Assembly: GCA_036376135.1 (NCBI GenBank)
Contig: DASVAW010000149.1
Coordinates: 1 to 47,932, forward strand
Direction: 5' to 3'
Length of the DNA: 47,932 nt
Source of the DNA: Candidatus Polarisedimenticolaceae bacterium
Lineage (GTDB): Bacteria > Acidobacteriota > Polarisedimenticolia > Polarisedimenticolales > DASRJG01
A program made the translations under genes and the position numbers. Under the pieces are notes generated by a model that was not told the origin of the DNA, made no database searches, and saw nothing but the letters and a program-made list of their open reading frames with translations. Positions 1 through 47,932 of the stretch are shown here, in pieces (the first letter of the stretch is position 1; every line of letters starts with the position of its first letter).

Positions 1-357
1 CTTCCCTTTCGGCGCGGTGAGGGTGTCGTGCTCCACGTTCCCGGTGTTCCGCACGCCGGCGGGCTCGAAGAGCATCACCTCGACCTCCTCGTCGGCGACG
101 GGACGATGCTCCACCCCGCGCGGGACGACGATCGCCTCCCCTGGACCGAGGGCGACCGTGTGGTCGCGGAACTCCATCCGGAAGGATCCTTTCAGGCACA
201 AGAACAGCTCGTCCTCGTGCTCGTGGTGATGCCAGACGAACTCGCCCTCGAACTTGACGAGCTTCACCTCCTGGCCGTTCAGCGACGCGACGACCTGCGG
301 GCGCCAGTGCTCCCGGATCGCCGCGAGGCGGTCGGCCAGGACGATCTTGTCGGTCAC
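1..357 (-). CDS. Cupin domain protein (C-terminus cut by window edge)
   Basis: Small single-domain cupin, 119 codons visible and still open at the window start. The first cupin motif is visible as a His cluster followed by Glu (WHHHEHEDE, about residues 42-50) and a Gly in LKGSF. The second is [13 protein letters not shown]. These residues normally bind one divalent metal. Start GTG overlaps the stop of the upstream gene in a GTGA, so it is translationally coupled to the DUF4188 gene and RidA. Cupins of this size may be isomerases, dioxygenases or binding proteins; the substrate cannot be told from sequence. Confidence 0.85.
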
Positions 358-833
358 GACGCGCCCCCGCTCATTCTTCCCCTCGCCGACGCGCGCGGCC
401 CGGTCGCGGGGACCGAGCGTGTCGCCTTCGCGAGCCCGAACGGGGGCATGTTGACGTAGATGCACTCGACGTCGCCGGGAGGGACCCGGAAGGTCTCGTG
501 CCAGACGCCGACGTCGCCGTTCGATCCGACCGCGCGGTTGAAGGCGGTCCAGGCGGGAAGGTGCGCGGCCTCGCGGTTCTTCGCGTACGCCTCGAGCGCG
601 CCGAACGATTTCCAGTACTGCACGAGCACCGTCGTCCGGCCGACCCACTGCATGCCGCCCAGGCAGCCGATCTCCGGACGGGCCTCGAGCTCGCGGAGCA
701 TGCGCCCCATGGCCCGCATCACGGGCAGCCACTTGTGGGGCTTCCACCAGCGGTTGATCCGCATGCCGACGAGGAAGACGATCACCTCGTCGTCGACCAG
801 CGCGGTGTGCCGGCCGGGCACGACGGTCCTCAC
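354..833 (-). CDS. DUF4188 domain protein
   Basis: 159-residue protein resembling the DUF4188 family (heme-oxygenase/monooxygenase-like small alpha/beta fold, function unproven). Family-like stretches are the N-terminal [15 protein letters not shown] segment and the central [17 protein letters not shown] strand followed by a [16 protein letters not shown] segment. Start GTG at 833 overlaps the RidA stop as GTGA. A longer reading of this frame up to 1142 runs antisense-like through ridA and has no family similarity, so I reject it. Neighbours suggest a small-molecule detoxification or modification role, which is inference. Confidence 0.8.
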
Positions 834-1228
834 GCTCCCGCCTCCGTCACGTACGCCTCGGCCTCGACCTCCACGAGCATCGCGGGGTCGATGAGCGCGG
901 CGACCTCGACCATCGTCGCGGCGGGGCGGATCTCGCGGAAGAACTCCCCGTGGGCGCGGCCCACCGGCTCCCAGTTCGCGATGTCGACGACGAACATCCG
1001 GGTTCGGACGACGTCGCGCACGGAAGCCCCGGCACGCTCGAGCGCCGCCTCGATCGTCCGCAGCGCCTGCATCGTCTGTGCGTAGGCGTCCCCCGTCCCG
1101 ACGAGGCCGTCCGGCGTCATCGCGGTCGTGCCGGCGACCCACACGTGCGGACCGACGCGCACGGCGCGCGAGTAACCGACGACCGATTCCCAGGGGCCGC
1201 CGCTGGCGACGTTGCGTCGCGGCGCCAC
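830..1228 (-). CDS. RidA/YjgF family protein
   Basis: 132-residue protein of the RidA (YER057c/UK114) family, trimeric enzymes that hydrolyse reactive enamine/imine intermediates. The family signature near the C-terminus is present: [15 protein letters not shown] with Arg101, the residue that binds the substrate carboxylate in active RidA, and [10 protein letters not shown] with Glu120. The GTG start lies just after the TAG of the upstream membrane-protein gene and the stop overlaps the next start, so it sits mid-operon. It belongs to the broader Rid superfamily; the exact subgroup is uncertain. Confidence in the family is high. Confidence 0.9.
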
Positions 1229-1229
1229 C

Positions 1230-2141
1230 CTACCCTCCGCCTCCGCGCACGGGCGGCGCCGGCTCGGCCGCGGTCTCCGCCGACTCCCGCAGCTTCTCGA
1301 TGACCTCGTCGTAGTACGGGCGGTCCTTGAGGCTGGCGTATTCGCCCGGGAAGCAGATCGTCGTCAGATCGGCGGCGGCGTCCGGGGCGAACGCGGACAG
1401 CGACACCGCGCAACGGGCTCCGTTGGCCAGCCGCGTGTTGTCGATGACCGGAAAGTCGAACCAGCCGACGTCGAACGTCGCGCGGGTCTCGAGCCCCGCC
1501 TCGGTGCCGTCCTGCGCCTGGACCTCGAGCCGCACGCGGACCTGCTGCAGCTTCGGATCGCTGTCCAGCACGCGCAGCGCCACGCCGAACCTGCTCCCGC
1601 CGACGGACATGGTCTCGCCTTCGAGCTCGACGCCGGTTCGGCCCACGCGCGCCAGCTCCTCGAGGTCCACCGTGCGCCGGAAGCTCTGCCCCTTTCCTTC
1701 GAGCGAGAAGAGCTGTCGCGCCGTGATGTCGCGTGCGACGCGCCGCATCCGGGCGATCTGCTCCTCCGCCTTGCGGTCGGAGGAGCCCAGGAGTCGGCGC
1801 TGGATGTCGAGGAACAGCGGCTCGAGGTTCAAGGAGTCGTGGAAGTTGTAGGCGAGAAGCTCGAGGTTGAGCAGCTTCGAATCGACGTCCTCGGCGCCGG
1901 GCCGCAGGAACGACTGGATGATCGAGACGAACATGTCCTTCCGGAGGCTCGATTCCGCCTCCTCGCGGCGGCTCATCAGCTCGGAGTAGAGGCGGGCGTT
2001 CGTTTCGGCGGCCTGCCGGCGATCGAGGACCTGCGAGCCGATCAGGCCGACGTAAGCGACCGAGATCGCCGTCAGCAACCCGCCGAGCGGGTGGAGGAGA
2101 ACGGCGAGCTTGTCCCAGAAGTCCTTCGGCTCCCCGGCCAC
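1230..2141 (-). CDS. Hypothetical protein with one N-terminal membrane segment
   Basis: 303-residue protein I do not recognise. It has one clear hydrophobic helix at about residues 13-38 ([21 protein letters not shown]), then a charged helix likely to form a coiled coil (about 40-70), a helical middle, and a beta-rich C-terminal half ending in a Pro/Gly-rich tail. This suggests a membrane-anchored protein with a folded soluble domain. The GTG start follows the stop of the upstream secreted-protein gene by four bases, and ridA follows directly, so it belongs to the same operon. Confidence 0.75.
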
Positions 2142-2145
2142 GGCG

Positions 2146-2478
2146 CTATTTCCGCTTCGCGACGAGTTTCCCGTCCTTCGTCTCGAGGACCACGTCCACC
2201 TGCGCGGGGTCGTCGTAGGAGACGACCTCGAGGGTCGCGGACTGCCCCTTGGCGGAGATCGTCAAGGTGCACTTCCCGGCCTCGGCGAGGACGAGGTGGT
2301 ACGACCCCGCCTTGTCGACCTTGACCTCGGGATAGGCCTTGGCGCCGCACTTGGCCGATACGGCGGCGCCGGCGGCGGGGGTGCTCCCCTCGAGAATCTT
2401 GCCGTAGACCTCTCCGGCGGAGGCTGCGGACACGGCGAGCGCGAGGATCGCGACGGCGGGGACGAGGCGGTGCGTCAT
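2146..2478 (-). CDS. Small secreted protein with carboxypeptidase-regulatory-like fold
   Basis: 110-residue exported protein. The signal peptide is clear (MTHRLVPAVAILALAVSAASAG, cleavage near residue 21), followed by one Ig-like domain of the CarboxypepD_reg/Cna-B type: VYGKILEGSTPAAGAAV, then a YHLVLAEAGKCTLTI strand pair and VDVVLETKDG. Such domains are structural or binding modules. I chose the ATG at 2478 because GGAG lies 6 bases before it and the signal peptide begins there; an in-frame ATG at 2490 is also possible. First gene of the RidA-containing operon or co-transcribed with the M14 peptidase 49 bp upstream. Confidence 0.75.
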   Translation of the reverse strand: MTHRLVPAVAILALAVSAASAGEVYGKILEGSTPAAGAAVSAKCGAKAYPEVKVDKAGSYHLVLAEAGKCTLTISAKGQSATLEVVSYDDPAQVDVVLETKDGKLVAKRK

Positions 2479-2512
2479 GGTCGGCTCCATTCCCCCCCTC
2501 GGGGGCGGAGCG

Positions 2513-2518
2513 AGCCTA
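2513..2518 (-). promoter_or_regulatory. Possible -10 box (TAGGCT) before the small secreted protein gene
   Basis: TAGGCT on the minus strand lies in the 49-60 bp gap after the M14 peptidase gene, 22-34 bases upstream of the two candidate start codons at 2490 and 2478. No convincing -35 hexamer is seen at the expected distance. A G/C inverted repeat (CCCCC TC GGGGG, around 2494-2505) lies between the box and the start and could partly cover the ribosome-binding region. Confidence 0.35.
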
Positions 2519-2539
2519 GCGCAGACGGCGGGGTCGGGG

Positions 2540-4894
2540 CTACCGGGTCCCTTCCCCCGCCGGGCCCACGCCCGAGACGAGGTAGTAGAGGACCGGTCCG
2601 GACGCGGCGTCGCGGAACGCCGTCGGCGAGGCGTCGAGATCCTCCGACGAGACGTCCGCGAAGGCGGCGCGATTGGCCGGCGAGGTCGAGCGGTAGACGC
2701 GGTACCCGGTCAGCCCCGGGTAGCTCCACCACGCGAACGTGGCGCCCGACGCGTCGCGTGCGACCGAGCGGAACTTCATCTCGGGGGTCGAAGCCTCGAA
2801 GGGACGGCCGCAGATCTCGACCGACCAGCCGCGAAGCTGGCCCGTGTTCGAGGGCACGCCGTCGTTGACCTCGAGGCGCCACGTCCCCGACGAAGGCTCT
2901 CCCACGAGCCTCGAGAGCGGCTCGGCCGAGGTCCGGTCGGTCGGGAACCACGCGACGATGTCGTCGGCGGAGCCTCCCGTGCGCGAGTGCAGCATCACGG
3001 GCACGCCCGACGGCGAGACGACCTTCACGTGGAGGTCGCCGACGTAGGTGTGGCCGATGTCGGTGCGCACCCGCACGCTCGCGATCTCGACGTTCGAGGG
3101 GAAGGCGAGGGTGCTCGACGCCGTCGCGCGGTCGAGGATCGACTTCGGCGTGTCGGACGCGGCCACGGTCGTGCAGCTCGCCCCCTTCGCGGAAAGGAAA
3201 AACGGCTCGCTCGTACCCGACCCTTCCGCGCTCGTCCACGCGAAGGCGAACCCGACCTTGTGGCCGTCGGGCACCGCCGGATCGATCTCGACGCCGAAGT
3301 GCGGGGCGAGGGATTCCGCGGCGGCCCCCGCGGCGAGGTTCGGGAAGGCCGCCTGGGGACGCGTAGCGCGCGCGAACGCCGTCGTCGGCACGATCGTCGC
3401 GGTGATCCCGCTCGCCGCGCTTCCGAGGTTGCGGAGCGTGACGGCGAGATCGGTCGACTCCCCCGCGTCCAGCACCCCGTTCGCCCCGTCGACGACCCTG
3501 ACCGCGTCGGGCTGCAGGTCGACGGCCAGCGGGTCGAGCGCGACGTCGAGGCGCGTCGGCGGCGAGCCGGGGGCGATCTCCACGTCGCGGACGATCCGCG
3601 ACGCGTACCCGGTCGCGGAGAACCGGACGTCGTAACGCCCCGGCGTCAGGAGACGGTGGTAGTCGCCGACCTGCGGGTCGGTGAAGCTCTTCATGTCGTT
3701 CCCGACCGTCGTGATCGTCGCCGCGAGCGGCGCCCCCGAATCGGCGCCGCGCACGATCCCGCGCAGCCCTTCGTGCGCCCGCTCGAGGTATCGCAGCATC
3801 GACTCGCGGTTGTCCGTCCAGAACTGCCCGAGCTGGTTCGCGGCGGGCCACTTCGCCGCGCTGACCTCCAGGGTGATCTCCTTCCCGCCGCGCCAGACGT
3901 ACATCCAGTCCTGCATTCCGCCGCGGATCGCGTACCAGTCGGACCCGTTGCAGATCCCGCGGTCGAACGACGCGTCGGCGTTGGAGGCGAACATCGTCGG
4001 ATTCGCATCGGCGTAGGTGCGCGCGATCGACACGAAGGTGCTGTCGTCGGGGCTCACCGCGTAGGTGGAGACGCCGCTCGGGGTGGAGTCGTACGGGTAG
4101 TTCGCCACGACGGCCCCGCCGTGGAAGTTCGCGGTCAGCACGGGCGAGGTCCCCGACGTCCAGTTCATGACGTGTTGCGTCTCGGGCTGGCGTCCGGCCG
4201 GCGTGTCGGCCGGGTCGTCGTACTGGTCGGGGAAGTCGCGGTTGAGGTCGTAGTTGTTGGCGTTGTAGCGGCGCAACGCGGCGGTGCCGTCGGGGTTCAT
4301 CGACGGGAGGATCCAGATCTCCGTGGAGTCGACGAGGCTCGAGACGCGGCTGTCGGTCGCGTAGCGGTCGGTGAGCCAGTGGAGCAGCTCGATGCACATC
4401 TCCTTGCCGACGACCTCGTCTCCGTGCATCGCCGCGATGTAGCGGACTTCGGGCTCGTCCTCCTGGGCGTCGGGGTTGTCCGTGATCTTCATGATCCAGA
4501 GGTCCCGCCCCTGGACCGACTTGCCGATCGAATGCAGCCGCGCGATCGAGGGATGGTCGGCGGCGATCTGCTGGAGCTCCGCCGTCAGGGTCTCGTAGGT
4601 GTGGTAGGCGGCGGCCTCGGGCTCCGGCCCCGGGATCTCCTCGGGAAGCTCGCTCGCGACGAACCCGAGCTCGCGGAGCTTTCCGAGCTCCTCCTCGATC
4701 ACGTAGACGCGCGCCCAGGTCCCGAACACGCCGTCCACGTCGAGGTCGAGGTCGTGGAAGAGCTTCAGGTCGGCCAGGCGGTCGTTCAACTCGACGCGGA
4801 CGGCGAAGACGCGGCCGGGCTCGCCGCGGCCGGCGGCGAATGCGGGAACGAAGGCGGCTGCGGCGAGGAGGCAACATCCGAGGAATCGGAGCAA
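2540..4894 (-). CDS. Secreted M14 zinc carboxypeptidase with P-domain
   Basis: 784-residue exported metallocarboxypeptidase. Signal peptide at residues 1-21. The M14 domain spans about 95-380: zinc ligands HGDE (His157, Glu160) and FHGG (His258), the substrate-binding LNRDFP (Asn218-Arg219), and the catalytic Glu343 in TLEVSAAKWP. It is followed by a carboxypeptidase-regulatory beta domain (about 385-450), a long beta region, a proprotein-convertase P-domain (about 560-680, ending WSVEICGRPF) and an FN3-like C-terminal domain (YPGLTGYRVYRS). The start is taken as TTG at 4894, after a G-rich stretch, because it opens the signal peptide; no ATG or GTG is available there. It would digest peptides outside the cytoplasm. 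Confidence 0.9.
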   Translation of the reverse strand: MLRFLGCCLLAAAAFVPAFAAGRGEPGRVFAVRVELNDRLADLKLFHDLDLDVDGVFGTWARVYVIEEELGKLRELGFVASELPEEIPGPEPEAAAYHTYETLTAELQQIAADHPSIARLHSIGKSVQGRDLWIMKITDNPDAQEDEPEVRYIAAMHGDEVVGKEMCIELLHWLTDRYATDSRVSSLVDSTEIWILPSMNPDGTAALRRYNANNYDLNRDFPDQYDDPADTPAGRQPETQHVMNWTSGTSPVLTANFHGGAVVANYPYDSTPSGVSTYAVSPDDSTFVSIARTYADANPTMFASNADASFDRGICNGSDWYAIRGGMQDWMYVWRGGKEITLEVSAAKWPAANQLGQFWTDNRESMLRYLERAHEGLRGIVRGADSGAPLAATITTVGNDMKSFTDPQVGDYHRLLTPGRYDVRFSATGYASRIVRDVEIAPGSPPTRLDVALDPLAVDLQPDAVRVVDGANGVLDAGESTDLAVTLRNLGSAASGITATIVPTTAFARATRPQAAFPNLAAGAAAESLAPHFGVEIDPAVPDGHKVGFAFAWTSAEGSGTSEPFFLSAKGASCTTVAASDTPKSILDRATASSTLAFPSNVEIASVRVRTDIGHTYVGDLHVKVVSPSGVPVMLHSRTGGSADDIVAWFPTDRTSAEPLSRLVGEPSSGTWRLEVNDGVPSNTGQLRGWSVEICGRPFEASTPEMKFRSVARDASGATFAWWSYPGLTGYRVYRSTSPANRAAFADVSSEDLDASPTAFRDAASGPVLYYLVSGVGPAGEGTR

Positions 4895-4943
4895 ACGGCA
4901 CCCCCGGGGGACGAATGGGTTGTACGAGGCGGACGCCCGGCCG

Positions 4944-5756
4944 TCAAGGGAGCTCCCCGAACAGCGGCTCACGCTCGTAGTATTCGAAGAATATCGACGG
5001 CGCGACGTCCACCGGGATCCCGAGCGCGCGGCGCGCCTCGGACCCGTCGGGGGCGAACCCGCGCGACAGCAGCCTTCGGACCGTTTGCGCGATCGTCCCC
5101 CGGAACCCGCAGACGTAGACGACCGCGCGGGAAGGAGCGAGCTCCCCACGGCCGAGCCCGGCCGCCCGCTCGACGACGTCGATCCGATCGTCGTCAAACA
5201 GCGTCTCGACGCGGCCGCGGAACCCCTGCCAGCCGGGGTCGCCGCCGCTGAGCACGGGGATGTAACGCCCGCCGAGGATCTCCTCGAAGGTCTCGTGGGC
5301 GGTGAACTCCTCCGGGTCGCGCGCGCCGTGAAGCAGGACGGTCCGTCCGTCGTCCCCGAGCTCGCGCACGATCGACAGGAACGGGGCGACGCCGGTCCCC
5401 GCCGCCACCAGGATCCGGGCCCGCGGGTCGTCGCGCCCCACCGTGCGCTCCACGGTCACGTCCCCTTCGAAACCCGGCCCGATCCCGACGCGGGCCCCCT
5501 CCGGCAGGGCGAACAACGTCTCGACGAACGCGTCGTCGCGACGCGTCTGGCGTCGCACGAGAAACTCCAGGGTGCGTTCGGAGGGGGGGGAAGCCACCGA
5601 GAGCGGGCGGGAGCAACGCGCGCCGTCGGGGTCCACGAGGGAGAGCACCGTGTGCTGGCCGGCCTCGAACGCGACCGGCGCGTCGGGGAGCACCCGGAAC
5701 AGCGCGAGCCCGCCGCCGGCGCTCCGGCGCCCGAGAAGGGCGGCGTTGAGGCTCAC
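4944..5756 (-). CDS. Ferredoxin-NAD(P)H reductase-type flavoprotein
   Basis: 270-residue FAD/NAD(P)-binding reductase of the ferredoxin-NADP reductase family. The FAD-binding motif RPLSVAS is at residues 50-56. The nucleotide-binding VAAGTGVAPFLSI is at 117-129, and the C-terminal VYVCGFRGTI is the family's Cys-Gly motif. It ends FEYYEREP, close to the C-terminus typical of bacterial Fpr enzymes. No iron-sulfur domain is fused. Start GTG overlaps the crotonase stop in a GTGA, so the two are coupled; the M14 peptidase starts 49 bp downstream. It probably passes electrons between NAD(P)H and a ferredoxin or flavodoxin; the partner is not in the window. Confidence 0.85.
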   Translation of the reverse strand: MSLNAALLGRRSAGGGLALFRVLPDAPVAFEAGQHTVLSLVDPDGARCSRPLSVASPPSERTLEFLVRRQTRRDDAFVETLFALPEGARVGIGPGFEGDVTVERTVGRDDPRARILVAAGTGVAPFLSIVRELGDDGRTVLLHGARDPEEFTAHETFEEILGGRYIPVLSGGDPGWQGFRGRVETLFDDDRIDVVERAAGLGRGELAPSRAVVYVCGFRGTIAQTVRRLLSRGFAPDGSEARRALGIPVDVAPSIFFEYYEREPLFGELP

Positions 5757-6529
5757 CGTTTCCGGCCCGACAACCCCGCGACGATCTCCTCGACGCGCGC
5801 CCGCGTTCCCGGCGAGAACCACGCGTCGAGCCACTCCGGCAGTCGCGCGGCCTCCTGGGCGCGGATCTCCGCGACGGCCGACTCCCGCAGGTAGCGCTTG
5901 GTCGTCGCGAGCGACGCGGCGTCCTTCCCGAGGAACTCCTGGATCCGCTCGAGACACGCGTCGTCGAAGCGCTCCGCGTCCACGATCTCGTGCGCGAGCC
6001 CGGCCGCCACCGCCGCGTCGTCCTTGAAGTTCCGCCCGAGGAGCGCGACTTCCGTCAGGCTCGACGGGGAGATCGCGGCCCGCAGCAGACGCGCGACGCC
6101 GAAGGGGAGCGGCACGCCGACCTTCACCTCGTTGAGCCCGAGCCAGACCCCGCGGCGGGCGAGCCGCCAGTCTGCCGTGAGGGCCAGCACGAGCCCGCCG
6201 GCCACCGCGTGGCCGTGCAACGCCGCCACGACCGGCTTGGGGAAGGCGAACATCTCGACCACGCACGCGCCGAAGTCCGCCATGAAGGCCGCCATCGCGT
6301 CCCGGTCGAGCGGGAGGAGGTCCTGCAGGTCGAGCCCCGGGCAGAAGAGCTTCCCCTCCCCGCGAAGGACGACGGCGCCGGCCCCCGGATCCCGCGCGAG
6401 CTCCCGGAAGGCGGCGCGCAGGCCGGCGACGAGATCCGGGTCGATGGCGTTGGCGTGCTCCCCCGCGAGGGTGACGACCCCGAACCCGTTCTCGACGTGG
6501 GCGCGAACCGGAACGCTCGAAGACGGCAA
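5753..6529 (-). CDS. Enoyl-CoA hydratase/isomerase (crotonase) family protein
   Basis: 258-residue crotonase-fold protein. The oxyanion-hole segments are visible: FCPGLDLQDL (about 62-71) and HGHAVAGGLVLALTADWRLA (about 104-123). A Glu is at the usual position of the first catalytic acid in LGLNEVKVGVP, while the second acid is not obvious, so hydratase versus isomerase activity is unclear. Start is TTG at 6529: GGAGGTGAG lies just upstream, a strong ribosome-binding site at good spacing. It overlaps the reductase gene downstream and diverges from the alcohol-dehydrogenase-like gene. Confidence 0.85.
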   Translation of the reverse strand: MPSSSVPVRAHVENGFGVVTLAGEHANAIDPDLVAGLRAAFRELARDPGAGAVVLRGEGKLFCPGLDLQDLLPLDRDAMAAFMADFGACVVEMFAFPKPVVAALHGHAVAGGLVLALTADWRLARRGVWLGLNEVKVGVPLPFGVARLLRAAISPSSLTEVALLGRNFKDDAAVAAGLAHEIVDAERFDDACLERIQEFLGKDAASLATTKRYLRESAVAEIRAQEAARLPEWLDAWFSPGTRARVEEIVAGLSGRKR

Positions 6530-6550
6530 GGCTCACCTCCGAAGCGCGTC

Positions 6551-6558
6551 ATTATAAT
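6551..6558. promoter_or_regulatory. Symmetric -10 element ATTATAAT between divergent genes
   Basis: ATTATAAT is its own reverse complement and holds a consensus TATAAT on each strand: 6553-6558 on plus and 6556-6551 on minus. It sits in the 53-bp gap between the crotonase (minus, start 6529) and the oxidoreductase (plus, start 6583). Predicted transcripts would carry leaders of roughly 15-20 bases in both directions. It is the most AT-rich spot in a very GC-rich region. No good -35 box is seen on either side. Confidence 0.55.
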
Positions 6559-6582
6559 GGTCGCCTTCCACGGAGACGCTCC

Positions 6583-7527
6583 ATGCGCGCCATCGCGATC
6601 GACGCCTTCGGAGGCCGCGACCGCCTCCAGCTTCGGGACCTGCCGCGACCCAAGCCGTCGCGCGGCGAGATCCTGATCCACGTCGTCGCCGCCGGGGTGA
6701 ACCCCGTCGACTGGAAGATCCGCGAGGGGCTGCTGAAGGACGCGTTCCCGCATGCGTTCCCCCTCATCCCCGGCTGGGAGGCGGCGGGGGTCGTCGAGGA
6801 GCTCGGCGAGGGGACGCAGCGCCTGCGCAAGGGGGACCGGGTCTGGACGTACGCCCGCAAGCCGGTCGTCCAGGGGGGGACCTACGCCGAGTACGTGGCC
6901 GTTCCCGAGTCGTGCTGCGGGCTGATGCCCGCGAACCTCCTGTTCGAGGAAGCGGCCGGGGTGCCGCTCGCCGGACTGACCGCCTGGCAGGAGCTCCGGC
7001 GCGCCGGCGTCACGAAGGGGACGACCGTCCTCGTGCATGCCTCGGCGGGCGGGGTCGGGCACTTCGCCGTGCAGCTCGCCAGGCACCTCGGCGCGCGGGT
7101 CGTCGGCACGGCGGGCCCCTCGAACCAGGAGTTCGTGCTGGCGCAGGGAGCCGAGGCCTCGATCGACTACACGCGCGACGACTTCGTCGAGGCGGTGCGG
7201 CTTCGATTCCCCGGCGGAGTCGACGTCGTGCTCGATCACGTCGGAGGCGAGACGCTCGAGCGGAGCTTCTCGGCGCTGCGCCCCGGAGGGGTCGTCGTCG
7301 GGATCGTGGAGCCCCCCGACCCCGAGCGGGCCCGCGCCGCTGGGGTCCGCGCGGAGTACGTGTTCGTGGAACCGGACGCCGATCAGCTCCAGATCTTCGC
7401 GTCGCTCGCGGAGCGCAAGGCGCTCCGCCCCCAGATCCGGAAGATCTTCCCGCTGCACGATGCCGCCGCCGCCCACGAGGCGAGCGAGTCCGGTCACACG
7501 CGCGGCAAACTGGTGCTGGCGCTGTGA
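6583..7527 (+). CDS. Zinc-independent NADP-dependent oxidoreductase (quinone-reductase-like MDR family)
   Basis: 314-residue medium-chain dehydrogenase/reductase. The N-terminal GroES-like domain has VVAAGVNPVDWKIREG and GWEAAGVVEELGEG. The Rossmann domain has the nucleotide-binding VHASAGGVGHFAVQLA and the ATVVGTAG-like strand. The cysteines and histidines that bind catalytic zinc in alcohol dehydrogenases are absent, as in quinone oxidoreductases. Start ATG at 6583 follows GGAGACGCTCC. The stop TGA overlaps the GTG of the following hydrolase, so the two form an operon. Likely reduces quinones or activated carbonyls; substrate unknown. Confidence 0.9.
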   Translation: MRAIAIDAFGGRDRLQLRDLPRPKPSRGEILIHVVAAGVNPVDWKIREGLLKDAFPHAFPLIPGWEAAGVVEELGEGTQRLRKGDRVWTYARKPVVQGGTYAEYVAVPESCCGLMPANLLFEEAAGVPLAGLTAWQELRRAGVTKGTTVLVHASAGGVGHFAVQLARHLGARVVGTAGPSNQEFVLAQGAEASIDYTRDDFVEAVRLRFPGGVDVVLDHVGGETLERSFSALRPGGVVVGIVEPPDPERARAAGVRAEYVFVEPDADQLQIFASLAERKALRPQIRKIFPLHDAAAAHEASESGHTRGKLVLAL

Positions 7528-8330
7528 CCCGCTCGATGCGCGAGGGCTTCGTCTCGACCCCCGACGGAGCGAGGATCACCTACCGGGCCCGCGCGGGGCG
7601 CGATCCGTGGATCCTCCTCCACGGCCTCGGGTGCGACGCGACCATGTGGGACGGCGTCGTGCACGCCCTTCCCCCCGAGGTCGGGCTCGTGGTCCTCGAG
7701 CTGCGTGGCCACGGCGGCTCGACGCTCGGTTGGAGATCGCCCTCGGTCGACCTTTGGGCCGACGACGTGCTGCGCGTCGCCGGAGCCGAGGGGCTGACCT
7801 CCCCCGCGCTCGCGGGATTGTCGATGGGCGGCTACACGGCCCTCGCCGTCGCCGCGAAGTCCCCGGGATTCGCGCGGGCCTACGCCCTGATCGACACGTC
7901 GGCGTCCCCCGACGACGACAACGGCCGCCTTCGGCGGGCGAACGGGCTCGCGACCCTTCGCACCTCCGGCTGGCGCGACTACGCGATGGGTCTCCTCCCG
8001 GACCTTCTGCTGGAATCGCGCGAGGACTTCCCGCGGCACAGGGATCACCTGCTCACGATGTTCGACCGGGCGCGCGAGGCCGGGCTGGTCGCCGCGCTCT
8101 TCGCCCTGGCCTCCCGCCCCGACCGGCGTTCGCTCCTGCCCTACCTCCAGGCGCCGTGCGCCGTCGTCGTCGGTGAGGCCGACCGACTGACCCCCGTGGA
8201 AAGAGCCGAAGAAGCCGTCAACGCCCTCCCCCGCGCCCGGTTGTTCGTCCTCCCCGGCGTCGCCCACATGAGCGCGATGGAGGATCCCAGGGGGGTCGCC
8301 GAGGCCATTCGGGAGGCCGACACCCTCTGA
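7524..8330 (+). CDS. Alpha/beta hydrolase
   Basis: 268-residue alpha/beta-fold hydrolase. The oxyanion HG motif is in LLHGLGCDATMW (about 31-42). The nucleophile elbow is GLSMGG with Ser100, the acid is Asp220 in VVVGEADRLTPV and the base His248 in GVAHMS. This is a complete catalytic triad. Similar sequences are annotated as 3-oxoadipate enol-lactonase-like or esterases, but the substrate cannot be assigned. The GTG start overlaps the upstream oxidoreductase stop (GTGA); an in-frame ATG 12 bases downstream is an alternative. Confidence 0.88.
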   Translation: MTRSMREGFVSTPDGARITYRARAGRDPWILLHGLGCDATMWDGVVHALPPEVGLVVLELRGHGGSTLGWRSPSVDLWADDVLRVAGAEGLTSPALAGLSMGGYTALAVAAKSPGFARAYALIDTSASPDDDNGRLRRANGLATLRTSGWRDYAMGLLPDLLLESREDFPRHRDHLLTMFDRAREAGLVAALFALASRPDRRSLLPYLQAPCAVVVGEADRLTPVERAEEAVNALPRARLFVLPGVAHMSAMEDPRGVAEAIREADTL

Positions 8331-8396
8331 CGCCGGGGGCGGCAATTCGACTCTGGTGGGGAAGCCGACCTCGTTGCATATTGAGCAGCGCTTCGC

Positions 8397-8416
8397 CCGC
8401 TCGGCATTCCGAGCGG
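8397..8416 (+). terminator. Perfect 8-bp hairpin between operons
   Basis: CCGCTCGG, loop CATT, CCGAGCGG, in the 99-bp gap after the hydrolase gene and 13 bases before the next start. There is no T-run after the stem, so it is not a classical intrinsic terminator. It may be a weak terminator for the upstream pair or a leader structure for the downstream gene, whose ribosome-binding site (GCAGGAGTC) follows immediately. Confidence 0.4.
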
Positions 8417-8429
8417 ACTTGCAGGAGTC

Positions 8430-8993
8430 ATGAGCAGGACGTCTCCTCCTTCGTCCCGTAGGCGACGGCGTCGGGCGACCGGCGTCATCCGAGACCCCCA
8501 CGGGAACCGGATTTCCACCGACGCCCTCGGCGCCGGGGAGAAGCCCCCCGCGCCGAAGGGCGCCAAGCCGCAGCCGACGGCGCCGCGTCCGAGGCCGCGG
8601 CCGGTGCCCGTCGAACCCCCGGGGGGCCTGCGTCCCGCGTTCACGATCATCGCGCTGCTCGTCATCCTCGTCGGCGGGGCGTACCTGCTCCTCCCGCCCC
8701 CTCCGGTCGCCGCGCCGGTGCCGCGCGACGAGGCGGCGACGACGAAGGCCCTCTACCTCGGCGTGCTCAAGATCGAGGCGTACCGCAAGCTCAACGGCAT
8801 GCTCCCCTTCGAGATGGAGGTCGCCAACATCCGCAGGAAGGACGGCTACGCCTACGAGCGCGTGGACGACCGCCACTACGTGCTGACCTTCCGGGAGGCC
8901 GACGGCCGCCAGATGAGCTTCGACTCGCACACGCCGATCGAGCGGTTCTTCGGCCCTCCCGAGGCGGTCCTCGGCGACGGGGAGGGATCGTGA
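8430..8993 (+). CDS. Membrane-anchored protein with basic proline-rich tail, next to a prepilin gene
   Basis: 187-residue protein I do not recognise. Residues 1-66 are very rich in Arg and Pro, with a run of six Arg and then many PRPRP-like repeats. One hydrophobic helix follows at about 69-90 (FTIIALLVILVGGAYLLLP), then a mixed domain of about 95 residues. The orientation would place the basic tail in the cytoplasm and the domain outside. Start ATG follows GGAG. Its stop overlaps the start of the prepilin-like gene (GTGA), so the two are co-translated and probably act together in a pilus-like or secretion structure. The pilus link is inferred from position only. Confidence 0.7.
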   Translation: MSRTSPPSSRRRRRRATGVIRDPHGNRISTDALGAGEKPPAPKGAKPQPTAPRPRPRPVPVEPPGGLRPAFTIIALLVILVGGAYLLLPPPPVAAPVPRDEAATTKALYLGVLKIEAYRKLNGMLPFEMEVANIRRKDGYAYERVDDRHYVLTFREADGRQMSFDSHTPIERFFGPPEAVLGDGEGS

Positions 8994-9457
8994 GGCGCGC
9001 GCAGGCCGGGTTCACGCTCGTCGAGCTCCTGGTCGTGCTCGCGGTCCTGTCGATCGTCTCCGCGATCGCGGCCGTCAACCTGCAGGACGCCTATTACCGC
9101 GGTCGCGCCGTGAAGATCATCGAGGACGTGAACGCGATCAAGGTCGCCGCCTTCCAGTACTACACCGACCACGGCCGGTTCCCCCGCGACGTGGACGGGG
9201 GGCGCCCCCCGGAGGGGCTCGAGACCTACCTCGGCGGGCGCGTGCGCTGGGTCATGAGCGACTACAGCTACGACTGGGACCTGTGGATCCGTCCCGACGG
9301 CGACCCGGCGCACCCCGCGACCGGCGTGCTCATCGGGGTGTCGTTTCTCACTGAGAACCCTAAGCTGCGCGCCTCGGTCCTGCGCGTCTACCGTGGGCCG
9401 ATCCTGCAGACCCTCTCGCAGAGCACGACGTTCGTCATCGAACCGTACCGGCCGTAG
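8990..9457 (+). CDS. Type II/IV prepilin-like protein (GspG-type pseudopilin)
   Basis: 155-residue protein with a textbook prepilin N-terminus: a short basic leader ending in Gly, then FTLVELLVVLAVLSI with Glu at position 5 of the mature protein. It would be cleaved and N-methylated by a prepilin peptidase. The C-terminal domain is small and resembles major pseudopilins (YYTDHGRFPRDVDGG; then a segment like the GspG loop, YDWDLWIRPDGDP). The GTG start overlaps the upstream gene stop. No secretin, ATPase or prepilin peptidase is in the window, so the machine must be encoded elsewhere. Confidence 0.88.
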   Translation: MRRAQAGFTLVELLVVLAVLSIVSAIAAVNLQDAYYRGRAVKIIEDVNAIKVAAFQYYTDHGRFPRDVDGGRPPEGLETYLGGRVRWVMSDYSYDWDLWIRPDGDPAHPATGVLIGVSFLTENPKLRASVLRVYRGPILQTLSQSTTFVIEPYRP

Positions 9458-9465
9458 CCGCCGCG

Positions 9466-10665
9466 ATGCGCGTCATCCTCCACGTCGACATGGACGCGTT
9501 CTACGCGGCCGTCGAGGTCCGGGAGGACCCGTCGCTTTCCGGGAAGCCGCTCATCATCGGGCACCGCGGGAGACGCGGCGTCGTCTCGACCTGCTCGTAC
9601 GAGGCGCGCCGGTTCGGAGTCCGGTCGGCGATGCCCGCCGTCACGGCGGAACGGCTCTGCCCCGACGCGGTCTGGCTCCCCGGCAGGATGGACCTTTACG
9701 TGGAGGTCTCCCGTCGCATCCGGCGCCTGTTCGACGCGACGTCCCCCCTCGTCGAGCCGCTGTCGATCGACGAGGCGTTCCTCGACCTGACCGGGATCGC
9801 CGGCGACCTGGCGGGAGGGAGGGCGCTTGGGGCCGCGCTCAAGGGACGGATCCGCGACGAGGAGCGACTCACGGCGTCGGTGGGCGTCGCCCCGAACAAG
9901 TTCCTCGCGAAGGTCGCGTCGGATCTCGAGAAACCCGACGGGCTCGTGGTGCTGCCTCTCGAGGAGGTTTCGACGCGGCTGTGGCCGATGCCCGCGGGAC
10001 GCCTGTGGGGCGTGGGGCCGAAAACCGCCGAGCGCCTCCGCCAGGGAGGGATCCGCACCGTCGGCGACGTCGCCGCGGTCCCCGCCGCGGCGCTCGCGGC
10101 GCTCGTCGGCGAGGACGGCGCGGCGCACCTCCACGCTCTCGCCCACGGACGCGACGATCGACCGGTGGTCCCCGATCGGGAGGCGAAATCCGTCTCCGAG
10201 GAGCGCACGTACGGCGAGGACCTCACCGACCCCGAGGAGATCGACCGCGCCCTGCTCGCGCGCTCGGAGGGGGTCGCCCGGACGCTCCGACGCGACGGCC
10301 TGGTCGCGCGCACGGTTCACCTGAAGGTCCGCACCGGCGACTTCACGACGTGGACGCGTGCCGCGACCCTCCCGCGCCCGACCGATCTCGCCGACGTGAT
10401 CCTCCGCGAGGCCCGGGCGCTCCTTCGCGACCGCATCGACCTCGGCGGACGGGGCGTGCGCCTGCTCGGCGTGGGCGCGAGCGCCCTCGAGCGCGCCGGC
10501 GCCGCGCCGCCGGCGCTGTTCGAGGATCCGGAGGAGGCGCGGCTGCGCCGTCTGGCGGTGGTCGAGGACGCGTTGAAGGACCGCCTCGGGGAGGACGCGG
10601 TCACCCGCGCGCGCCTGCTCCGACGGGGCGAAGGCGAGGCCTCCTCGCTCCCGACGGTAGACTGA
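9466..10665 (+). CDS. dinB: DNA polymerase IV (Y-family)
   Basis: 399-residue translesion polymerase. Catalytic residues are in LHVDMDAFYAAVE (metal-binding Asp) and SIDEAFLDLTG (Asp-Glu). The palm/finger motif SYEARRFGVRSAMP is present, the thumb has the helix-hairpin-helix WGVGPKTAERL, and the little finger spans about 240-350. The C-terminus is longer than minimal DinB and does not obviously end in a beta-clamp box. It copies damaged DNA without proofreading. It starts 8 bases after the prepilin gene stop. I see no SOS (LexA-type) operator upstream, and the tight packing suggests read-through transcription. Confidence 0.95.
   Translation: MRVILHVDMDAFYAAVEVREDPSLSGKPLIIGHRGRRGVVSTCSYEARRFGVRSAMPAVTAERLCPDAVWLPGRMDLYVEVSRRIRRLFDATSPLVEPLSIDEAFLDLTGIAGDLAGGRALGAALKGRIRDEERLTASVGVAPNKFLAKVASDLEKPDGLVVLPLEEVSTRLWPMPAGRLWGVGPKTAERLRQGGIRTVGDVAAVPAAALAALVGEDGAAHLHALAHGRDDRPVVPDREAKSVSEERTYGEDLTDPEEIDRALLARSEGVARTLRRDGLVARTVHLKVRTGDFTTWTRAATLPRPTDLADVILREARALLRDRIDLGGRGVRLLGVGASALERAGAAPPALFEDPEEARLRRLAVVEDALKDRLGEDAVTRARLLRRGEGEASSLPTVD
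10657..10662 (+). promoter_or_regulatory. -10 box TAGACT 8 nt before the marC-like start
   Basis: TAGACT overlaps the end of dinB and lies 8 bases before the GTG at 10671, with no Shine-Dalgarno sequence between. That spacing would put transcription initiation at or beside the start codon, giving a leaderless or near-leaderless message. Confidence 0.4.
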
Positions 10666-10670
10666 CCGGC

Positions 10671-11312
10671 GTGACCGACACCCTGCTCGAAGGAGCGAAG
10701 TTCGCCCTCGCCTGTTTCGTGGCGATCTTCACGATCGTGAACCCGTTCTCCGCGGCCGGTCTGCTCGTCGCCCTCACGCCGGGGGACAGCGACGAGAGCC
10801 GGCGCCGCCAGGTCGACCGGGCGATCGTCTTCATGACGGCGATCATGCTCGTGGCCTTCTTCGCGGGAGCGTACGTGCTGCGCTTCTTCTCGATCAGCCA
10901 GCCGGCGCTGGTCCTGGCGGCGGGGCTGCTCGTGGCGCGCAGCGGCTGGCGGACGCTGACGGGAACCGACCGTCTGACCCCCGCTCAGCGGGAGGACGGC
11001 CTCCACAAGGTCGACATCTCGTTCACCCCGCTCGGCATGCCGCTTCTGGCCGGGCCGGGGACGATCTCCGTGCTGATCGGCCTCGCCGCGGACTCGAGCG
11101 GCGCGATGCGCGACGGGGCCGCGGTCGTGGCGATCCTCCTCGTCTCCCTCGTCAGCTGGCCGGTCCTCCGCGCCGCCCCGGCGGTCGTGCGCCGCATGGG
11201 GAGCTCCGGGGAGGCGGCGCTGTCGAAGGTGATGGGCCTGCTGATCCTCTGCGTCGGGATCCAGTTCCTGATCAACGGGATCGCGATGGTGGTCCGGGAT
11301 CTCGCGCGATGA
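10671..11312 (+). CDS. MarC family integral membrane protein
   Basis: 213-residue protein with about six membrane helices. It has the MarC family signature near the N-terminus (FTIVNPFSAAGLLVALTP) and a second conserved block, LGMPLLAGPGTISVLIGLA, typical of both halves of this family. The function of MarC proteins is not established; early links to multiple antibiotic resistance were withdrawn. The GTG start is 6 bases after dinB, without a Shine-Dalgarno site. Its 3' end overlaps the convergent molybdopterin oxidoreductase gene by 41 bp. Confidence 0.88.
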   Translation: MTDTLLEGAKFALACFVAIFTIVNPFSAAGLLVALTPGDSDESRRRQVDRAIVFMTAIMLVAFFAGAYVLRFFSISQPALVLAAGLLVARSGWRTLTGTDRLTPAQREDGLHKVDISFTPLGMPLLAGPGTISVLIGLAADSSGAMRDGAAVVAILLVSLVSWPVLRAAPAVVRRMGSSGEAALSKVMGLLILCVGIQFLINGIAMVVRDLAR

Positions 11313-13206
11313 GCCGCACCGGCGTGTCGTAGTAGACCGCCCCGCCTCCTGCATCGGTCATCCGCGCGGGCACGAGCGCGTTGGCGCACCGCCCGTCCTT
11401 CAGCCAGCCCCCCTTCGCCATCAGGACGACGTCGCGCCGCTGCCGGTCGTCGAAACGCAGGCGCACCCCCATCGAGCCGATCTCCGACTCGACGTCGACG
11501 ATCTCGCCGTCGGCGAAGCCGCGCGCCGCGTCGGGGTGGACGGTCGCCTCCGCGGGACCGTCCTGCTCTTTCGCCCACTGCGACGACTGCGCCTTTTCCG
11601 TCGAGAACGCCATCAGGAACAACGGTCGTTCACCCGGAGCCTTCGGGGGCTCGACGTCGACCTCCTGGATGAGATTCACCTTCCCGGAGGCGGTCTTGAA
11701 CTTCCTGTCGGCGAAGAGGACCTTCGCGGCGAACGGGTTGCGAGGGTAGCCGTCGCGCAGCGCTTCGAGGGGGATTCCGGATTTCGCGAGGATCCTGCGC
11801 TTCCAGCTCTCCGCCCCCTCCTCGAACGCCGCGCCGAGCCCGACCCGCGAGGCGAGCGCCTGCACGATCTCGTGGTCGGTGCGCACGTCCCCGGGGCGCG
11901 CGGCGACGGGGCGGACCTCGCCGAGGTGGTGATGACCGTACGCGCCGACGAGGTCGTCGTCCTCCAGCATCGTCGTGGTGGGCAACACCACGTGCGCCGC
12001 GAGGGCGGTGTCGGTGAGGAACGCGTCGACGACCACGGTCAACTCGCGGGACTCCAGGGCGTGTCGTACCGTCGCCGACTCGGGGAGCATCGCGACGGGG
12101 TTCCCGGCGGTGACCCAGACCATCCGGACGGCGGGGTCGGTCGCTTCGAGGATCTCGCGCCCGAGCAGCGGCTCCCGGAGCGTGCGCGACGCCCCGGTTT
12201 CTCCCTTCACGAACGACGTATCGAAGGCTCCGCGGCGCTTGAAGTAGAACGACACGCCGCCCCCGGGGACGCCGAGGTTCCCCGAGATCGCCCCGAGCGC
12301 GTCGAGCACGCGCACCGTCGCCGACCCGCGCGCCTTCCGCTGCATTCCCCACCCGACGAGGATCGCCGACGGCCCGTCGCCGTAGAGGTCGGCCAGCGCC
12401 CGGAGGTCCTCGACCGGGACGTCCGCGAGCGCAGCCCAGCCTTCGAGGGAACGGGACAGCGCCTGCGCACGGAACGCGTCGAGGTGATCGCAATAGGCGG
12501 CGGCGTCCGGGTCGGTCTTGCCGGTCTCGAACAGGCGACGGGCGACCCCGAAGGCCAGCGCGATGTCCCCCCCCGGAATCGGCTGCACGAATCGCTCCGC
12601 GAGGTCGGCCCCACGGTGGCGGACGGGATCGACGAGGACGATCCGCGCCCCCTTCGCCTTCGCTTCCTTGAGGACCGGGAGGAGGTGCACGTTGCTGACG
12701 TGCGGGTTCTTCCCCCACAGGACGATCGTCCGGGCGTTCAGGAGGTCGAAGAGGTCGTTCGAGTCCTCCTCGCCGAAGTCCGTCAGCTGCGCCGCGTCCC
12801 CGGCCCCCGAACAGATGTCCCCCACCTTGATCGCGGTCGGCCCGAACGTCTCGAAGAACAGGTCCGTCGTGAATTTCACGAGCCCGAGCGTCCCGCCGCT
12901 GCGGTAGTGGAGGATCGCGGCCGGACCGGACTCCGACTGGATGCGCAGCATCTTCTCCGCGATGAGGTCGAGCGCATCGTCCCAGCTCGCCGGCCGCAGC
13001 GTGCCGCCGCGACGGACGAGGGGGGTCGTCAACCGGTCGGGGTGGTACTGGCGCTCGAGAAAACGGCTGGTCCGGTAACACAGGAACCCGCGCGTGACGG
13101 GATGATCGGGGTCTCCCTGGATCCTGACCACGCGACCGTGCTCGACGGTCGCGACGATCCCGCAGGCATCGGGGCAATCTCGGTTGCAGGTCGTGCGCAG
13201 GCGCAT
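11272..13206 (-). CDS. Molybdopterin-dependent oxidoreductase (Mo-bisMGD, one Fe4S4)
   Basis: 644-residue catalytic subunit of the DMSO-reductase family. The N-terminal cluster ligands are Cys7, Cys11, Cys15 and Cys43 (CNRDCPDAC... FLCYR). A candidate molybdenum-ligand Cys132 is in GDICSGAG. MGD-binding segments WGKNPHVSN and VWVTAGNPVAMLPES are visible. The molydopterin-dinucleotide C-terminal domain is present (VHPDAARGFADGEIVDVES). There is no Tat signal, so the enzyme is cytoplasmic. No Fe-S or membrane partner subunit is adjacent, which fits single-subunit members such as formate dehydrogenase H-like, pyrogallol-hydroxytransferase-like or assimilatory types. Substrate not determinable. 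Start ATG at 13206. Confidence 0.9.
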   Translation of the reverse strand: MRLRTTCNRDCPDACGIVATVEHGRVVRIQGDPDHPVTRGFLCYRTSRFLERQYHPDRLTTPLVRRGGTLRPASWDDALDLIAEKMLRIQSESGPAAILHYRSGGTLGLVKFTTDLFFETFGPTAIKVGDICSGAGDAAQLTDFGEEDSNDLFDLLNARTIVLWGKNPHVSNVHLLPVLKEAKAKGARIVLVDPVRHRGADLAERFVQPIPGGDIALAFGVARRLFETGKTDPDAAAYCDHLDAFRAQALSRSLEGWAALADVPVEDLRALADLYGDGPSAILVGWGMQRKARGSATVRVLDALGAISGNLGVPGGGVSFYFKRRGAFDTSFVKGETGASRTLREPLLGREILEATDPAVRMVWVTAGNPVAMLPESATVRHALESRELTVVVDAFLTDTALAAHVVLPTTTMLEDDDLVGAYGHHHLGEVRPVAARPGDVRTDHEIVQALASRVGLGAAFEEGAESWKRRILAKSGIPLEALRDGYPRNPFAAKVLFADRKFKTASGKVNLIQEVDVEPPKAPGERPLFLMAFSTEKAQSSQWAKEQDGPAEATVHPDAARGFADGEIVDVESEIGSMGVRLRFDDRQRRDVVLMAKGGWLKDGRCANALVPARMTDAGGGAVYYDTPVRLIARDPGPPSRSR

Positions 13207-13228
13207 GGGTCGGAGGATAACGGCCGAT

Positions 13229-15184
13229 TCAGGGGGCGTCGAGGACCTCGCGCACCCGCCTCCCCAACGCCCCCGGCGTGAACGGTTTCGCGAGGAACCG
13301 GACCCCCTCGTCGAGGATCCCGCGGTGCACGATCGCATTCGCGGTGTACCCCGAGACGAACAGGACGCGGCATCGGGGGTGGCGGGCCTGCACGTGCTCG
13401 GCGATCGCGGGCCCGCTCCGCTTCGGGAGGATCACGTCGGTCAGGAGCAGGTCGATCGCGTCCGGGTGTCGATCCGCGATCGCGGTCGCCTCCGCGCCGT
13501 CGGCGGCGACGAGCACGCGGTAACCGAGCGCGGCGAGGGAATCCGCGGCCATCCTCCGCACGACGGGCTCGTCCTCGACGAGGAGGATCGTTTCGTCCCC
13601 TCCCGCGGACGGGGGGATCGGTCGCGCGGCGACCGTCGACTCCGCCGCGACGTCGACCTGCGGAAGGTAGATCTTGAACGTGGTCCCGCGCCCGATCTCG
13701 CTGTAGAGCCAGATGTGCCCCCCGGCCTGGCGCACGATCCCGTACACCATCGACAGCCCCAGGCCGGTCCCCTTCCCCGCCTGCTTGGTGGTGAAGAACG
13801 GCTCGAAGACCCGGGCCTGGGTCTTCGCGTCCATGCCGACGCCGGTGTCGCTGACCGCGAGCAGCACGTAGCGACCCGCCACGACTCCGGGATGCTGGCG
13901 GGCGTACTCCTCGTCGAGGTGCACGTCGAGGGTCTCGAGGGTGAGCGTCCCCCCCGCGGGCATCGCGTCGCGGGCGTTCACCGCGAGATTGACGAGCACC
14001 TGCTCGAACCGCCCGGGGTCGATGCGCACCGCGCCGAGCTCGGGGGCGAGCGAGCTGTGCAGCTCGACCGTCTCGCCGAGCAGGCGCCGCAGCAGGCGCT
14101 CGACGTCCCGCAGCAGGCCGTTGAGGTCCACGACCCGGGGCTGGACGATCTGCTTGCGCGCGAAGGCGAGGAGGTGGCTCGTCAGCTCGGCGGCCCGCTC
14201 CCCCGCCGCCCGCACCTGGCGCACGAACTCGACCAGGCGCGCGTCGCCCGAGAGCTGCGCCTCCAGCATCTCCGTGTACCCGAGGATCGCGGTCAGCAGG
14301 TTGTTGAAATCGTGCGCGATCCCTCCCGCGAGCCGGCCGATGCTGTCCATCTTCTGCGCGTGGAGCAGGCGCTGCTCGAGCTCGCGCAGCTCGGTGATGT
14401 CCTGGATCGTCCCCACGACGCGCGTCGGACCGCCGTCGGGGCCGAGGAGCACCCCGGAGCGCTGGAGCACCACCCGGATCTCGCCGTCGCGCGCGGTCAC
14501 CCGGTATTCGACCTGACGCTCACCGGGGTTCGCCGCGAGCCCCTCGACGAACGCCCGCACGGTGTCGCGGTCGTCGCCGTGCACGTCGGCGAGGAACTGC
14601 TCGAAGTTCGGAGGCGCACTTGCCGCCTCCCTTCCGAAGATCCGGAACGTCTCCTCGGACCAGTCCAGGCTCCCGCCGGCGTCCATCTCCCAGGTTCCGA
14701 CGCGGCCGATCCGCTGCGCGCGCCGGAGCGCCTCGTCGCGCGTCCGCAATTCCGCTTCGAACGCCTTGCGCTCCGTGATGTCCCGGAGGACGACGGTGTA
14801 GACCTTCCCGCCGGTGGTGTCGGCCTGCGAGATCGACGCCTCGACCTCGACTTCCGTGCCGTCGGCCCGCAGGGCCCGGACCTCGCCGAGCGCACCCATG
14901 CGCCGTGCGGTGGACCCCGTCGCCCCGAACGATCGGACCCACCCTTCGTGCCGGGACCGGAACCGCTCCGGAAGGAAGCGGGCGAGCGGCGAGCCGACCG
15001 CCTCGGCGGCCGAGCACCCGAACATCTGCTCCGCCGCCCGGTTGAAGAGCACGATCCGCTGCGCCTCGTCGACGCTGACGATCGCGTCCATGGCGGACTC
15101 GAGAATGGCGGCGAGTCGGCTCTCGTTCGGGCCGGGGGAACCGGAAAGCTCCACGTTGGACCTCGGTGCGCTCCCCTCGGGCAT
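13229..15184 (-). CDS. PAS hybrid sensor histidine kinase with receiver domain
   Basis: 651-residue soluble signalling protein. Order: PAS domain 1 (about 22-140), PAS domain 2 (about 155-268), HisKA with phospho-accepting His291 in GGIAHDFNNLL, HATPase with N box NARDAM (403-408) and G boxes DTGVGM (446-451) and GTGLGLSMVYG, then a receiver domain (about 532-648) with phospho-acceptor Asp583 in LLTDVILPK and Lys633. No membrane segment is present, so it senses a cytoplasmic signal, possibly through a bound cofactor. Phosphate likely passes from His291 to Asp583 and on to a separate partner. Start ATG 15184. No response regulator is adjacent. Confidence 0.93.
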   Translation of the reverse strand: MPEGSAPRSNVELSGSPGPNESRLAAILESAMDAIVSVDEAQRIVLFNRAAEQMFGCSAAEAVGSPLARFLPERFRSRHEGWVRSFGATGSTARRMGALGEVRALRADGTEVEVEASISQADTTGGKVYTVVLRDITERKAFEAELRTRDEALRRAQRIGRVGTWEMDAGGSLDWSEETFRIFGREAASAPPNFEQFLADVHGDDRDTVRAFVEGLAANPGERQVEYRVTARDGEIRVVLQRSGVLLGPDGGPTRVVGTIQDITELRELEQRLLHAQKMDSIGRLAGGIAHDFNNLLTAILGYTEMLEAQLSGDARLVEFVRQVRAAGERAAELTSHLLAFARKQIVQPRVVDLNGLLRDVERLLRRLLGETVELHSSLAPELGAVRIDPGRFEQVLVNLAVNARDAMPAGGTLTLETLDVHLDEEYARQHPGVVAGRYVLLAVSDTGVGMDAKTQARVFEPFFTTKQAGKGTGLGLSMVYGIVRQAGGHIWLYSEIGRGTTFKIYLPQVDVAAESTVAARPIPPSAGGDETILLVEDEPVVRRMAADSLAALGYRVLVAADGAEATAIADRHPDAIDLLLTDVILPKRSGPAIAEHVQARHPRCRVLFVSGYTANAIVHRGILDEGVRFLAKPFTPGALGRRVREVLDAP

Positions 15185-15225
15185 GCGGGAGTGTAACGCC
15201 GCGCCGCGGCATCGCCAAGGGGAGC

Positions 15226-15231
15226 TACGAT
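15226..15231 (+). promoter_or_regulatory. -10 box TACGAT 8 nt before the nucleoside transporter start
   Basis: TACGAT lies 8 bases before the ATG at 15240, in the gap between the divergent kinase and transporter genes. The only purine-rich stretch, GGGGAG, is too far upstream (about 18 bases) to work as a ribosome-binding site. Transcription from this box would start at or next to the ATG. Confidence 0.45.
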
Positions 15232-15239
15232 GCGCCGCC

Positions 15240-16520
15240 ATGACCGCGCTGAACCTGATCTCCCTGCTCGGCGTCGTCGTCCTGGCGGCGATCGCGTGGG
15301 CCGCGGGGGGGTTCCGGCGGCCGTTTCCGGCCCGTACCGTGCTCGGAGCCGGGTGCCTGATGGTCGTCCTGGCGGCCGGACTGTTCTGGCTCCCCCCTGC
15401 CCGCGTCGCCCTTCTCGCCGTCAACGACGTCGTCCTCGCGGTCCTCGGTGCCGGCCAGGCCGGGGCGCGCTTCCTGTTCGGCCCGCTCGCCCTCAACCCC
15501 GGCGAGACGGGTCCCGGCGGCGAGGTGTCGGTCGGCTTCGTGCTGGCGGCGCAGGTCCTCCCCGCGGTGATCTTCTTCGCGTCGCTGATGGGGATGCTCT
15601 ACCACCTGCGCGTCATGGAGCCGGTCGTCCGCCTGTTCGCGAAGGTCTTTCGCGGGACGATGCGCCTGAGCGGGGCGGAGGCCCTCTCGGGGGCCGCGAA
15701 CATCTTCGTCGGCGTCGAGTCGGCGATGACGGTGCGCCCGTACCTCGAGCGCATGACCCGTTCGGAGCTCCTCACCCTCGTCAGCTGCGGGATGGCGACG
15801 GTCGCCTCGACGACCCTCGCGATCTACGTGTCGTTCCTCAGAGACTCCTTCCCCCTGATCGCGGGGCACCTCGTCTCCGCCTCCGTCCTCGCGATCCCCG
15901 CGGCGGTGCTCGTCTCGAAGCTTCTCCTCCCGGAGGAGGGCATCCCCGAAACGCTCGGCGCGGTCCCCCCGCTCGATCCAGGCTCCCGCCATGCCAACGC
16001 CTTCGCGGCCCTCACGGCGGGGGCGTGGGACGGGCTGAGGCTCGCGGCGGGAATCGCGACCCTGCTGATCGCCGTCCTCGGCGTCGTGGCGCTCGTGGAC
16101 CTCGCTCTCGGGAAGGCACCGGGGGACCTCAACCTCGCCCGCCTGCTGGGCTGGGTGTTCGCGCCGCTCGCGTGGCTGCTGGGCCTCGACGCGAAGGACG
16201 TCCTCCCGGCGGCGAGCCTGCTCGGCCAGCGGGCGATCCTCACCGAGGTCGTCGCCTACGGCGAGCTCGCGAAGCTCGCGGCGGCGGGGACGATCACCCC
16301 GCGGACCGTGCTCGTGATGTCGTACGCGTTGTGCGGCTTCGCCCACGTGGCGTCGGTGGGGATCTTCGTGGGGGGGACGGCCGCGTTGTGCCCCTCGCGC
16401 CGGGACGACCTCGCCGGCCTCGGGCCGAAGGCGCTGATCGCGGCGACGCTGGCGACGTTGATGACGGGGGCGCTCGCCGGGGTCTTCTACCACGGGCAGA
16501 CGGGGTTGATCGCGCCGTGA
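15240..16520 (+). CDS. Concentrative nucleoside transporter (CNT/NupC family)
   Basis: 426-residue polytopic membrane protein. CNT-type motifs are visible: VLPAVIFFASLMGMLYHL (helical hairpin region, about 101-118), then SGAANIFVGVESAMTVRPYL, the family's nucleoside/ion-binding loop with its conserved acidic Glu, and LTEVVAYGELAKL with VMSYALCGFAHVASVGIFVGG near the C-terminus. These carriers import nucleosides with sodium or protons. The position of the usual Gln-Thr-Glu in the loop is changed to Val-Glu-Ser, so substrate range may differ. Divergent from the histidine kinase gene, 55 bp apart. Confidence 0.9.
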   Translation: MTALNLISLLGVVVLAAIAWAAGGFRRPFPARTVLGAGCLMVVLAAGLFWLPPARVALLAVNDVVLAVLGAGQAGARFLFGPLALNPGETGPGGEVSVGFVLAAQVLPAVIFFASLMGMLYHLRVMEPVVRLFAKVFRGTMRLSGAEALSGAANIFVGVESAMTVRPYLERMTRSELLTLVSCGMATVASTTLAIYVSFLRDSFPLIAGHLVSASVLAIPAAVLVSKLLLPEEGIPETLGAVPPLDPGSRHANAFAALTAGAWDGLRLAAGIATLLIAVLGVVALVDLALGKAPGDLNLARLLGWVFAPLAWLLGLDAKDVLPAASLLGQRAILTEVVAYGELAKLAAAGTITPRTVLVMSYALCGFAHVASVGIFVGGTAALCPSRRDDLAGLGPKALIAATLATLMTGALAGVFYHGQTGLIAP

Positions 16521-16569
16521 GAGGATCGCCCCACTTCGGGGTTGGTTCCTTGCAGGAGGCGCGAACGGG

Positions 16570-17040
16570 GTGGCCGAATCCCTCGATGTGAGGTCGATCT
16601 TCGAACGACACCATCTCGGGGTGTTCCGCTACCTCCGCCGCATCCTCGGAAGCTCCGCCGACGCCGAGGACCTGACCCAGGAGACCTTCCTCCGGGTGAT
16701 GCGGGGGCTTCCCGGGTATCGGCCCGACGGGCGTGAAGCGGCGTGGGTCTACGAGATCGCCCGCAATCTCGCCCTGAACCGCCGTCGCGACGTCGCGCGA
16801 CGCCCCGCGATCCAGTCCGCGATCCCGGAGATCCCGAACACCGCCCCACCTCAGGTCGAGCTCCAGCAGGCGCTCTCGACCCTCCCCGACCTCGACCGGG
16901 ACTGCTTCCTGCTCCGCGAATCGGGGGGCCTCGGCTACGCGGAGATCGCCGCGGCCTGCGGCATCACCGAGGACGCCGTCCGTTCCCGCATCCACCGGGC
17001 GAGAACCGCGCTGCGCGCGGCCCTTGCCGGGACGAGGTGA
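16570..17040 (+). CDS. ECF-type RNA polymerase sigma factor
   Basis: 156-residue sigma-70 family factor with only regions 2 and 4. Region 2 spans about 8-75 (HHLGVFRYLRRILGSSADAEDLTQETFLRVMR, then WVYEIARNLALNRRR). Region 4 spans about 98-150 (LSTLPDLDRDCFLLRESGGLGYAEIAAACGI, then SRIHRARTALR). Start GTG at 16570; AGGAGG lies upstream with a somewhat long gap of 10 bases. The following gene starts 2 bases after its stop and looks like its anti-sigma factor, so this is a stress- or envelope-response regulator controlled by a membrane inhibitor. Confidence 0.93.
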   Translation: MAESLDVRSIFERHHLGVFRYLRRILGSSADAEDLTQETFLRVMRGLPGYRPDGREAAWVYEIARNLALNRRRDVARRPAIQSAIPEIPNTAPPQVELQQALSTLPDLDRDCFLLRESGGLGYAEIAAACGITEDAVRSRIHRARTALRAALAGTR

Positions 17041-17042
17041 CC

Positions 17043-17417
17043 ATGCACGACGAAGCGCTCGAGCTTCTCTCCGCCTTCCTCGACGGCGAGGTGGTCGATT
17101 CCCGCGCCCTCGCCGAGGCCCTCTCGCAGCCCGGGGCGCGCGAGGCGCTGCGCGACTGGACGCTCCTTCGGGCGGAGCTTCAGGACGGTGCGAAGCCGTC
17201 GCCCGCCTTCTACGCGCGGATGGACGTGAGCCTCGTTCGCGCGGCGGAGCCGTGGTGGCGCCGGGCGGTGCCGATCCCCTGGCCCGCGCTCGCGGCGGCG
17301 GGGGGGATCGTGCTCGCCATGGTGCTCTTCGCGGGCCGAGAGCGACCGGAAGCGCCTCCGTTTCCGACGCGCACGTTCACTTTCGAGGAGGGTGTCGAAT
17401 GGCACGCGCAGTCGTAA
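17043..17417 (+). CDS. Putative membrane anti-sigma factor
   Basis: 124-residue protein. The N-terminal cytoplasmic part (about 1-60, LELLSAFLDGEVVDSRALAEAL) resembles the sigma-binding domain of RseA-type anti-sigma factors, without the His-x3-Cys-x2-Cys zinc motif. One membrane helix follows at about 77-96 (WPALAAAGGIVLAMVLFAG), then a short outside tail of about 28 residues. GAGGTGACC before the ATG is a good ribosome-binding site. Its end overlaps the start of the next gene by 19 bp, tying all three genes together. Assignment rests mainly on position and architecture. Confidence 0.75.
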   Translation: MHDEALELLSAFLDGEVVDSRALAEALSQPGAREALRDWTLLRAELQDGAKPSPAFYARMDVSLVRAAEPWWRRAVPIPWPALAAAGGIVLAMVLFAGRERPEAPPFPTRTFTFEEGVEWHAQS

Positions 17418-18397
17418 TTCTGCTCACCGCGGCTCTCGGGCTGACGGCCCAGGCCGCCACCGGGGATACCTATTCGGTGTCCCTCGAGGCCCGAGGCACG
17501 CACGTCAGGTCCGGGCTCGTGTTCGGGCCGACCGAAACGGTGTCGGACGCGGGCGCCGAGGTTCGCGTCGGAGAGTCCGCCTACGTCTATCTCTCCTTCT
17601 GGCGGCTCCCGTCCGGCGACTACTGCAATCGGGCCTCCGGGGGCTCTCGCTCGTTTGAAGAGATGCGCCAGAACCAGCCGGAGCCTGGCCACGAGGCGTT
17701 CCTCGCAACGATCCGTCCTCTCGGAAGCGAAATCGGAAAGGTGAAGTTCGAGGTCGACTGGGAGCAACTGCGTCGAGACGAATCGGGGCCCGCCGTGCGC
17801 GTCGGAGGCGACGTGCGCGTCGTGGAAATGCCCGAGGGCGAGGTTCATGTCCTCGATTTCCTCGCGGGGAAACCGACCGCCGAATCGTACTGCTACGCGA
17901 ACGTCACCATCGGTGTCCGAGCCCGGATCCGCGAGGACGAAGCCCTCGCCGGCGCGCGATTCGGATACGACGTGTGGTGGAAGCACACCGACGAAAAGGG
18001 ACGCATCGAGAACCGGAGATTCGTCGGTTCTGGGCGCCAGGGCGAGCCCCTGACCTTCAACCTCGGCGAGCGACGCCAGCCGGTTCCGGAGAGCCACGAG
18101 GGGAAGCGCTGGGATTCGATTATCGAGATGGTCGGAGAAGTTCAGGCGCGGGCTCGTGCGGATGGACGGATCGACCTTCGTCTCGGCGCGGGTCGCTGGG
18201 TGAGCACGGAACTGACCGGGACCCCGAGAACGGGCGGAATCGGCGACGGCGGCCGAAAGGTCGTGACGGTTTCACCGGGCGAAACGATCGCGCTGCGGCT
18301 GCCCTCGCCGCGAGGTAGGGCGGAGTTCGTCGATTCGAAGGCGTTCTACGCCGGCCACACCGACGAGTTGATCCTCACCGTGACGCGCGAAGAATAG
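17399..18397 (+). CDS. Secreted protein of unknown function in the ECF sigma operon
   Basis: 332-residue exported protein, not recognised. Signal peptide at about 1-19 (MARAVVILLTAALGLTAQA). The mature part looks beta-rich, with motifs such as SAYVYLSFWRLPSGDYC, VRVGGDVRVVEMPEGEVHVLDF and a C-terminal VTVSPGETIALRLPSP segment, suggesting one or two beta-sandwich domains with two to three cysteines. AGGAGGG precedes the ATG. It starts inside the anti-sigma gene, so it is probably a target or a sensor partner of the sigma/anti-sigma pair. By eye its second half is less GC-rich than its neighbours. Its stop codon lies inside the palindrome at 18393-18411. Confidence 0.8.
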   Translation: MARAVVILLTAALGLTAQAATGDTYSVSLEARGTHVRSGLVFGPTETVSDAGAEVRVGESAYVYLSFWRLPSGDYCNRASGGSRSFEEMRQNQPEPGHEAFLATIRPLGSEIGKVKFEVDWEQLRRDESGPAVRVGGDVRVVEMPEGEVHVLDFLAGKPTAESYCYANVTIGVRARIREDEALAGARFGYDVWWKHTDEKGRIENRRFVGSGRQGEPLTFNLGERRQPVPESHEGKRWDSIIEMVGEVQARARADGRIDLRLGAGRWVSTELTGTPRTGGIGDGGRKVVTVSPGETIALRLPSPRGRAEFVDSKAFYAGHTDELILTVTREE

Positions 18398-18411
18398 GGA
18401 CTGTCCCTATT
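18393..18411. repeat. Perfect 19-bp palindrome at the meeting point of two convergent genes
   Basis: AATAGGGAC, central T, GTCCCTATT: 9-bp perfect arms, strikingly AT-richer than its surroundings. The plus-strand gene ends with the TAG inside the left arm (18395-18397) and glgC on the minus strand ends with TAA overlapping the last base of the right arm (18413-18411). The near-symmetric sequence could form a hairpin in either transcript. It may be a bidirectional terminator or one copy of a dispersed REP-like palindromic element; the window holds only this copy. Confidence 0.6.
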
Positions 18412-19691
18412 TAGATGGTCGTTTCGTCGGGGATCACGGCGTTCTTGCGTACGATGACGATCCCCTCGCGGATGGCCCAGCCCGGTCCGTCCGCCTCCTG
18501 CAGCCCCTGCTTGTTGGTGATGCGGACGTTGCGGCCGATGTGCGCGTTCTTGTCGACGATCGCGTTCTGGATCAGCGTCCCCTCGCCGATCCCCGGCGGC
18601 GGGGAGCCGGGAGGCGCCGGCGGGAAGTAGGGGTCGAGCCCCATGATCAGCGAGCGCCGCACGGTCGCGTGGGTGAGGATCGAGCGGACGCCGACGATCG
18701 AGTCCTCGATCGTCGAGCCCACGACCTGCGTCCCCTCGCACAGGATCCCGTTGTTGAACCGCGTGGCGGTGATCACCGAGCCCGGGAGGTACCGCGGGTG
18801 GGTGTAGAACAGCCAGTTCGGGTCGCGGAACGAGAACGGCGGGTCGGCCTTCACCAGGTCCATGTGCGCGTCGTAGAACGACCGGATCGTCCCGATGTCG
18901 CGCCAGTACCCGCCGAAGGCGTAGGCCTGGACACGTTTCTCCTTCACCAGCGACGGGATCACGTGGTGGCCGAAGTCGCGCAGCTCCGGCCGGAGCGCCG
19001 ACGCGAGCACGTCCTTGTTGAAGATGTAGATCCCCATCGACGCGAGGAAGGGTTTGCCCTCGGGGAGGCCGTACCGCGCAAGCAGCTGCGGGTCCGCCTC
19101 CATCCCCGCCCGCCCGGCGGCGTCCTTCGGCTTCTCGCGGAATTCCACGATCCGCCCCGTCGGGTCGGTGCGCACGGCGCCGAGCTCGCAGATCTCGGAC
19201 TCCGTGCACGGCAGGACGCCGATCGTCAGGTCGGCGTTCGACTCCAGGTGCTCGCGGAGCATGAGCCGGTAATCCATCCGGTACATGTGATCGCCGGAGA
19301 GGATCATCACGAAGTCGCCGCGCGACTCGACGATGAAGTCGAGGTTCTGGCGGACGGCGTCCGCGGTCCCCTGATACCACGTGTCGTCGCCGGGGGTCTG
19401 CTGGGCGGCGAGGATCTGGACGAACCCCCTCGAGAAGTGATCGAAGGCGTACGTGCGCACGATGTGCCGGTGGAGCGAGACGGAGTTGAACTGCGTGAGC
19501 AGGAACATCCGCTCCATGCCGGAGTGGATGCAGTTGCCGATCGGGATGTCGATCAGCCGGTACTTGCCCGCGATCGGGACCGCGGGCTTGGAGCGCTGCG
19601 ACGTGAGCGGGTCGAGCCGCTGCCCGCGCCCTCCGCCCAGGATGACCGTGATGACGTCGTGTTCCCGGCCCGTCGTCGGGACGCCGACCAT
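18411..19691 (-). CDS. glgC: Glucose-1-phosphate adenylyltransferase (ADP-glucose pyrophosphorylase)
   Basis: 426-residue nucleotidyltransferase that makes ADP-glucose from ATP and glucose-1-phosphate. N-terminal catalytic motifs: ILGGGRGQRLDPLTSQRSKP (ATP and pyrophosphate loop), GTADAVRQNL, SGDHMYRMDY with the metal-binding Asp, the sugar-binding FREKPKD and SMGIYIF. The C-terminal left-handed beta-helix starts near residue 290 (IEDSIVG, IQNAIVDKNAHIG). The sequence resembles the cyanobacterial/plant-like branch. It lies downstream of trehalose genes, so its ADP-glucose may feed the TreT-like glycosyltransferase as well as, or instead of, glycogen. Start ATG with AGGGG upstream. Confidence 0.95.
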   Translation of the reverse strand: MVGVPTTGREHDVITVILGGGRGQRLDPLTSQRSKPAVPIAGKYRLIDIPIGNCIHSGMERMFLLTQFNSVSLHRHIVRTYAFDHFSRGFVQILAAQQTPGDDTWYQGTADAVRQNLDFIVESRGDFVMILSGDHMYRMDYRLMLREHLESNADLTIGVLPCTESEICELGAVRTDPTGRIVEFREKPKDAAGRAGMEADPQLLARYGLPEGKPFLASMGIYIFNKDVLASALRPELRDFGHHVIPSLVKEKRVQAYAFGGYWRDIGTIRSFYDAHMDLVKADPPFSFRDPNWLFYTHPRYLPGSVITATRFNNGILCEGTQVVGSTIEDSIVGVRSILTHATVRRSLIMGLDPYFPPAPPGSPPPGIGEGTLIQNAIVDKNAHIGRNVRITNKQGLQEADGPGWAIREGIVIVRKNAVIPDETTI

Positions 19692-19695
19692 GGGT

Positions 19696-19717
19696 ACCCC
19701 TCCCGTAAGGGGGGAGT
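19696..19717 (-). promoter_or_regulatory. Hairpin over the glgC ribosome-binding region
   Basis: On the minus strand ACTCCCCCC, loop TTAC, GGGAGGGGT pair with one mismatch and one G-U. The right arm contains the GGGAGGGG that serves as the glgC ribosome-binding site. A possible -10 box TAGACT (19720-19715) overlaps the outer edge. If glgC is read through from the upstream gene, this could hide its ribosome-binding site. Confidence 0.4.
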
Positions 19718-19731
19718 CTACAACGTCAGGC

Positions 19732-20343
19732 TCACCGCTTGACGATGCCGGAAGTCAATCGTTTGGCGCAGGCGGCGCAGAACCGCTCGTCCTTGAAGTC
19801 GATGTCCGCGAGCGCCCCCGTCGGCGCCATCACGCACCGCGGGTCCCGGCACTCCGGAAGCCCCTTGAGGCTTCCGATCGCCTGGAGGAGGACCTTGACC
19901 ACCCGCGCGCGCTGTTTTCCGGGGTCGGCCTTCCGGCGGTAGAACGCCTCGCGCAGCCGCCGGACCGAGAAGACCGCGACGCGGTTCCGGGCGTCCATCT
20001 CCCCGAAAACCCCCTCGGTGTCGGGCTTGAAGAGGTCCACGTCGGTCACGAAGACGATCGCGTCGGGGTTGGCGGCGGGGACCATCACCTTCCCGGGCTC
20101 GGCGGGGGAGCCCCCCACGAGCTTCGCGACCCCTAGCCGGGAGAGCCCGGCCCTCAGCTCCGCCAGGAACGGCCCCGCGCGGTGCTGCCCCCGACCCACT
20201 TCCTCGGAGGTCCGCGGTACCGGGGCGGGCTGGCGCATCTCGACCGGGCGGCCGAGGACCTTCGAGACCTTGGCGACGGCCGCCTCGAGCTCGACGGGAT
20301 CGAGTTTTCCGACGGGAACCACGGTCACGCGAAGTTCGGACAT
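19732..20343 (-). CDS. Archaemetzincin-like protein lacking the catalytic zinc site
   Basis: 203-residue protein that follows the archaemetzincin (M54) pattern along its length: a TDVDLFKPDTEGVFGEMD block and VAVFSVRRL, then Gly161-x3-Cys165-x4-Cys170-x-Met172-x16-Cys189-x2-Cys192, matching the family's C-terminal cysteine zinc knot and Met-turn. The catalytic HExxHxxGxxH is gone: aligned on Gly161 the positions read Gln154, Ala155, Ser158 and Glu164 instead of His, Glu, His and His. It is therefore predicted to be a non-peptidase descendant, perhaps a binding or structural protein. It sits 9 bp after the TreT-like gene and 40 bp before glgC in the same orientation. Confidence 0.75.
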   Translation of the reverse strand: MSELRVTVVPVGKLDPVELEAAVAKVSKVLGRPVEMRQPAPVPRTSEEVGRGQHRAGPFLAELRAGLSRLGVAKLVGGSPAEPGKVMVPAANPDAIVFVTDVDLFKPDTEGVFGEMDARNRVAVFSVRRLREAFYRRKADPGKQRARVVKVLLQAIGSLKGLPECRDPRCVMAPTGALADIDFKDERFCAACAKRLTSGIVKR

Positions 20344-20352
20344 GGCGCCATC

Positions 20353-21564
20353 TTACGGCGCCCGCCCGGTGATCGAAAGGAAGAGGGTGAGCCAGTCCCG
20401 GAGGTGCCGGGTGAGCAGGAAGCGGTAGCGGACGAGCTCCCGCCCCTCCGTTCCCATCTCCCGCGCGGCCTGCGGGCGGTTCAGCAGATACCGGATCCGG
20501 AACGCCAACCCCTCCTCGGAGTGGACCAGGAATCCGGTCCGATGGTCGTGGACCTGCAGCGTGATCCCTCCCACGGCCCCCGCGACCACCGGTCTCCCCT
20601 TCCAGAGCGCCTCGGTGACGGTGAGCCCGAACCCCTCCTTCGTCGAGTTCTGGATCACGACGGTCGCCGCGCGCTGGAGCGCGTTGATCTCGAGATCGCT
20701 GTCGGGGGGGATGCTCAGGACGTGGACGTCGGGGTCGCCGCCGGCCTCCTCGCGGACCTCGCGCAGGACCTCCGCCCCTTCGGGGTCGTCGTCCGCGGTG
20801 CCGCCGACGAGGACGAGACGGCAGTCCTGCGTCCGGCGGACCTGACGCCAGGCGCGGATGACCCCCACCGGGTTCTTGAAGCGGTCGAAGCGGGAGACCT
20901 GGACGAGCAACGGCCGCGACCGGTCGAGGCCGAGGCCGGCGAGGCGGCGGTCGATCTCCCCTTCGGAGATCTCCCGGTTCTTGTCCGCGAGGGGGTCGAT
21001 CGACGGGGGGATCAGGTATTGCGGGTGCGGCAGGTTCTGCGCGAACGGCGCGAGCGAGAACACCGACGCGTCGTAGGGCTCGACGAACCCCCGCAGGAAT
21101 CGCCACACGGGGCGATAGGGCTTCGAGGCGTCGATGTGGCATCGCCAGATCCACGGGCAGCGTTTCTCGGCGAACCGGATCAGCGGAGCGGGCTGCGGGT
21201 CGTGGATGACGACGACGTCGGCGTCGAGCTCGAGTCGGGCGGCGTTCTTCCGGTTCGTCTCGAGGTAGGCCTCGCGCTGCGCGGGGGTGAGCTCGAGTCG
21301 ATCCCCCTGCAGCGCGTTGTGCATGCGCTTGGTCGTCGCGAAGTACTCGGGGGTTCCCTCGAGGACCTCCCAGCGGGCGTCCAGCCCGAGCTCGTTGAAG
21401 AGCGGGACATGCCGCGCGAGCAGCTCCGCGACCCCGCCGCCCACGCGCGTCGAGTTGACCACCACGAGTCGGAGCCCCTCGAGTCGCGCCGCCAGCCGCC
21501 GGAGCAGCGCGATCCGGTCGCGGCCGACGACCTCGGCGTACTGATCGAGCCGGGCGGCCTTCAT
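20353..21564 (-). CDS. Trehalose synthase-like GT4 glycosyltransferase (TreT type)
   Basis: 403-residue GT-B glycosyltransferase close to TreT, which joins NDP-glucose and glucose into trehalose. Hallmarks: VVNSTRVGGGVAELLARHVP near the N-terminus, WRCHIDASKPYRPVW, the donor-binding VQVSRFDRFKNPVGVIRAW, and the GT4 signature NSTKEGFGLTVTEALWKGRPVV with two Glu seven residues apart. Length matches TreT. The ATG overlaps the DUF5752 stop (ATGA). GlgC in the same cluster could supply ADP-glucose. A glycosyltransferase making another glucoside is possible but less likely. Confidence 0.88.
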   Translation of the reverse strand: MKAARLDQYAEVVGRDRIALLRRLAARLEGLRLVVVNSTRVGGGVAELLARHVPLFNELGLDARWEVLEGTPEYFATTKRMHNALQGDRLELTPAQREAYLETNRKNAARLELDADVVVIHDPQPAPLIRFAEKRCPWIWRCHIDASKPYRPVWRFLRGFVEPYDASVFSLAPFAQNLPHPQYLIPPSIDPLADKNREISEGEIDRRLAGLGLDRSRPLLVQVSRFDRFKNPVGVIRAWRQVRRTQDCRLVLVGGTADDDPEGAEVLREVREEAGGDPDVHVLSIPPDSDLEINALQRAATVVIQNSTKEGFGLTVTEALWKGRPVVAGAVGGITLQVHDHRTGFLVHSEEGLAFRIRYLLNRPQAAREMGTEGRELVRYRFLLTRHLRDWLTLFLSITGRAP

Positions 21565-22235
21565 GCGTCGCCCTCCTCGGGATGTCCCTCCAGGATGCGC
21601 AGGATCCGGTGGCGCAGCTCCTCGAGGCTGAAGAAGTAGAAGTCGATCCGGCGAAGTCGTGAGACCTCCGCCGACGCGCCGAACTCCGCCTCGAGCCAGC
21701 GGGAGTAGTCGTCCGCTCCGCCGCGCAGCTTCGCCTCGTGGAAGTGGAAGTAGAGGCTGCTCAGGGGCGCATGGGCGATCCCCTCGTGCAGCTCCGCGAC
21801 GCTCCACGCCTCGCGATCGGTCGGAAGCTCGAGGTAGTGCCCGGAGGCGAAGTGGAACTCGAATCCGCGCCGGGCCCACGGAACCCCGGCGAGCCCGTCG
21901 AGGTGCTCCTCCACGACCTCGAGGACGACCGCCCTGGCCTGCTCGAGGTCGGTCCGCTTGAAGGGCTCGATCGCGCTGAGCTTCTCGGCGAGCGCGCGAT
22001 CGCCGAGCGCCTCGGCGACCCAGGTCGCGAAGTCGTTCGGGTAATCCCACGACCCGTAGCGATGCGCGAGGAACGACCGGTACAGGTGGTGGTGCACGAC
22101 CTCGCCGGGAACCCGACGGAGCTGGTCGGCGAGCTCCTGGAGATTCGCCGCGCGAAGCCCCGTGACGACGACGAGCCCCTCGTAGTCCACGAACCGGAAC
22201 GGCGCGCGCGCGCGCACCGACGCCAGGGCGGTCAA
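21561..22235 (-). CDS. DUF5752 family protein
   Basis: 224-residue protein of the DUF5752 family, which often sits beside trehalose synthase genes. It is alpha-helical and rich in aromatic and His residues: FVDYEGL, VVHHHLYRSFLAHRYGSWDYPNDFATW, FEFHFASGHYLELP and LSSLYFHFHEAKLR. No known catalytic motif; the conserved His could bind a metal or ligand. The start is TTG at 22235, preceded by GGAAGGAGGT at good spacing, and overlaps the otsB stop as TTGA. Coupling on both sides suggests it is made in step with OtsB and the TreT-like enzyme. Confidence 0.8.
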   Translation of the reverse strand: MTALASVRARAPFRFVDYEGLVVVTGLRAANLQELADQLRRVPGEVVHHHLYRSFLAHRYGSWDYPNDFATWVAEALGDRALAEKLSAIEPFKRTDLEQARAVVLEVVEEHLDGLAGVPWARRGFEFHFASGHYLELPTDREAWSVAELHEGIAHAPLSSLYFHFHEAKLRGGADDYSRWLEAEFGASAEVSRLRRIDFYFFSLEELRHRILRILEGHPEEGDA

Positions 22236-23029
22236 CGGACACCTCCTTCCGAGAATCGCGCGAGCGCGTGGAGAAAGCGGTGCATCGCGTCGGGCGAGGC
22301 CAGCCGCCAGCGGGCCGCGGTCGCGATCCCCGGCGGGCCGACCTGGACCGTCGTCGCACCGGGACCGAGCGCCCGGAAGAGGTCCTCGTCGGTGCGATCG
22401 TCCCCCGCGGCGACGACCGAGGGGTCCTCCGGCGCGGCCTCCCGCACCGGGGGCCACGTCGCGGCGACGCGTCCCTTGTGCGCGCCCGCCGGGCGCAGCT
22501 CCGTCACCCGCCGCCCGCCGATCCGCTCGAGCCCCGACAAATCGTCCCGCGCGAGCGTGCGACGCAGCTGAAGCCGCCACGCGCTCAGCCTCGAGTCGTC
22601 CAGCTCGCGATCGTGGACGGCGAAGCCGGCGGGCTTCCGCTCGACGAAGACCCCGTCCCAACCCTCGGCGAGACCCTCGACGCGCCGCGCGAGCCTTTCC
22701 AGGCGCTCCGACATCGCGGGTTCGAGCGCGAGCCGCACGCCGGGGGCCTCCAGGCCGTGGCTCCCGAAGATGGCGATCGGACGCCCCCCGAACAGCTCGA
22801 GCACCTCCGCGGCCGGTCGACCCGAGACGAGCGCCGCCCGCCATCCGAGCGCCCCCAGGCGATCGAGCGACGCGAGGATCCCGCCGGGAATGCGGACCTG
22901 CTCGGGACGGCGAGCGATCGGGGCGAGGGTGCCGTCGACGTCGAGGAGCAGCACGCGGGCGGCCGCCCGGCGACGGGCGGCGGCGGCCACGTGGGTCGCG
23001 AGCGCCTCGGGTCGCACGGCGGATCTCAC
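22232..23029 (-). CDS. otsB: Trehalose-6-phosphate phosphatase
   Basis: 265-residue HAD-superfamily phosphatase that removes the phosphate from trehalose-6-phosphate. Motif I is LLLDVDGTLAPI (nucleophile and acid Asp, about 27-38), motif II LVSGRPAAEV, the trehalose phosphatase cap follows, then the HKGRVA lysine and motif IV GDDRTDEDLF. GTG start at 23029 overlaps the otsA stop (GTGA). Together with OtsA it completes the two-step phosphate pathway from UDP- or ADP-glucose and glucose-6-phosphate. Confidence 0.93.
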   Translation of the reverse strand: MRSAVRPEALATHVAAAARRRAAARVLLLDVDGTLAPIARRPEQVRIPGGILASLDRLGALGWRAALVSGRPAAEVLELFGGRPIAIFGSHGLEAPGVRLALEPAMSERLERLARRVEGLAEGWDGVFVERKPAGFAVHDRELDDSRLSAWRLQLRRTLARDDLSGLERIGGRRVTELRPAGAHKGRVAATWPPVREAAPEDPSVVAAGDDRTDEDLFRALGPGATTVQVGPPGIATAARWRLASPDAMHRFLHALARFSEGGVR

Positions 23030-24474
23030 CCCGCGCGCTCCGCCCGGACCGCCCCCCCGGGGGGGAGCGCGAGGCAACGTTCCGCCCATGCCGTCGCGGG
23101 GTTGGCCTCCACGAAGGGGCGCATCCGGTCCATCCGCTCGCGCCGCTCGCGCTCGGGCATCGAGAGCGCGCGGACGAGGGTCGTCGCGAAGGCCTCGACG
23201 TCGTTCGGGTTCACGGCGAGCGCCCCCGGAAGATGCTCGGACACCCCCGCGAACTCGCTGAGGACGAGCACGCCGTCCCCGTCCCGCCGCGACGCCACGA
23301 ATTCGGGGGCGACGAGGTTCATCCCGTCGCGCAGGGGGGTCACGAGCACGACCGACGCCGCGAGGTAATGCGCGACGAGCTCGGGACGGTCGAGCGCCCG
23401 GGCGCGGTAGTGGATCGGAACCCACCCCTCCCCTCCCCACTCGCCGTTGATCCGGCCGACCTGGCGGTCGATCTCCCGCTTCATCTGGCGGTATTCCTCG
23501 ACCTGGTGGCGGCCGGGCACGACGACCTGGAGGAAGGCGAAGGTCCCGGCTTTGGACGGGTTGGTCCGGAGCATCCGCTCGACGGCGAGGAACCGCTCGA
23601 GGATCCCCTTGGTGTAGTCGAGCCGCTCGCCGCCGAAGAGGATCGGACGCGGGCCGTAGGCGCGGCGGATCTGCACGGAGCGGGCCTTCACCTCCGGATC
23701 CTCCGCGAGCCGCACGAAGTCCGCCGCGTCGATCCCGATCGGTTCCGCCGAAGCGCGCGTCGAGCCCTCCTCGTGCTCGAGGGTGATCGGCCCGCGGATC
23801 TCGTCGTCCGGGGCGACGACCCCGAGCGAGCGGGCGGACTCGACGAAGTTCCGTTTGTACCGCCCGACCTGGAACACGATCGTGTTCGCGCCGAGCAGTC
23901 CCCGGAGAACCTCCTCGCGCCAAGGCAGGACGCGGAAGATCTCCGCCGGCGGGAAGGGGATGTGCAGGAAGAAATCGACGCGCCCGCCAAAGCCGAGCTC
24001 GCGCAGCAGGCGCGGCACCAGCATGAGATGGAAGTCGTGGACCCAGATGCGCTCGCCCGGGCGCGCGTAACGAAGCGTCGCCTCGGCGAAGCGCCGGTTG
24101 ACCTCGCGATAGGCGACCCAGTCCTCCGGCTCGAGGACGGTTTTCCCGGGGAAGTCGTGGAAGAGAGGCCACAACGCGCGGTTGGAGGCGCCGTGGTAGT
24201 ACCGCGCGACGTCCCGCTCGCTCAGCGGCACTCCGCACAACACGACGCCCGACGCGAGACGCGTCGAGCGAGGCCTCGCCCAGCTCTGCGCCACCGCGGC
24301 TGCGGAGGGGAGCATCGCGCCGTCCCAGCCCACCCACTTCCCGCCGCGCTCCGCGAGCACCGGCTCGATCGCGTTGACCAGACCGCCGACGTTGCGTTTG
24401 GGCGCTCCGCGCCCCGGCTCGCGACCGATGTCGTAGGGCAGCCGATTGCTGACGACGACCAGTCCCTCGGCCAC
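23026..24474 (-). CDS. otsA: Trehalose-6-phosphate synthase
   Basis: 482-residue GT20 glycosyltransferase joining NDP-glucose and glucose-6-phosphate. Motifs: VVVSNRLPY and GGLVNAIEPVL at the N-terminus, WVHDFHLMLVPRLLRE, FFLHIPFPPAEIFRVLPWRE, the phosphate- and donor-binding GGERLDYTKGILERFLAVE, and PLRDGMNLVAPEFVA. Length matches OtsA. GTG start at 24474 is preceded by AAGGAGGAATGC, a strong ribosome-binding site; longer readings of the frame add only low-complexity residues. First gene of the trehalose operon and divergent from the giant fusion gene. A possible -10 box TAGGGT lies at 24511-24506. Confidence 0.95.
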   Translation of the reverse strand: MAEGLVVVSNRLPYDIGREPGRGAPKRNVGGLVNAIEPVLAERGGKWVGWDGAMLPSAAAVAQSWARPRSTRLASGVVLCGVPLSERDVARYYHGASNRALWPLFHDFPGKTVLEPEDWVAYREVNRRFAEATLRYARPGERIWVHDFHLMLVPRLLRELGFGGRVDFFLHIPFPPAEIFRVLPWREEVLRGLLGANTIVFQVGRYKRNFVESARSLGVVAPDDEIRGPITLEHEEGSTRASAEPIGIDAADFVRLAEDPEVKARSVQIRRAYGPRPILFGGERLDYTKGILERFLAVERMLRTNPSKAGTFAFLQVVVPGRHQVEEYRQMKREIDRQVGRINGEWGGEGWVPIHYRARALDRPELVAHYLAASVVLVTPLRDGMNLVAPEFVASRRDGDGVLVLSEFAGVSEHLPGALAVNPNDVEAFATTLVRALSMPERERRERMDRMRPFVEANPATAWAERCLALPPGGAVRAERAG

Positions 24475-24767
24475 GCATTCCTCCTTCTTCGGCCGGACTC
24501 CATCGACCCTAGTGCCGTGTGCCGCCCCCCGCAACGACACCAACTCCGTGGGCGTGGTGGAGTTTCGGCGCCGGCGGGCCCGCCGCAGGGCGCTCACACT
24601 GCATCGCCTTTCCCTCGAGACACTCGGCGTCCGTGGGCGCGGCACGAAGCGGCCTGCGAGGGCGGTCCGCGGAGGGGACGTCGGGGTGGACGCGGCCCCA
24701 TCCGCCCCTGCTTCAGGTCAAGTCCCGCCACGGACGGATCGCCCCGGGAAGGCTAGAATCCCGGCCC
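24475..24767. other. Divergent intergenic region, 293 bp
   Basis: The longest gene-free stretch in the window, between otsA (minus) and the giant fusion gene (plus). It holds one candidate -10 box for each direction (24506-24511 minus, 24754-24759 plus) and a 6-bp inverted repeat (AACTCC at 24542-24547 and GGAGTT at 24559-24564, loop 11). Both coding frames through it are Arg-rich and look like noise. I see no RNA gene or riboswitch. Confidence 0.6.
24754..24759 (+). promoter_or_regulatory. -10 box TAGAAT 8 nt before the giant fusion gene
   Basis: TAGAAT ends 8 bases before the GTG at 24768. No Shine-Dalgarno sequence lies between, so the message is probably leaderless. No clear -35 box is seen. 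Confidence 0.45.
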
Positions 24768-27700
24768 GTGAGCCCTCCCGAAACGCTGCTTGCCGCCCTC
24801 GGCGCCCTCACGGACGACCACGAGCTCGACGATTTCCTCGAGCGGCTCCCCCTCGACGAGCTCGACGAGCTCGCCCGCCACGCGCTCGCCCGGCTGCGGC
24901 TCGAGGGGGACGCGCCCTCGCACGACGCGCGGCGCGAGGCGTGGGAGCTGCTCGACGTCCTGCGCCGCTCGACGGTGCTCCGGCGCATCGCGCAAGCCGG
25001 CGCGGTCGAGGCGTGGGCGGCGCGCATGCTCGAGCTCGTCGAGGCGTCCCACTACACGACGGGGCTCCTTTTCCGGCGGCGCGCCGCCCGGTACGGCTCG
25101 AAGACCCTCTTCGAGATCCCGGCGGCGGGGGGGTGGCGGTCGCTGAGCTGGCGCCACACCGCGGCACGGGTGGAGGCGCTGGCCCGGGGGCTGCTCGCCA
25201 CGCTCGGCTCCGAGGACCCGCCTCGCGTCGCGATCCTCTCCGAGAACCGACCGGAGATGGCGATCGCGGATCTCGCCTGTTTCTCCGCCGGGATCGTCAC
25301 CGTGATCATCCCCGGCAACTCGACCGAGGCCGACGTCGCCTACATGCTCCGGCACGCCGGCGCGGCGGCGATTCTCGTCTCCGACCGCGAGCAGCTGCGG
25401 AAGGTCACCCGGCAGCGGGAGGCGCTCCCCGGGCTCAAGCACGTGTTCGTGATGGACGCGGTCGCCGCCGGCAAGGACGCGGTCGCCCTCGACGAGGTGT
25501 CCTCGCGCGCCGGGCAGGTCCCGCTCTCCGCCCTCGAGGACCGGGCGCACGCCTTGCGGATCGGCGACCTCGCGACCGTGATGTACACCTCGGGGACCAC
25601 CGGCAAGCCCAAGGGAATCCGGTTCACCCATCGCAACATCGTCTACAAGCGGTTCTGCCGCGCGCTCGCCCTCCCCGAGATCGGCGAGGACGACGTCTTC
25701 CTGTGCTACCTCCCCCTCTTCCACACCTTCGGGCGCTACTTCGAGATGATGGGGTGCGTGTTCTGGGGGGCGACCTACTGCTTCCTCGAGAACCCCTCGA
25801 TCGAGGCGATGGTCCAGGGGATGCGCCGCTTCCGCCCGACGGTGTTCATCAGCGTCCCGAAGAAGTGGATCCAGCTCTACGAGGCGATCGCCCTCGAGGC
25901 GCCTCCGGACGCCAGCTCCGACGACGCCGTCCTCGAGGCGACCCGCCGCCTCACCGGCGGACGGCTGCGCTGGGGGCTGTCGGCGGCCGGGCATCTCGAC
26001 AGCTCGATCTTCCGGTTCTTCCAGCAGCAGGGGATCGAGCTGATGAGCGGCTTCGGCATGACCGAGGCGACCGGCGGCGTGACCATGACCCCGCCCGGGA
26101 GGTACCGGGACGACTCGCTCGGCCTTCCGCTCCCCGGGATCACCTGCCGCCTCGCCGAGGACGGCGAGTTGTGGATCCGCGGCCCGTACGTCACGGAGGG
26201 TTACCTCGACCTCCCCGAGGGGGAGGAGGGGATCGGCGAGGACGGCTGGCTGAGGACCGGCGACCTCATGGAGAAGGACCACGACGGGCACATCCGCCTC
26301 GTGGACCGCAAGAAGGAGATCTACAAGAACGTCAAGGGCGAGACGATCGCGCCGCAGCGGATCGAGGGGTTGTTCCGCGAGTTCGAGTCGGTCGGCCGCG
26401 TCTTCCTCGTCGGGGACCACCGCGAATACAACACCGCGCTGATCTACCCCAACCCGAAGGCGACCCACGTCGACCTGGCCGCGATGAAGGACGACGAGGA
26501 GCGCAAGGGGCACTTCCGGTCGATCGTCGCGTCGGTGAACGCCTTCCTCTCCCCGTTCGAGCGGATCGTGGACTTCGCGCTGATCGATCGCGACTTCGAT
26601 CCGCATCGCGGCGAGCTGACCTCGAAGGGGAGCTTCCGGCGCAAGGCGATCGAGGCGAACTTCGCCCCCGCGGTGGCGCTGCTCTACCGCCGCGCGAACC
26701 TGCGCGTGGGCGGCGCCGACGTGGTCTTCCCGAACTGGCTCTTCCAGGCCCTCGGCCTCACCGCGCAGGATCTCCAGATCGAGCCCGACCGCCTCGTCCT
26801 CCCCGGGGGGAAGTCCCTTCACGTCCGCCGACTCCAGGACGGGATCACCCTCGTCGGCTCGATCGTCTACGCCCACCCGGCCCACGAAGCGCTGCAGATC
26901 GGCGTGTTGCTCACGACCCCGCGCCTGTGGCTGGGGAACGACGAGCTCGTCGACTTCGCCGATCTCGAGATCCGCCTGCGGGAGCGCCCCGGCCGCGCGG
27001 GAGACCGCATCGAGTGGAAGGGGCGCGCCTCGCAGTTCGCGCACGCCTCGGCGGTCTACGACGCGCTCCAGGCGCCGCACCAGCGCGCCGAGCTCGACCT
27101 CATGGACCTCCACCGCGCGGCGCTCCTGCTCGCCGGTCCCGACGACAAGCCGGCGATCGCCGCGGTGCACGTCCTCGAGCGCGCGATGGTCCAGGAGGAG
27201 GGGCCGCTGGCCGAACCCGCGCGCGTCCTGCTCGGCCGCGTCGCGGCGGCTCCGTCGCTGGCCGTGAGGCGGCGGGCGTTCCTCACGCTCCTCCCGGCCG
27301 AACGTCCCTCGCGCGTGCGCGAGTCGCTGCGCCGGTTCCTGTCGACTCCGGGCGTGATCCTCGACGCGGAGACCCGCCAGTCGCTGTGCGAGCGCAACCT
27401 CGACGACGTCCGGCTCGAGGCCTTCCTCGCCGAGGCCGAGCACCTCGCCTCGACGGAGACCGCGCCGCGCGGGGTCGAGCGCCGGCTCGCGTCGATCCTG
27501 CGCCTGCTCGCGGAGTACGGCGCCGCGCACCCGACGCGTTACCGCAAGCTGCGCGCCGCCTTCGTGCGCCTCGCGGCCTTCGCCGCGCTCCCCGACGCGC
27601 GCGAGGAGGCGGCGCGGATGCGCAGCGAGATGCGCAAGGGGTTCCGGGCCTGGATGGGACCGTCGTCGCGCGTGGGCGTCGATCCCGAGACCGGCCAGGA

Positions 27701-29423
27701 ATACCGCTGGGACGACGTCGTGACCTTCGAGGAGGACGTCCCGGAGGACGACCGCCGCAGGCTCCTGTCCGCGATCCGGACGACCCCGGTCATCCGCGAG
27801 GCGGTGTTCCTCTTCTCGGGAGGCGCGATGCCGCGCCTGTCCGACATCCCTCCCGGCGGCGTGTGGGTCCGGACCCTCGGCTCCAAACACGGCAAGAACG
27901 TCTACCGCGTCACCGTGCAGACCCGTTTCCAGGGCTCGTACGACCTCGCGTTGAACGTGAACCACGAGCTCCCCGCCCAGCGCATCCAGGACGAGATCCG
28001 CTGGCTGATCTTGTGCGGCGACACCGGCGACCGCCCGCCCCTCGTGGAGGACTTCGGCGGCTACTGGCCCGAGTTCGACCTGTGGAGCGAGGAGTACATC
28101 CCCGGCGACACCCTCGACCGCGTCCTCCGGCGCCTCTCGCGCCACGCCAACGACGAGGACCGCTTCAAGGGGCTGTGGCCGTTCTTCGCCTGGAGCGCGC
28201 TCGCCGCCCACCTCGATTTCTGGAACCGCACCGGGCGCTCGGTCGAGGTCGCCGACCGCGCGGGGGCGAACGTCATCGTTCCGACCCACGACTACCAGAC
28301 GGGCGCGCGCCTGGTCTCGATCTCCTCGGTGCGCCCGCACAAGGGGCTCGCCGAGACCTTCCGGTTCTTCCGCGAGGAGTTCTCCGATCCGATCGAGCGC
28401 CAGTACCCGACCCTCCAGGGAGAGGTTCGCTGGAACGTCGTCCTCTCGGCGCTGCTCGAGGCGGTCGGCGAGCAGGAGGGCCTCCGGATGCTGCGCGAGC
28501 TGCAGCACCGCGACGCCGGCCACCTCTCCGAAGGGCTCGCCGCGAGCCTCGCGACGTACATCCCCGCGGTGGAGGCGCACGGCTTCCTCCCCATGCGGCT
28601 CTACTTCGCGATCCGCCGCTACCGCCGCTGGGCGAAGCTGTCGATCGATCCGACCCCGTCGGCCTGCGCGCGCAACGTGCAGGAGCTTTGGGACTCCTAC
28701 GGCCTCTCGAAGCTGATTCCGCAGTACCCCGGCGCGCGACTGCGCTTCTTCCGCCAGACCGTCTTCGAGTCCGCCCCCGAGCCCCTCGCGATGGGGCTCG
28801 AGGAGATCCACGAGAAGCTGCGGCGGCGCGAGCTTTCGTCCGACGCCCTCCCCGACGCGATCGCCGACCTGCGCGCGCGCATCGAGGTGGGCCCCGAGGA
28901 GGACTACTTCCTGGCGCGGCTGTCGTTCCCCTACCTTCGCCCGGAGGACGACGCGGGGTTCGTGCAGACCGACTTCGGCGGCCGCCACCAGAGCGAGATC
29001 GTCGTCACCCTCGAGGACGGCGACGGCAACCCGTTCCAGGTCCGCCACGCCCTCACCCCCAAGGAGGTCGGGCGCCTGCACCGCCTCTTCCTGAGCGCCA
29101 AGCTCGACGTCCGTTTCCGCCCCGAGCACCAGTACCTGGTCGCGATCAACGAGCGGCAGCAGATCATCGGAGGGATCTTCTACGACGTGGAGCCGCAGGC
29201 GCGCTCCGCCCACCTCGAGAAGATCGTCGTCGGCGAGCGTTACCGGAAGAAGGGGGTCGCCGACGGCCTGATGAACGAGTTCTTCAACCGCCTGCGCGCG
29301 CAGGGGTTGAAGACCGTCACGACCGGCTTCTTCCGGCCGGAGTACTTCTACGCCTACGGGTTCGCGATCGAGAAGCGTTACGCGGGGCTCGTGAAGAACC
29401 TCACGGACGGGGCGAAGGGCTAG
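24768..29423 (+). CDS. Giant fusion: acyl-CoA-synthetase-like + helical + kinase-like + GNAT domains
   Basis: 1551-residue cytoplasmic protein. A helical N-terminus (1-95) leads into an ANL adenylation domain of the long-chain acyl-CoA synthetase type (about 96-645): YTSGTTGKPKG at 273-283, GFGMTEATGG at 428-437, hinge LVDRKKEIYKNVKG. The usual catalytic Lys near the end (in LTPTLK-type motifs) aligns with Ser622 in LTSKGSFRR. Next is a helical, HEAT-like region (about 780-970), then a segment resembling kinase/APH folds (about 1020-1200: HGKNVYRVTVQTR, hinge EEYIPGDTLDRVL) without clear catalytic residues. The C-terminus (about 1430-1551) is a GNAT acetyltransferase with RKKGVADGLM. GTG start 24768; no frameshift. 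Possible role: activating and transferring an acyl or acetyl group; unproven. Confidence 0.8.
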   Translation: MSPPETLLAALGALTDDHELDDFLERLPLDELDELARHALARLRLEGDAPSHDARREAWELLDVLRRSTVLRRIAQAGAVEAWAARMLELVEASHYTTGLLFRRRAARYGSKTLFEIPAAGGWRSLSWRHTAARVEALARGLLATLGSEDPPRVAILSENRPEMAIADLACFSAGIVTVIIPGNSTEADVAYMLRHAGAAAILVSDREQLRKVTRQREALPGLKHVFVMDAVAAGKDAVALDEVSSRAGQVPLSALEDRAHALRIGDLATVMYTSGTTGKPKGIRFTHRNIVYKRFCRALALPEIGEDDVFLCYLPLFHTFGRYFEMMGCVFWGATYCFLENPSIEAMVQGMRRFRPTVFISVPKKWIQLYEAIALEAPPDASSDDAVLEATRRLTGGRLRWGLSAAGHLDSSIFRFFQQQGIELMSGFGMTEATGGVTMTPPGRYRDDSLGLPLPGITCRLAEDGELWIRGPYVTEGYLDLPEGEEGIGEDGWLRTGDLMEKDHDGHIRLVDRKKEIYKNVKGETIAPQRIEGLFREFESVGRVFLVGDHREYNTALIYPNPKATHVDLAAMKDDEERKGHFRSIVASVNAFLSPFERIVDFALIDRDFDPHRGELTSKGSFRRKAIEANFAPAVALLYRRANLRVGGADVVFPNWLFQALGLTAQDLQIEPDRLVLPGGKSLHVRRLQDGITLVGSIVYAHPAHEALQIGVLLTTPRLWLGNDELVDFADLEIRLRERPGRAGDRIEWKGRASQFAHASAVYDALQAPHQRAELDLMDLHRAALLLAGPDDKPAIAAVHVLERAMVQEEGPLAEPARVLLGRVAAAPSLAVRRRAFLTLLPAERPSRVRESLRRFLSTPGVILDAETRQSLCERNLDDVRLEAFLAEAEHLASTETAPRGVERRLASILRLLAEYGAAHPTRYRKLRAAFVRLAAFAALPDAREEAARMRSEMRKGFRAWMGPSSRVGVDPETGQEYRWDDVVTFEEDVPEDDRRRLLSAIRTTPVIREAVFLFSGGAMPRLSDIPPGGVWVRTLGSKHGKNVYRVTVQTRFQGSYDLALNVNHELPAQRIQDEIRWLILCGDTGDRPPLVEDFGGYWPEFDLWSEEYIPGDTLDRVLRRLSRHANDEDRFKGLWPFFAWSALAAHLDFWNRTGRSVEVADRAGANVIVPTHDYQTGARLVSISSVRPHKGLAETFRFFREEFSDPIERQYPTLQGEVRWNVVLSALLEAVGEQEGLRMLRELQHRDAGHLSEGLAASLATYIPAVEAHGFLPMRLYFAIRRYRRWAKLSIDPTPSACARNVQELWDSYGLSKLIPQYPGARLRFFRQTVFESAPEPLAMGLEEIHEKLRRRELSSDALPDAIADLRARIEVGPEEDYFLARLSFPYLRPEDDAGFVQTDFGGRHQSEIVVTLEDGDGNPFQVRHALTPKEVGRLHRLFLSAKLDVRFRPEHQYLVAINERQQIIGGIFYDVEPQARSAHLEKIVVGERYRKKGVADGLMNEFFNRLRAQGLKTVTTGFFRPEYFYAYGFAIEKRYAGLVKNLTDGAKG

Positions 29424-29430
29424 GCCCGGC

Positions 29431-29886
29431 TCATTCCCCCGACTTCAGGACCGCCTGGAGCTTCTCCTCGTCCACGTACTTCGTGAACTCGCCGAGGTTC
29501 GCCGCGACGCCCTCGTCCGAGAACAACCCCTGCGCGGCGACCTGGCCCAGGACCGAGAAGCTCGACTGCATCGCGGTCTGCGGCTCGTATTTCATCGCCT
29601 TCTTCGTCTCGTTCTTGCAGGTGTCGGTGAGCAGCGTCTGGAACAGCTGCGCGACGTCGCGGTTGAGCCCGTCCCGCTGCTCGGCCGTGATCGCGGCGAT
29701 CGACTTCACGTCGGGGTGCGTCGCCGCCATCGCGAAGAACCACTTGATCAGCGTGGTCTTGTCGGCGTCGGAGCTCTTCTCCACGAGGCACTGGGCGAGA
29801 TCGTCGCCGTACGGGCCGGCGTGGGCGGGCACGGCGAGAGCGGGAACGAGCAGCGCGGCGGCGAAGACGGAACGAAGAACGCGCAT
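29431..29886 (-). CDS. Small secreted protein of unknown function
   Basis: 151-residue exported protein. Signal peptide at 1-23 (MRVLRSVFAAALLVPALAVPAHA). The mature part is helical with two Cys (CLVEKSSDADKT and LLTDTCKNETKK), which could form one disulfide, and no known catalytic motif. ATG is preceded by AGGAGG at ideal spacing, behind a good promoter (TTGACC-17-TAGCTT). Its stop lies 7 bp from the end of the convergent giant gene. Function not assignable. Confidence 0.8.
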   Translation of the reverse strand: MRVLRSVFAAALLVPALAVPAHAGPYGDDLAQCLVEKSSDADKTTLIKWFFAMAATHPDVKSIAAITAEQRDGLNRDVAQLFQTLLTDTCKNETKKAMKYEPQTAMQSSFSVLGQVAAQGLFSDEGVAANLGEFTKYVDEEKLQAVLKSGE

Positions 29887-29905
29887 GGAAACCTCCTGCC
29901 GCCCG

Positions 29906-29934
29906 AAGCTAGGGTCCGCTCCCCACGAGGTCAA
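29906..29934 (-). promoter_or_regulatory. Sigma-70-like promoter TTGACC-17-TAGCTT
   Basis: On the minus strand, TTGACC (29934-29929) and TAGCTT (29911-29906) are separated by exactly 17 bases. The predicted start of transcription is about 13 bases before the ATG at 29886, leaving room for the AGGAGG ribosome-binding site. One of the two best-formed promoters in the window. Confidence 0.6.
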
Positions 29935-29974
29935 CCCGGCCCGACTGGAGTTATGCTCCTGCCGGAGTTTGGCC

Positions 29975-30799
29975 ATGCGACTTACGGGAATCGTCGTTGC
30001 CCTGGCATTCGGCAACGCGGCCGCGACGCCACCCGCCCCCGACCTTCTCGACCGCGCCGCCGACGCCGTGGACCTCGCGCGCGAAGCCGGGCTGCGGATC
30101 ACCTGCATCGAGCGGGTCCGCGAGGCGCGTTACGACGGGTCCGGCGAGGCCGTGAGCGAGAACGAGCGGACGTTCCACTGGGACCTCGAGCGCGACGGCG
30201 CCGGCCTGGCGGCGGTGCGGGCGAAGCCGGGCGGACGCGTCGTCGCCGGCCCCGACGACGCCTTCGGGGATCTGCGCTGGCCCGACTCCCACGCGTGGCT
30301 CGGAATCCTCGGCCGAGAGAATCGCGGGTTCTTCCGGTTCGACGACCTGGGCCTCGATCGCGCGACGGCGCGCCTCGCGTTCCGCGGCGCGCTCCCCTAC
30401 GACCACGGCGACGACGTCCGGGAGTGGGAAGGGCGGATCGAGCTGGATCCGCAAACCGGCAGGATTCTGGCGATCGAGGCGGCGCCTTCGTCCCAGCTCG
30501 GACGCGGGATCAAGCGCTTCGATCTGGACATGAAGAAGACCCGGTGGGTCGTCAAGCTGTTCGGCGGCACGATCGCGCAGGGGCGTTTCGGCAGGCGCCC
30601 GAAGGCCGCGGCCGCCCGGGTCCGGATGCAAACCTCCTCCGAAGGCACCGCGCTTCCGGGCGAGGTCCGGTACGAGACGTTGCGCTGGGCCCGCCGCGGC
30701 GTCACCGCGCTCGAGCGGGCGCAGCTGCGGATCTACGAAGACTGCCGTCGCGTCGAGGCCGCGGCGTCGGATCCCGCGCTCGGGGATCGCGTCCCCTGA
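29975..30799 (+). CDS. Secreted protein of unknown function
   Basis: 274-residue exported protein with a short signal peptide (MRLTGIVVALAFGNAAA, cleavage near 17-18). The mature part looks like a beta-rich lipoprotein-carrier or outer-membrane-type fold: repeating strands such as WEGRIELDPQTGRILAIEA and WVVKLFGGTIAQGRF, then VRYETLRWARRG. No lipobox. ATG at 29975 preceded by CGGAG; TATGCT at 29952-29957 may be the -10 box. Divergent from the small secreted protein. Its 3' end overlaps the convergent ketopantoate-reductase-like gene by 67 bp. I do not recognise a family with confidence. Confidence 0.75.
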   Translation: MRLTGIVVALAFGNAAATPPAPDLLDRAADAVDLAREAGLRITCIERVREARYDGSGEAVSENERTFHWDLERDGAGLAAVRAKPGGRVVAGPDDAFGDLRWPDSHAWLGILGRENRGFFRFDDLGLDRATARLAFRGALPYDHGDDVREWEGRIELDPQTGRILAIEAAPSSQLGRGIKRFDLDMKKTRWVVKLFGGTIAQGRFGRRPKAAAARVRMQTSSEGTALPGEVRYETLRWARRGVTALERAQLRIYEDCRRVEAAASDPALGDRVP

Positions 30800-31704
30800 G
30801 CGTGAAGGGCCAGCGCCGCGTGCAACCCCCGGTGCACCGGCGTCGGAACGCCCGCCCGCTCCCCGCGCCGCACGACGGCGCCGCTGAGCCACTCGATCTC
30901 CAGGGGGGCGCCGCGAAGGAGGTCGTTCGCCATCGACGAGCGTCCTTCCGCGGGAAGGGTGTCGACGAACCGCATCCGGTCGTCGACGAAGGCGTCGTCG
31001 ATCGCGACCCCTTCCGCGCGCGCGAGGGCGGCGATCTCCAGCATCGCGTCGCGCAGGAGGGCTCTCGTCGCCGGATGGGCGCGCACCTCCCCGATGGTCG
31101 CACGCGTCGCGGCGGTCATCCCGCTCACGGAGGCCAGGAAGACGAACTTCTCCCAGGTCGCCCGGCGGATGTCGGGGCTCGCGACCGCGTCGATCCCCGC
31201 GGACGAGAGGACTTCGACGACGCGGCGCACGCGGTCGGACTCGCCGCCGCCGAGCTCCCCCACCACGATCCGCTGGACCTTTCCCGTATGCACGATCACG
31301 CCGGGTTCGGGGCGGTTCGCAAGGATGTACGTGACGGCGCCGAGGACGCGGCCGGCCCCCGCCGCGTCCACGAGCGCGTCGTCCTTGTCCACGCCGTTCT
31401 GCAGCGAGAGGACCACGCCTTCCGCTCCTAGCAGCGCAGGGATCGACGGGAGGATCGAGGCCGTGTCGCCCAGTTTCACCGCCACGATCAGGAGCTGCAC
31501 GGTGGCCACCTCGGCCGGATCGCCGAAGACCGCGACCCGCTCGAGGCGGAGGTCCCCGAGCTCGCTTCGGACCCGCAGGCCCGACCGGCGCATCGTCGCC
31601 GCGTGCTCCCCGCGCGCGAGGAACCACACGTCGTGCCCGGCCGCGGCGAGGCGCGCGCCGTAGTACCCGCCGACCCCTCCCGCTCCCAGGATGGCGATCC
31701 TCAC
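30733..31704 (-). CDS. Ketopantoate reductase family protein (PanE/ApbA-like)
   Basis: 323-residue NADPH-dependent 2-dehydropantoate 2-reductase family member. The Rossmann motif AILGAGGVGGYYGARLA is at residues 4-20. The conserved VKLGDTASIL and LQNGVDKDD segments follow, then RATWEKFVFLASVSGMTAATR with the catalytic Lys, and a C-terminal helical domain. The true enzyme reduces ketopantoate to pantoate for CoA synthesis, but many paralogues use other 2-oxo acids. GTG start at 31704 overlaps the ABC permease stop. The last 20 or so residues look low-complexity and overlap a convergent gene, so the natural end of the fold is earlier. Confidence 0.85.
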   Translation of the reverse strand: MRIAILGAGGVGGYYGARLAAAGHDVWFLARGEHAATMRRSGLRVRSELGDLRLERVAVFGDPAEVATVQLLIVAVKLGDTASILPSIPALLGAEGVVLSLQNGVDKDDALVDAAGAGRVLGAVTYILANRPEPGVIVHTGKVQRIVVGELGGGESDRVRRVVEVLSSAGIDAVASPDIRRATWEKFVFLASVSGMTAATRATIGEVRAHPATRALLRDAMLEIAALARAEGVAIDDAFVDDRMRFVDTLPAEGRSSMANDLLRGAPLEIEWLSGAVVRRGERAGVPTPVHRGLHAALALHAQGTRSPSAGSDAAASTRRQSS

Positions 31705-32888
31705 CGATCCCTCCCCGCGCCCCGCGCCCAGCGCAACACCTCCGCGATCGTCGGCTCCTTGCCGTACATCAGCATTCCGATCTCGAAGATCCGTCCCGCC
31801 GCGCCGCGGACCATCCACACCGATGCGGCCAGCAGCGCGAGGGAGAGGACGATCTCCACGATGCCCGGATCGGAGAGGACCTGGCGCATCGGCAGTGCGG
31901 GGGCGCTGGTCAACGGGAAAAGCGACAAGAACCGGGCGATCCCCCCGTCGGGATCGCGGATCACCGCGATCGAGAGGACGACCGGGATGACGGGGAGCAT
32001 CAGGAGCGACGAACGGCTCGACGTGTTGGGATCGTCGAGCGTGGCGGCCACCGCGGCGAAGAAGGCGTTCCAGAGGAGAAGCCCGAGGATCGTCGTCGCG
32101 ACGAGCGTGACCAGGACCGACGGGCGCACGGCGGCGGCGGGGAGCGCGAAGCCCGAGGTGAGGCTCAAGGCCCCGAAGACGAGCAGGCTTCCGACCGCCA
32201 TGTTGGCCACGCCGACGAGGGAATACGCGGCGATCCCGACGATCTTCCCGTCGATCCAGGCCTGCGGCGGGATCGCGGAGAGGACGGACTCGGTCACGCG
32301 CAGCTGCTTTTCCCCGGTGATCCCCGTGAGGACGTAGGCCATGCTCGTGAACGCCGCCGTCAGGAAGACTCCGATGAACACCCCGGCGGCGATCTTCTCC
32401 GCTTTGCCGCGCCGCTCGACCGAGGGATCGAGGAATCGGACCGCGAGAGGAGGCTCGGCCACGATGCGTGCGAGCGTCTCGGGAGCGAGCCCGGCCTCGG
32501 CCAGACGCTCGCGGCGCACGACGTCGTGCAGCAGGGCCGCGAGCTCCACCCGGTACCTGGGGTCCTTCTCGACGACGAGCTCGAACGCCCCGCCCGCGTC
32601 CCTCGACAGGATTCCCTGGATCTCCCCCTCGCGCAGGGCGGAGACATCGGTCGCCCGATCCGGCGACGCGGGGACGAAGCGGAATCGGCCCTCGGCCGGC
32701 GCCTCGAGCGCGACGCCGGAAACCGAAACGACGATGGTGCGGCCCCTGGCGCCCGCAACCGTCAACGCGCCGCCGAGAACCGCGCTGACGACGAGGAAGA
32801 AGAGGATTCCGAGCAGCTGGTCTTTCCACTTGAAATAGCGGCGGAACTCCCACCGGGCGACGAGCGCGGCCTGCTGCAGGTGGCTCAC
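31701..32888 (-). CDS. ABC-2 type transporter permease (NatB-like)
   Basis: 395-residue membrane protein with an N-terminal helix (about 24-45), an extracytoplasmic domain of about 120 residues, and five further helices in the C-terminal half (for example VFIGVFLTAAFTSMAYVLTGI and LVATTILGLLLWNAFFAAVAA). This is the layout of ABC-2 permeases such as the sodium exporter subunit NatB. It pairs with the ATPase gene just upstream, overlapping it in a GTGA. Substrate unknown; family members export ions, lipids or drugs. Confidence 0.88.
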   Translation of the reverse strand: MSHLQQAALVARWEFRRYFKWKDQLLGILFFLVVSAVLGGALTVAGARGRTIVVSVSGVALEAPAEGRFRFVPASPDRATDVSALREGEIQGILSRDAGGAFELVVEKDPRYRVELAALLHDVVRRERLAEAGLAPETLARIVAEPPLAVRFLDPSVERRGKAEKIAAGVFIGVFLTAAFTSMAYVLTGITGEKQLRVTESVLSAIPPQAWIDGKIVGIAAYSLVGVANMAVGSLLVFGALSLTSGFALPAAAVRPSVLVTLVATTILGLLLWNAFFAAVAATLDDPNTSSRSSLLMLPVIPVVLSIAVIRDPDGGIARFLSLFPLTSAPALPMRQVLSDPGIVEIVLSLALLAASVWMVRGAAGRIFEIGMLMYGKEPTIAEVLRWARGAGRDR

Positions 32889-33832
32889 CCCTCACCTCCT
32901 CCCAGGCTCGCGTCGTCCGCGCGTACCGCGCGCACGAAGACGTCGTGCAGCCGTGGACGCTCGGTGGCCAAGCCCCGGATCGGCGTTGCGCCGACGGCCC
33001 TCGCGAGGAACCGAGGGAGCTCCGCGCCGGCGCTCAGGGTCAGGAGCACCTCGCCGTCGCCTTGCACCGACTCGAGCGCGTCGACGTCGGGATCGGACCG
33101 GAGCGCGTCGACCGACGCTCCCGGATCGAGCGTCAGCCTCACGCGCGGGCGGGAGTCCAGGCGGTCGCGCAGCTCGGCCATGGAGCCCGAGAGGATCTCG
33201 CGCCCGCGGTTGAGGAGGAGGACCCGGTCCGCCACGCGCTCGACGAGGTCCATCTGGTGTGCGGAGAGCAGCACCGTGGTCCCCTGGTCCCGAAGGCCGC
33301 GCACCAGATCGACGAAGAAGTCCTGGCTGAGCGGATCGAGACCGGAGAAGGGCTCGTCGAGAATCGCGAGGGCCGGACGGTGGAGGATCGAGGCGATCAG
33401 CTGCACGCGCTGCTGGTTTCCCTTCGACAACGCGTCGACGCGATCGTCGATCCGGTCGAGGAGCCCCACCCGCTCGAGCCACGCGCGGGCGCGGGCCTCC
33501 GCCTCACGACGCTCGAGACCGCGAAGCCTGCCGAAATGCACGAGCGTTCGCAGGACGGGAACGTCCCGATAGAGTCCGCGGTCCTCGGGGAGGTACCCGA
33601 TGCGTTCCGCCGTCGCGCGCGGGTCGTGCCCGGCCGCCGAGAGCTCGATGCGGCCCTCGTCGGGGGCGAGGATACCCACGATCATGCGAACGGTCGTCGT
33701 CTTCCCCGCCCCGTTCGGGCCGAGCAGCGCGAACACTTCCCCCTCGTGCACCTCGAAGGAGAGGTTCTCCACCGCCGGGCGGCCGACGAACCGCTTCGAG
33801 ACTCCGCGAACCAGCAGAACGCGAGGATGCAC
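32885..33832 (-). CDS. ABC transporter ATPase subunit (NatA-like)
   Basis: 315-residue ATPase. Walker A GPNGAGKTT, signature LSKGNQQR, Walker B LAILDEPFSGLD and the switch His in LLSAHQMDLVE are all present. The C-terminal 90 residues form the extra domain typical of ABC-2 exporters. GTG start at 33832 with GAGG upstream. A -10 box TAAGAT (33859-33854) lies 21 bases before the start. Forms the exporter with the next gene; the ketopantoate-reductase-like gene is third in the operon. Confidence 0.92.
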   Translation of the reverse strand: MHPRVLLVRGVSKRFVGRPAVENLSFEVHEGEVFALLGPNGAGKTTTVRMIVGILAPDEGRIELSAAGHDPRATAERIGYLPEDRGLYRDVPVLRTLVHFGRLRGLERREAEARARAWLERVGLLDRIDDRVDALSKGNQQRVQLIASILHRPALAILDEPFSGLDPLSQDFFVDLVRGLRDQGTTVLLSAHQMDLVERVADRVLLLNRGREILSGSMAELRDRLDSRPRVRLTLDPGASVDALRSDPDVDALESVQGDGEVLLTLSAGAELPRFLARAVGATPIRGLATERPRLHDVFVRAVRADDASLGGGEG

Positions 33833-33853
33833 GGGGTTCCCGTCCTCGATGGG

Positions 33854-33859
33854 ATCTTA
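33854..33859 (-). promoter_or_regulatory. -10 box TAAGAT of the ABC exporter operon
   Basis: TAAGAT on the minus strand, with TTGATT 14 bases further upstream (33879-33874), a shorter spacer than usual. It would give a leader of about 15 bases before the GTG at 33832. The 116-bp gap here also separates the operon from the DUF6448 gene. Confidence 0.45.
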
Positions 33860-33948
33860 CTCCTCGGTCGCCGAATCAAGGCCCGGCGAACCGTCCCTCT
33901 CGGAGGGCGCGTCCGATCTTGTGTCCGAAACCGAGCACAGGGAGCGGG

Positions 33949-34527
33949 TCACTTCGCGTGCCCCTCGTGTCCGCCCGCGGCCGCGATGGCGTCGTGCACC
34001 CCCTCGACGTAGTGCACGTAGATCACGTACGCCTCGACGAACTCCCGCCCCGCCGCGACGCTCGTGTCCTTCGTCTTCGATGCTTCGAGCACACGCCGGT
34101 ACTTCGCGTCGATCTCGGAGGTGAGGTGACCGACGATCGCCCGGGTCATCGCCTCGTGCGATCCACCGGCGATCGCCTTGTCGGCCATCGCGACGATCGG
34201 CTCGACCGGTTCGTCCTTGATGCCGGTGTACGGCGCGCCCTCGCCCTCGCGATGCACCCGCACCAGGGTCTCGAAGAAGTAGCGGTCGGCGAGGTCCCGC
34301 GCTTCGGGGCCCTTCGTTCGCACGGCGAGGGTCGAGTCGAACGCCTTCCGGATTTCGGGTTCCTTCGCGGCCATCACCCACTTGAGGACGGGCGTGACGT
34401 CCCCCTTCTCCAGCGCGAGCCGGGCGTCCACGAGCACGGGGCCTTCGAGGGTGTCGCAGTGGGCCCGTGCACCGGCGCAGCCAAAGACGGAGGCGAGGCC
34501 GACGAAGAGCGTTGCGATGTACTTCAT
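33949..34527 (-). CDS. DUF6448 family secreted protein
   Basis: 192-residue exported protein. Signal peptide at about 1-22, then AHCDTLEGPVLVDARLALEKGDVTPVLKWV, a pattern I associate with DUF6448. The mature protein is helical, with several His and a His-rich end (GGHEGHAK) that could bind metal. No enzyme motif is visible. GGGGGAG precedes the ATG at 34527. It stands alone between the ABC operon and the GNAT/TA genes. Confidence 0.75.
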   Translation of the reverse strand: MKYIATLFVGLASVFGCAGARAHCDTLEGPVLVDARLALEKGDVTPVLKWVMAAKEPEIRKAFDSTLAVRTKGPEARDLADRYFFETLVRVHREGEGAPYTGIKDEPVEPIVAMADKAIAGGSHEAMTRAIVGHLTSEIDAKYRRVLEASKTKDTSVAAGREFVEAYVIYVHYVEGVHDAIAAAGGHEGHAK

Positions 34528-34681
34528 GGGACAACTCCCCCTTTCGCTTCGGGGCCCGTGAAGCTCCTTCAAACGATGCGCGAACACGCTACGCCCGACA
34601 CCCCGCAACGTCCAGAGCGTCGTGCTCGGTTCACTCACGCCCCCGCTCCATCGCCACGTGCCACGGCCGGCAGGGCGAGCT

Positions 34682-35191
34682 TCATACGATCTCCTCCCCC
34701 GCGAAATGCAGGACGTATTTCTCCTCGACGACGGGGACACCCCACGGGGCTCCGGGCACCTCCTCGACCTTGACGAAACCGGCGGCGCGGTAGAGATGCG
34801 CCGCGGCCTCGAGGGCGCCCACCGTCCAGAGGAAGATCGAGACGTACCCCTCGTCGCGCGCGAACGCGACCGCCTCCTCCAGCAGGCGCCGGCCGATCCC
34901 CGACCCGCGCGCTTCGGGGACGACGAGGTAGAAGCGCAGCTGCGCGATGTCGTCGGAGGCGTCCACGATCGCCACGCAACCGAGGAACTTCCCGTCTCGC
35001 TCGGCGATCCAGAGCCGTTCACGCGAGGAGCCGCGCAATGCCAGTTCCGAGAGCGGCCCGGCGACGTAGGCTTCGAAGCTCGCGTCGAAGCCGTATTCCC
35101 TCGAGTAGAGATCGCCGTGGAGGTGGACGATCGTCCCGAGGTCTCCGGGGCGGAGGGAGGTGCGGAGGGTGAAGGGGAAGGGCGCTCTCAT
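34682..35191 (-). CDS. GNAT family N-acetyltransferase
   Basis: 169-residue GNAT protein. The acetyl-CoA binding segment is LRFYLVVPEARGSGIGRRLLEEAVAFA (about 86-112, with the Arg/Gly-x-Gly-x-Gly/Ala pattern). LYRAAGFVKVEEV follows, and the C-terminal strand is YVLHFAG. It is similar to the GNAT half of MarR-GNAT fusion proteins. The ATG overlaps the stop of the antitoxin gene (ATGA), so it is the third gene of the toxin-antitoxin operon. It lacks a partner resembling known GNAT toxins, so it is probably an ordinary modifying enzyme. Confidence 0.87.
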   Translation of the reverse strand: MRAPFPFTLRTSLRPGDLGTIVHLHGDLYSREYGFDASFEAYVAGPLSELALRGSSRERLWIAERDGKFLGCVAIVDASDDIAQLRFYLVVPEARGSGIGRRLLEEAVAFARDEGYVSIFLWTVGALEAAAHLYRAAGFVKVEEVPGAPWGVPVVEEKYVLHFAGEEIV

Positions 35192-35493
35192 CGGGGTTTC
35201 CGAACGCGCTTTCGCGGGGAGGGCGTCATCCTCCCGGGGCGTGGCTCCGCGACTCCCCTACGCCAGTAAGGATCGGCCGCCTGCCTCGCCTCGTCCAGGA
35301 TCTCCTGAAGCTCTCCGGGGCGCAGTCGCGTCTTCACGCTCGGGATGTCGAGAGGAGAGGCCGCCTCACGGAGTGGGCGAACGGCGAAAACGCTCCCGTC
35401 CCGCCTGCGGATGCGGACCTCACCCTCCTTCGACGCCTCGTCGAGAACGGCGGCGAGCTGCTGCCGCGCATCGGAGTAGGTATAGACCTTCAT
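35188..35493 (-). CDS. Phd/YefM-type antitoxin
   Basis: 101-residue protein. The N-terminal half (MKVYTYSDARQQLAAVLDEA, then GEVRIRRRDGSVFAVRP) matches the Phd/YefM DNA-binding fold. The C-terminal part is charged and probably disordered, the usual toxin-binding region. The ATG shares its first base with the toxin stop (TGATG). It follows the PIN toxin gene rather than preceding it. It is expected to neutralise the PIN ribonuclease and repress the operon at the palindromes near 35901-35916. Confidence 0.82.
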   Translation of the reverse strand: MKVYTYSDARQQLAAVLDEASKEGEVRIRRRDGSVFAVRPLREAASPLDIPSVKTRLRPGELQEILDEARQAADPYWRRGVAEPRPGRMTPSPRKRVRKPR

Positions 35494-35888
35494 CACGTCA
35501 CCTCGAGAACTTCGACGCCGACTTCCGCGGCCACCTGGCGCAGGCGGTGATCGAGGGTAAGCAAAGGCGCATGGGCCCTGGACGCCGCCGCGAGCATGTA
35601 GGCGTCGTAGGCATAACTCCGGGTCAATGCCGCGATCCGGAGTGCCGCGTCCATCGAGACCTCGACCGTTCGAATCGGAATCTCCATGAACAACGCCCAG
35701 GCGTCGATCAACTGTCGCTCGTCGATGCGGCCCCGCCGGTGCGCGACGATGAGCGCGTTCCCAACCTCCCACGGTACGGAGGCGGGCGCGACGAGCCCCG
35801 CCCCCCGAGTCGCCCGCACGATCGCATCGCGCTCGGGTTCCCCCAGGACTACCGCCACCACGGCGGAGGTATCCAACACGATCCGCAT
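35493..35888 (-). CDS. PIN domain ribonuclease toxin (VapC-like)
   Basis: 131-residue PIN domain with all four acidic metal-binding residues: Asp6 in VLDTSAVV, Glu41 in VPWEVGNAL, Asp95 in YAYDAYMLAAA and Asp113 in LLTLDHRL. Such toxins cleave RNA, often tRNA. It is the promoter-proximal gene, directly behind TTGACC-16-TACAAT and a GGAGG ribosome-binding site, with the antitoxin second. The fold and active-site residues appear intact, so it is likely functional. Confidence 0.9.
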   Translation of the reverse strand: MRIVLDTSAVVAVVLGEPERDAIVRATRGAGLVAPASVPWEVGNALIVAHRRGRIDERQLIDAWALFMEIPIRTVEVSMDAALRIAALTRSYAYDAYMLAAASRAHAPLLTLDHRLRQVAAEVGVEVLEVT

Positions 35889-35900
35889 GTCGCCTCCGTG

Positions 35901-35935
35901 TTGGCCAATTGTACAAGTCGTGGCCCGGAGGTCAA
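35901..35935 (-). promoter_or_regulatory. Promoter and palindromic operators of the PIN/Phd operon
   Basis: Minus strand: -35 TTGACC (35935-35930), 16-base spacer, -10 TACAAT (35913-35908). Two adjacent perfect 8-bp palindromes, TTGTACAA (35909-35916) and TTGGCCAA (35901-35908), cover the -10 box and the expected transcription start. This is the arrangement expected for repression of the operon by its own antitoxin. Confidence 0.6.
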
Positions 35936-35975
35936 GCCGAGAACGGAGGGGCACCCGCCGCCCCCTCCTCGGCGC

Positions 35976-36698
35976 TCACCCCAGAGAAACCCCGCCGCGA
36001 ACCACCACCCCCGACCCCTCGGCCACGAAAGCCGACGACGGGGGACGCGACAGCACCGTCTCGAACTCCGCGCCGTAGAGCGGTGCGACCGGCCCCTCGA
36101 AGGACGCCGCATCCGCCTTCCAGACGCGCCAGGGCGGGTGCTCGACGCGGTACTCGACCGTCGAGCCGTCGCGCTGGGTCACGTACCCCCAGTAGTGCTC
36201 GGTGATGAACTCCTCCTCCGAACCCGAGGCCGGGAGCACGGGTTCGCCGGAGAAGGCCGCCGAGAGCGAGTAGCGATGACCTGCGAGGCTCCAGCCGTAT
36301 CGGGCACGGCCGGGGACGACGACGTCATGGTCCATCGGCAGGGCGACGTAGTTCTCGTTGTAGACGGTGCGCGCGACCCAGGCGATCGCGGCCTTCGGGA
36401 CGATCTCCTTCACGAAGACGACGCCGCGACGCCGTCCTTCCGGCCCTTCGCGCCGCACGTAGCAGCGGAGGTTCACCTCGTCGAAGTCGCGGTGGAACGG
36501 GATCGGGATCGATCGGACGCGGGTGTCGAGGAACCGGAAGCCGACGACGCTGACGAAGGTGCGGCCGTTCCAGAGGTCGATCGTGGTCCCGCGGGGGGTG
36601 CGCGCGCGAAGCAGCTCCGGGTCGATCTCCCAGTTGAGCATCACGAGCGTGCGCCAGTCGGCGGTCAGGAAGACCGGCGCCTCCTGCGCGGTGCTCAC
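35976..36698 (-). CDS. DUF2071 (YqjF-like) protein
   Basis: 240-residue protein of the DUF2071/YqjF family, beta-barrel proteins related to acetoacetate-decarboxylase-like folds, function unknown. Typical segments are DWRTLVMLNWEIDPELLRARTP at the N-terminus, VSVVGFRFLDTRV, HRDFDEVNLRCYVRR and ITEHYWGYVTQRDG. GTG start overlaps the stop of the DUF2007 gene (GTGA), so they are co-translated. No role is apparent from the neighbours. Confidence 0.85.
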   Translation of the reverse strand: MSTAQEAPVFLTADWRTLVMLNWEIDPELLRARTPRGTTIDLWNGRTFVSVVGFRFLDTRVRSIPIPFHRDFDEVNLRCYVRREGPEGRRRGVVFVKEIVPKAAIAWVARTVYNENYVALPMDHDVVVPGRARYGWSLAGHRYSLSAAFSGEPVLPASGSEEEFITEHYWGYVTQRDGSTVEYRVEHPPWRVWKADAASFEGPVAPLYGAEFETVLSRPPSSAFVAEGSGVVVRGGVSLG

Positions 36699-36976
36699 GG
36701 CGCCTCGTCGTCTCCCCCGCCCGGACCGGCGGCGTTCCCGGCCGTGGCGTCCTCGAGGATCTGGCGCGCACGCTCGAGATCCTCTTCGGAGACGTAAACC
36801 TCGACACCGCGCGCGAAGCTCAGCGCCGGATCGACCGACCCGCAGTCGTCGGAGAAGACGATCGCCCGGATGCCTTCGGAGGCGAGCACGCCCGCGACGA
36901 AATCCGCCTCGTGGCGCGACGAAAAGGTCTTCAGGAGCGCCGGGGCCGCATGTCCGCTCATCGACTCGCCGGTCAT
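36695..36976 (-). CDS. DUF2007-like small signalling protein
   Basis: 93-residue protein with a single DUF2007 domain (LLKTFSSRHEADFVAGVLASEGI, then GVEVYVSEEDLERARQIL), a small ferredoxin-like fold annotated as a putative signal transducer. The ATG at 36976 is preceded by GAGGTGAACCG, a clear ribosome-binding site. The C-terminus is a Gly/Ala-rich tail. It starts an operon with the DUF2071 gene, 86 bp after the end of nuoN. TTGACA at 37051-37046 could be its -35 box, but no good -10 box follows. Confidence 0.8.
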   Translation of the reverse strand: MTGESMSGHAAPALLKTFSSRHEADFVAGVLASEGIRAIVFSDDCGSVDPALSFARGVEVYVSEEDLERARQILEDATAGNAAGPGGGDDEAP

Positions 36977-36989
36977 CGGTTCACCTCGT

Positions 36990-37005
36990 GCCGCCGGGGG
37001 GCGGC
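36990..37005 (-). terminator. GC-rich hairpin downstream of nuoN
   Basis: GCCGCC, loop of four, GGCGGC in the 86-bp gap between nuoN and the DUF2007 gene. No T-run follows. It could weaken read-through from the complex I operon, or shape the leader of the next gene, whose ribosome-binding site begins about 5 bases further on. Confidence 0.3.
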
Positions 37006-37062
37006 GAAGGATCCTCGACATCAGGAGAACAGCGGTGGGGGGGCCTGTCAAACCGACCCGGC

Positions 37063-38472
37063 TCAGAACCCCTGGACGGCCTTCAACGCGGGCTCGACGA
37101 ACACCGCCGGCCACAGGCCGCCCAGCGTGACGAGCACGACGCACAACATCACCGCGGCGAGGATCGGCGCCGGGACCGTGAACGGCTCGGCCTGCTCGTC
37201 CTTCTCGATGAACATCCACCGGGCGACGTTCAGGTAGTAGAACAGCGCCACGACGGCGAGGACCGCGCCGAGGAAGACCAGCCACCACAACCCCGCCTTC
37301 CCGGCGGCGAGGAAGACGTAGAGTTTCCCCCAGAAGCCGAGCACGAACGGGATCCCGCCGAGCGAGAGGAGGAAGACGAGGAACGCCCCGGCGACCGCGG
37401 GCGATCGACGCACGAGGCCGCGCACCCCCTCGAGCGTCGGCTCGATCCCCGCGGCCTCGATCGCCGCGATCGCGAGGAAGGCGCCGGCGTTGGAGAACAG
37501 GTAGGCGACGAAGTAGAAGAGCGCCATTCCCGCGCCGAAGTCGGTCCCGGCGGCGAGCGCGGTGAGGACGTATCCGACGTGCGCGACGCCGGAGTACGCG
37601 AGCAGACGCTTGAGGTTCGTCTGCGGGAGCGCGAGGAGATTGCCGAGGACCATCGTGAGGCCGGCGAAGACCGCCAGGGTGGGAAGCCACGACTCCGTCC
37701 GCCCGGCGAACGCCTCGAGCCACAACCGGAACAACGCGACGACCGCCGCCGCCTTCGGCGCGACGGAGAGGAACGCGACGATGGGGGTCGGCGCGGCCTG
37801 GTAGGTGTCCGGCGCCCACAGGTAGAACGGGAACATCGCCACCTTGAAACCGAAGCCGACGAGGAGCATCACGAGACCGAGCTCGAACAGCGACGGGTGC
37901 TGGAGGACGCCCGCCTGCATCCAGAAGGTCGTCCCCGCGGCCGCGAAGATCAGGCCGAGGCCGAGCACGAGGAACGCGGACGACACGCTCCCGAACAGGA
38001 AGATCTTCAGAGCCCCCTCGGGGGACTCCGGCCGCGTCTTGTCGATCGCGGCGAGGGCGTAGAGCGGGATCGACAGCAGCTCGAAGGCCACGAACAGCGT
38101 CAGATACTCGCGCGCGCTGGCGAGCGAGCACGCCCCGACCATCGCGAACAGGAGCAGGATGAGGTACTCCCCCGACCGCCGCTCGAACCCGCGCGCGGAG
38201 GCGTACGCCGACGACGCGAGCACGGTGAGCACGCCGGTCGCGAGAACGATGCGCTTGAGGTAGAGGGCGAAACCGTCCTGGATCCACGCGTCGGTGAAGA
38301 CGGCGCCGGGCGAGAGACGGAACGAGAACCCGAGCAGCAGGCACAGGCCGATCAGCGCCACCCAGTAGAGCGGCGCTTTGCTCCTCTCGCGGCCGCCCGC
38401 GAGGTCGAGGGCGAGGACGGCGATCGCGAGGGCGGTGAGCCCCGCTTCGACGACGACGGCGCCCCAGTCCAT
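37063..38472 (-). CDS. nuoN: NADH-quinone oxidoreductase subunit N
   Basis: 469-residue antiporter-like membrane subunit of complex I with about 14 helices. Conserved stretches: FVAFELLSIPLYAL with the key Glu, FGFKVAMFPFYLWAPDTYQAAPTP with the proton-path Lys, and LKRLLAYSGVAHVGYVL. It is the last gene of the operon. Its ATG shares a base with the nuoM stop (TGATG). Confidence 0.95.
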   Translation of the reverse strand: MDWGAVVVEAGLTALAIAVLALDLAGGRERSKAPLYWVALIGLCLLLGFSFRLSPGAVFTDAWIQDGFALYLKRIVLATGVLTVLASSAYASARGFERRSGEYLILLLFAMVGACSLASAREYLTLFVAFELLSIPLYALAAIDKTRPESPEGALKIFLFGSVSSAFLVLGLGLIFAAAGTTFWMQAGVLQHPSLFELGLVMLLVGFGFKVAMFPFYLWAPDTYQAAPTPIVAFLSVAPKAAAVVALFRLWLEAFAGRTESWLPTLAVFAGLTMVLGNLLALPQTNLKRLLAYSGVAHVGYVLTALAAGTDFGAGMALFYFVAYLFSNAGAFLAIAAIEAAGIEPTLEGVRGLVRRSPAVAGAFLVFLLSLGGIPFVLGFWGKLYVFLAAGKAGLWWLVFLGAVLAVVALFYYLNVARWMFIEKDEQAEPFTVPAPILAAVMLCVVLVTLGGLWPAVFVEPALKAVQGF

Positions 38473-40013
38473 CACAGGCCGCCTCCGAATCGCGCGAGGA
38501 TCTCCCCCACCCCGACGTGGATGGGATCGAGCATCAGCCGCGGCCAGACTCCGAGCACCACCAGGAGCGTGGCGAGGACGACCGGCGTCCACCACTCCGA
38601 GCCTTCGAGGTCCCCGAGGTGGATCTCGTGCGCGGGCTTCGGGCCGTAGAAGATGACCCGCACCGCGCGGAGCACGTACAGCGCGGTGATGAAGGCCCCC
38701 GCGAGCGCGGGGAGGAGCCACCAGGGGTGGTCCGACGTCCAGGTGCCGAGGAAGACGAGGAACTCGGCGACGAACCCGGCGAGCCCGGGAAGGCCCAGCG
38801 AGGACAGCCCGGCGATCACGAAGAACGCGGCCATCCCCGGCATCGCGTCGGCGAAGCCGCCCATCTTCGTCATGTTGCGCTCGTGGGCCTTGTGGTAGAC
38901 GAGGTTCACGAGCGTGAAGAACAGCGCCGTCATCAGGCCGTGCGCGACCATCTGGAAGACCGATCCCGAGAGCCCGGGCTCGGTCAGCGTCGCCATGCCG
39001 AGCATGACGACGCCCATGTGCGACACGGACGAATAGGCGATCAGGTACTTGATGTCGGTCTGCCAGCCGGCGGCGATCGCGCCGTAGACGATGTTGATCG
39101 AGGCGACGAGGCCGACGAGCCAGGCCCACTCCTGCCCGGCCTCGGGAAGCAGCTGGAAGCCCAGGCGCAGGACGCCGTAGGCGCCGAGCTTCATGAGCAC
39201 GCCCGCATGCATCATCGAGCCGGCGGCGGGAGCGGCGGCATGGCCGTCGGGGGACCACGTGTGGAACGGCCAGATGCCCGCGAGCACGCCGAACCCGACG
39301 TAGAAGAGCAGGAAGATCCCCGACTGCAGGGCGGGGTCGAGGTCGAGCCCGGCGAGCGCCTGGAAGTCGAACGTCGGCTGCGGGAGGAACTTGCCGCTCT
39401 CGACGTAGAGCAGGAACAGGCCGACGAGGATGAACGCCGAGCCGGCGAGGAGGTACAGGGTGAGCTTCATCGCCCCGTATTCCTTCGTGCCGACGCCCAC
39501 CGCCCGGAAGGCCTTCGAGAACGGCCCCTGCGCGGGGACCTCCATGGAGGAGCCCCAGATGCCGATCAGCACGTACATCGGGAGGACCGCGAGTTCGTAG
39601 AACAGGAAGAACAGGAAGAGGTCGAGCGAGACGAACACGCCGAAGACGCCCGTCACGAGCAGCGCCAGGAAGAGGAAATACTCCTTCTCGCGCTCCTTCA
39701 CCGTCCACGAGGTGGTGATCGCCGTCAGGTAGATGATCGCGGTGAGGGCGACGAGGGCGAGCCCGATCCCGTCCACCCCCAGGCGCAGGTCGATGCCGAT
39801 CGACGGCAGGACCGGCCAGACCTCGCCGAACTGGAAGCCGCCCGCGGCGACGTCGTAGCCGAGGAACAGCGCGACCGTCGCCGCCACCGGAGGCAGCGCC
39901 GAGGCGAGGGCGGTGAGGCGGATCGCGCGCCGGGCGGCCTGCGGCAGGAAGAGGATCGCCGCGGCCCCCGCGAACGGGGAGACGAGCAGGATGGTGAGCA
40001 GGTGCGCGCTCAT
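38472..40013 (-). CDS. nuoM: NADH-quinone oxidoreductase subunit M
   Basis: 513-residue antiporter-like membrane subunit. Typical motifs are FLFYELAVLPMYVLIGIWG with the conserved Glu, FHTWSPDGHAAAPAAGSMMHAGVLMKLGAYG with conserved Lys, and YSSVSHMGVVMLG. Predicted to carry one proton path. ATG overlaps the nuoL stop (ATGA). Confidence 0.96.
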   Translation of the reverse strand: MSAHLLTILLVSPFAGAAAILFLPQAARRAIRLTALASALPPVAATVALFLGYDVAAGGFQFGEVWPVLPSIGIDLRLGVDGIGLALVALTAIIYLTAITTSWTVKEREKEYFLFLALLVTGVFGVFVSLDLFLFFLFYELAVLPMYVLIGIWGSSMEVPAQGPFSKAFRAVGVGTKEYGAMKLTLYLLAGSAFILVGLFLLYVESGKFLPQPTFDFQALAGLDLDPALQSGIFLLFYVGFGVLAGIWPFHTWSPDGHAAAPAAGSMMHAGVLMKLGAYGVLRLGFQLLPEAGQEWAWLVGLVASINIVYGAIAAGWQTDIKYLIAYSSVSHMGVVMLGMATLTEPGLSGSVFQMVAHGLMTALFFTLVNLVYHKAHERNMTKMGGFADAMPGMAAFFVIAGLSSLGLPGLAGFVAEFLVFLGTWTSDHPWWLLPALAGAFITALYVLRAVRVIFYGPKPAHEIHLGDLEGSEWWTPVVLATLLVVLGVWPRLMLDPIHVGVGEILARFGGGL

Positions 40014-41869
40014 CCCCGCCACCCCATCGCCATGACGGCGAGGAGCAGGAATCCGATCGCGATCGCCATCAGCGCGTCCTGCACCCGTCCGTTGGCGATC
40101 ACCCGGAGGGCGGTCCCCGCCCGCCAGGTCCCGTGGGTCGCGAGATTGACGACCCCGTCCACGACGTAGCGGTCGAACCAGCCGACGACCCGGGTGAGCC
40201 CGAGGTACACCACGCGGTAGCCCCCTTCGATCAGGTCGTCGACGTACCACCGGCGCTCGAGCACGCGCGCGACGGTCGCGAAGCGCACCTTCAGCCCTGC
40301 GGGGCTCCATCGGCCGGAGAGGTAGCCGGTGTACGCGAGGGCGATCCCGGACACCGCCGCCAGCGTCCCGCAGGCGGCGATCCACAGGGGCGGGTGCACC
40401 TCCGACGCGAGACCGGGGAACGAGATCGAGGCGCCGAGGGTCTCGGGAACGGAGTGCTGGAGGGCGCCGGCGACCAGGGCCAGGACCGCGAGGACCCCCA
40501 TCGGCGCGGCCATCGCGAGCGGCGCCTCGTGGGCGTGCCCGCCGTCCCGGCGTGCCCCGAAAAACGCCACGAAGAAGGCCCGGAACATGTAGAAGGCGGT
40601 GAGGAACGCGGTGAGGAGCAGGACGACGAACGCGATCGGGTGGCCCGACGCGAAGACTCCCGCGAGGATCTCGTCCTTCGAGAAGAACCCGGAGGTGGGC
40701 CACACGCCGCACAGGGCGATCGCTCCGGCGAGGAAGACGATGCCGGTGCGCCGCATCGGTTTCCACAGGCCGCCCATCGCGAACAGGTCGTTCGTGTGCG
40801 TCGCGTGGATCAGCGCTCCCGCACCGAGGAAGAGCAGGGCCTTGAAGAAGGCGTGGGTGACCAGGTGGAAGTAGGCCGCCGTGGCGGCGCCGGCCCCCAC
40901 CGCGGCCATCATGTAGCCGAGCTGGCTGACCGTGGAGAAGGCCAGCACCCGCTTGATGTCCCTCTCGACGAGCGCCATCGACGCCGCGATCAGCGCCGTG
41001 AACGCGCCGATGCCCAGGACCCACGCGGCGACCTCGGGGGCGGCGGCGAGCAGCGGCGAGACGCGGATCATCAGGTAGACCCCCGCGGCGACCATCGTCG
41101 CCGCGTGGATCAGGGCCGAGACCGGGGTCGGGCCCTCCATCGCGTCGGGGAGCCAGATGTGCAGCGGGAACTGCGCGCTCTTCCCCATCGCGCCGACGTA
41201 CAGCCCGCCGACCCCGAGGGCCAGCGCCGTGCCGGCCAGCGTGCCGGAGGCGGTGCGCTCGAACAGCTCGGAGAAGACGAAGGTCCCACCCGCGTACCAG
41301 AGGACGACCACCCCGAACGCGAACCCGACGTCCCCCAGCCGCGTGGTCCAGAAGGCCTTGAGCGCCGCGCGCGCCGCCTCGGGCTTGCGGTACCAGAAGC
41401 CGATGAGCAGGTACGACCCGAGCCCCACGAGCTCCCAGAACACGTAGGTCTGCAGGGTGTTGTGCGCGAGGACGAGACCGAGCATCGCGAACGAGAACAG
41501 CGAGTGGAAGGCGTAGTACCGACCCAGGGATCCGGGGGTCTCCTCGCGCATGTACTCGAGGGAGTAGACCTGCACGAGCAGGGACACGAGCGCGACCACG
41601 GCGATCATCGGCGCCGAGACCCCGTCGAGCAGGATCCCGAAGCGGATCGGGTCGAACTCCTTCATGGGAGCCCACAGCCACTCGACGACGACCGGGGCCT
41701 TCGAGGCGTGGAACGAGAAATAGGCCGCGATCGCGGAGACGAGGCTTCCCGTCATGGCGAGGATCGACAGCCACGCGGCGGGCCGGCCCGAGCGCCGCAA
41801 CGGCGCGATCACCCCCAGCGCCGCGAGGGCGGCGAGCGGGAACGCGAGGCAGAGGATCGCCCAGGTCAT
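40010..41869 (-). CDS. nuoL: NADH-quinone oxidoreductase subunit L
   Basis: 619-residue antiporter-like subunit, the largest of the membrane arm. Motifs: FWELVGLGSYLLIGFW with the conserved Glu, MGKSAQFPLHIWLPDAMEGPTPVSALIHAATMVAAGVYL, and the C-terminal horizontal-helix region with WYVDDLIEGGYR. The long lateral helix is expected at the C-terminus. ATG at 41869, 3 bp after the nuoK stop. Confidence 0.97.
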   Translation of the reverse strand: MTWAILCLAFPLAALAALGVIAPLRRSGRPAAWLSILAMTGSLVSAIAAYFSFHASKAPVVVEWLWAPMKEFDPIRFGILLDGVSAPMIAVVALVSLLVQVYSLEYMREETPGSLGRYYAFHSLFSFAMLGLVLAHNTLQTYVFWELVGLGSYLLIGFWYRKPEAARAALKAFWTTRLGDVGFAFGVVVLWYAGGTFVFSELFERTASGTLAGTALALGVGGLYVGAMGKSAQFPLHIWLPDAMEGPTPVSALIHAATMVAAGVYLMIRVSPLLAAAPEVAAWVLGIGAFTALIAASMALVERDIKRVLAFSTVSQLGYMMAAVGAGAATAAYFHLVTHAFFKALLFLGAGALIHATHTNDLFAMGGLWKPMRRTGIVFLAGAIALCGVWPTSGFFSKDEILAGVFASGHPIAFVVLLLTAFLTAFYMFRAFFVAFFGARRDGGHAHEAPLAMAAPMGVLAVLALVAGALQHSVPETLGASISFPGLASEVHPPLWIAACGTLAAVSGIALAYTGYLSGRWSPAGLKVRFATVARVLERRWYVDDLIEGGYRVVYLGLTRVVGWFDRYVVDGVVNLATHGTWRAGTALRVIANGRVQDALMAIAIGFLLLAVMAMGWRG

Positions 41870-41872
41870 CGC

Positions 41873-42172
41873 TCAGTCCTTCAGCGTCGAGAGGTCGTCG
41901 AGGTTCGAGGTCTTCCGCACCCGCTCCGCGAGCAGGAACAGGGCGAGCCCCACGGCCACCTCCGCGACGGTGATCGCGATGCCGAACAACACGAGCACGA
42001 CGCCGGAGAGCAGGCCTCGCGACCACGCGATCGCGGCGATCGCGAGATTGGCGGCGTTGAACATCAGCTCGATGGACAGCATCACGGCGATGACGTGGCG
42101 GCGCGCGAGCACGCCGTACAGGCCGATCGAGAAGACGAGGAAGGCGACGATCAGCAGGTTCGCGAGGGTCAC
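41873..42172 (-). CDS. nuoK: NADH-quinone oxidoreductase subunit K
   Basis: 99-residue subunit with three membrane helices. The conserved Glu of helix 2 is in LSIELMFNAANLAI and the second in ITVAEVAVGLAL. GTG start overlaps the nuoJ stop (GTGA). Size is typical of the family. Confidence 0.95.
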   Translation of the reverse strand: MTLANLLIVAFLVFSIGLYGVLARRHVIAVMLSIELMFNAANLAIAAIAWSRGLLSGVVLVLFGIAITVAEVAVGLALFLLAERVRKTSNLDDLSTLKD

Positions 42173-42648
42173 GGCCGCTCCTCCCGCCGGGCGATGACGA
42201 GCGCGCCGAACAGCGCCGCGAGCAGGAGCACCGAGAGGAGCTCGAACGGCACGAGGTAGTCGGAGAAGAGCGCGATCCCGGTGCGCGCCCCGTCGTCGAG
42301 CCCCCCGACGCCGGGGGCGGGCTGCACCTTCGCGACGAAGCCCAGGGCGGCCCCGAAGACCAAAAGCGCGAGCCCCGCGGCGACGGCGGGCCTCCGGCTC
42401 TCGATCGCCGCGTCGGGGCTGCGGGTCACCACGATGGCGAAGACGACGAGCGTGAGCACGCCGCCGGTGTAGAGCAGGATCTGCACCGCGGCGAGCAGGG
42501 GCGCCGTCAGGAGCATGTAGAACATCGCCGTCGTCACGAGCGCCCCGGCCAGCGCGTACGCCGCCCGCCAGAGCGTCCGCGCGCGGACGACGCCGAGCGC
42601 GAAGGCGACGAGCACGACGGCGAGCGCCCAGAAGAGCAGATCGCTCAT
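42169..42648 (-). CDS. nuoJ: NADH-quinone oxidoreductase subunit J
   Basis: 159-residue membrane subunit with five helices. The helix-3 region AVQILLYTGGVLTLVVFAIV carries the conserved Tyr and Gly that form the pi-bulge in this subunit. ATG overlaps the nuoI stop (ATGA). Confidence 0.93.
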   Translation of the reverse strand: MSDLLFWALAVVLVAFALGVVRARTLWRAAYALAGALVTTAMFYMLLTAPLLAAVQILLYTGGVLTLVVFAIVVTRSPDAAIESRRPAVAAGLALLVFGAALGFVAKVQPAPGVGGLDDGARTGIALFSDYLVPFELLSVLLLAALFGALVIARREERP

Positions 42649-43175
42649 GCCGTCTTCCCCCGCTCGGCATCGGTCCATTCGCGAAGCCGCGTCCCGGTCG
42701 CGTGGGACTCGAGGTCGGGCTTGCCGTGCAGGCGCCTCCCGTTCTCCAGGAGGCGCTCCTTCGAGAGGAACAACCCCTCGCGGGTGTAGGTCGGAGGGGC
42801 CAGCTCGCGGAGCATCACGATCGCGTCGGTCGGGCAGACCTGGACGCACAACTCGCACTGCATGCACGCCTGGAAGTCGAGGGTGAACCTGTCGCAGTAG
42901 GTCGCGCCGACGCCGTTCTTGCGCTCCTCGCCCTTGCGGAGCGTGACGGAGAGGATCTGCGAGGGGCAGATGTATTCGCACAGGCGGCAGCCGATGCAGT
43001 TCTCCTCGTCGGTCGCCGGGTCGATCGTCAGGGCGAAGGTCCCCGCCCGCCACTGGCGCGGGATCGGCCGCGACTCGAGCGGGTACTGCACGGTGATCGC
43101 CTTCCGGAAGAAGTTCCGCGCCGTGGCGCGGAACGCCCGGAAGGTCCCCCCGAGGATCACGCCTAACGAGACCAC
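42645..43175 (-). CDS. nuoI: NADH-quinone oxidoreductase subunit I (two Fe4S4)
   Basis: 176-residue ferredoxin-like subunit carrying clusters N6a and N6b. Both motifs are intact: CIGCRLCEYICP and CMQCELCVQVCP. The N-terminal ITVQYPLESRPIPRQWRA is typical. I chose the GTG at 43175 because GGAG lies 6 bases upstream; it overlaps the nuoH end by 13 bp. A GTG at 43160 is an alternative. Confidence 0.94.
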   Translation of the reverse strand: MVSLGVILGGTFRAFRATARNFFRKAITVQYPLESRPIPRQWRAGTFALTIDPATDEENCIGCRLCEYICPSQILSVTLRKGEERKNGVGATYCDRFTLDFQACMQCELCVQVCPTDAIVMLRELAPPTYTREGLFLSKERLLENGRRLHGKPDLESHATGTRLREWTDAERGKTA

Positions 43176-44167
43176 GGCGCGCTCCGCATCACCCACCACG
43201 CCGCCGCGACGAGCGCGACGAGGGCCGTGGGGAACAGGGCCATCCAGTTGAGCTTCAGCGCGTGGTCGATCCGGAAGCGCAGGAGCGTCCAGCGGACCCA
43301 CAACGTGAGGCAGAACAGGACGATCACCTTGAGGAGGAGCCAGATCCACCCCGGCAGGAACGCGGGGCCCAGGTAGCCGCCGAGGAACACCGTCGCGCCC
43401 AGCGCGGCCGAGCCCACCGTGTGTGCGTATTCGCCGGCGTAGAACAGCGCGAACTTGATCCCGGTGTATTCGGTGTTGTACGCGGCGACGAGCTCGGATT
43501 CCGCCTCGACGAGGTCGAGAGGCGCCTTGTTGGTCTCGGCGAGCGACGCCACGTACCACACGAGGAAGGCGATCCAGCCGATCCCCGGCCAGAAGGCGAA
43601 CCAGAGGCCGCGCTGCGCCTCGACGATGTCCCCGAGGTTGAACGACCCCGTCAGCACGGCGGGGACGAGCAGCGCGAGAAGCAGCGGGATCTCGTAGGAG
43701 ACCACCATCGCGACCGACCGGAGCGCGGAGACGAGGGCGTACTTGTTGTTCGACGCCCACCCCGCCGCGAAGGTCCCGAGGAGGGTCAGCGACCCGAACG
43801 CCGCGAACAGGAGCAGGGAATAGGGGTGGTTGGAGATCGCGATCCCCTTCGCCACCGGGACGAACGCGAACCCGAGCAGAGCGGCGACGACGACGACGAC
43901 CGGGGCGAGGTCGAAGAGCAGACGGTCCGCGGCGCGCGGGACGATGTCCTCCTTGACCAGGAGCTTCGCCACGTCGGCGATCGGCTGGAGCCACCCGTGG
44001 GGCCGGCCGACGAAATACGGCCCGATGCGGTTCTGGAAACGGGCGGCGATCTTCCGCTCGATCCAGGTGAAATAGGCGACGCACGTCATGGCGACGGCGA
44101 GCACCCCCGCGCAAAGGAGCAGGGCGACGAGCGCGTCGGGCCAGGTGGAGAGGTCGGCGAGCTTCAT
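43163..44167 (-). CDS. nuoH: NADH-quinone oxidoreductase subunit H
   Basis: 334-residue membrane subunit at the quinone site. Motifs: FTWIERKIAARFQNRIGP, the HGWLQPIADVAKLLVKEDI loop, AETNKAPLDLVEAESELVAAYNTEYTG and WVRWTLLRFRIDHALKLNW. ATG at 44167 overlaps the nuoD stop directly, so genes for the NADH-oxidising module (E, F, G) that sit here in other bacteria are absent. Confidence 0.96.
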   Translation of the reverse strand: MKLADLSTWPDALVALLLCAGVLAVAMTCVAYFTWIERKIAARFQNRIGPYFVGRPHGWLQPIADVAKLLVKEDIVPRAADRLLFDLAPVVVVVAALLGFAFVPVAKGIAISNHPYSLLLFAAFGSLTLLGTFAAGWASNNKYALVSALRSVAMVVSYEIPLLLALLVPAVLTGSFNLGDIVEAQRGLWFAFWPGIGWIAFLVWYVASLAETNKAPLDLVEAESELVAAYNTEYTGIKFALFYAGEYAHTVGSAALGATVFLGGYLGPAFLPGWIWLLLKVIVLFCLTLWVRWTLLRFRIDHALKLNWMALFPTALVALVAAAWWVMRSAPWSR

Positions 44168-45312
44168 CGGTCGACGTCTCCCAGGACCGGATCGAGGGAG
44201 CCGAGCAGCGCGACGACGTCGGCGATCAGCATCCCGGGCGCGATGTGCGGCACGACCTGGAGGTTGCAGAACGAAGGGGCGTTGATCTTGAGGCGCTGCG
44301 GCAGCGCCTTCCCGTCGGAGACGATGTAGAAGCCGAGCTCGCCGCGCGGGGATTCGACCGCGGCGTACGTCTCCCCCGCGGGGATGCGGGCCGCCTTCGG
44401 GTTCTTGATGGGCTTGCGGGAGAAAACCGGCCCGGTCGGGAGTCCGTCGAGGATCGCGCGGACGATCCGCAGCGACTGGAGCATCTCCTCCATGCGCACC
44501 TCGAACCGCGCCCAGCCGTCCCCCGACGTCCGGACCGGCACGTCGAAAGGAAGCTCCGGGTACGCGTCGTACGGGGCCGCCTTCCGGAGGTCGATCCCGA
44601 CCCCCGAGGCGCGCAGCACCGGCCCGGTGACCCCGACGCCGAGCGCGAGGTCCCGCGGGATCACCCCGACCCCCGTCGTACGCTGGCGGAAGATCGGCGT
44701 TCCCCCGGCCATGTCGACGAGATCGCGGTAGTCCTTCTCGAGGTCGTCGCACAACGTCCGGATCTTCTTGGCGATCTCCGCGTCGAGGTCGTAGCGGGCG
44801 CCGCCGAGCAGGTTGAAGTTCGTGTGGAACCGCGTCCCGGTCAGCTCCTCCATCAGGTCGAGGATCCGCTCGCGGTCGCGGAAGGCGTACATGTAGAGCG
44901 TCGTACCGCCACCGAGCGCGCCGCCGAGGTCGAGCCCCCAGGTCCCGAGCCACACGAGGTGGGAGGCGTAACGCTGCAGCTCCGCGACCATCGTCCGCAG
45001 CCACGCGCCGCGGCGCGGGACCTCGATCTTGCCGAGCTTCTCGACCGCGATGCAGTAGGCCAGCGAGTTCGCCGTCGGGGCGAGGTAGTCGTTGCGCTCG
45101 TAGATCGGGGCGAGCTGGTCCCACGCGAGGGTCTCGGAGAGCTTCTCGACGCCGCGGTGGAGGTACCCGATCACCGGGGTCGCCTTGACGACGACCTCCC
45201 CGCGCAGGTGCAGGACCAGGCGCAGCACGCCGTGGGTGGACGGGTGCTGCGGACCCATGTTCAGGGCGAGCTCCCCGAACTCCCGTTCGACGACCTCGAC
45301 CGTCTCGCTCAC
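44164..45312 (-). CDS. nuoD: NADH-quinone oxidoreductase subunit D (49-kDa)
   Basis: 382-residue hydrogenase-large-subunit-like protein that forms the quinone pocket with Nuo[21 protein letters not shown] at the N-terminus contains the pocket His, and YLHRGVEKL and the C-terminal [16 protein letters not shown] are typical. It is not fused to NuoC. GTG start overlaps the nuoC stop (GTGA). Confidence 0.97.
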
Positions 45313-45770
45313 CCTTGCGCCCCCTCGCGGGTCGCGGGACGGTACCCCCACGGCCTGTCCATCGCGAAGTCCTTCCGCAGCGGATGCCCGTCGTATTCGT
45401 CCGGCAGGAGGATCCGCCTCAGGTCGGGATGGTTGCGGAAGCCGATCCCGAAGAGGTCGAAGACCTCGCGCTCGTGCCACTCGGCCCCGGCCCAGACCAA
45501 CGCGAGGCTCGCGACCTCGGCGGCGTCCTTGGCGACCTTCGTGCGCAGGAAGAAGGTGTCCATCGTGTCGGGGTTGCGCAGGCCGTGGACGACCTCGAAC
45601 CCGTCCGCGCGCTCGGTGGCCGAGGCGCAGACGTAGAAACGGTAACCGTGCGCGTCGCGAAGGGCGCGGGCCGCTTCGGCGAGGACCTCGGGCGCGAGGG
45701 AAACCCCCTCGGAGAAAGGCTCCGCGGCGAATCGGACGGTCAGGGCCTGGGCGACGTCAGGCGCCGGCAC
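45309..45770 (-). CDS. nuoC: NADH-quinone oxidoreductase subunit C (30-kDa)
   Basis: 153-residue peripheral-arm subunit. The family signature [39 protein letters not shown] is recognisable in pieces, ending in [12 protein letters not shown] start at 45770 lies inside the nuoB end (14-bp overlap). Somewhat short but complete. Confidence 0.94.
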
Positions 45771-46275
45771 GGCCGCCCTCCATGATCTTCCGCTGGAGCG
45801 CGAAGATCCCCTCGAGCAGGGCCTCGGGGGTCGGCGGGCACCCCGCGATGTACACGTCCACCGGGATCACGTGGTCGATCCCCGGGACCACCGAATAGAC
45901 GTGACGGTAGTGGTCGCCGGAGTTCGCGCACGACCCCATGGAGATCACCCACTTCGGGTGCGGCATCTGGTCGTAGAGGGTCCGAATGCGGGGGGCCATC
46001 TTGATGGTGACCGTTCCCGCGATGAGCATGACGTCCGACTGGCGCGGGGTGGGCCGGAGGATCATCCCGAACCGGTCCAGGTCCCAGCGCCCGGCGAAGG
46101 TCGCCATCATCTCGATGGCGCAGCACGCCAGGCCGAAGGTGACGGGCCAGAGGCTCGATTTCTGGGCCCAATAGAAGAGCTTGTCCGAGCGCAGCAGGGC
46201 CACCCCGCCGCCCGGGAATCGGACGACCTCCTCCGAAATATCCTCGAGGCTCTTGGCCGGCCTTACCTCGTCCAC
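45757..46275 (-). CDS. nuoB: NADH-quinone oxidoreductase subunit B (cluster N2)
   Basis: 172-residue subunit holding the terminal Fe4S4 cluster N2. The tandem Cys in [11 protein letters not shown], the Cys in [10 protein letters not shown] and the Cys in [14 protein letters not shown] are all present. The start is taken as GTG at 46275, overlapping the nuoA end by 13 bp; no strong ribosome-binding site is visible, so coupling to nuoA is likely. Confidence 0.95.
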
Positions 46276-46634
46276 TCGAGATCGCCCTTCCGCCACGCGT
46301 ACGCCCACCCCAGCAGCAGCACGGCCAGGAACACGATCATCGCCCAGAAGGCGGCGACCCCGGCCTCGCGCAGACTCAGTGCCCACAGGAACAGGAACGC
46401 GGCTTCGACGTCGAAGAGGATGAACAGCAATGCCACGAGAAAGAAGCCGACCGGGGTCTGACGCCAGGCGCCGCCGAAGGGCTTCTCGCCGCACTCGTAG
46501 GTATCGAACTTGGCGGCGCGGCCGGTCTTGACCCGGTAACGCAGCAGCGCGCCCGCGACCAGCAGCCCCGCGCCGAGGGCGAGGCAGATGGCCGCGTGCA
46601 CCGCGAGTCCGACGTAAGGATCGGGTGCGTTCAT
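46263..46634 (-). CDS. nuoA: NADH-quinone oxidoreductase subunit A
   Basis: 123-residue membrane subunit with three helices. The loop motif [16 protein letters not shown] carries the conserved Cys and acidic residues, and [16 protein letters not shown] follows with the conserved Asp/Glu pair. First gene of the operon. The ATG at 46634 has no Shine-Dalgarno sequence; a TAGGAT box lies 11 bases upstream. Confidence 0.95.
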
Positions 46635-46645
46635 CGAAGGGGCGC

Positions 46646-46651
46646 ATCCTA
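46646..46651 (-). promoter_or_regulatory. -10 box TAGGAT of the complex I operon
   Basis: TAGGAT on the minus strand ends 11 bases before the nuoA ATG, so the transcript would have a leader of about 5 bases without a ribosome-binding site. It lies in the 89-bp region shared with divergent aceK. A TTGACT further upstream (46697-46692) is too far to act as its -35 box. Confidence 0.45.
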
Positions 46652-46710
46652 TCAACGGACCGCGGGGTCCGGGAAGGGCCGGATTGGGATAAGTCAAGAT
46701 CCCCGTCCGC

Positions 46711-46716
46711 TACACT
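46711..46716 (+). promoter_or_regulatory. -10 box TACACT 7 nt before aceK
   Basis: TACACT ends 7 bases before the GTG at 46724, with no Shine-Dalgarno sequence. Transcription would begin at the start codon. TTGGGA at 46684-46689 is a weak -35 candidate with a long spacer (21). Confidence 0.4.
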
Positions 46717-46723
46717 TCGCGGC

Positions 46724-47932
46724 GTGGATGTGGGAACGGCCGGATCCGATCGCGGCGAGGCCGCCGCCGCGGCGCTGCTGGGGGCATGGGGCGCTTACGG
46801 CGACCGTTTCCTGGACGTCACGCGCCGCGCCCGCTTGCGCTTCGAGCGGCGCGACTGGAAGGGGGCGCAGGACGACGCGACGCGACGCCTCGACCTCTAC
46901 GGCGATGCGATCGGGGAGGCCCTCGCCGCGGTGACGGCCCTCGGCGGCGACGCGGTCGCGTCCCGTCCCTTCTGGACCGCGGTCCGTTCCGCCTACGCCG
47001 CGCGCACGGAGGGGCGCTCCGACCAGGAGCTCGCGCGGACCTTCTTCAACTCGGTCGTCCGCCGGGTCTTCCACACCGTCGGCGTCGACCCCTCCGTCGA
47101 GTTCGTCGCCCCGCGCGAGGCCGAGCCGCTCCCCCTTCCGCCGTTCACGGTCACGAGCCGGATCGACGCGTTCGGATCGTGGGACGCCCTGGCGCGGCGC
47201 CTGACCGACCGGCTGCGGTTCGCCTGCGGATGGGAGGACGCCGACCGGGACGCCCTCGCGATCGCCGACGAGCTCCGCCAGCAGGCCCGCGGGCGCATGC
47301 CCGAAGCGCTCGAGATCGTCCGCTCGATCTTTTACCGGAGCAAGGGGGCCTACGTCGTCGGCCGCCTCGACACGAATCGCGGGAGTTTTCCCTTCCTGCT
47401 CGCCCTCGCGAATCCGCGGGGCCGGATCGTGGCGGACGCCGTCCTCCTCGACGAGAACGCGATCAGCATCGTCTTCAGCTTCGCGCGCTCGTATTTCCTG
47501 GTCGAATACGATCGCCCCCGCGAGCTCGTCGCCTTCCTGCTCTCCCTGATGCCGCGCAAGCCCCTCGCCGAGATGTACAACGCGATCGGCGCGAACCGGC
47601 ACGGCAAGACCGAGCTGTACCGCTCGCTCCTCCACCACCTCGACACGACGGAGGACCGCTTCGTGATCGCCCCGGGGCAGCGCGGGATGGTCATGTGCGT
47701 CTTCGTCCTCGACGGCTTCGACGTCGTCTTCAAGGTCATCCGCGACCGCTTCGATCCGCCGAAGACCGGCGACCGCGCCGAGGTGATGAGCAAGTACCGC
47801 CTCGTCTTCCGCCGCGACCGCGCCGGGCGCCTGGTCGACGCCCAGGAGTTCGAGCACCTGGAGTTCGATCGCGCCCGGTTCGACCCGGCGCTGCTCGACG
47901 AGCTGCTCGGCCGCTGCGGGGAGACCGTCGAG
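46724..47932 (+). CDS. aceK: Isocitrate dehydrogenase kinase/phosphatase (C-terminus cut by window edge)
   Basis: 403 codons visible of a protein that is usually near 580 residues. AceK phosphorylates and dephosphorylates isocitrate dehydrogenase, steering isocitrate into the glyoxylate bypass. Recognisable blocks: [70 protein letters not shown] (the ATP-binding loop) and VFKVIRDRF with Lys337, the ATP-contacting lysine. The catalytic residues further on lie outside the window. Open frame to the edge; GTG start fits the N-terminus. Divergent from nuoA. Confidence 0.93.

Follow-up and report, generated by a model that had tools for sequence, protein, structure and literature searches.

The non-proteolytic archaemetzincin CarG of Myxococcus xanthus and its partner CarD form a tight complex (PMC8156234); carD is translationally coupled to carG, and the two always coexist (PMC8156234; PMC9304148). 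The CarG motif, HQx2Hx2Ex2HC, keeps the three His residues and has Gln in place of the Glu (PMC8156234). Single Cys changes harm the archaemetzincin MkAmzA and abolish CarG function, indicating that the Cys4 site is structural, and in crystals of AfAmzA the cleft is occupied by acidic small molecules, malonate and citrate (PMC3427221). The idea of a dead archaemetzincin has a precedent in CarG (NCBIfam NF033824) and is therefore not itself novel; in the literature searched, CarG was the only studied non-proteolytic member. The ADAM22-type pseudo-metzincins of animals likewise carry a metzincin domain, but these are extracellular proteins of another metzincin family (Z of ~10 against the model of an orthologue of the protein analysed here). 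ADAM22 itself is catalytically inactive and acts as a binding protein.

The protein analysed here is encoded in a stretch of 47,932 nucleotides, which we call the window. Its gene and the segments discussed below are as follows.

19732..20343, minus strand: pseudo-archaemetzincin (pseudo-AMZ) gene, ATG at 20343, TGA stop, 203 aa
19852..19884, minus strand: degenerate catalytic helix, residues 154-164, QAIGSLKGLPE replacing HExxHxxGxxH (from the sequence and alignments)
19768..19851, minus strand: Cys4 zinc-knot segment, residues 165-192, with C165, C170, C189 and C192 invariant in 10/10 orthologues
19909..19956, minus strand: clade-specific conserved basic loop, residues 130-145 (LREAFYRRKADPGKQR), including R136, R137, K138 and K143 (from the conservation comparison)

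The original prediction described an intact reading frame of 203 residues with a normal start, which is what we find, on the minus strand. It also read three blocks as an archaemetzincin layout (TDVDLF...VFGE, VAVFSVRRL and C165-x4-C170-x-M172-x16-C189-x2-C192); all are present, and the layout is real. The window protein scores 49.8 bits against the Pfam M54 profile PF07998 (cut-off 24.4), and its convincing PDB sequence matches are solved archaemetzincins only (3lmc, E 2.7e-12; 2x7m, E 3e-11; 3zvs; 4axq). By these matches it is undoubtedly a true archaemetzincin (M54) homologue. PF07998 also matches all ten orthologues at E<=1, two of which (G006 and G008) were overlooked by a whole-genome Pfam scan.

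An AlphaFold2 model of the window protein, built from the ten orthologues, had a mean pLDDT of 85.8 and a pTM of 0.85. Structure comparison, which the original prediction had proposed as a check, placed this predicted structure with the archaemetzincins (Z 21.1, 20.2, 19.9 and 19.5; rmsd 2.1-2.8 over 160-177 residues), followed by snake venom metalloproteinases at Z 13.8; among the structures listed, none of a non-metzincin fold reached a comparable Z. A second orthologue, modelled separately, agreed, with archaemetzincins at Z 17.9-19.9 and the next match at 12.8, so that both predicted structures have the archaemetzincin fold. Over the whole chain the protein thus shares its predicted fold with the archaemetzincins (MEROPS M54; AfAmzA 3zvs/4axq, MkAmzA 2x7m, MlAmzA 3lmc), together with the Cys4 zinc knot and the R-x-Q, D-x-D, S-x-x-R and D-x-K landmarks. 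Residues common to the inactive proteins and the HExxH relatives (R51, Q53, D103, S126, R129, R147, K150, D182 and K184) are probably structural. Unlike the archaemetzincins, the window protein has an additional loop near residues 77-94 and a strongly basic charge.

In the catalytic site the inactive proteins depart from the family: they lack the three zinc-binding His residues and the catalytic Glu. Aligned on Gly161, the window protein has Q154, A155, S158, G161 and E164 at the HExxHxxGxxH positions, exactly the replacements originally predicted. None of the ten orthologues has His at a zinc-ligand position or Glu at the catalytic one. The first His position is Arg in eight and Gln or Met in two; the catalytic Glu is replaced by Ala, Thr, Met, Val or Cys; the second His position is Arg or Lys in seven and Gln or Ser in three; and the third is Asp or Glu in eight. 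The Met of the Met-turn is kept in 3/10 and lost in 7/10. The four Cys residues, on the other hand, are invariant in all ten, and the pattern Cys-x4-Cys-x-Met-x16/17-Cys-x2-Cys is complete in the window copy, with its Met present in three of the orthologues. As the cysteine mutants of CarG and MkAmzA suggest, the Cys4 zinc site would have been kept because it holds the C-terminal subdomain together.

The loss extends across the GTDB order of the window genome. Each of the 10 genomes examined there (nine genera, three families) contains an orthologue with an intact frame, which rules out a lone degenerate copy, one of the outcomes that could have undone the original prediction. A profile of the ten proteins matched all ten order genomes at E<1e-85, and its best match outside them, across 396 genomes of the phylum, was at 5e-23. 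A GTDB genome scan returned five loci, all within the group, including those of Acidobacteria bacterium Mor1 and Ca. Polarisedimenticola svalbardensis. Four of the ten order genomes additionally carry a second archaemetzincin, one whose motif is complete. Among the M54 loci fetched elsewhere in the phylum (~90 distinct), every complete one has HExxHxxxxxH except L142; L055, which is frameshifted, and L030, which is cut by a contig end, were not counted as complete. We found no description of the order's inactive family in the literature searched, a search that left subscription papers mostly outside its coverage.

In a tree of 103 proteins, the inactive proteins form one clade with a support of 100/100 and a long stem of 1.71 changes per column; the same tree supports no particular position of the clade among its active relatives. 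The comparison with CarG was made outside the tree, by motif and NCBIfam score. From the tree and the residue survey together, we conclude that the zinc site was lost once, in the ancestor of the order. For the closest pair of genomes, dN/dS was 0.10 for pseudo-AMZ and 0.13 for glgC; other pairs gave 0.22-0.57, but these are more divergent and their estimates less reliable. Pseudo-AMZ evolves at about twice the rate of GlgC, and more than 20 residues are invariant across the ten orthologues. The gene and its predicted fold have been maintained across the order under purifying selection.

Three other sets of loci were seen during the survey. L142 (G255:C1, ~61326-61538) is M54-like and lacks both HExxH and the Cys4 segment; a CxxC pair lies at its N-terminus, and it contains a hydrophobic stretch. 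It seems to represent a separate loss in another part of the phylum, unrelated to the order's inactive clade. At L055 (G010:C69, ~5318-5824), an M54-like N-terminal half fits the inactive-clade profile and is followed by a frameshift; the catalytic helix is missing and an accD-like gene adjoins. The locus is a sister gene that has decayed, or else results from an assembly error. A long-branched M54 group with the motif HExGHMFxxxHC (L121, L129-L133, L135, L137-L139) has frames of ~300-350 aa and belongs to one genus of the phylum.

The inactive clade also has conserved residues of its own. E18, E35, R37, R64, G77, A133, R136, R137, K138, K143 and G199 are conserved within it and rare in ~86 relatives, and the average net charge is about +8.5, compared to about -2 (-1.9) in the HExxH relatives. 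The R136-K138 stretch forms a lower-confidence loop of the model that precedes the old catalytic helix. Taken together, the same loss across the order, the purifying selection, the intact predicted fold and these new conserved residues lend good support to the original reading of a repurposed pseudo-peptidase rather than decay. The window protein is very probably a conserved non-peptidase with the archaemetzincin fold.

The original prediction placed the gene between a trehalose synthase-like gene and glgC. The neighbours are as follows.

18411..19691, minus strand: glgC, cyanobacterial/plant-type ADP-glucose pyrophosphorylase, next gene downstream, gap 40 nt
20353..21564, minus strand: TreT-like GT4 glycosyltransferase, directly upstream, a neighbour in the window genome only
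24759..29423, plus strand: AMP-binding ligase with a C-terminal GNAT domain, divergent from the operon, a neighbour in 8/10 genomes including that of the window

The placement is correct for the window genome, and a survey of homologues lacking HExxH, suggested at the outset, showed that glgC is kept in all ten genomes and the treT-like gene is not. In every genome glgC lies directly downstream of pseudo-AMZ on the same strand, with gaps of -4 to 58 nt, a range that depends on the start codons chosen. At an E cut-off of 1e-60 there is one glgC match per genome in 10/10, and glycogen synthase (glgA) is over its cut-off in nine. The trehalose cluster of OtsA, OtsB, DUF5752 and TreT-like genes (window 20353-24519) is inserted upstream in the window genome only (1/10), and a trehalose link was dropped. 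Of the predicted role in sugar metabolism, then, the part that stands is the glgC adjacency, and a link of the inactive family to glycogen synthesis is plausible. The region in general is moderately syntenic (a CNT nucleoside transporter is a neighbour in 8/10 genomes), and the pseudo-AMZ/glgC pair is the part that is never broken. Because the AMP-binding ligase is also found beside the pair in eight genomes, its adjacency is not specific to the pair. The ligase protein is ~1550 residues long, with its AMP-binding part at the N-terminus and a long middle part without a Pfam match.

GlgC (NF002772), the conserved downstream gene product, appears to be an ordinary intact enzyme. Plant-type GlgCs with 58-68% identity also occur in six genomes of the class that fall outside the order, and there no archaemetzincin lies within <=1.5 kb on either side; thus, the protein is not required by the enzyme as such. 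The only GlgC residue that cosegregates with the partner is H56, which is not telling. Mirror-tree distances correlated with r 0.83 between pseudo-AMZ and GlgC and with r 0.95 between pseudo-AMZ and the flanking ligase (same 21 pairs), and distance correlation gives no specific support for singling out GlgC. A protein regulator or partner of this kind for GlgC was not found in the literature searched. The ribosome site of glgC, GGGAGGGG, can pair with CTCCCCCC just upstream (window 19680-19740); a regulatory hairpin over this site in the window was rejected, its folding energy being no better than that of shuffled sequences (z -0.41). In the GlgCs of G003 (L075), G007 (L079) and G009 (L077), the Lys of the C-terminal DKN is replaced by Leu; we take this Lys to be one activator-site lysine of cyanobacterial GlgC.

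By analogy, the window protein resembles CarG in being a non-peptidase archaemetzincin with a Cys4 site whose gene adjoins one always-coexisting gene. It is nevertheless unlikely to be a CarG-like transcription cofactor, one that would bind a CarD/CdnL-type RNA polymerase partner and control transcription, for example that of its own glgC operon. CarG, the one studied non-proteolytic archaemetzincin found, works in this way (PMC8156234), and the inactive clade has a basic character that would suit such a role, but CarG keeps three His residues and two bound zinc ions, while the inactive clade lacks all three. A match to NF033824 (non-proteolytic archaemetzincin-like protein; E 3.8e-20) speaks for the cofactor, yet its 72.4 bits are far below the cut-off of 250 and lower than the 102.9 bits obtained with NF033823 (archaemetzincin family Zn-dependent metalloprotease), itself below a cut-off of 145. 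Given this score, the lost motif and the different neighbour, the window protein lies, on sequence grounds, outside the CarG/NF033824 family. The CarG gene adjoins carD, whereas pseudo-AMZ adjoins glgC in 10/10 genomes, and no CarD-family gene was found within or next to the operon. CarD-family matches above the cut-off occur at other places in the genomes; they usually number two, a long frame of Mfd size and a short frame of CdnL size, and no additional match reaches the cut-off. CdnL of M. xanthus does not bind CarG (PMC4374960).

It is rather improbable that the protein binds an anionic metabolite (a sugar phosphate, nucleotide sugar or nucleotide) and serves as a sensor or carrier of intermediates close to GlgC, with no contact to the enzyme itself. 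Two of the zinc ligands have given way to basic residues in most orthologues, but in the window copy the first His position is Gln and the second Ser, not Arg; the conserved RRK loop is new, but it is a lower-confidence part of the model. Malonate and citrate in the AfAmzA cleft (PMC3427221) would fit such a binder. That pseudo-AMZ is a slowly decaying relic, kept next to glgC by chance, is largely refuted and has very little probability left: all of its catalytic residues are lost, the Met-turn is gone in 7/10 and it evolves faster than glgC, but the frame is intact in every genome across the nine genera and three families, dN/dS for the closest pair is ~0.1, and the Cys4 site and more than 20 residues are invariant in a confidently predicted fold. 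Equally remote is a metallohydrolase with a rebuilt zinc site. D101, D103, D180 and D182 are invariant and might serve, although the HExxH relatives are just as invariant at D103 and D182. An alternative His-based zinc site in the inactive clade is unlikely because the ten orthologues have no invariant His and the window protein has a single one (H54).

The best overall explanation, to which we assign a probability of about one half, is a pseudopeptidase that serves as a binding module, most likely as a partner or regulator of GlgC. The catalytic zinc site of an archaemetzincin was lost a single time, in the order's ancestor; purifying selection has since preserved the protein, presumably for non-catalytic binding of a protein or ligand, with the Cys4 zinc site still holding the C-terminal subdomain together. 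The former substrate cleft has turned basic, the first ligand position being mostly Arg, the second mostly Arg or Lys and the third mostly Asp or Glu, with the conserved FYRRK loop a new element. An acidic partner or anionic metabolite is probably what such a cleft binds; an acidic GlgC surface or a phosphorylated effector might fit there. GlgC is the most likely partner, which the protein may stabilise or regulate, because pseudo-AMZ directly precedes the only glgC found in each of the ten genomes. The genomic habit of CarG and CarD, in which CarG forms a unit with a neighbour-encoded protein, is repeated in this pair and therefore points to GlgC. Direct binding to GlgC is a reading to which we give slightly less than even odds. 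More tentative is the proposal of a dedicated regulatory subunit of a bacterial ADP-glucose pyrophosphorylase, in which a metzincin fold with a basic anion- or partner-binding cleft would form an order-wide two-gene unit with the enzyme.

Pseudoproteases illustrate how an enzyme fold can become a binding protein. The family described here is a second and more radical archaemetzincin case after CarG; it is order-wide and connected, through glgC, with the committed step of glycogen synthesis, and it makes the recruitment of a protease fold into central carbon metabolism open to experimental test. If the protein does bind GlgC, then an enzyme known chiefly for small-molecule control would have a protein regulator as well.
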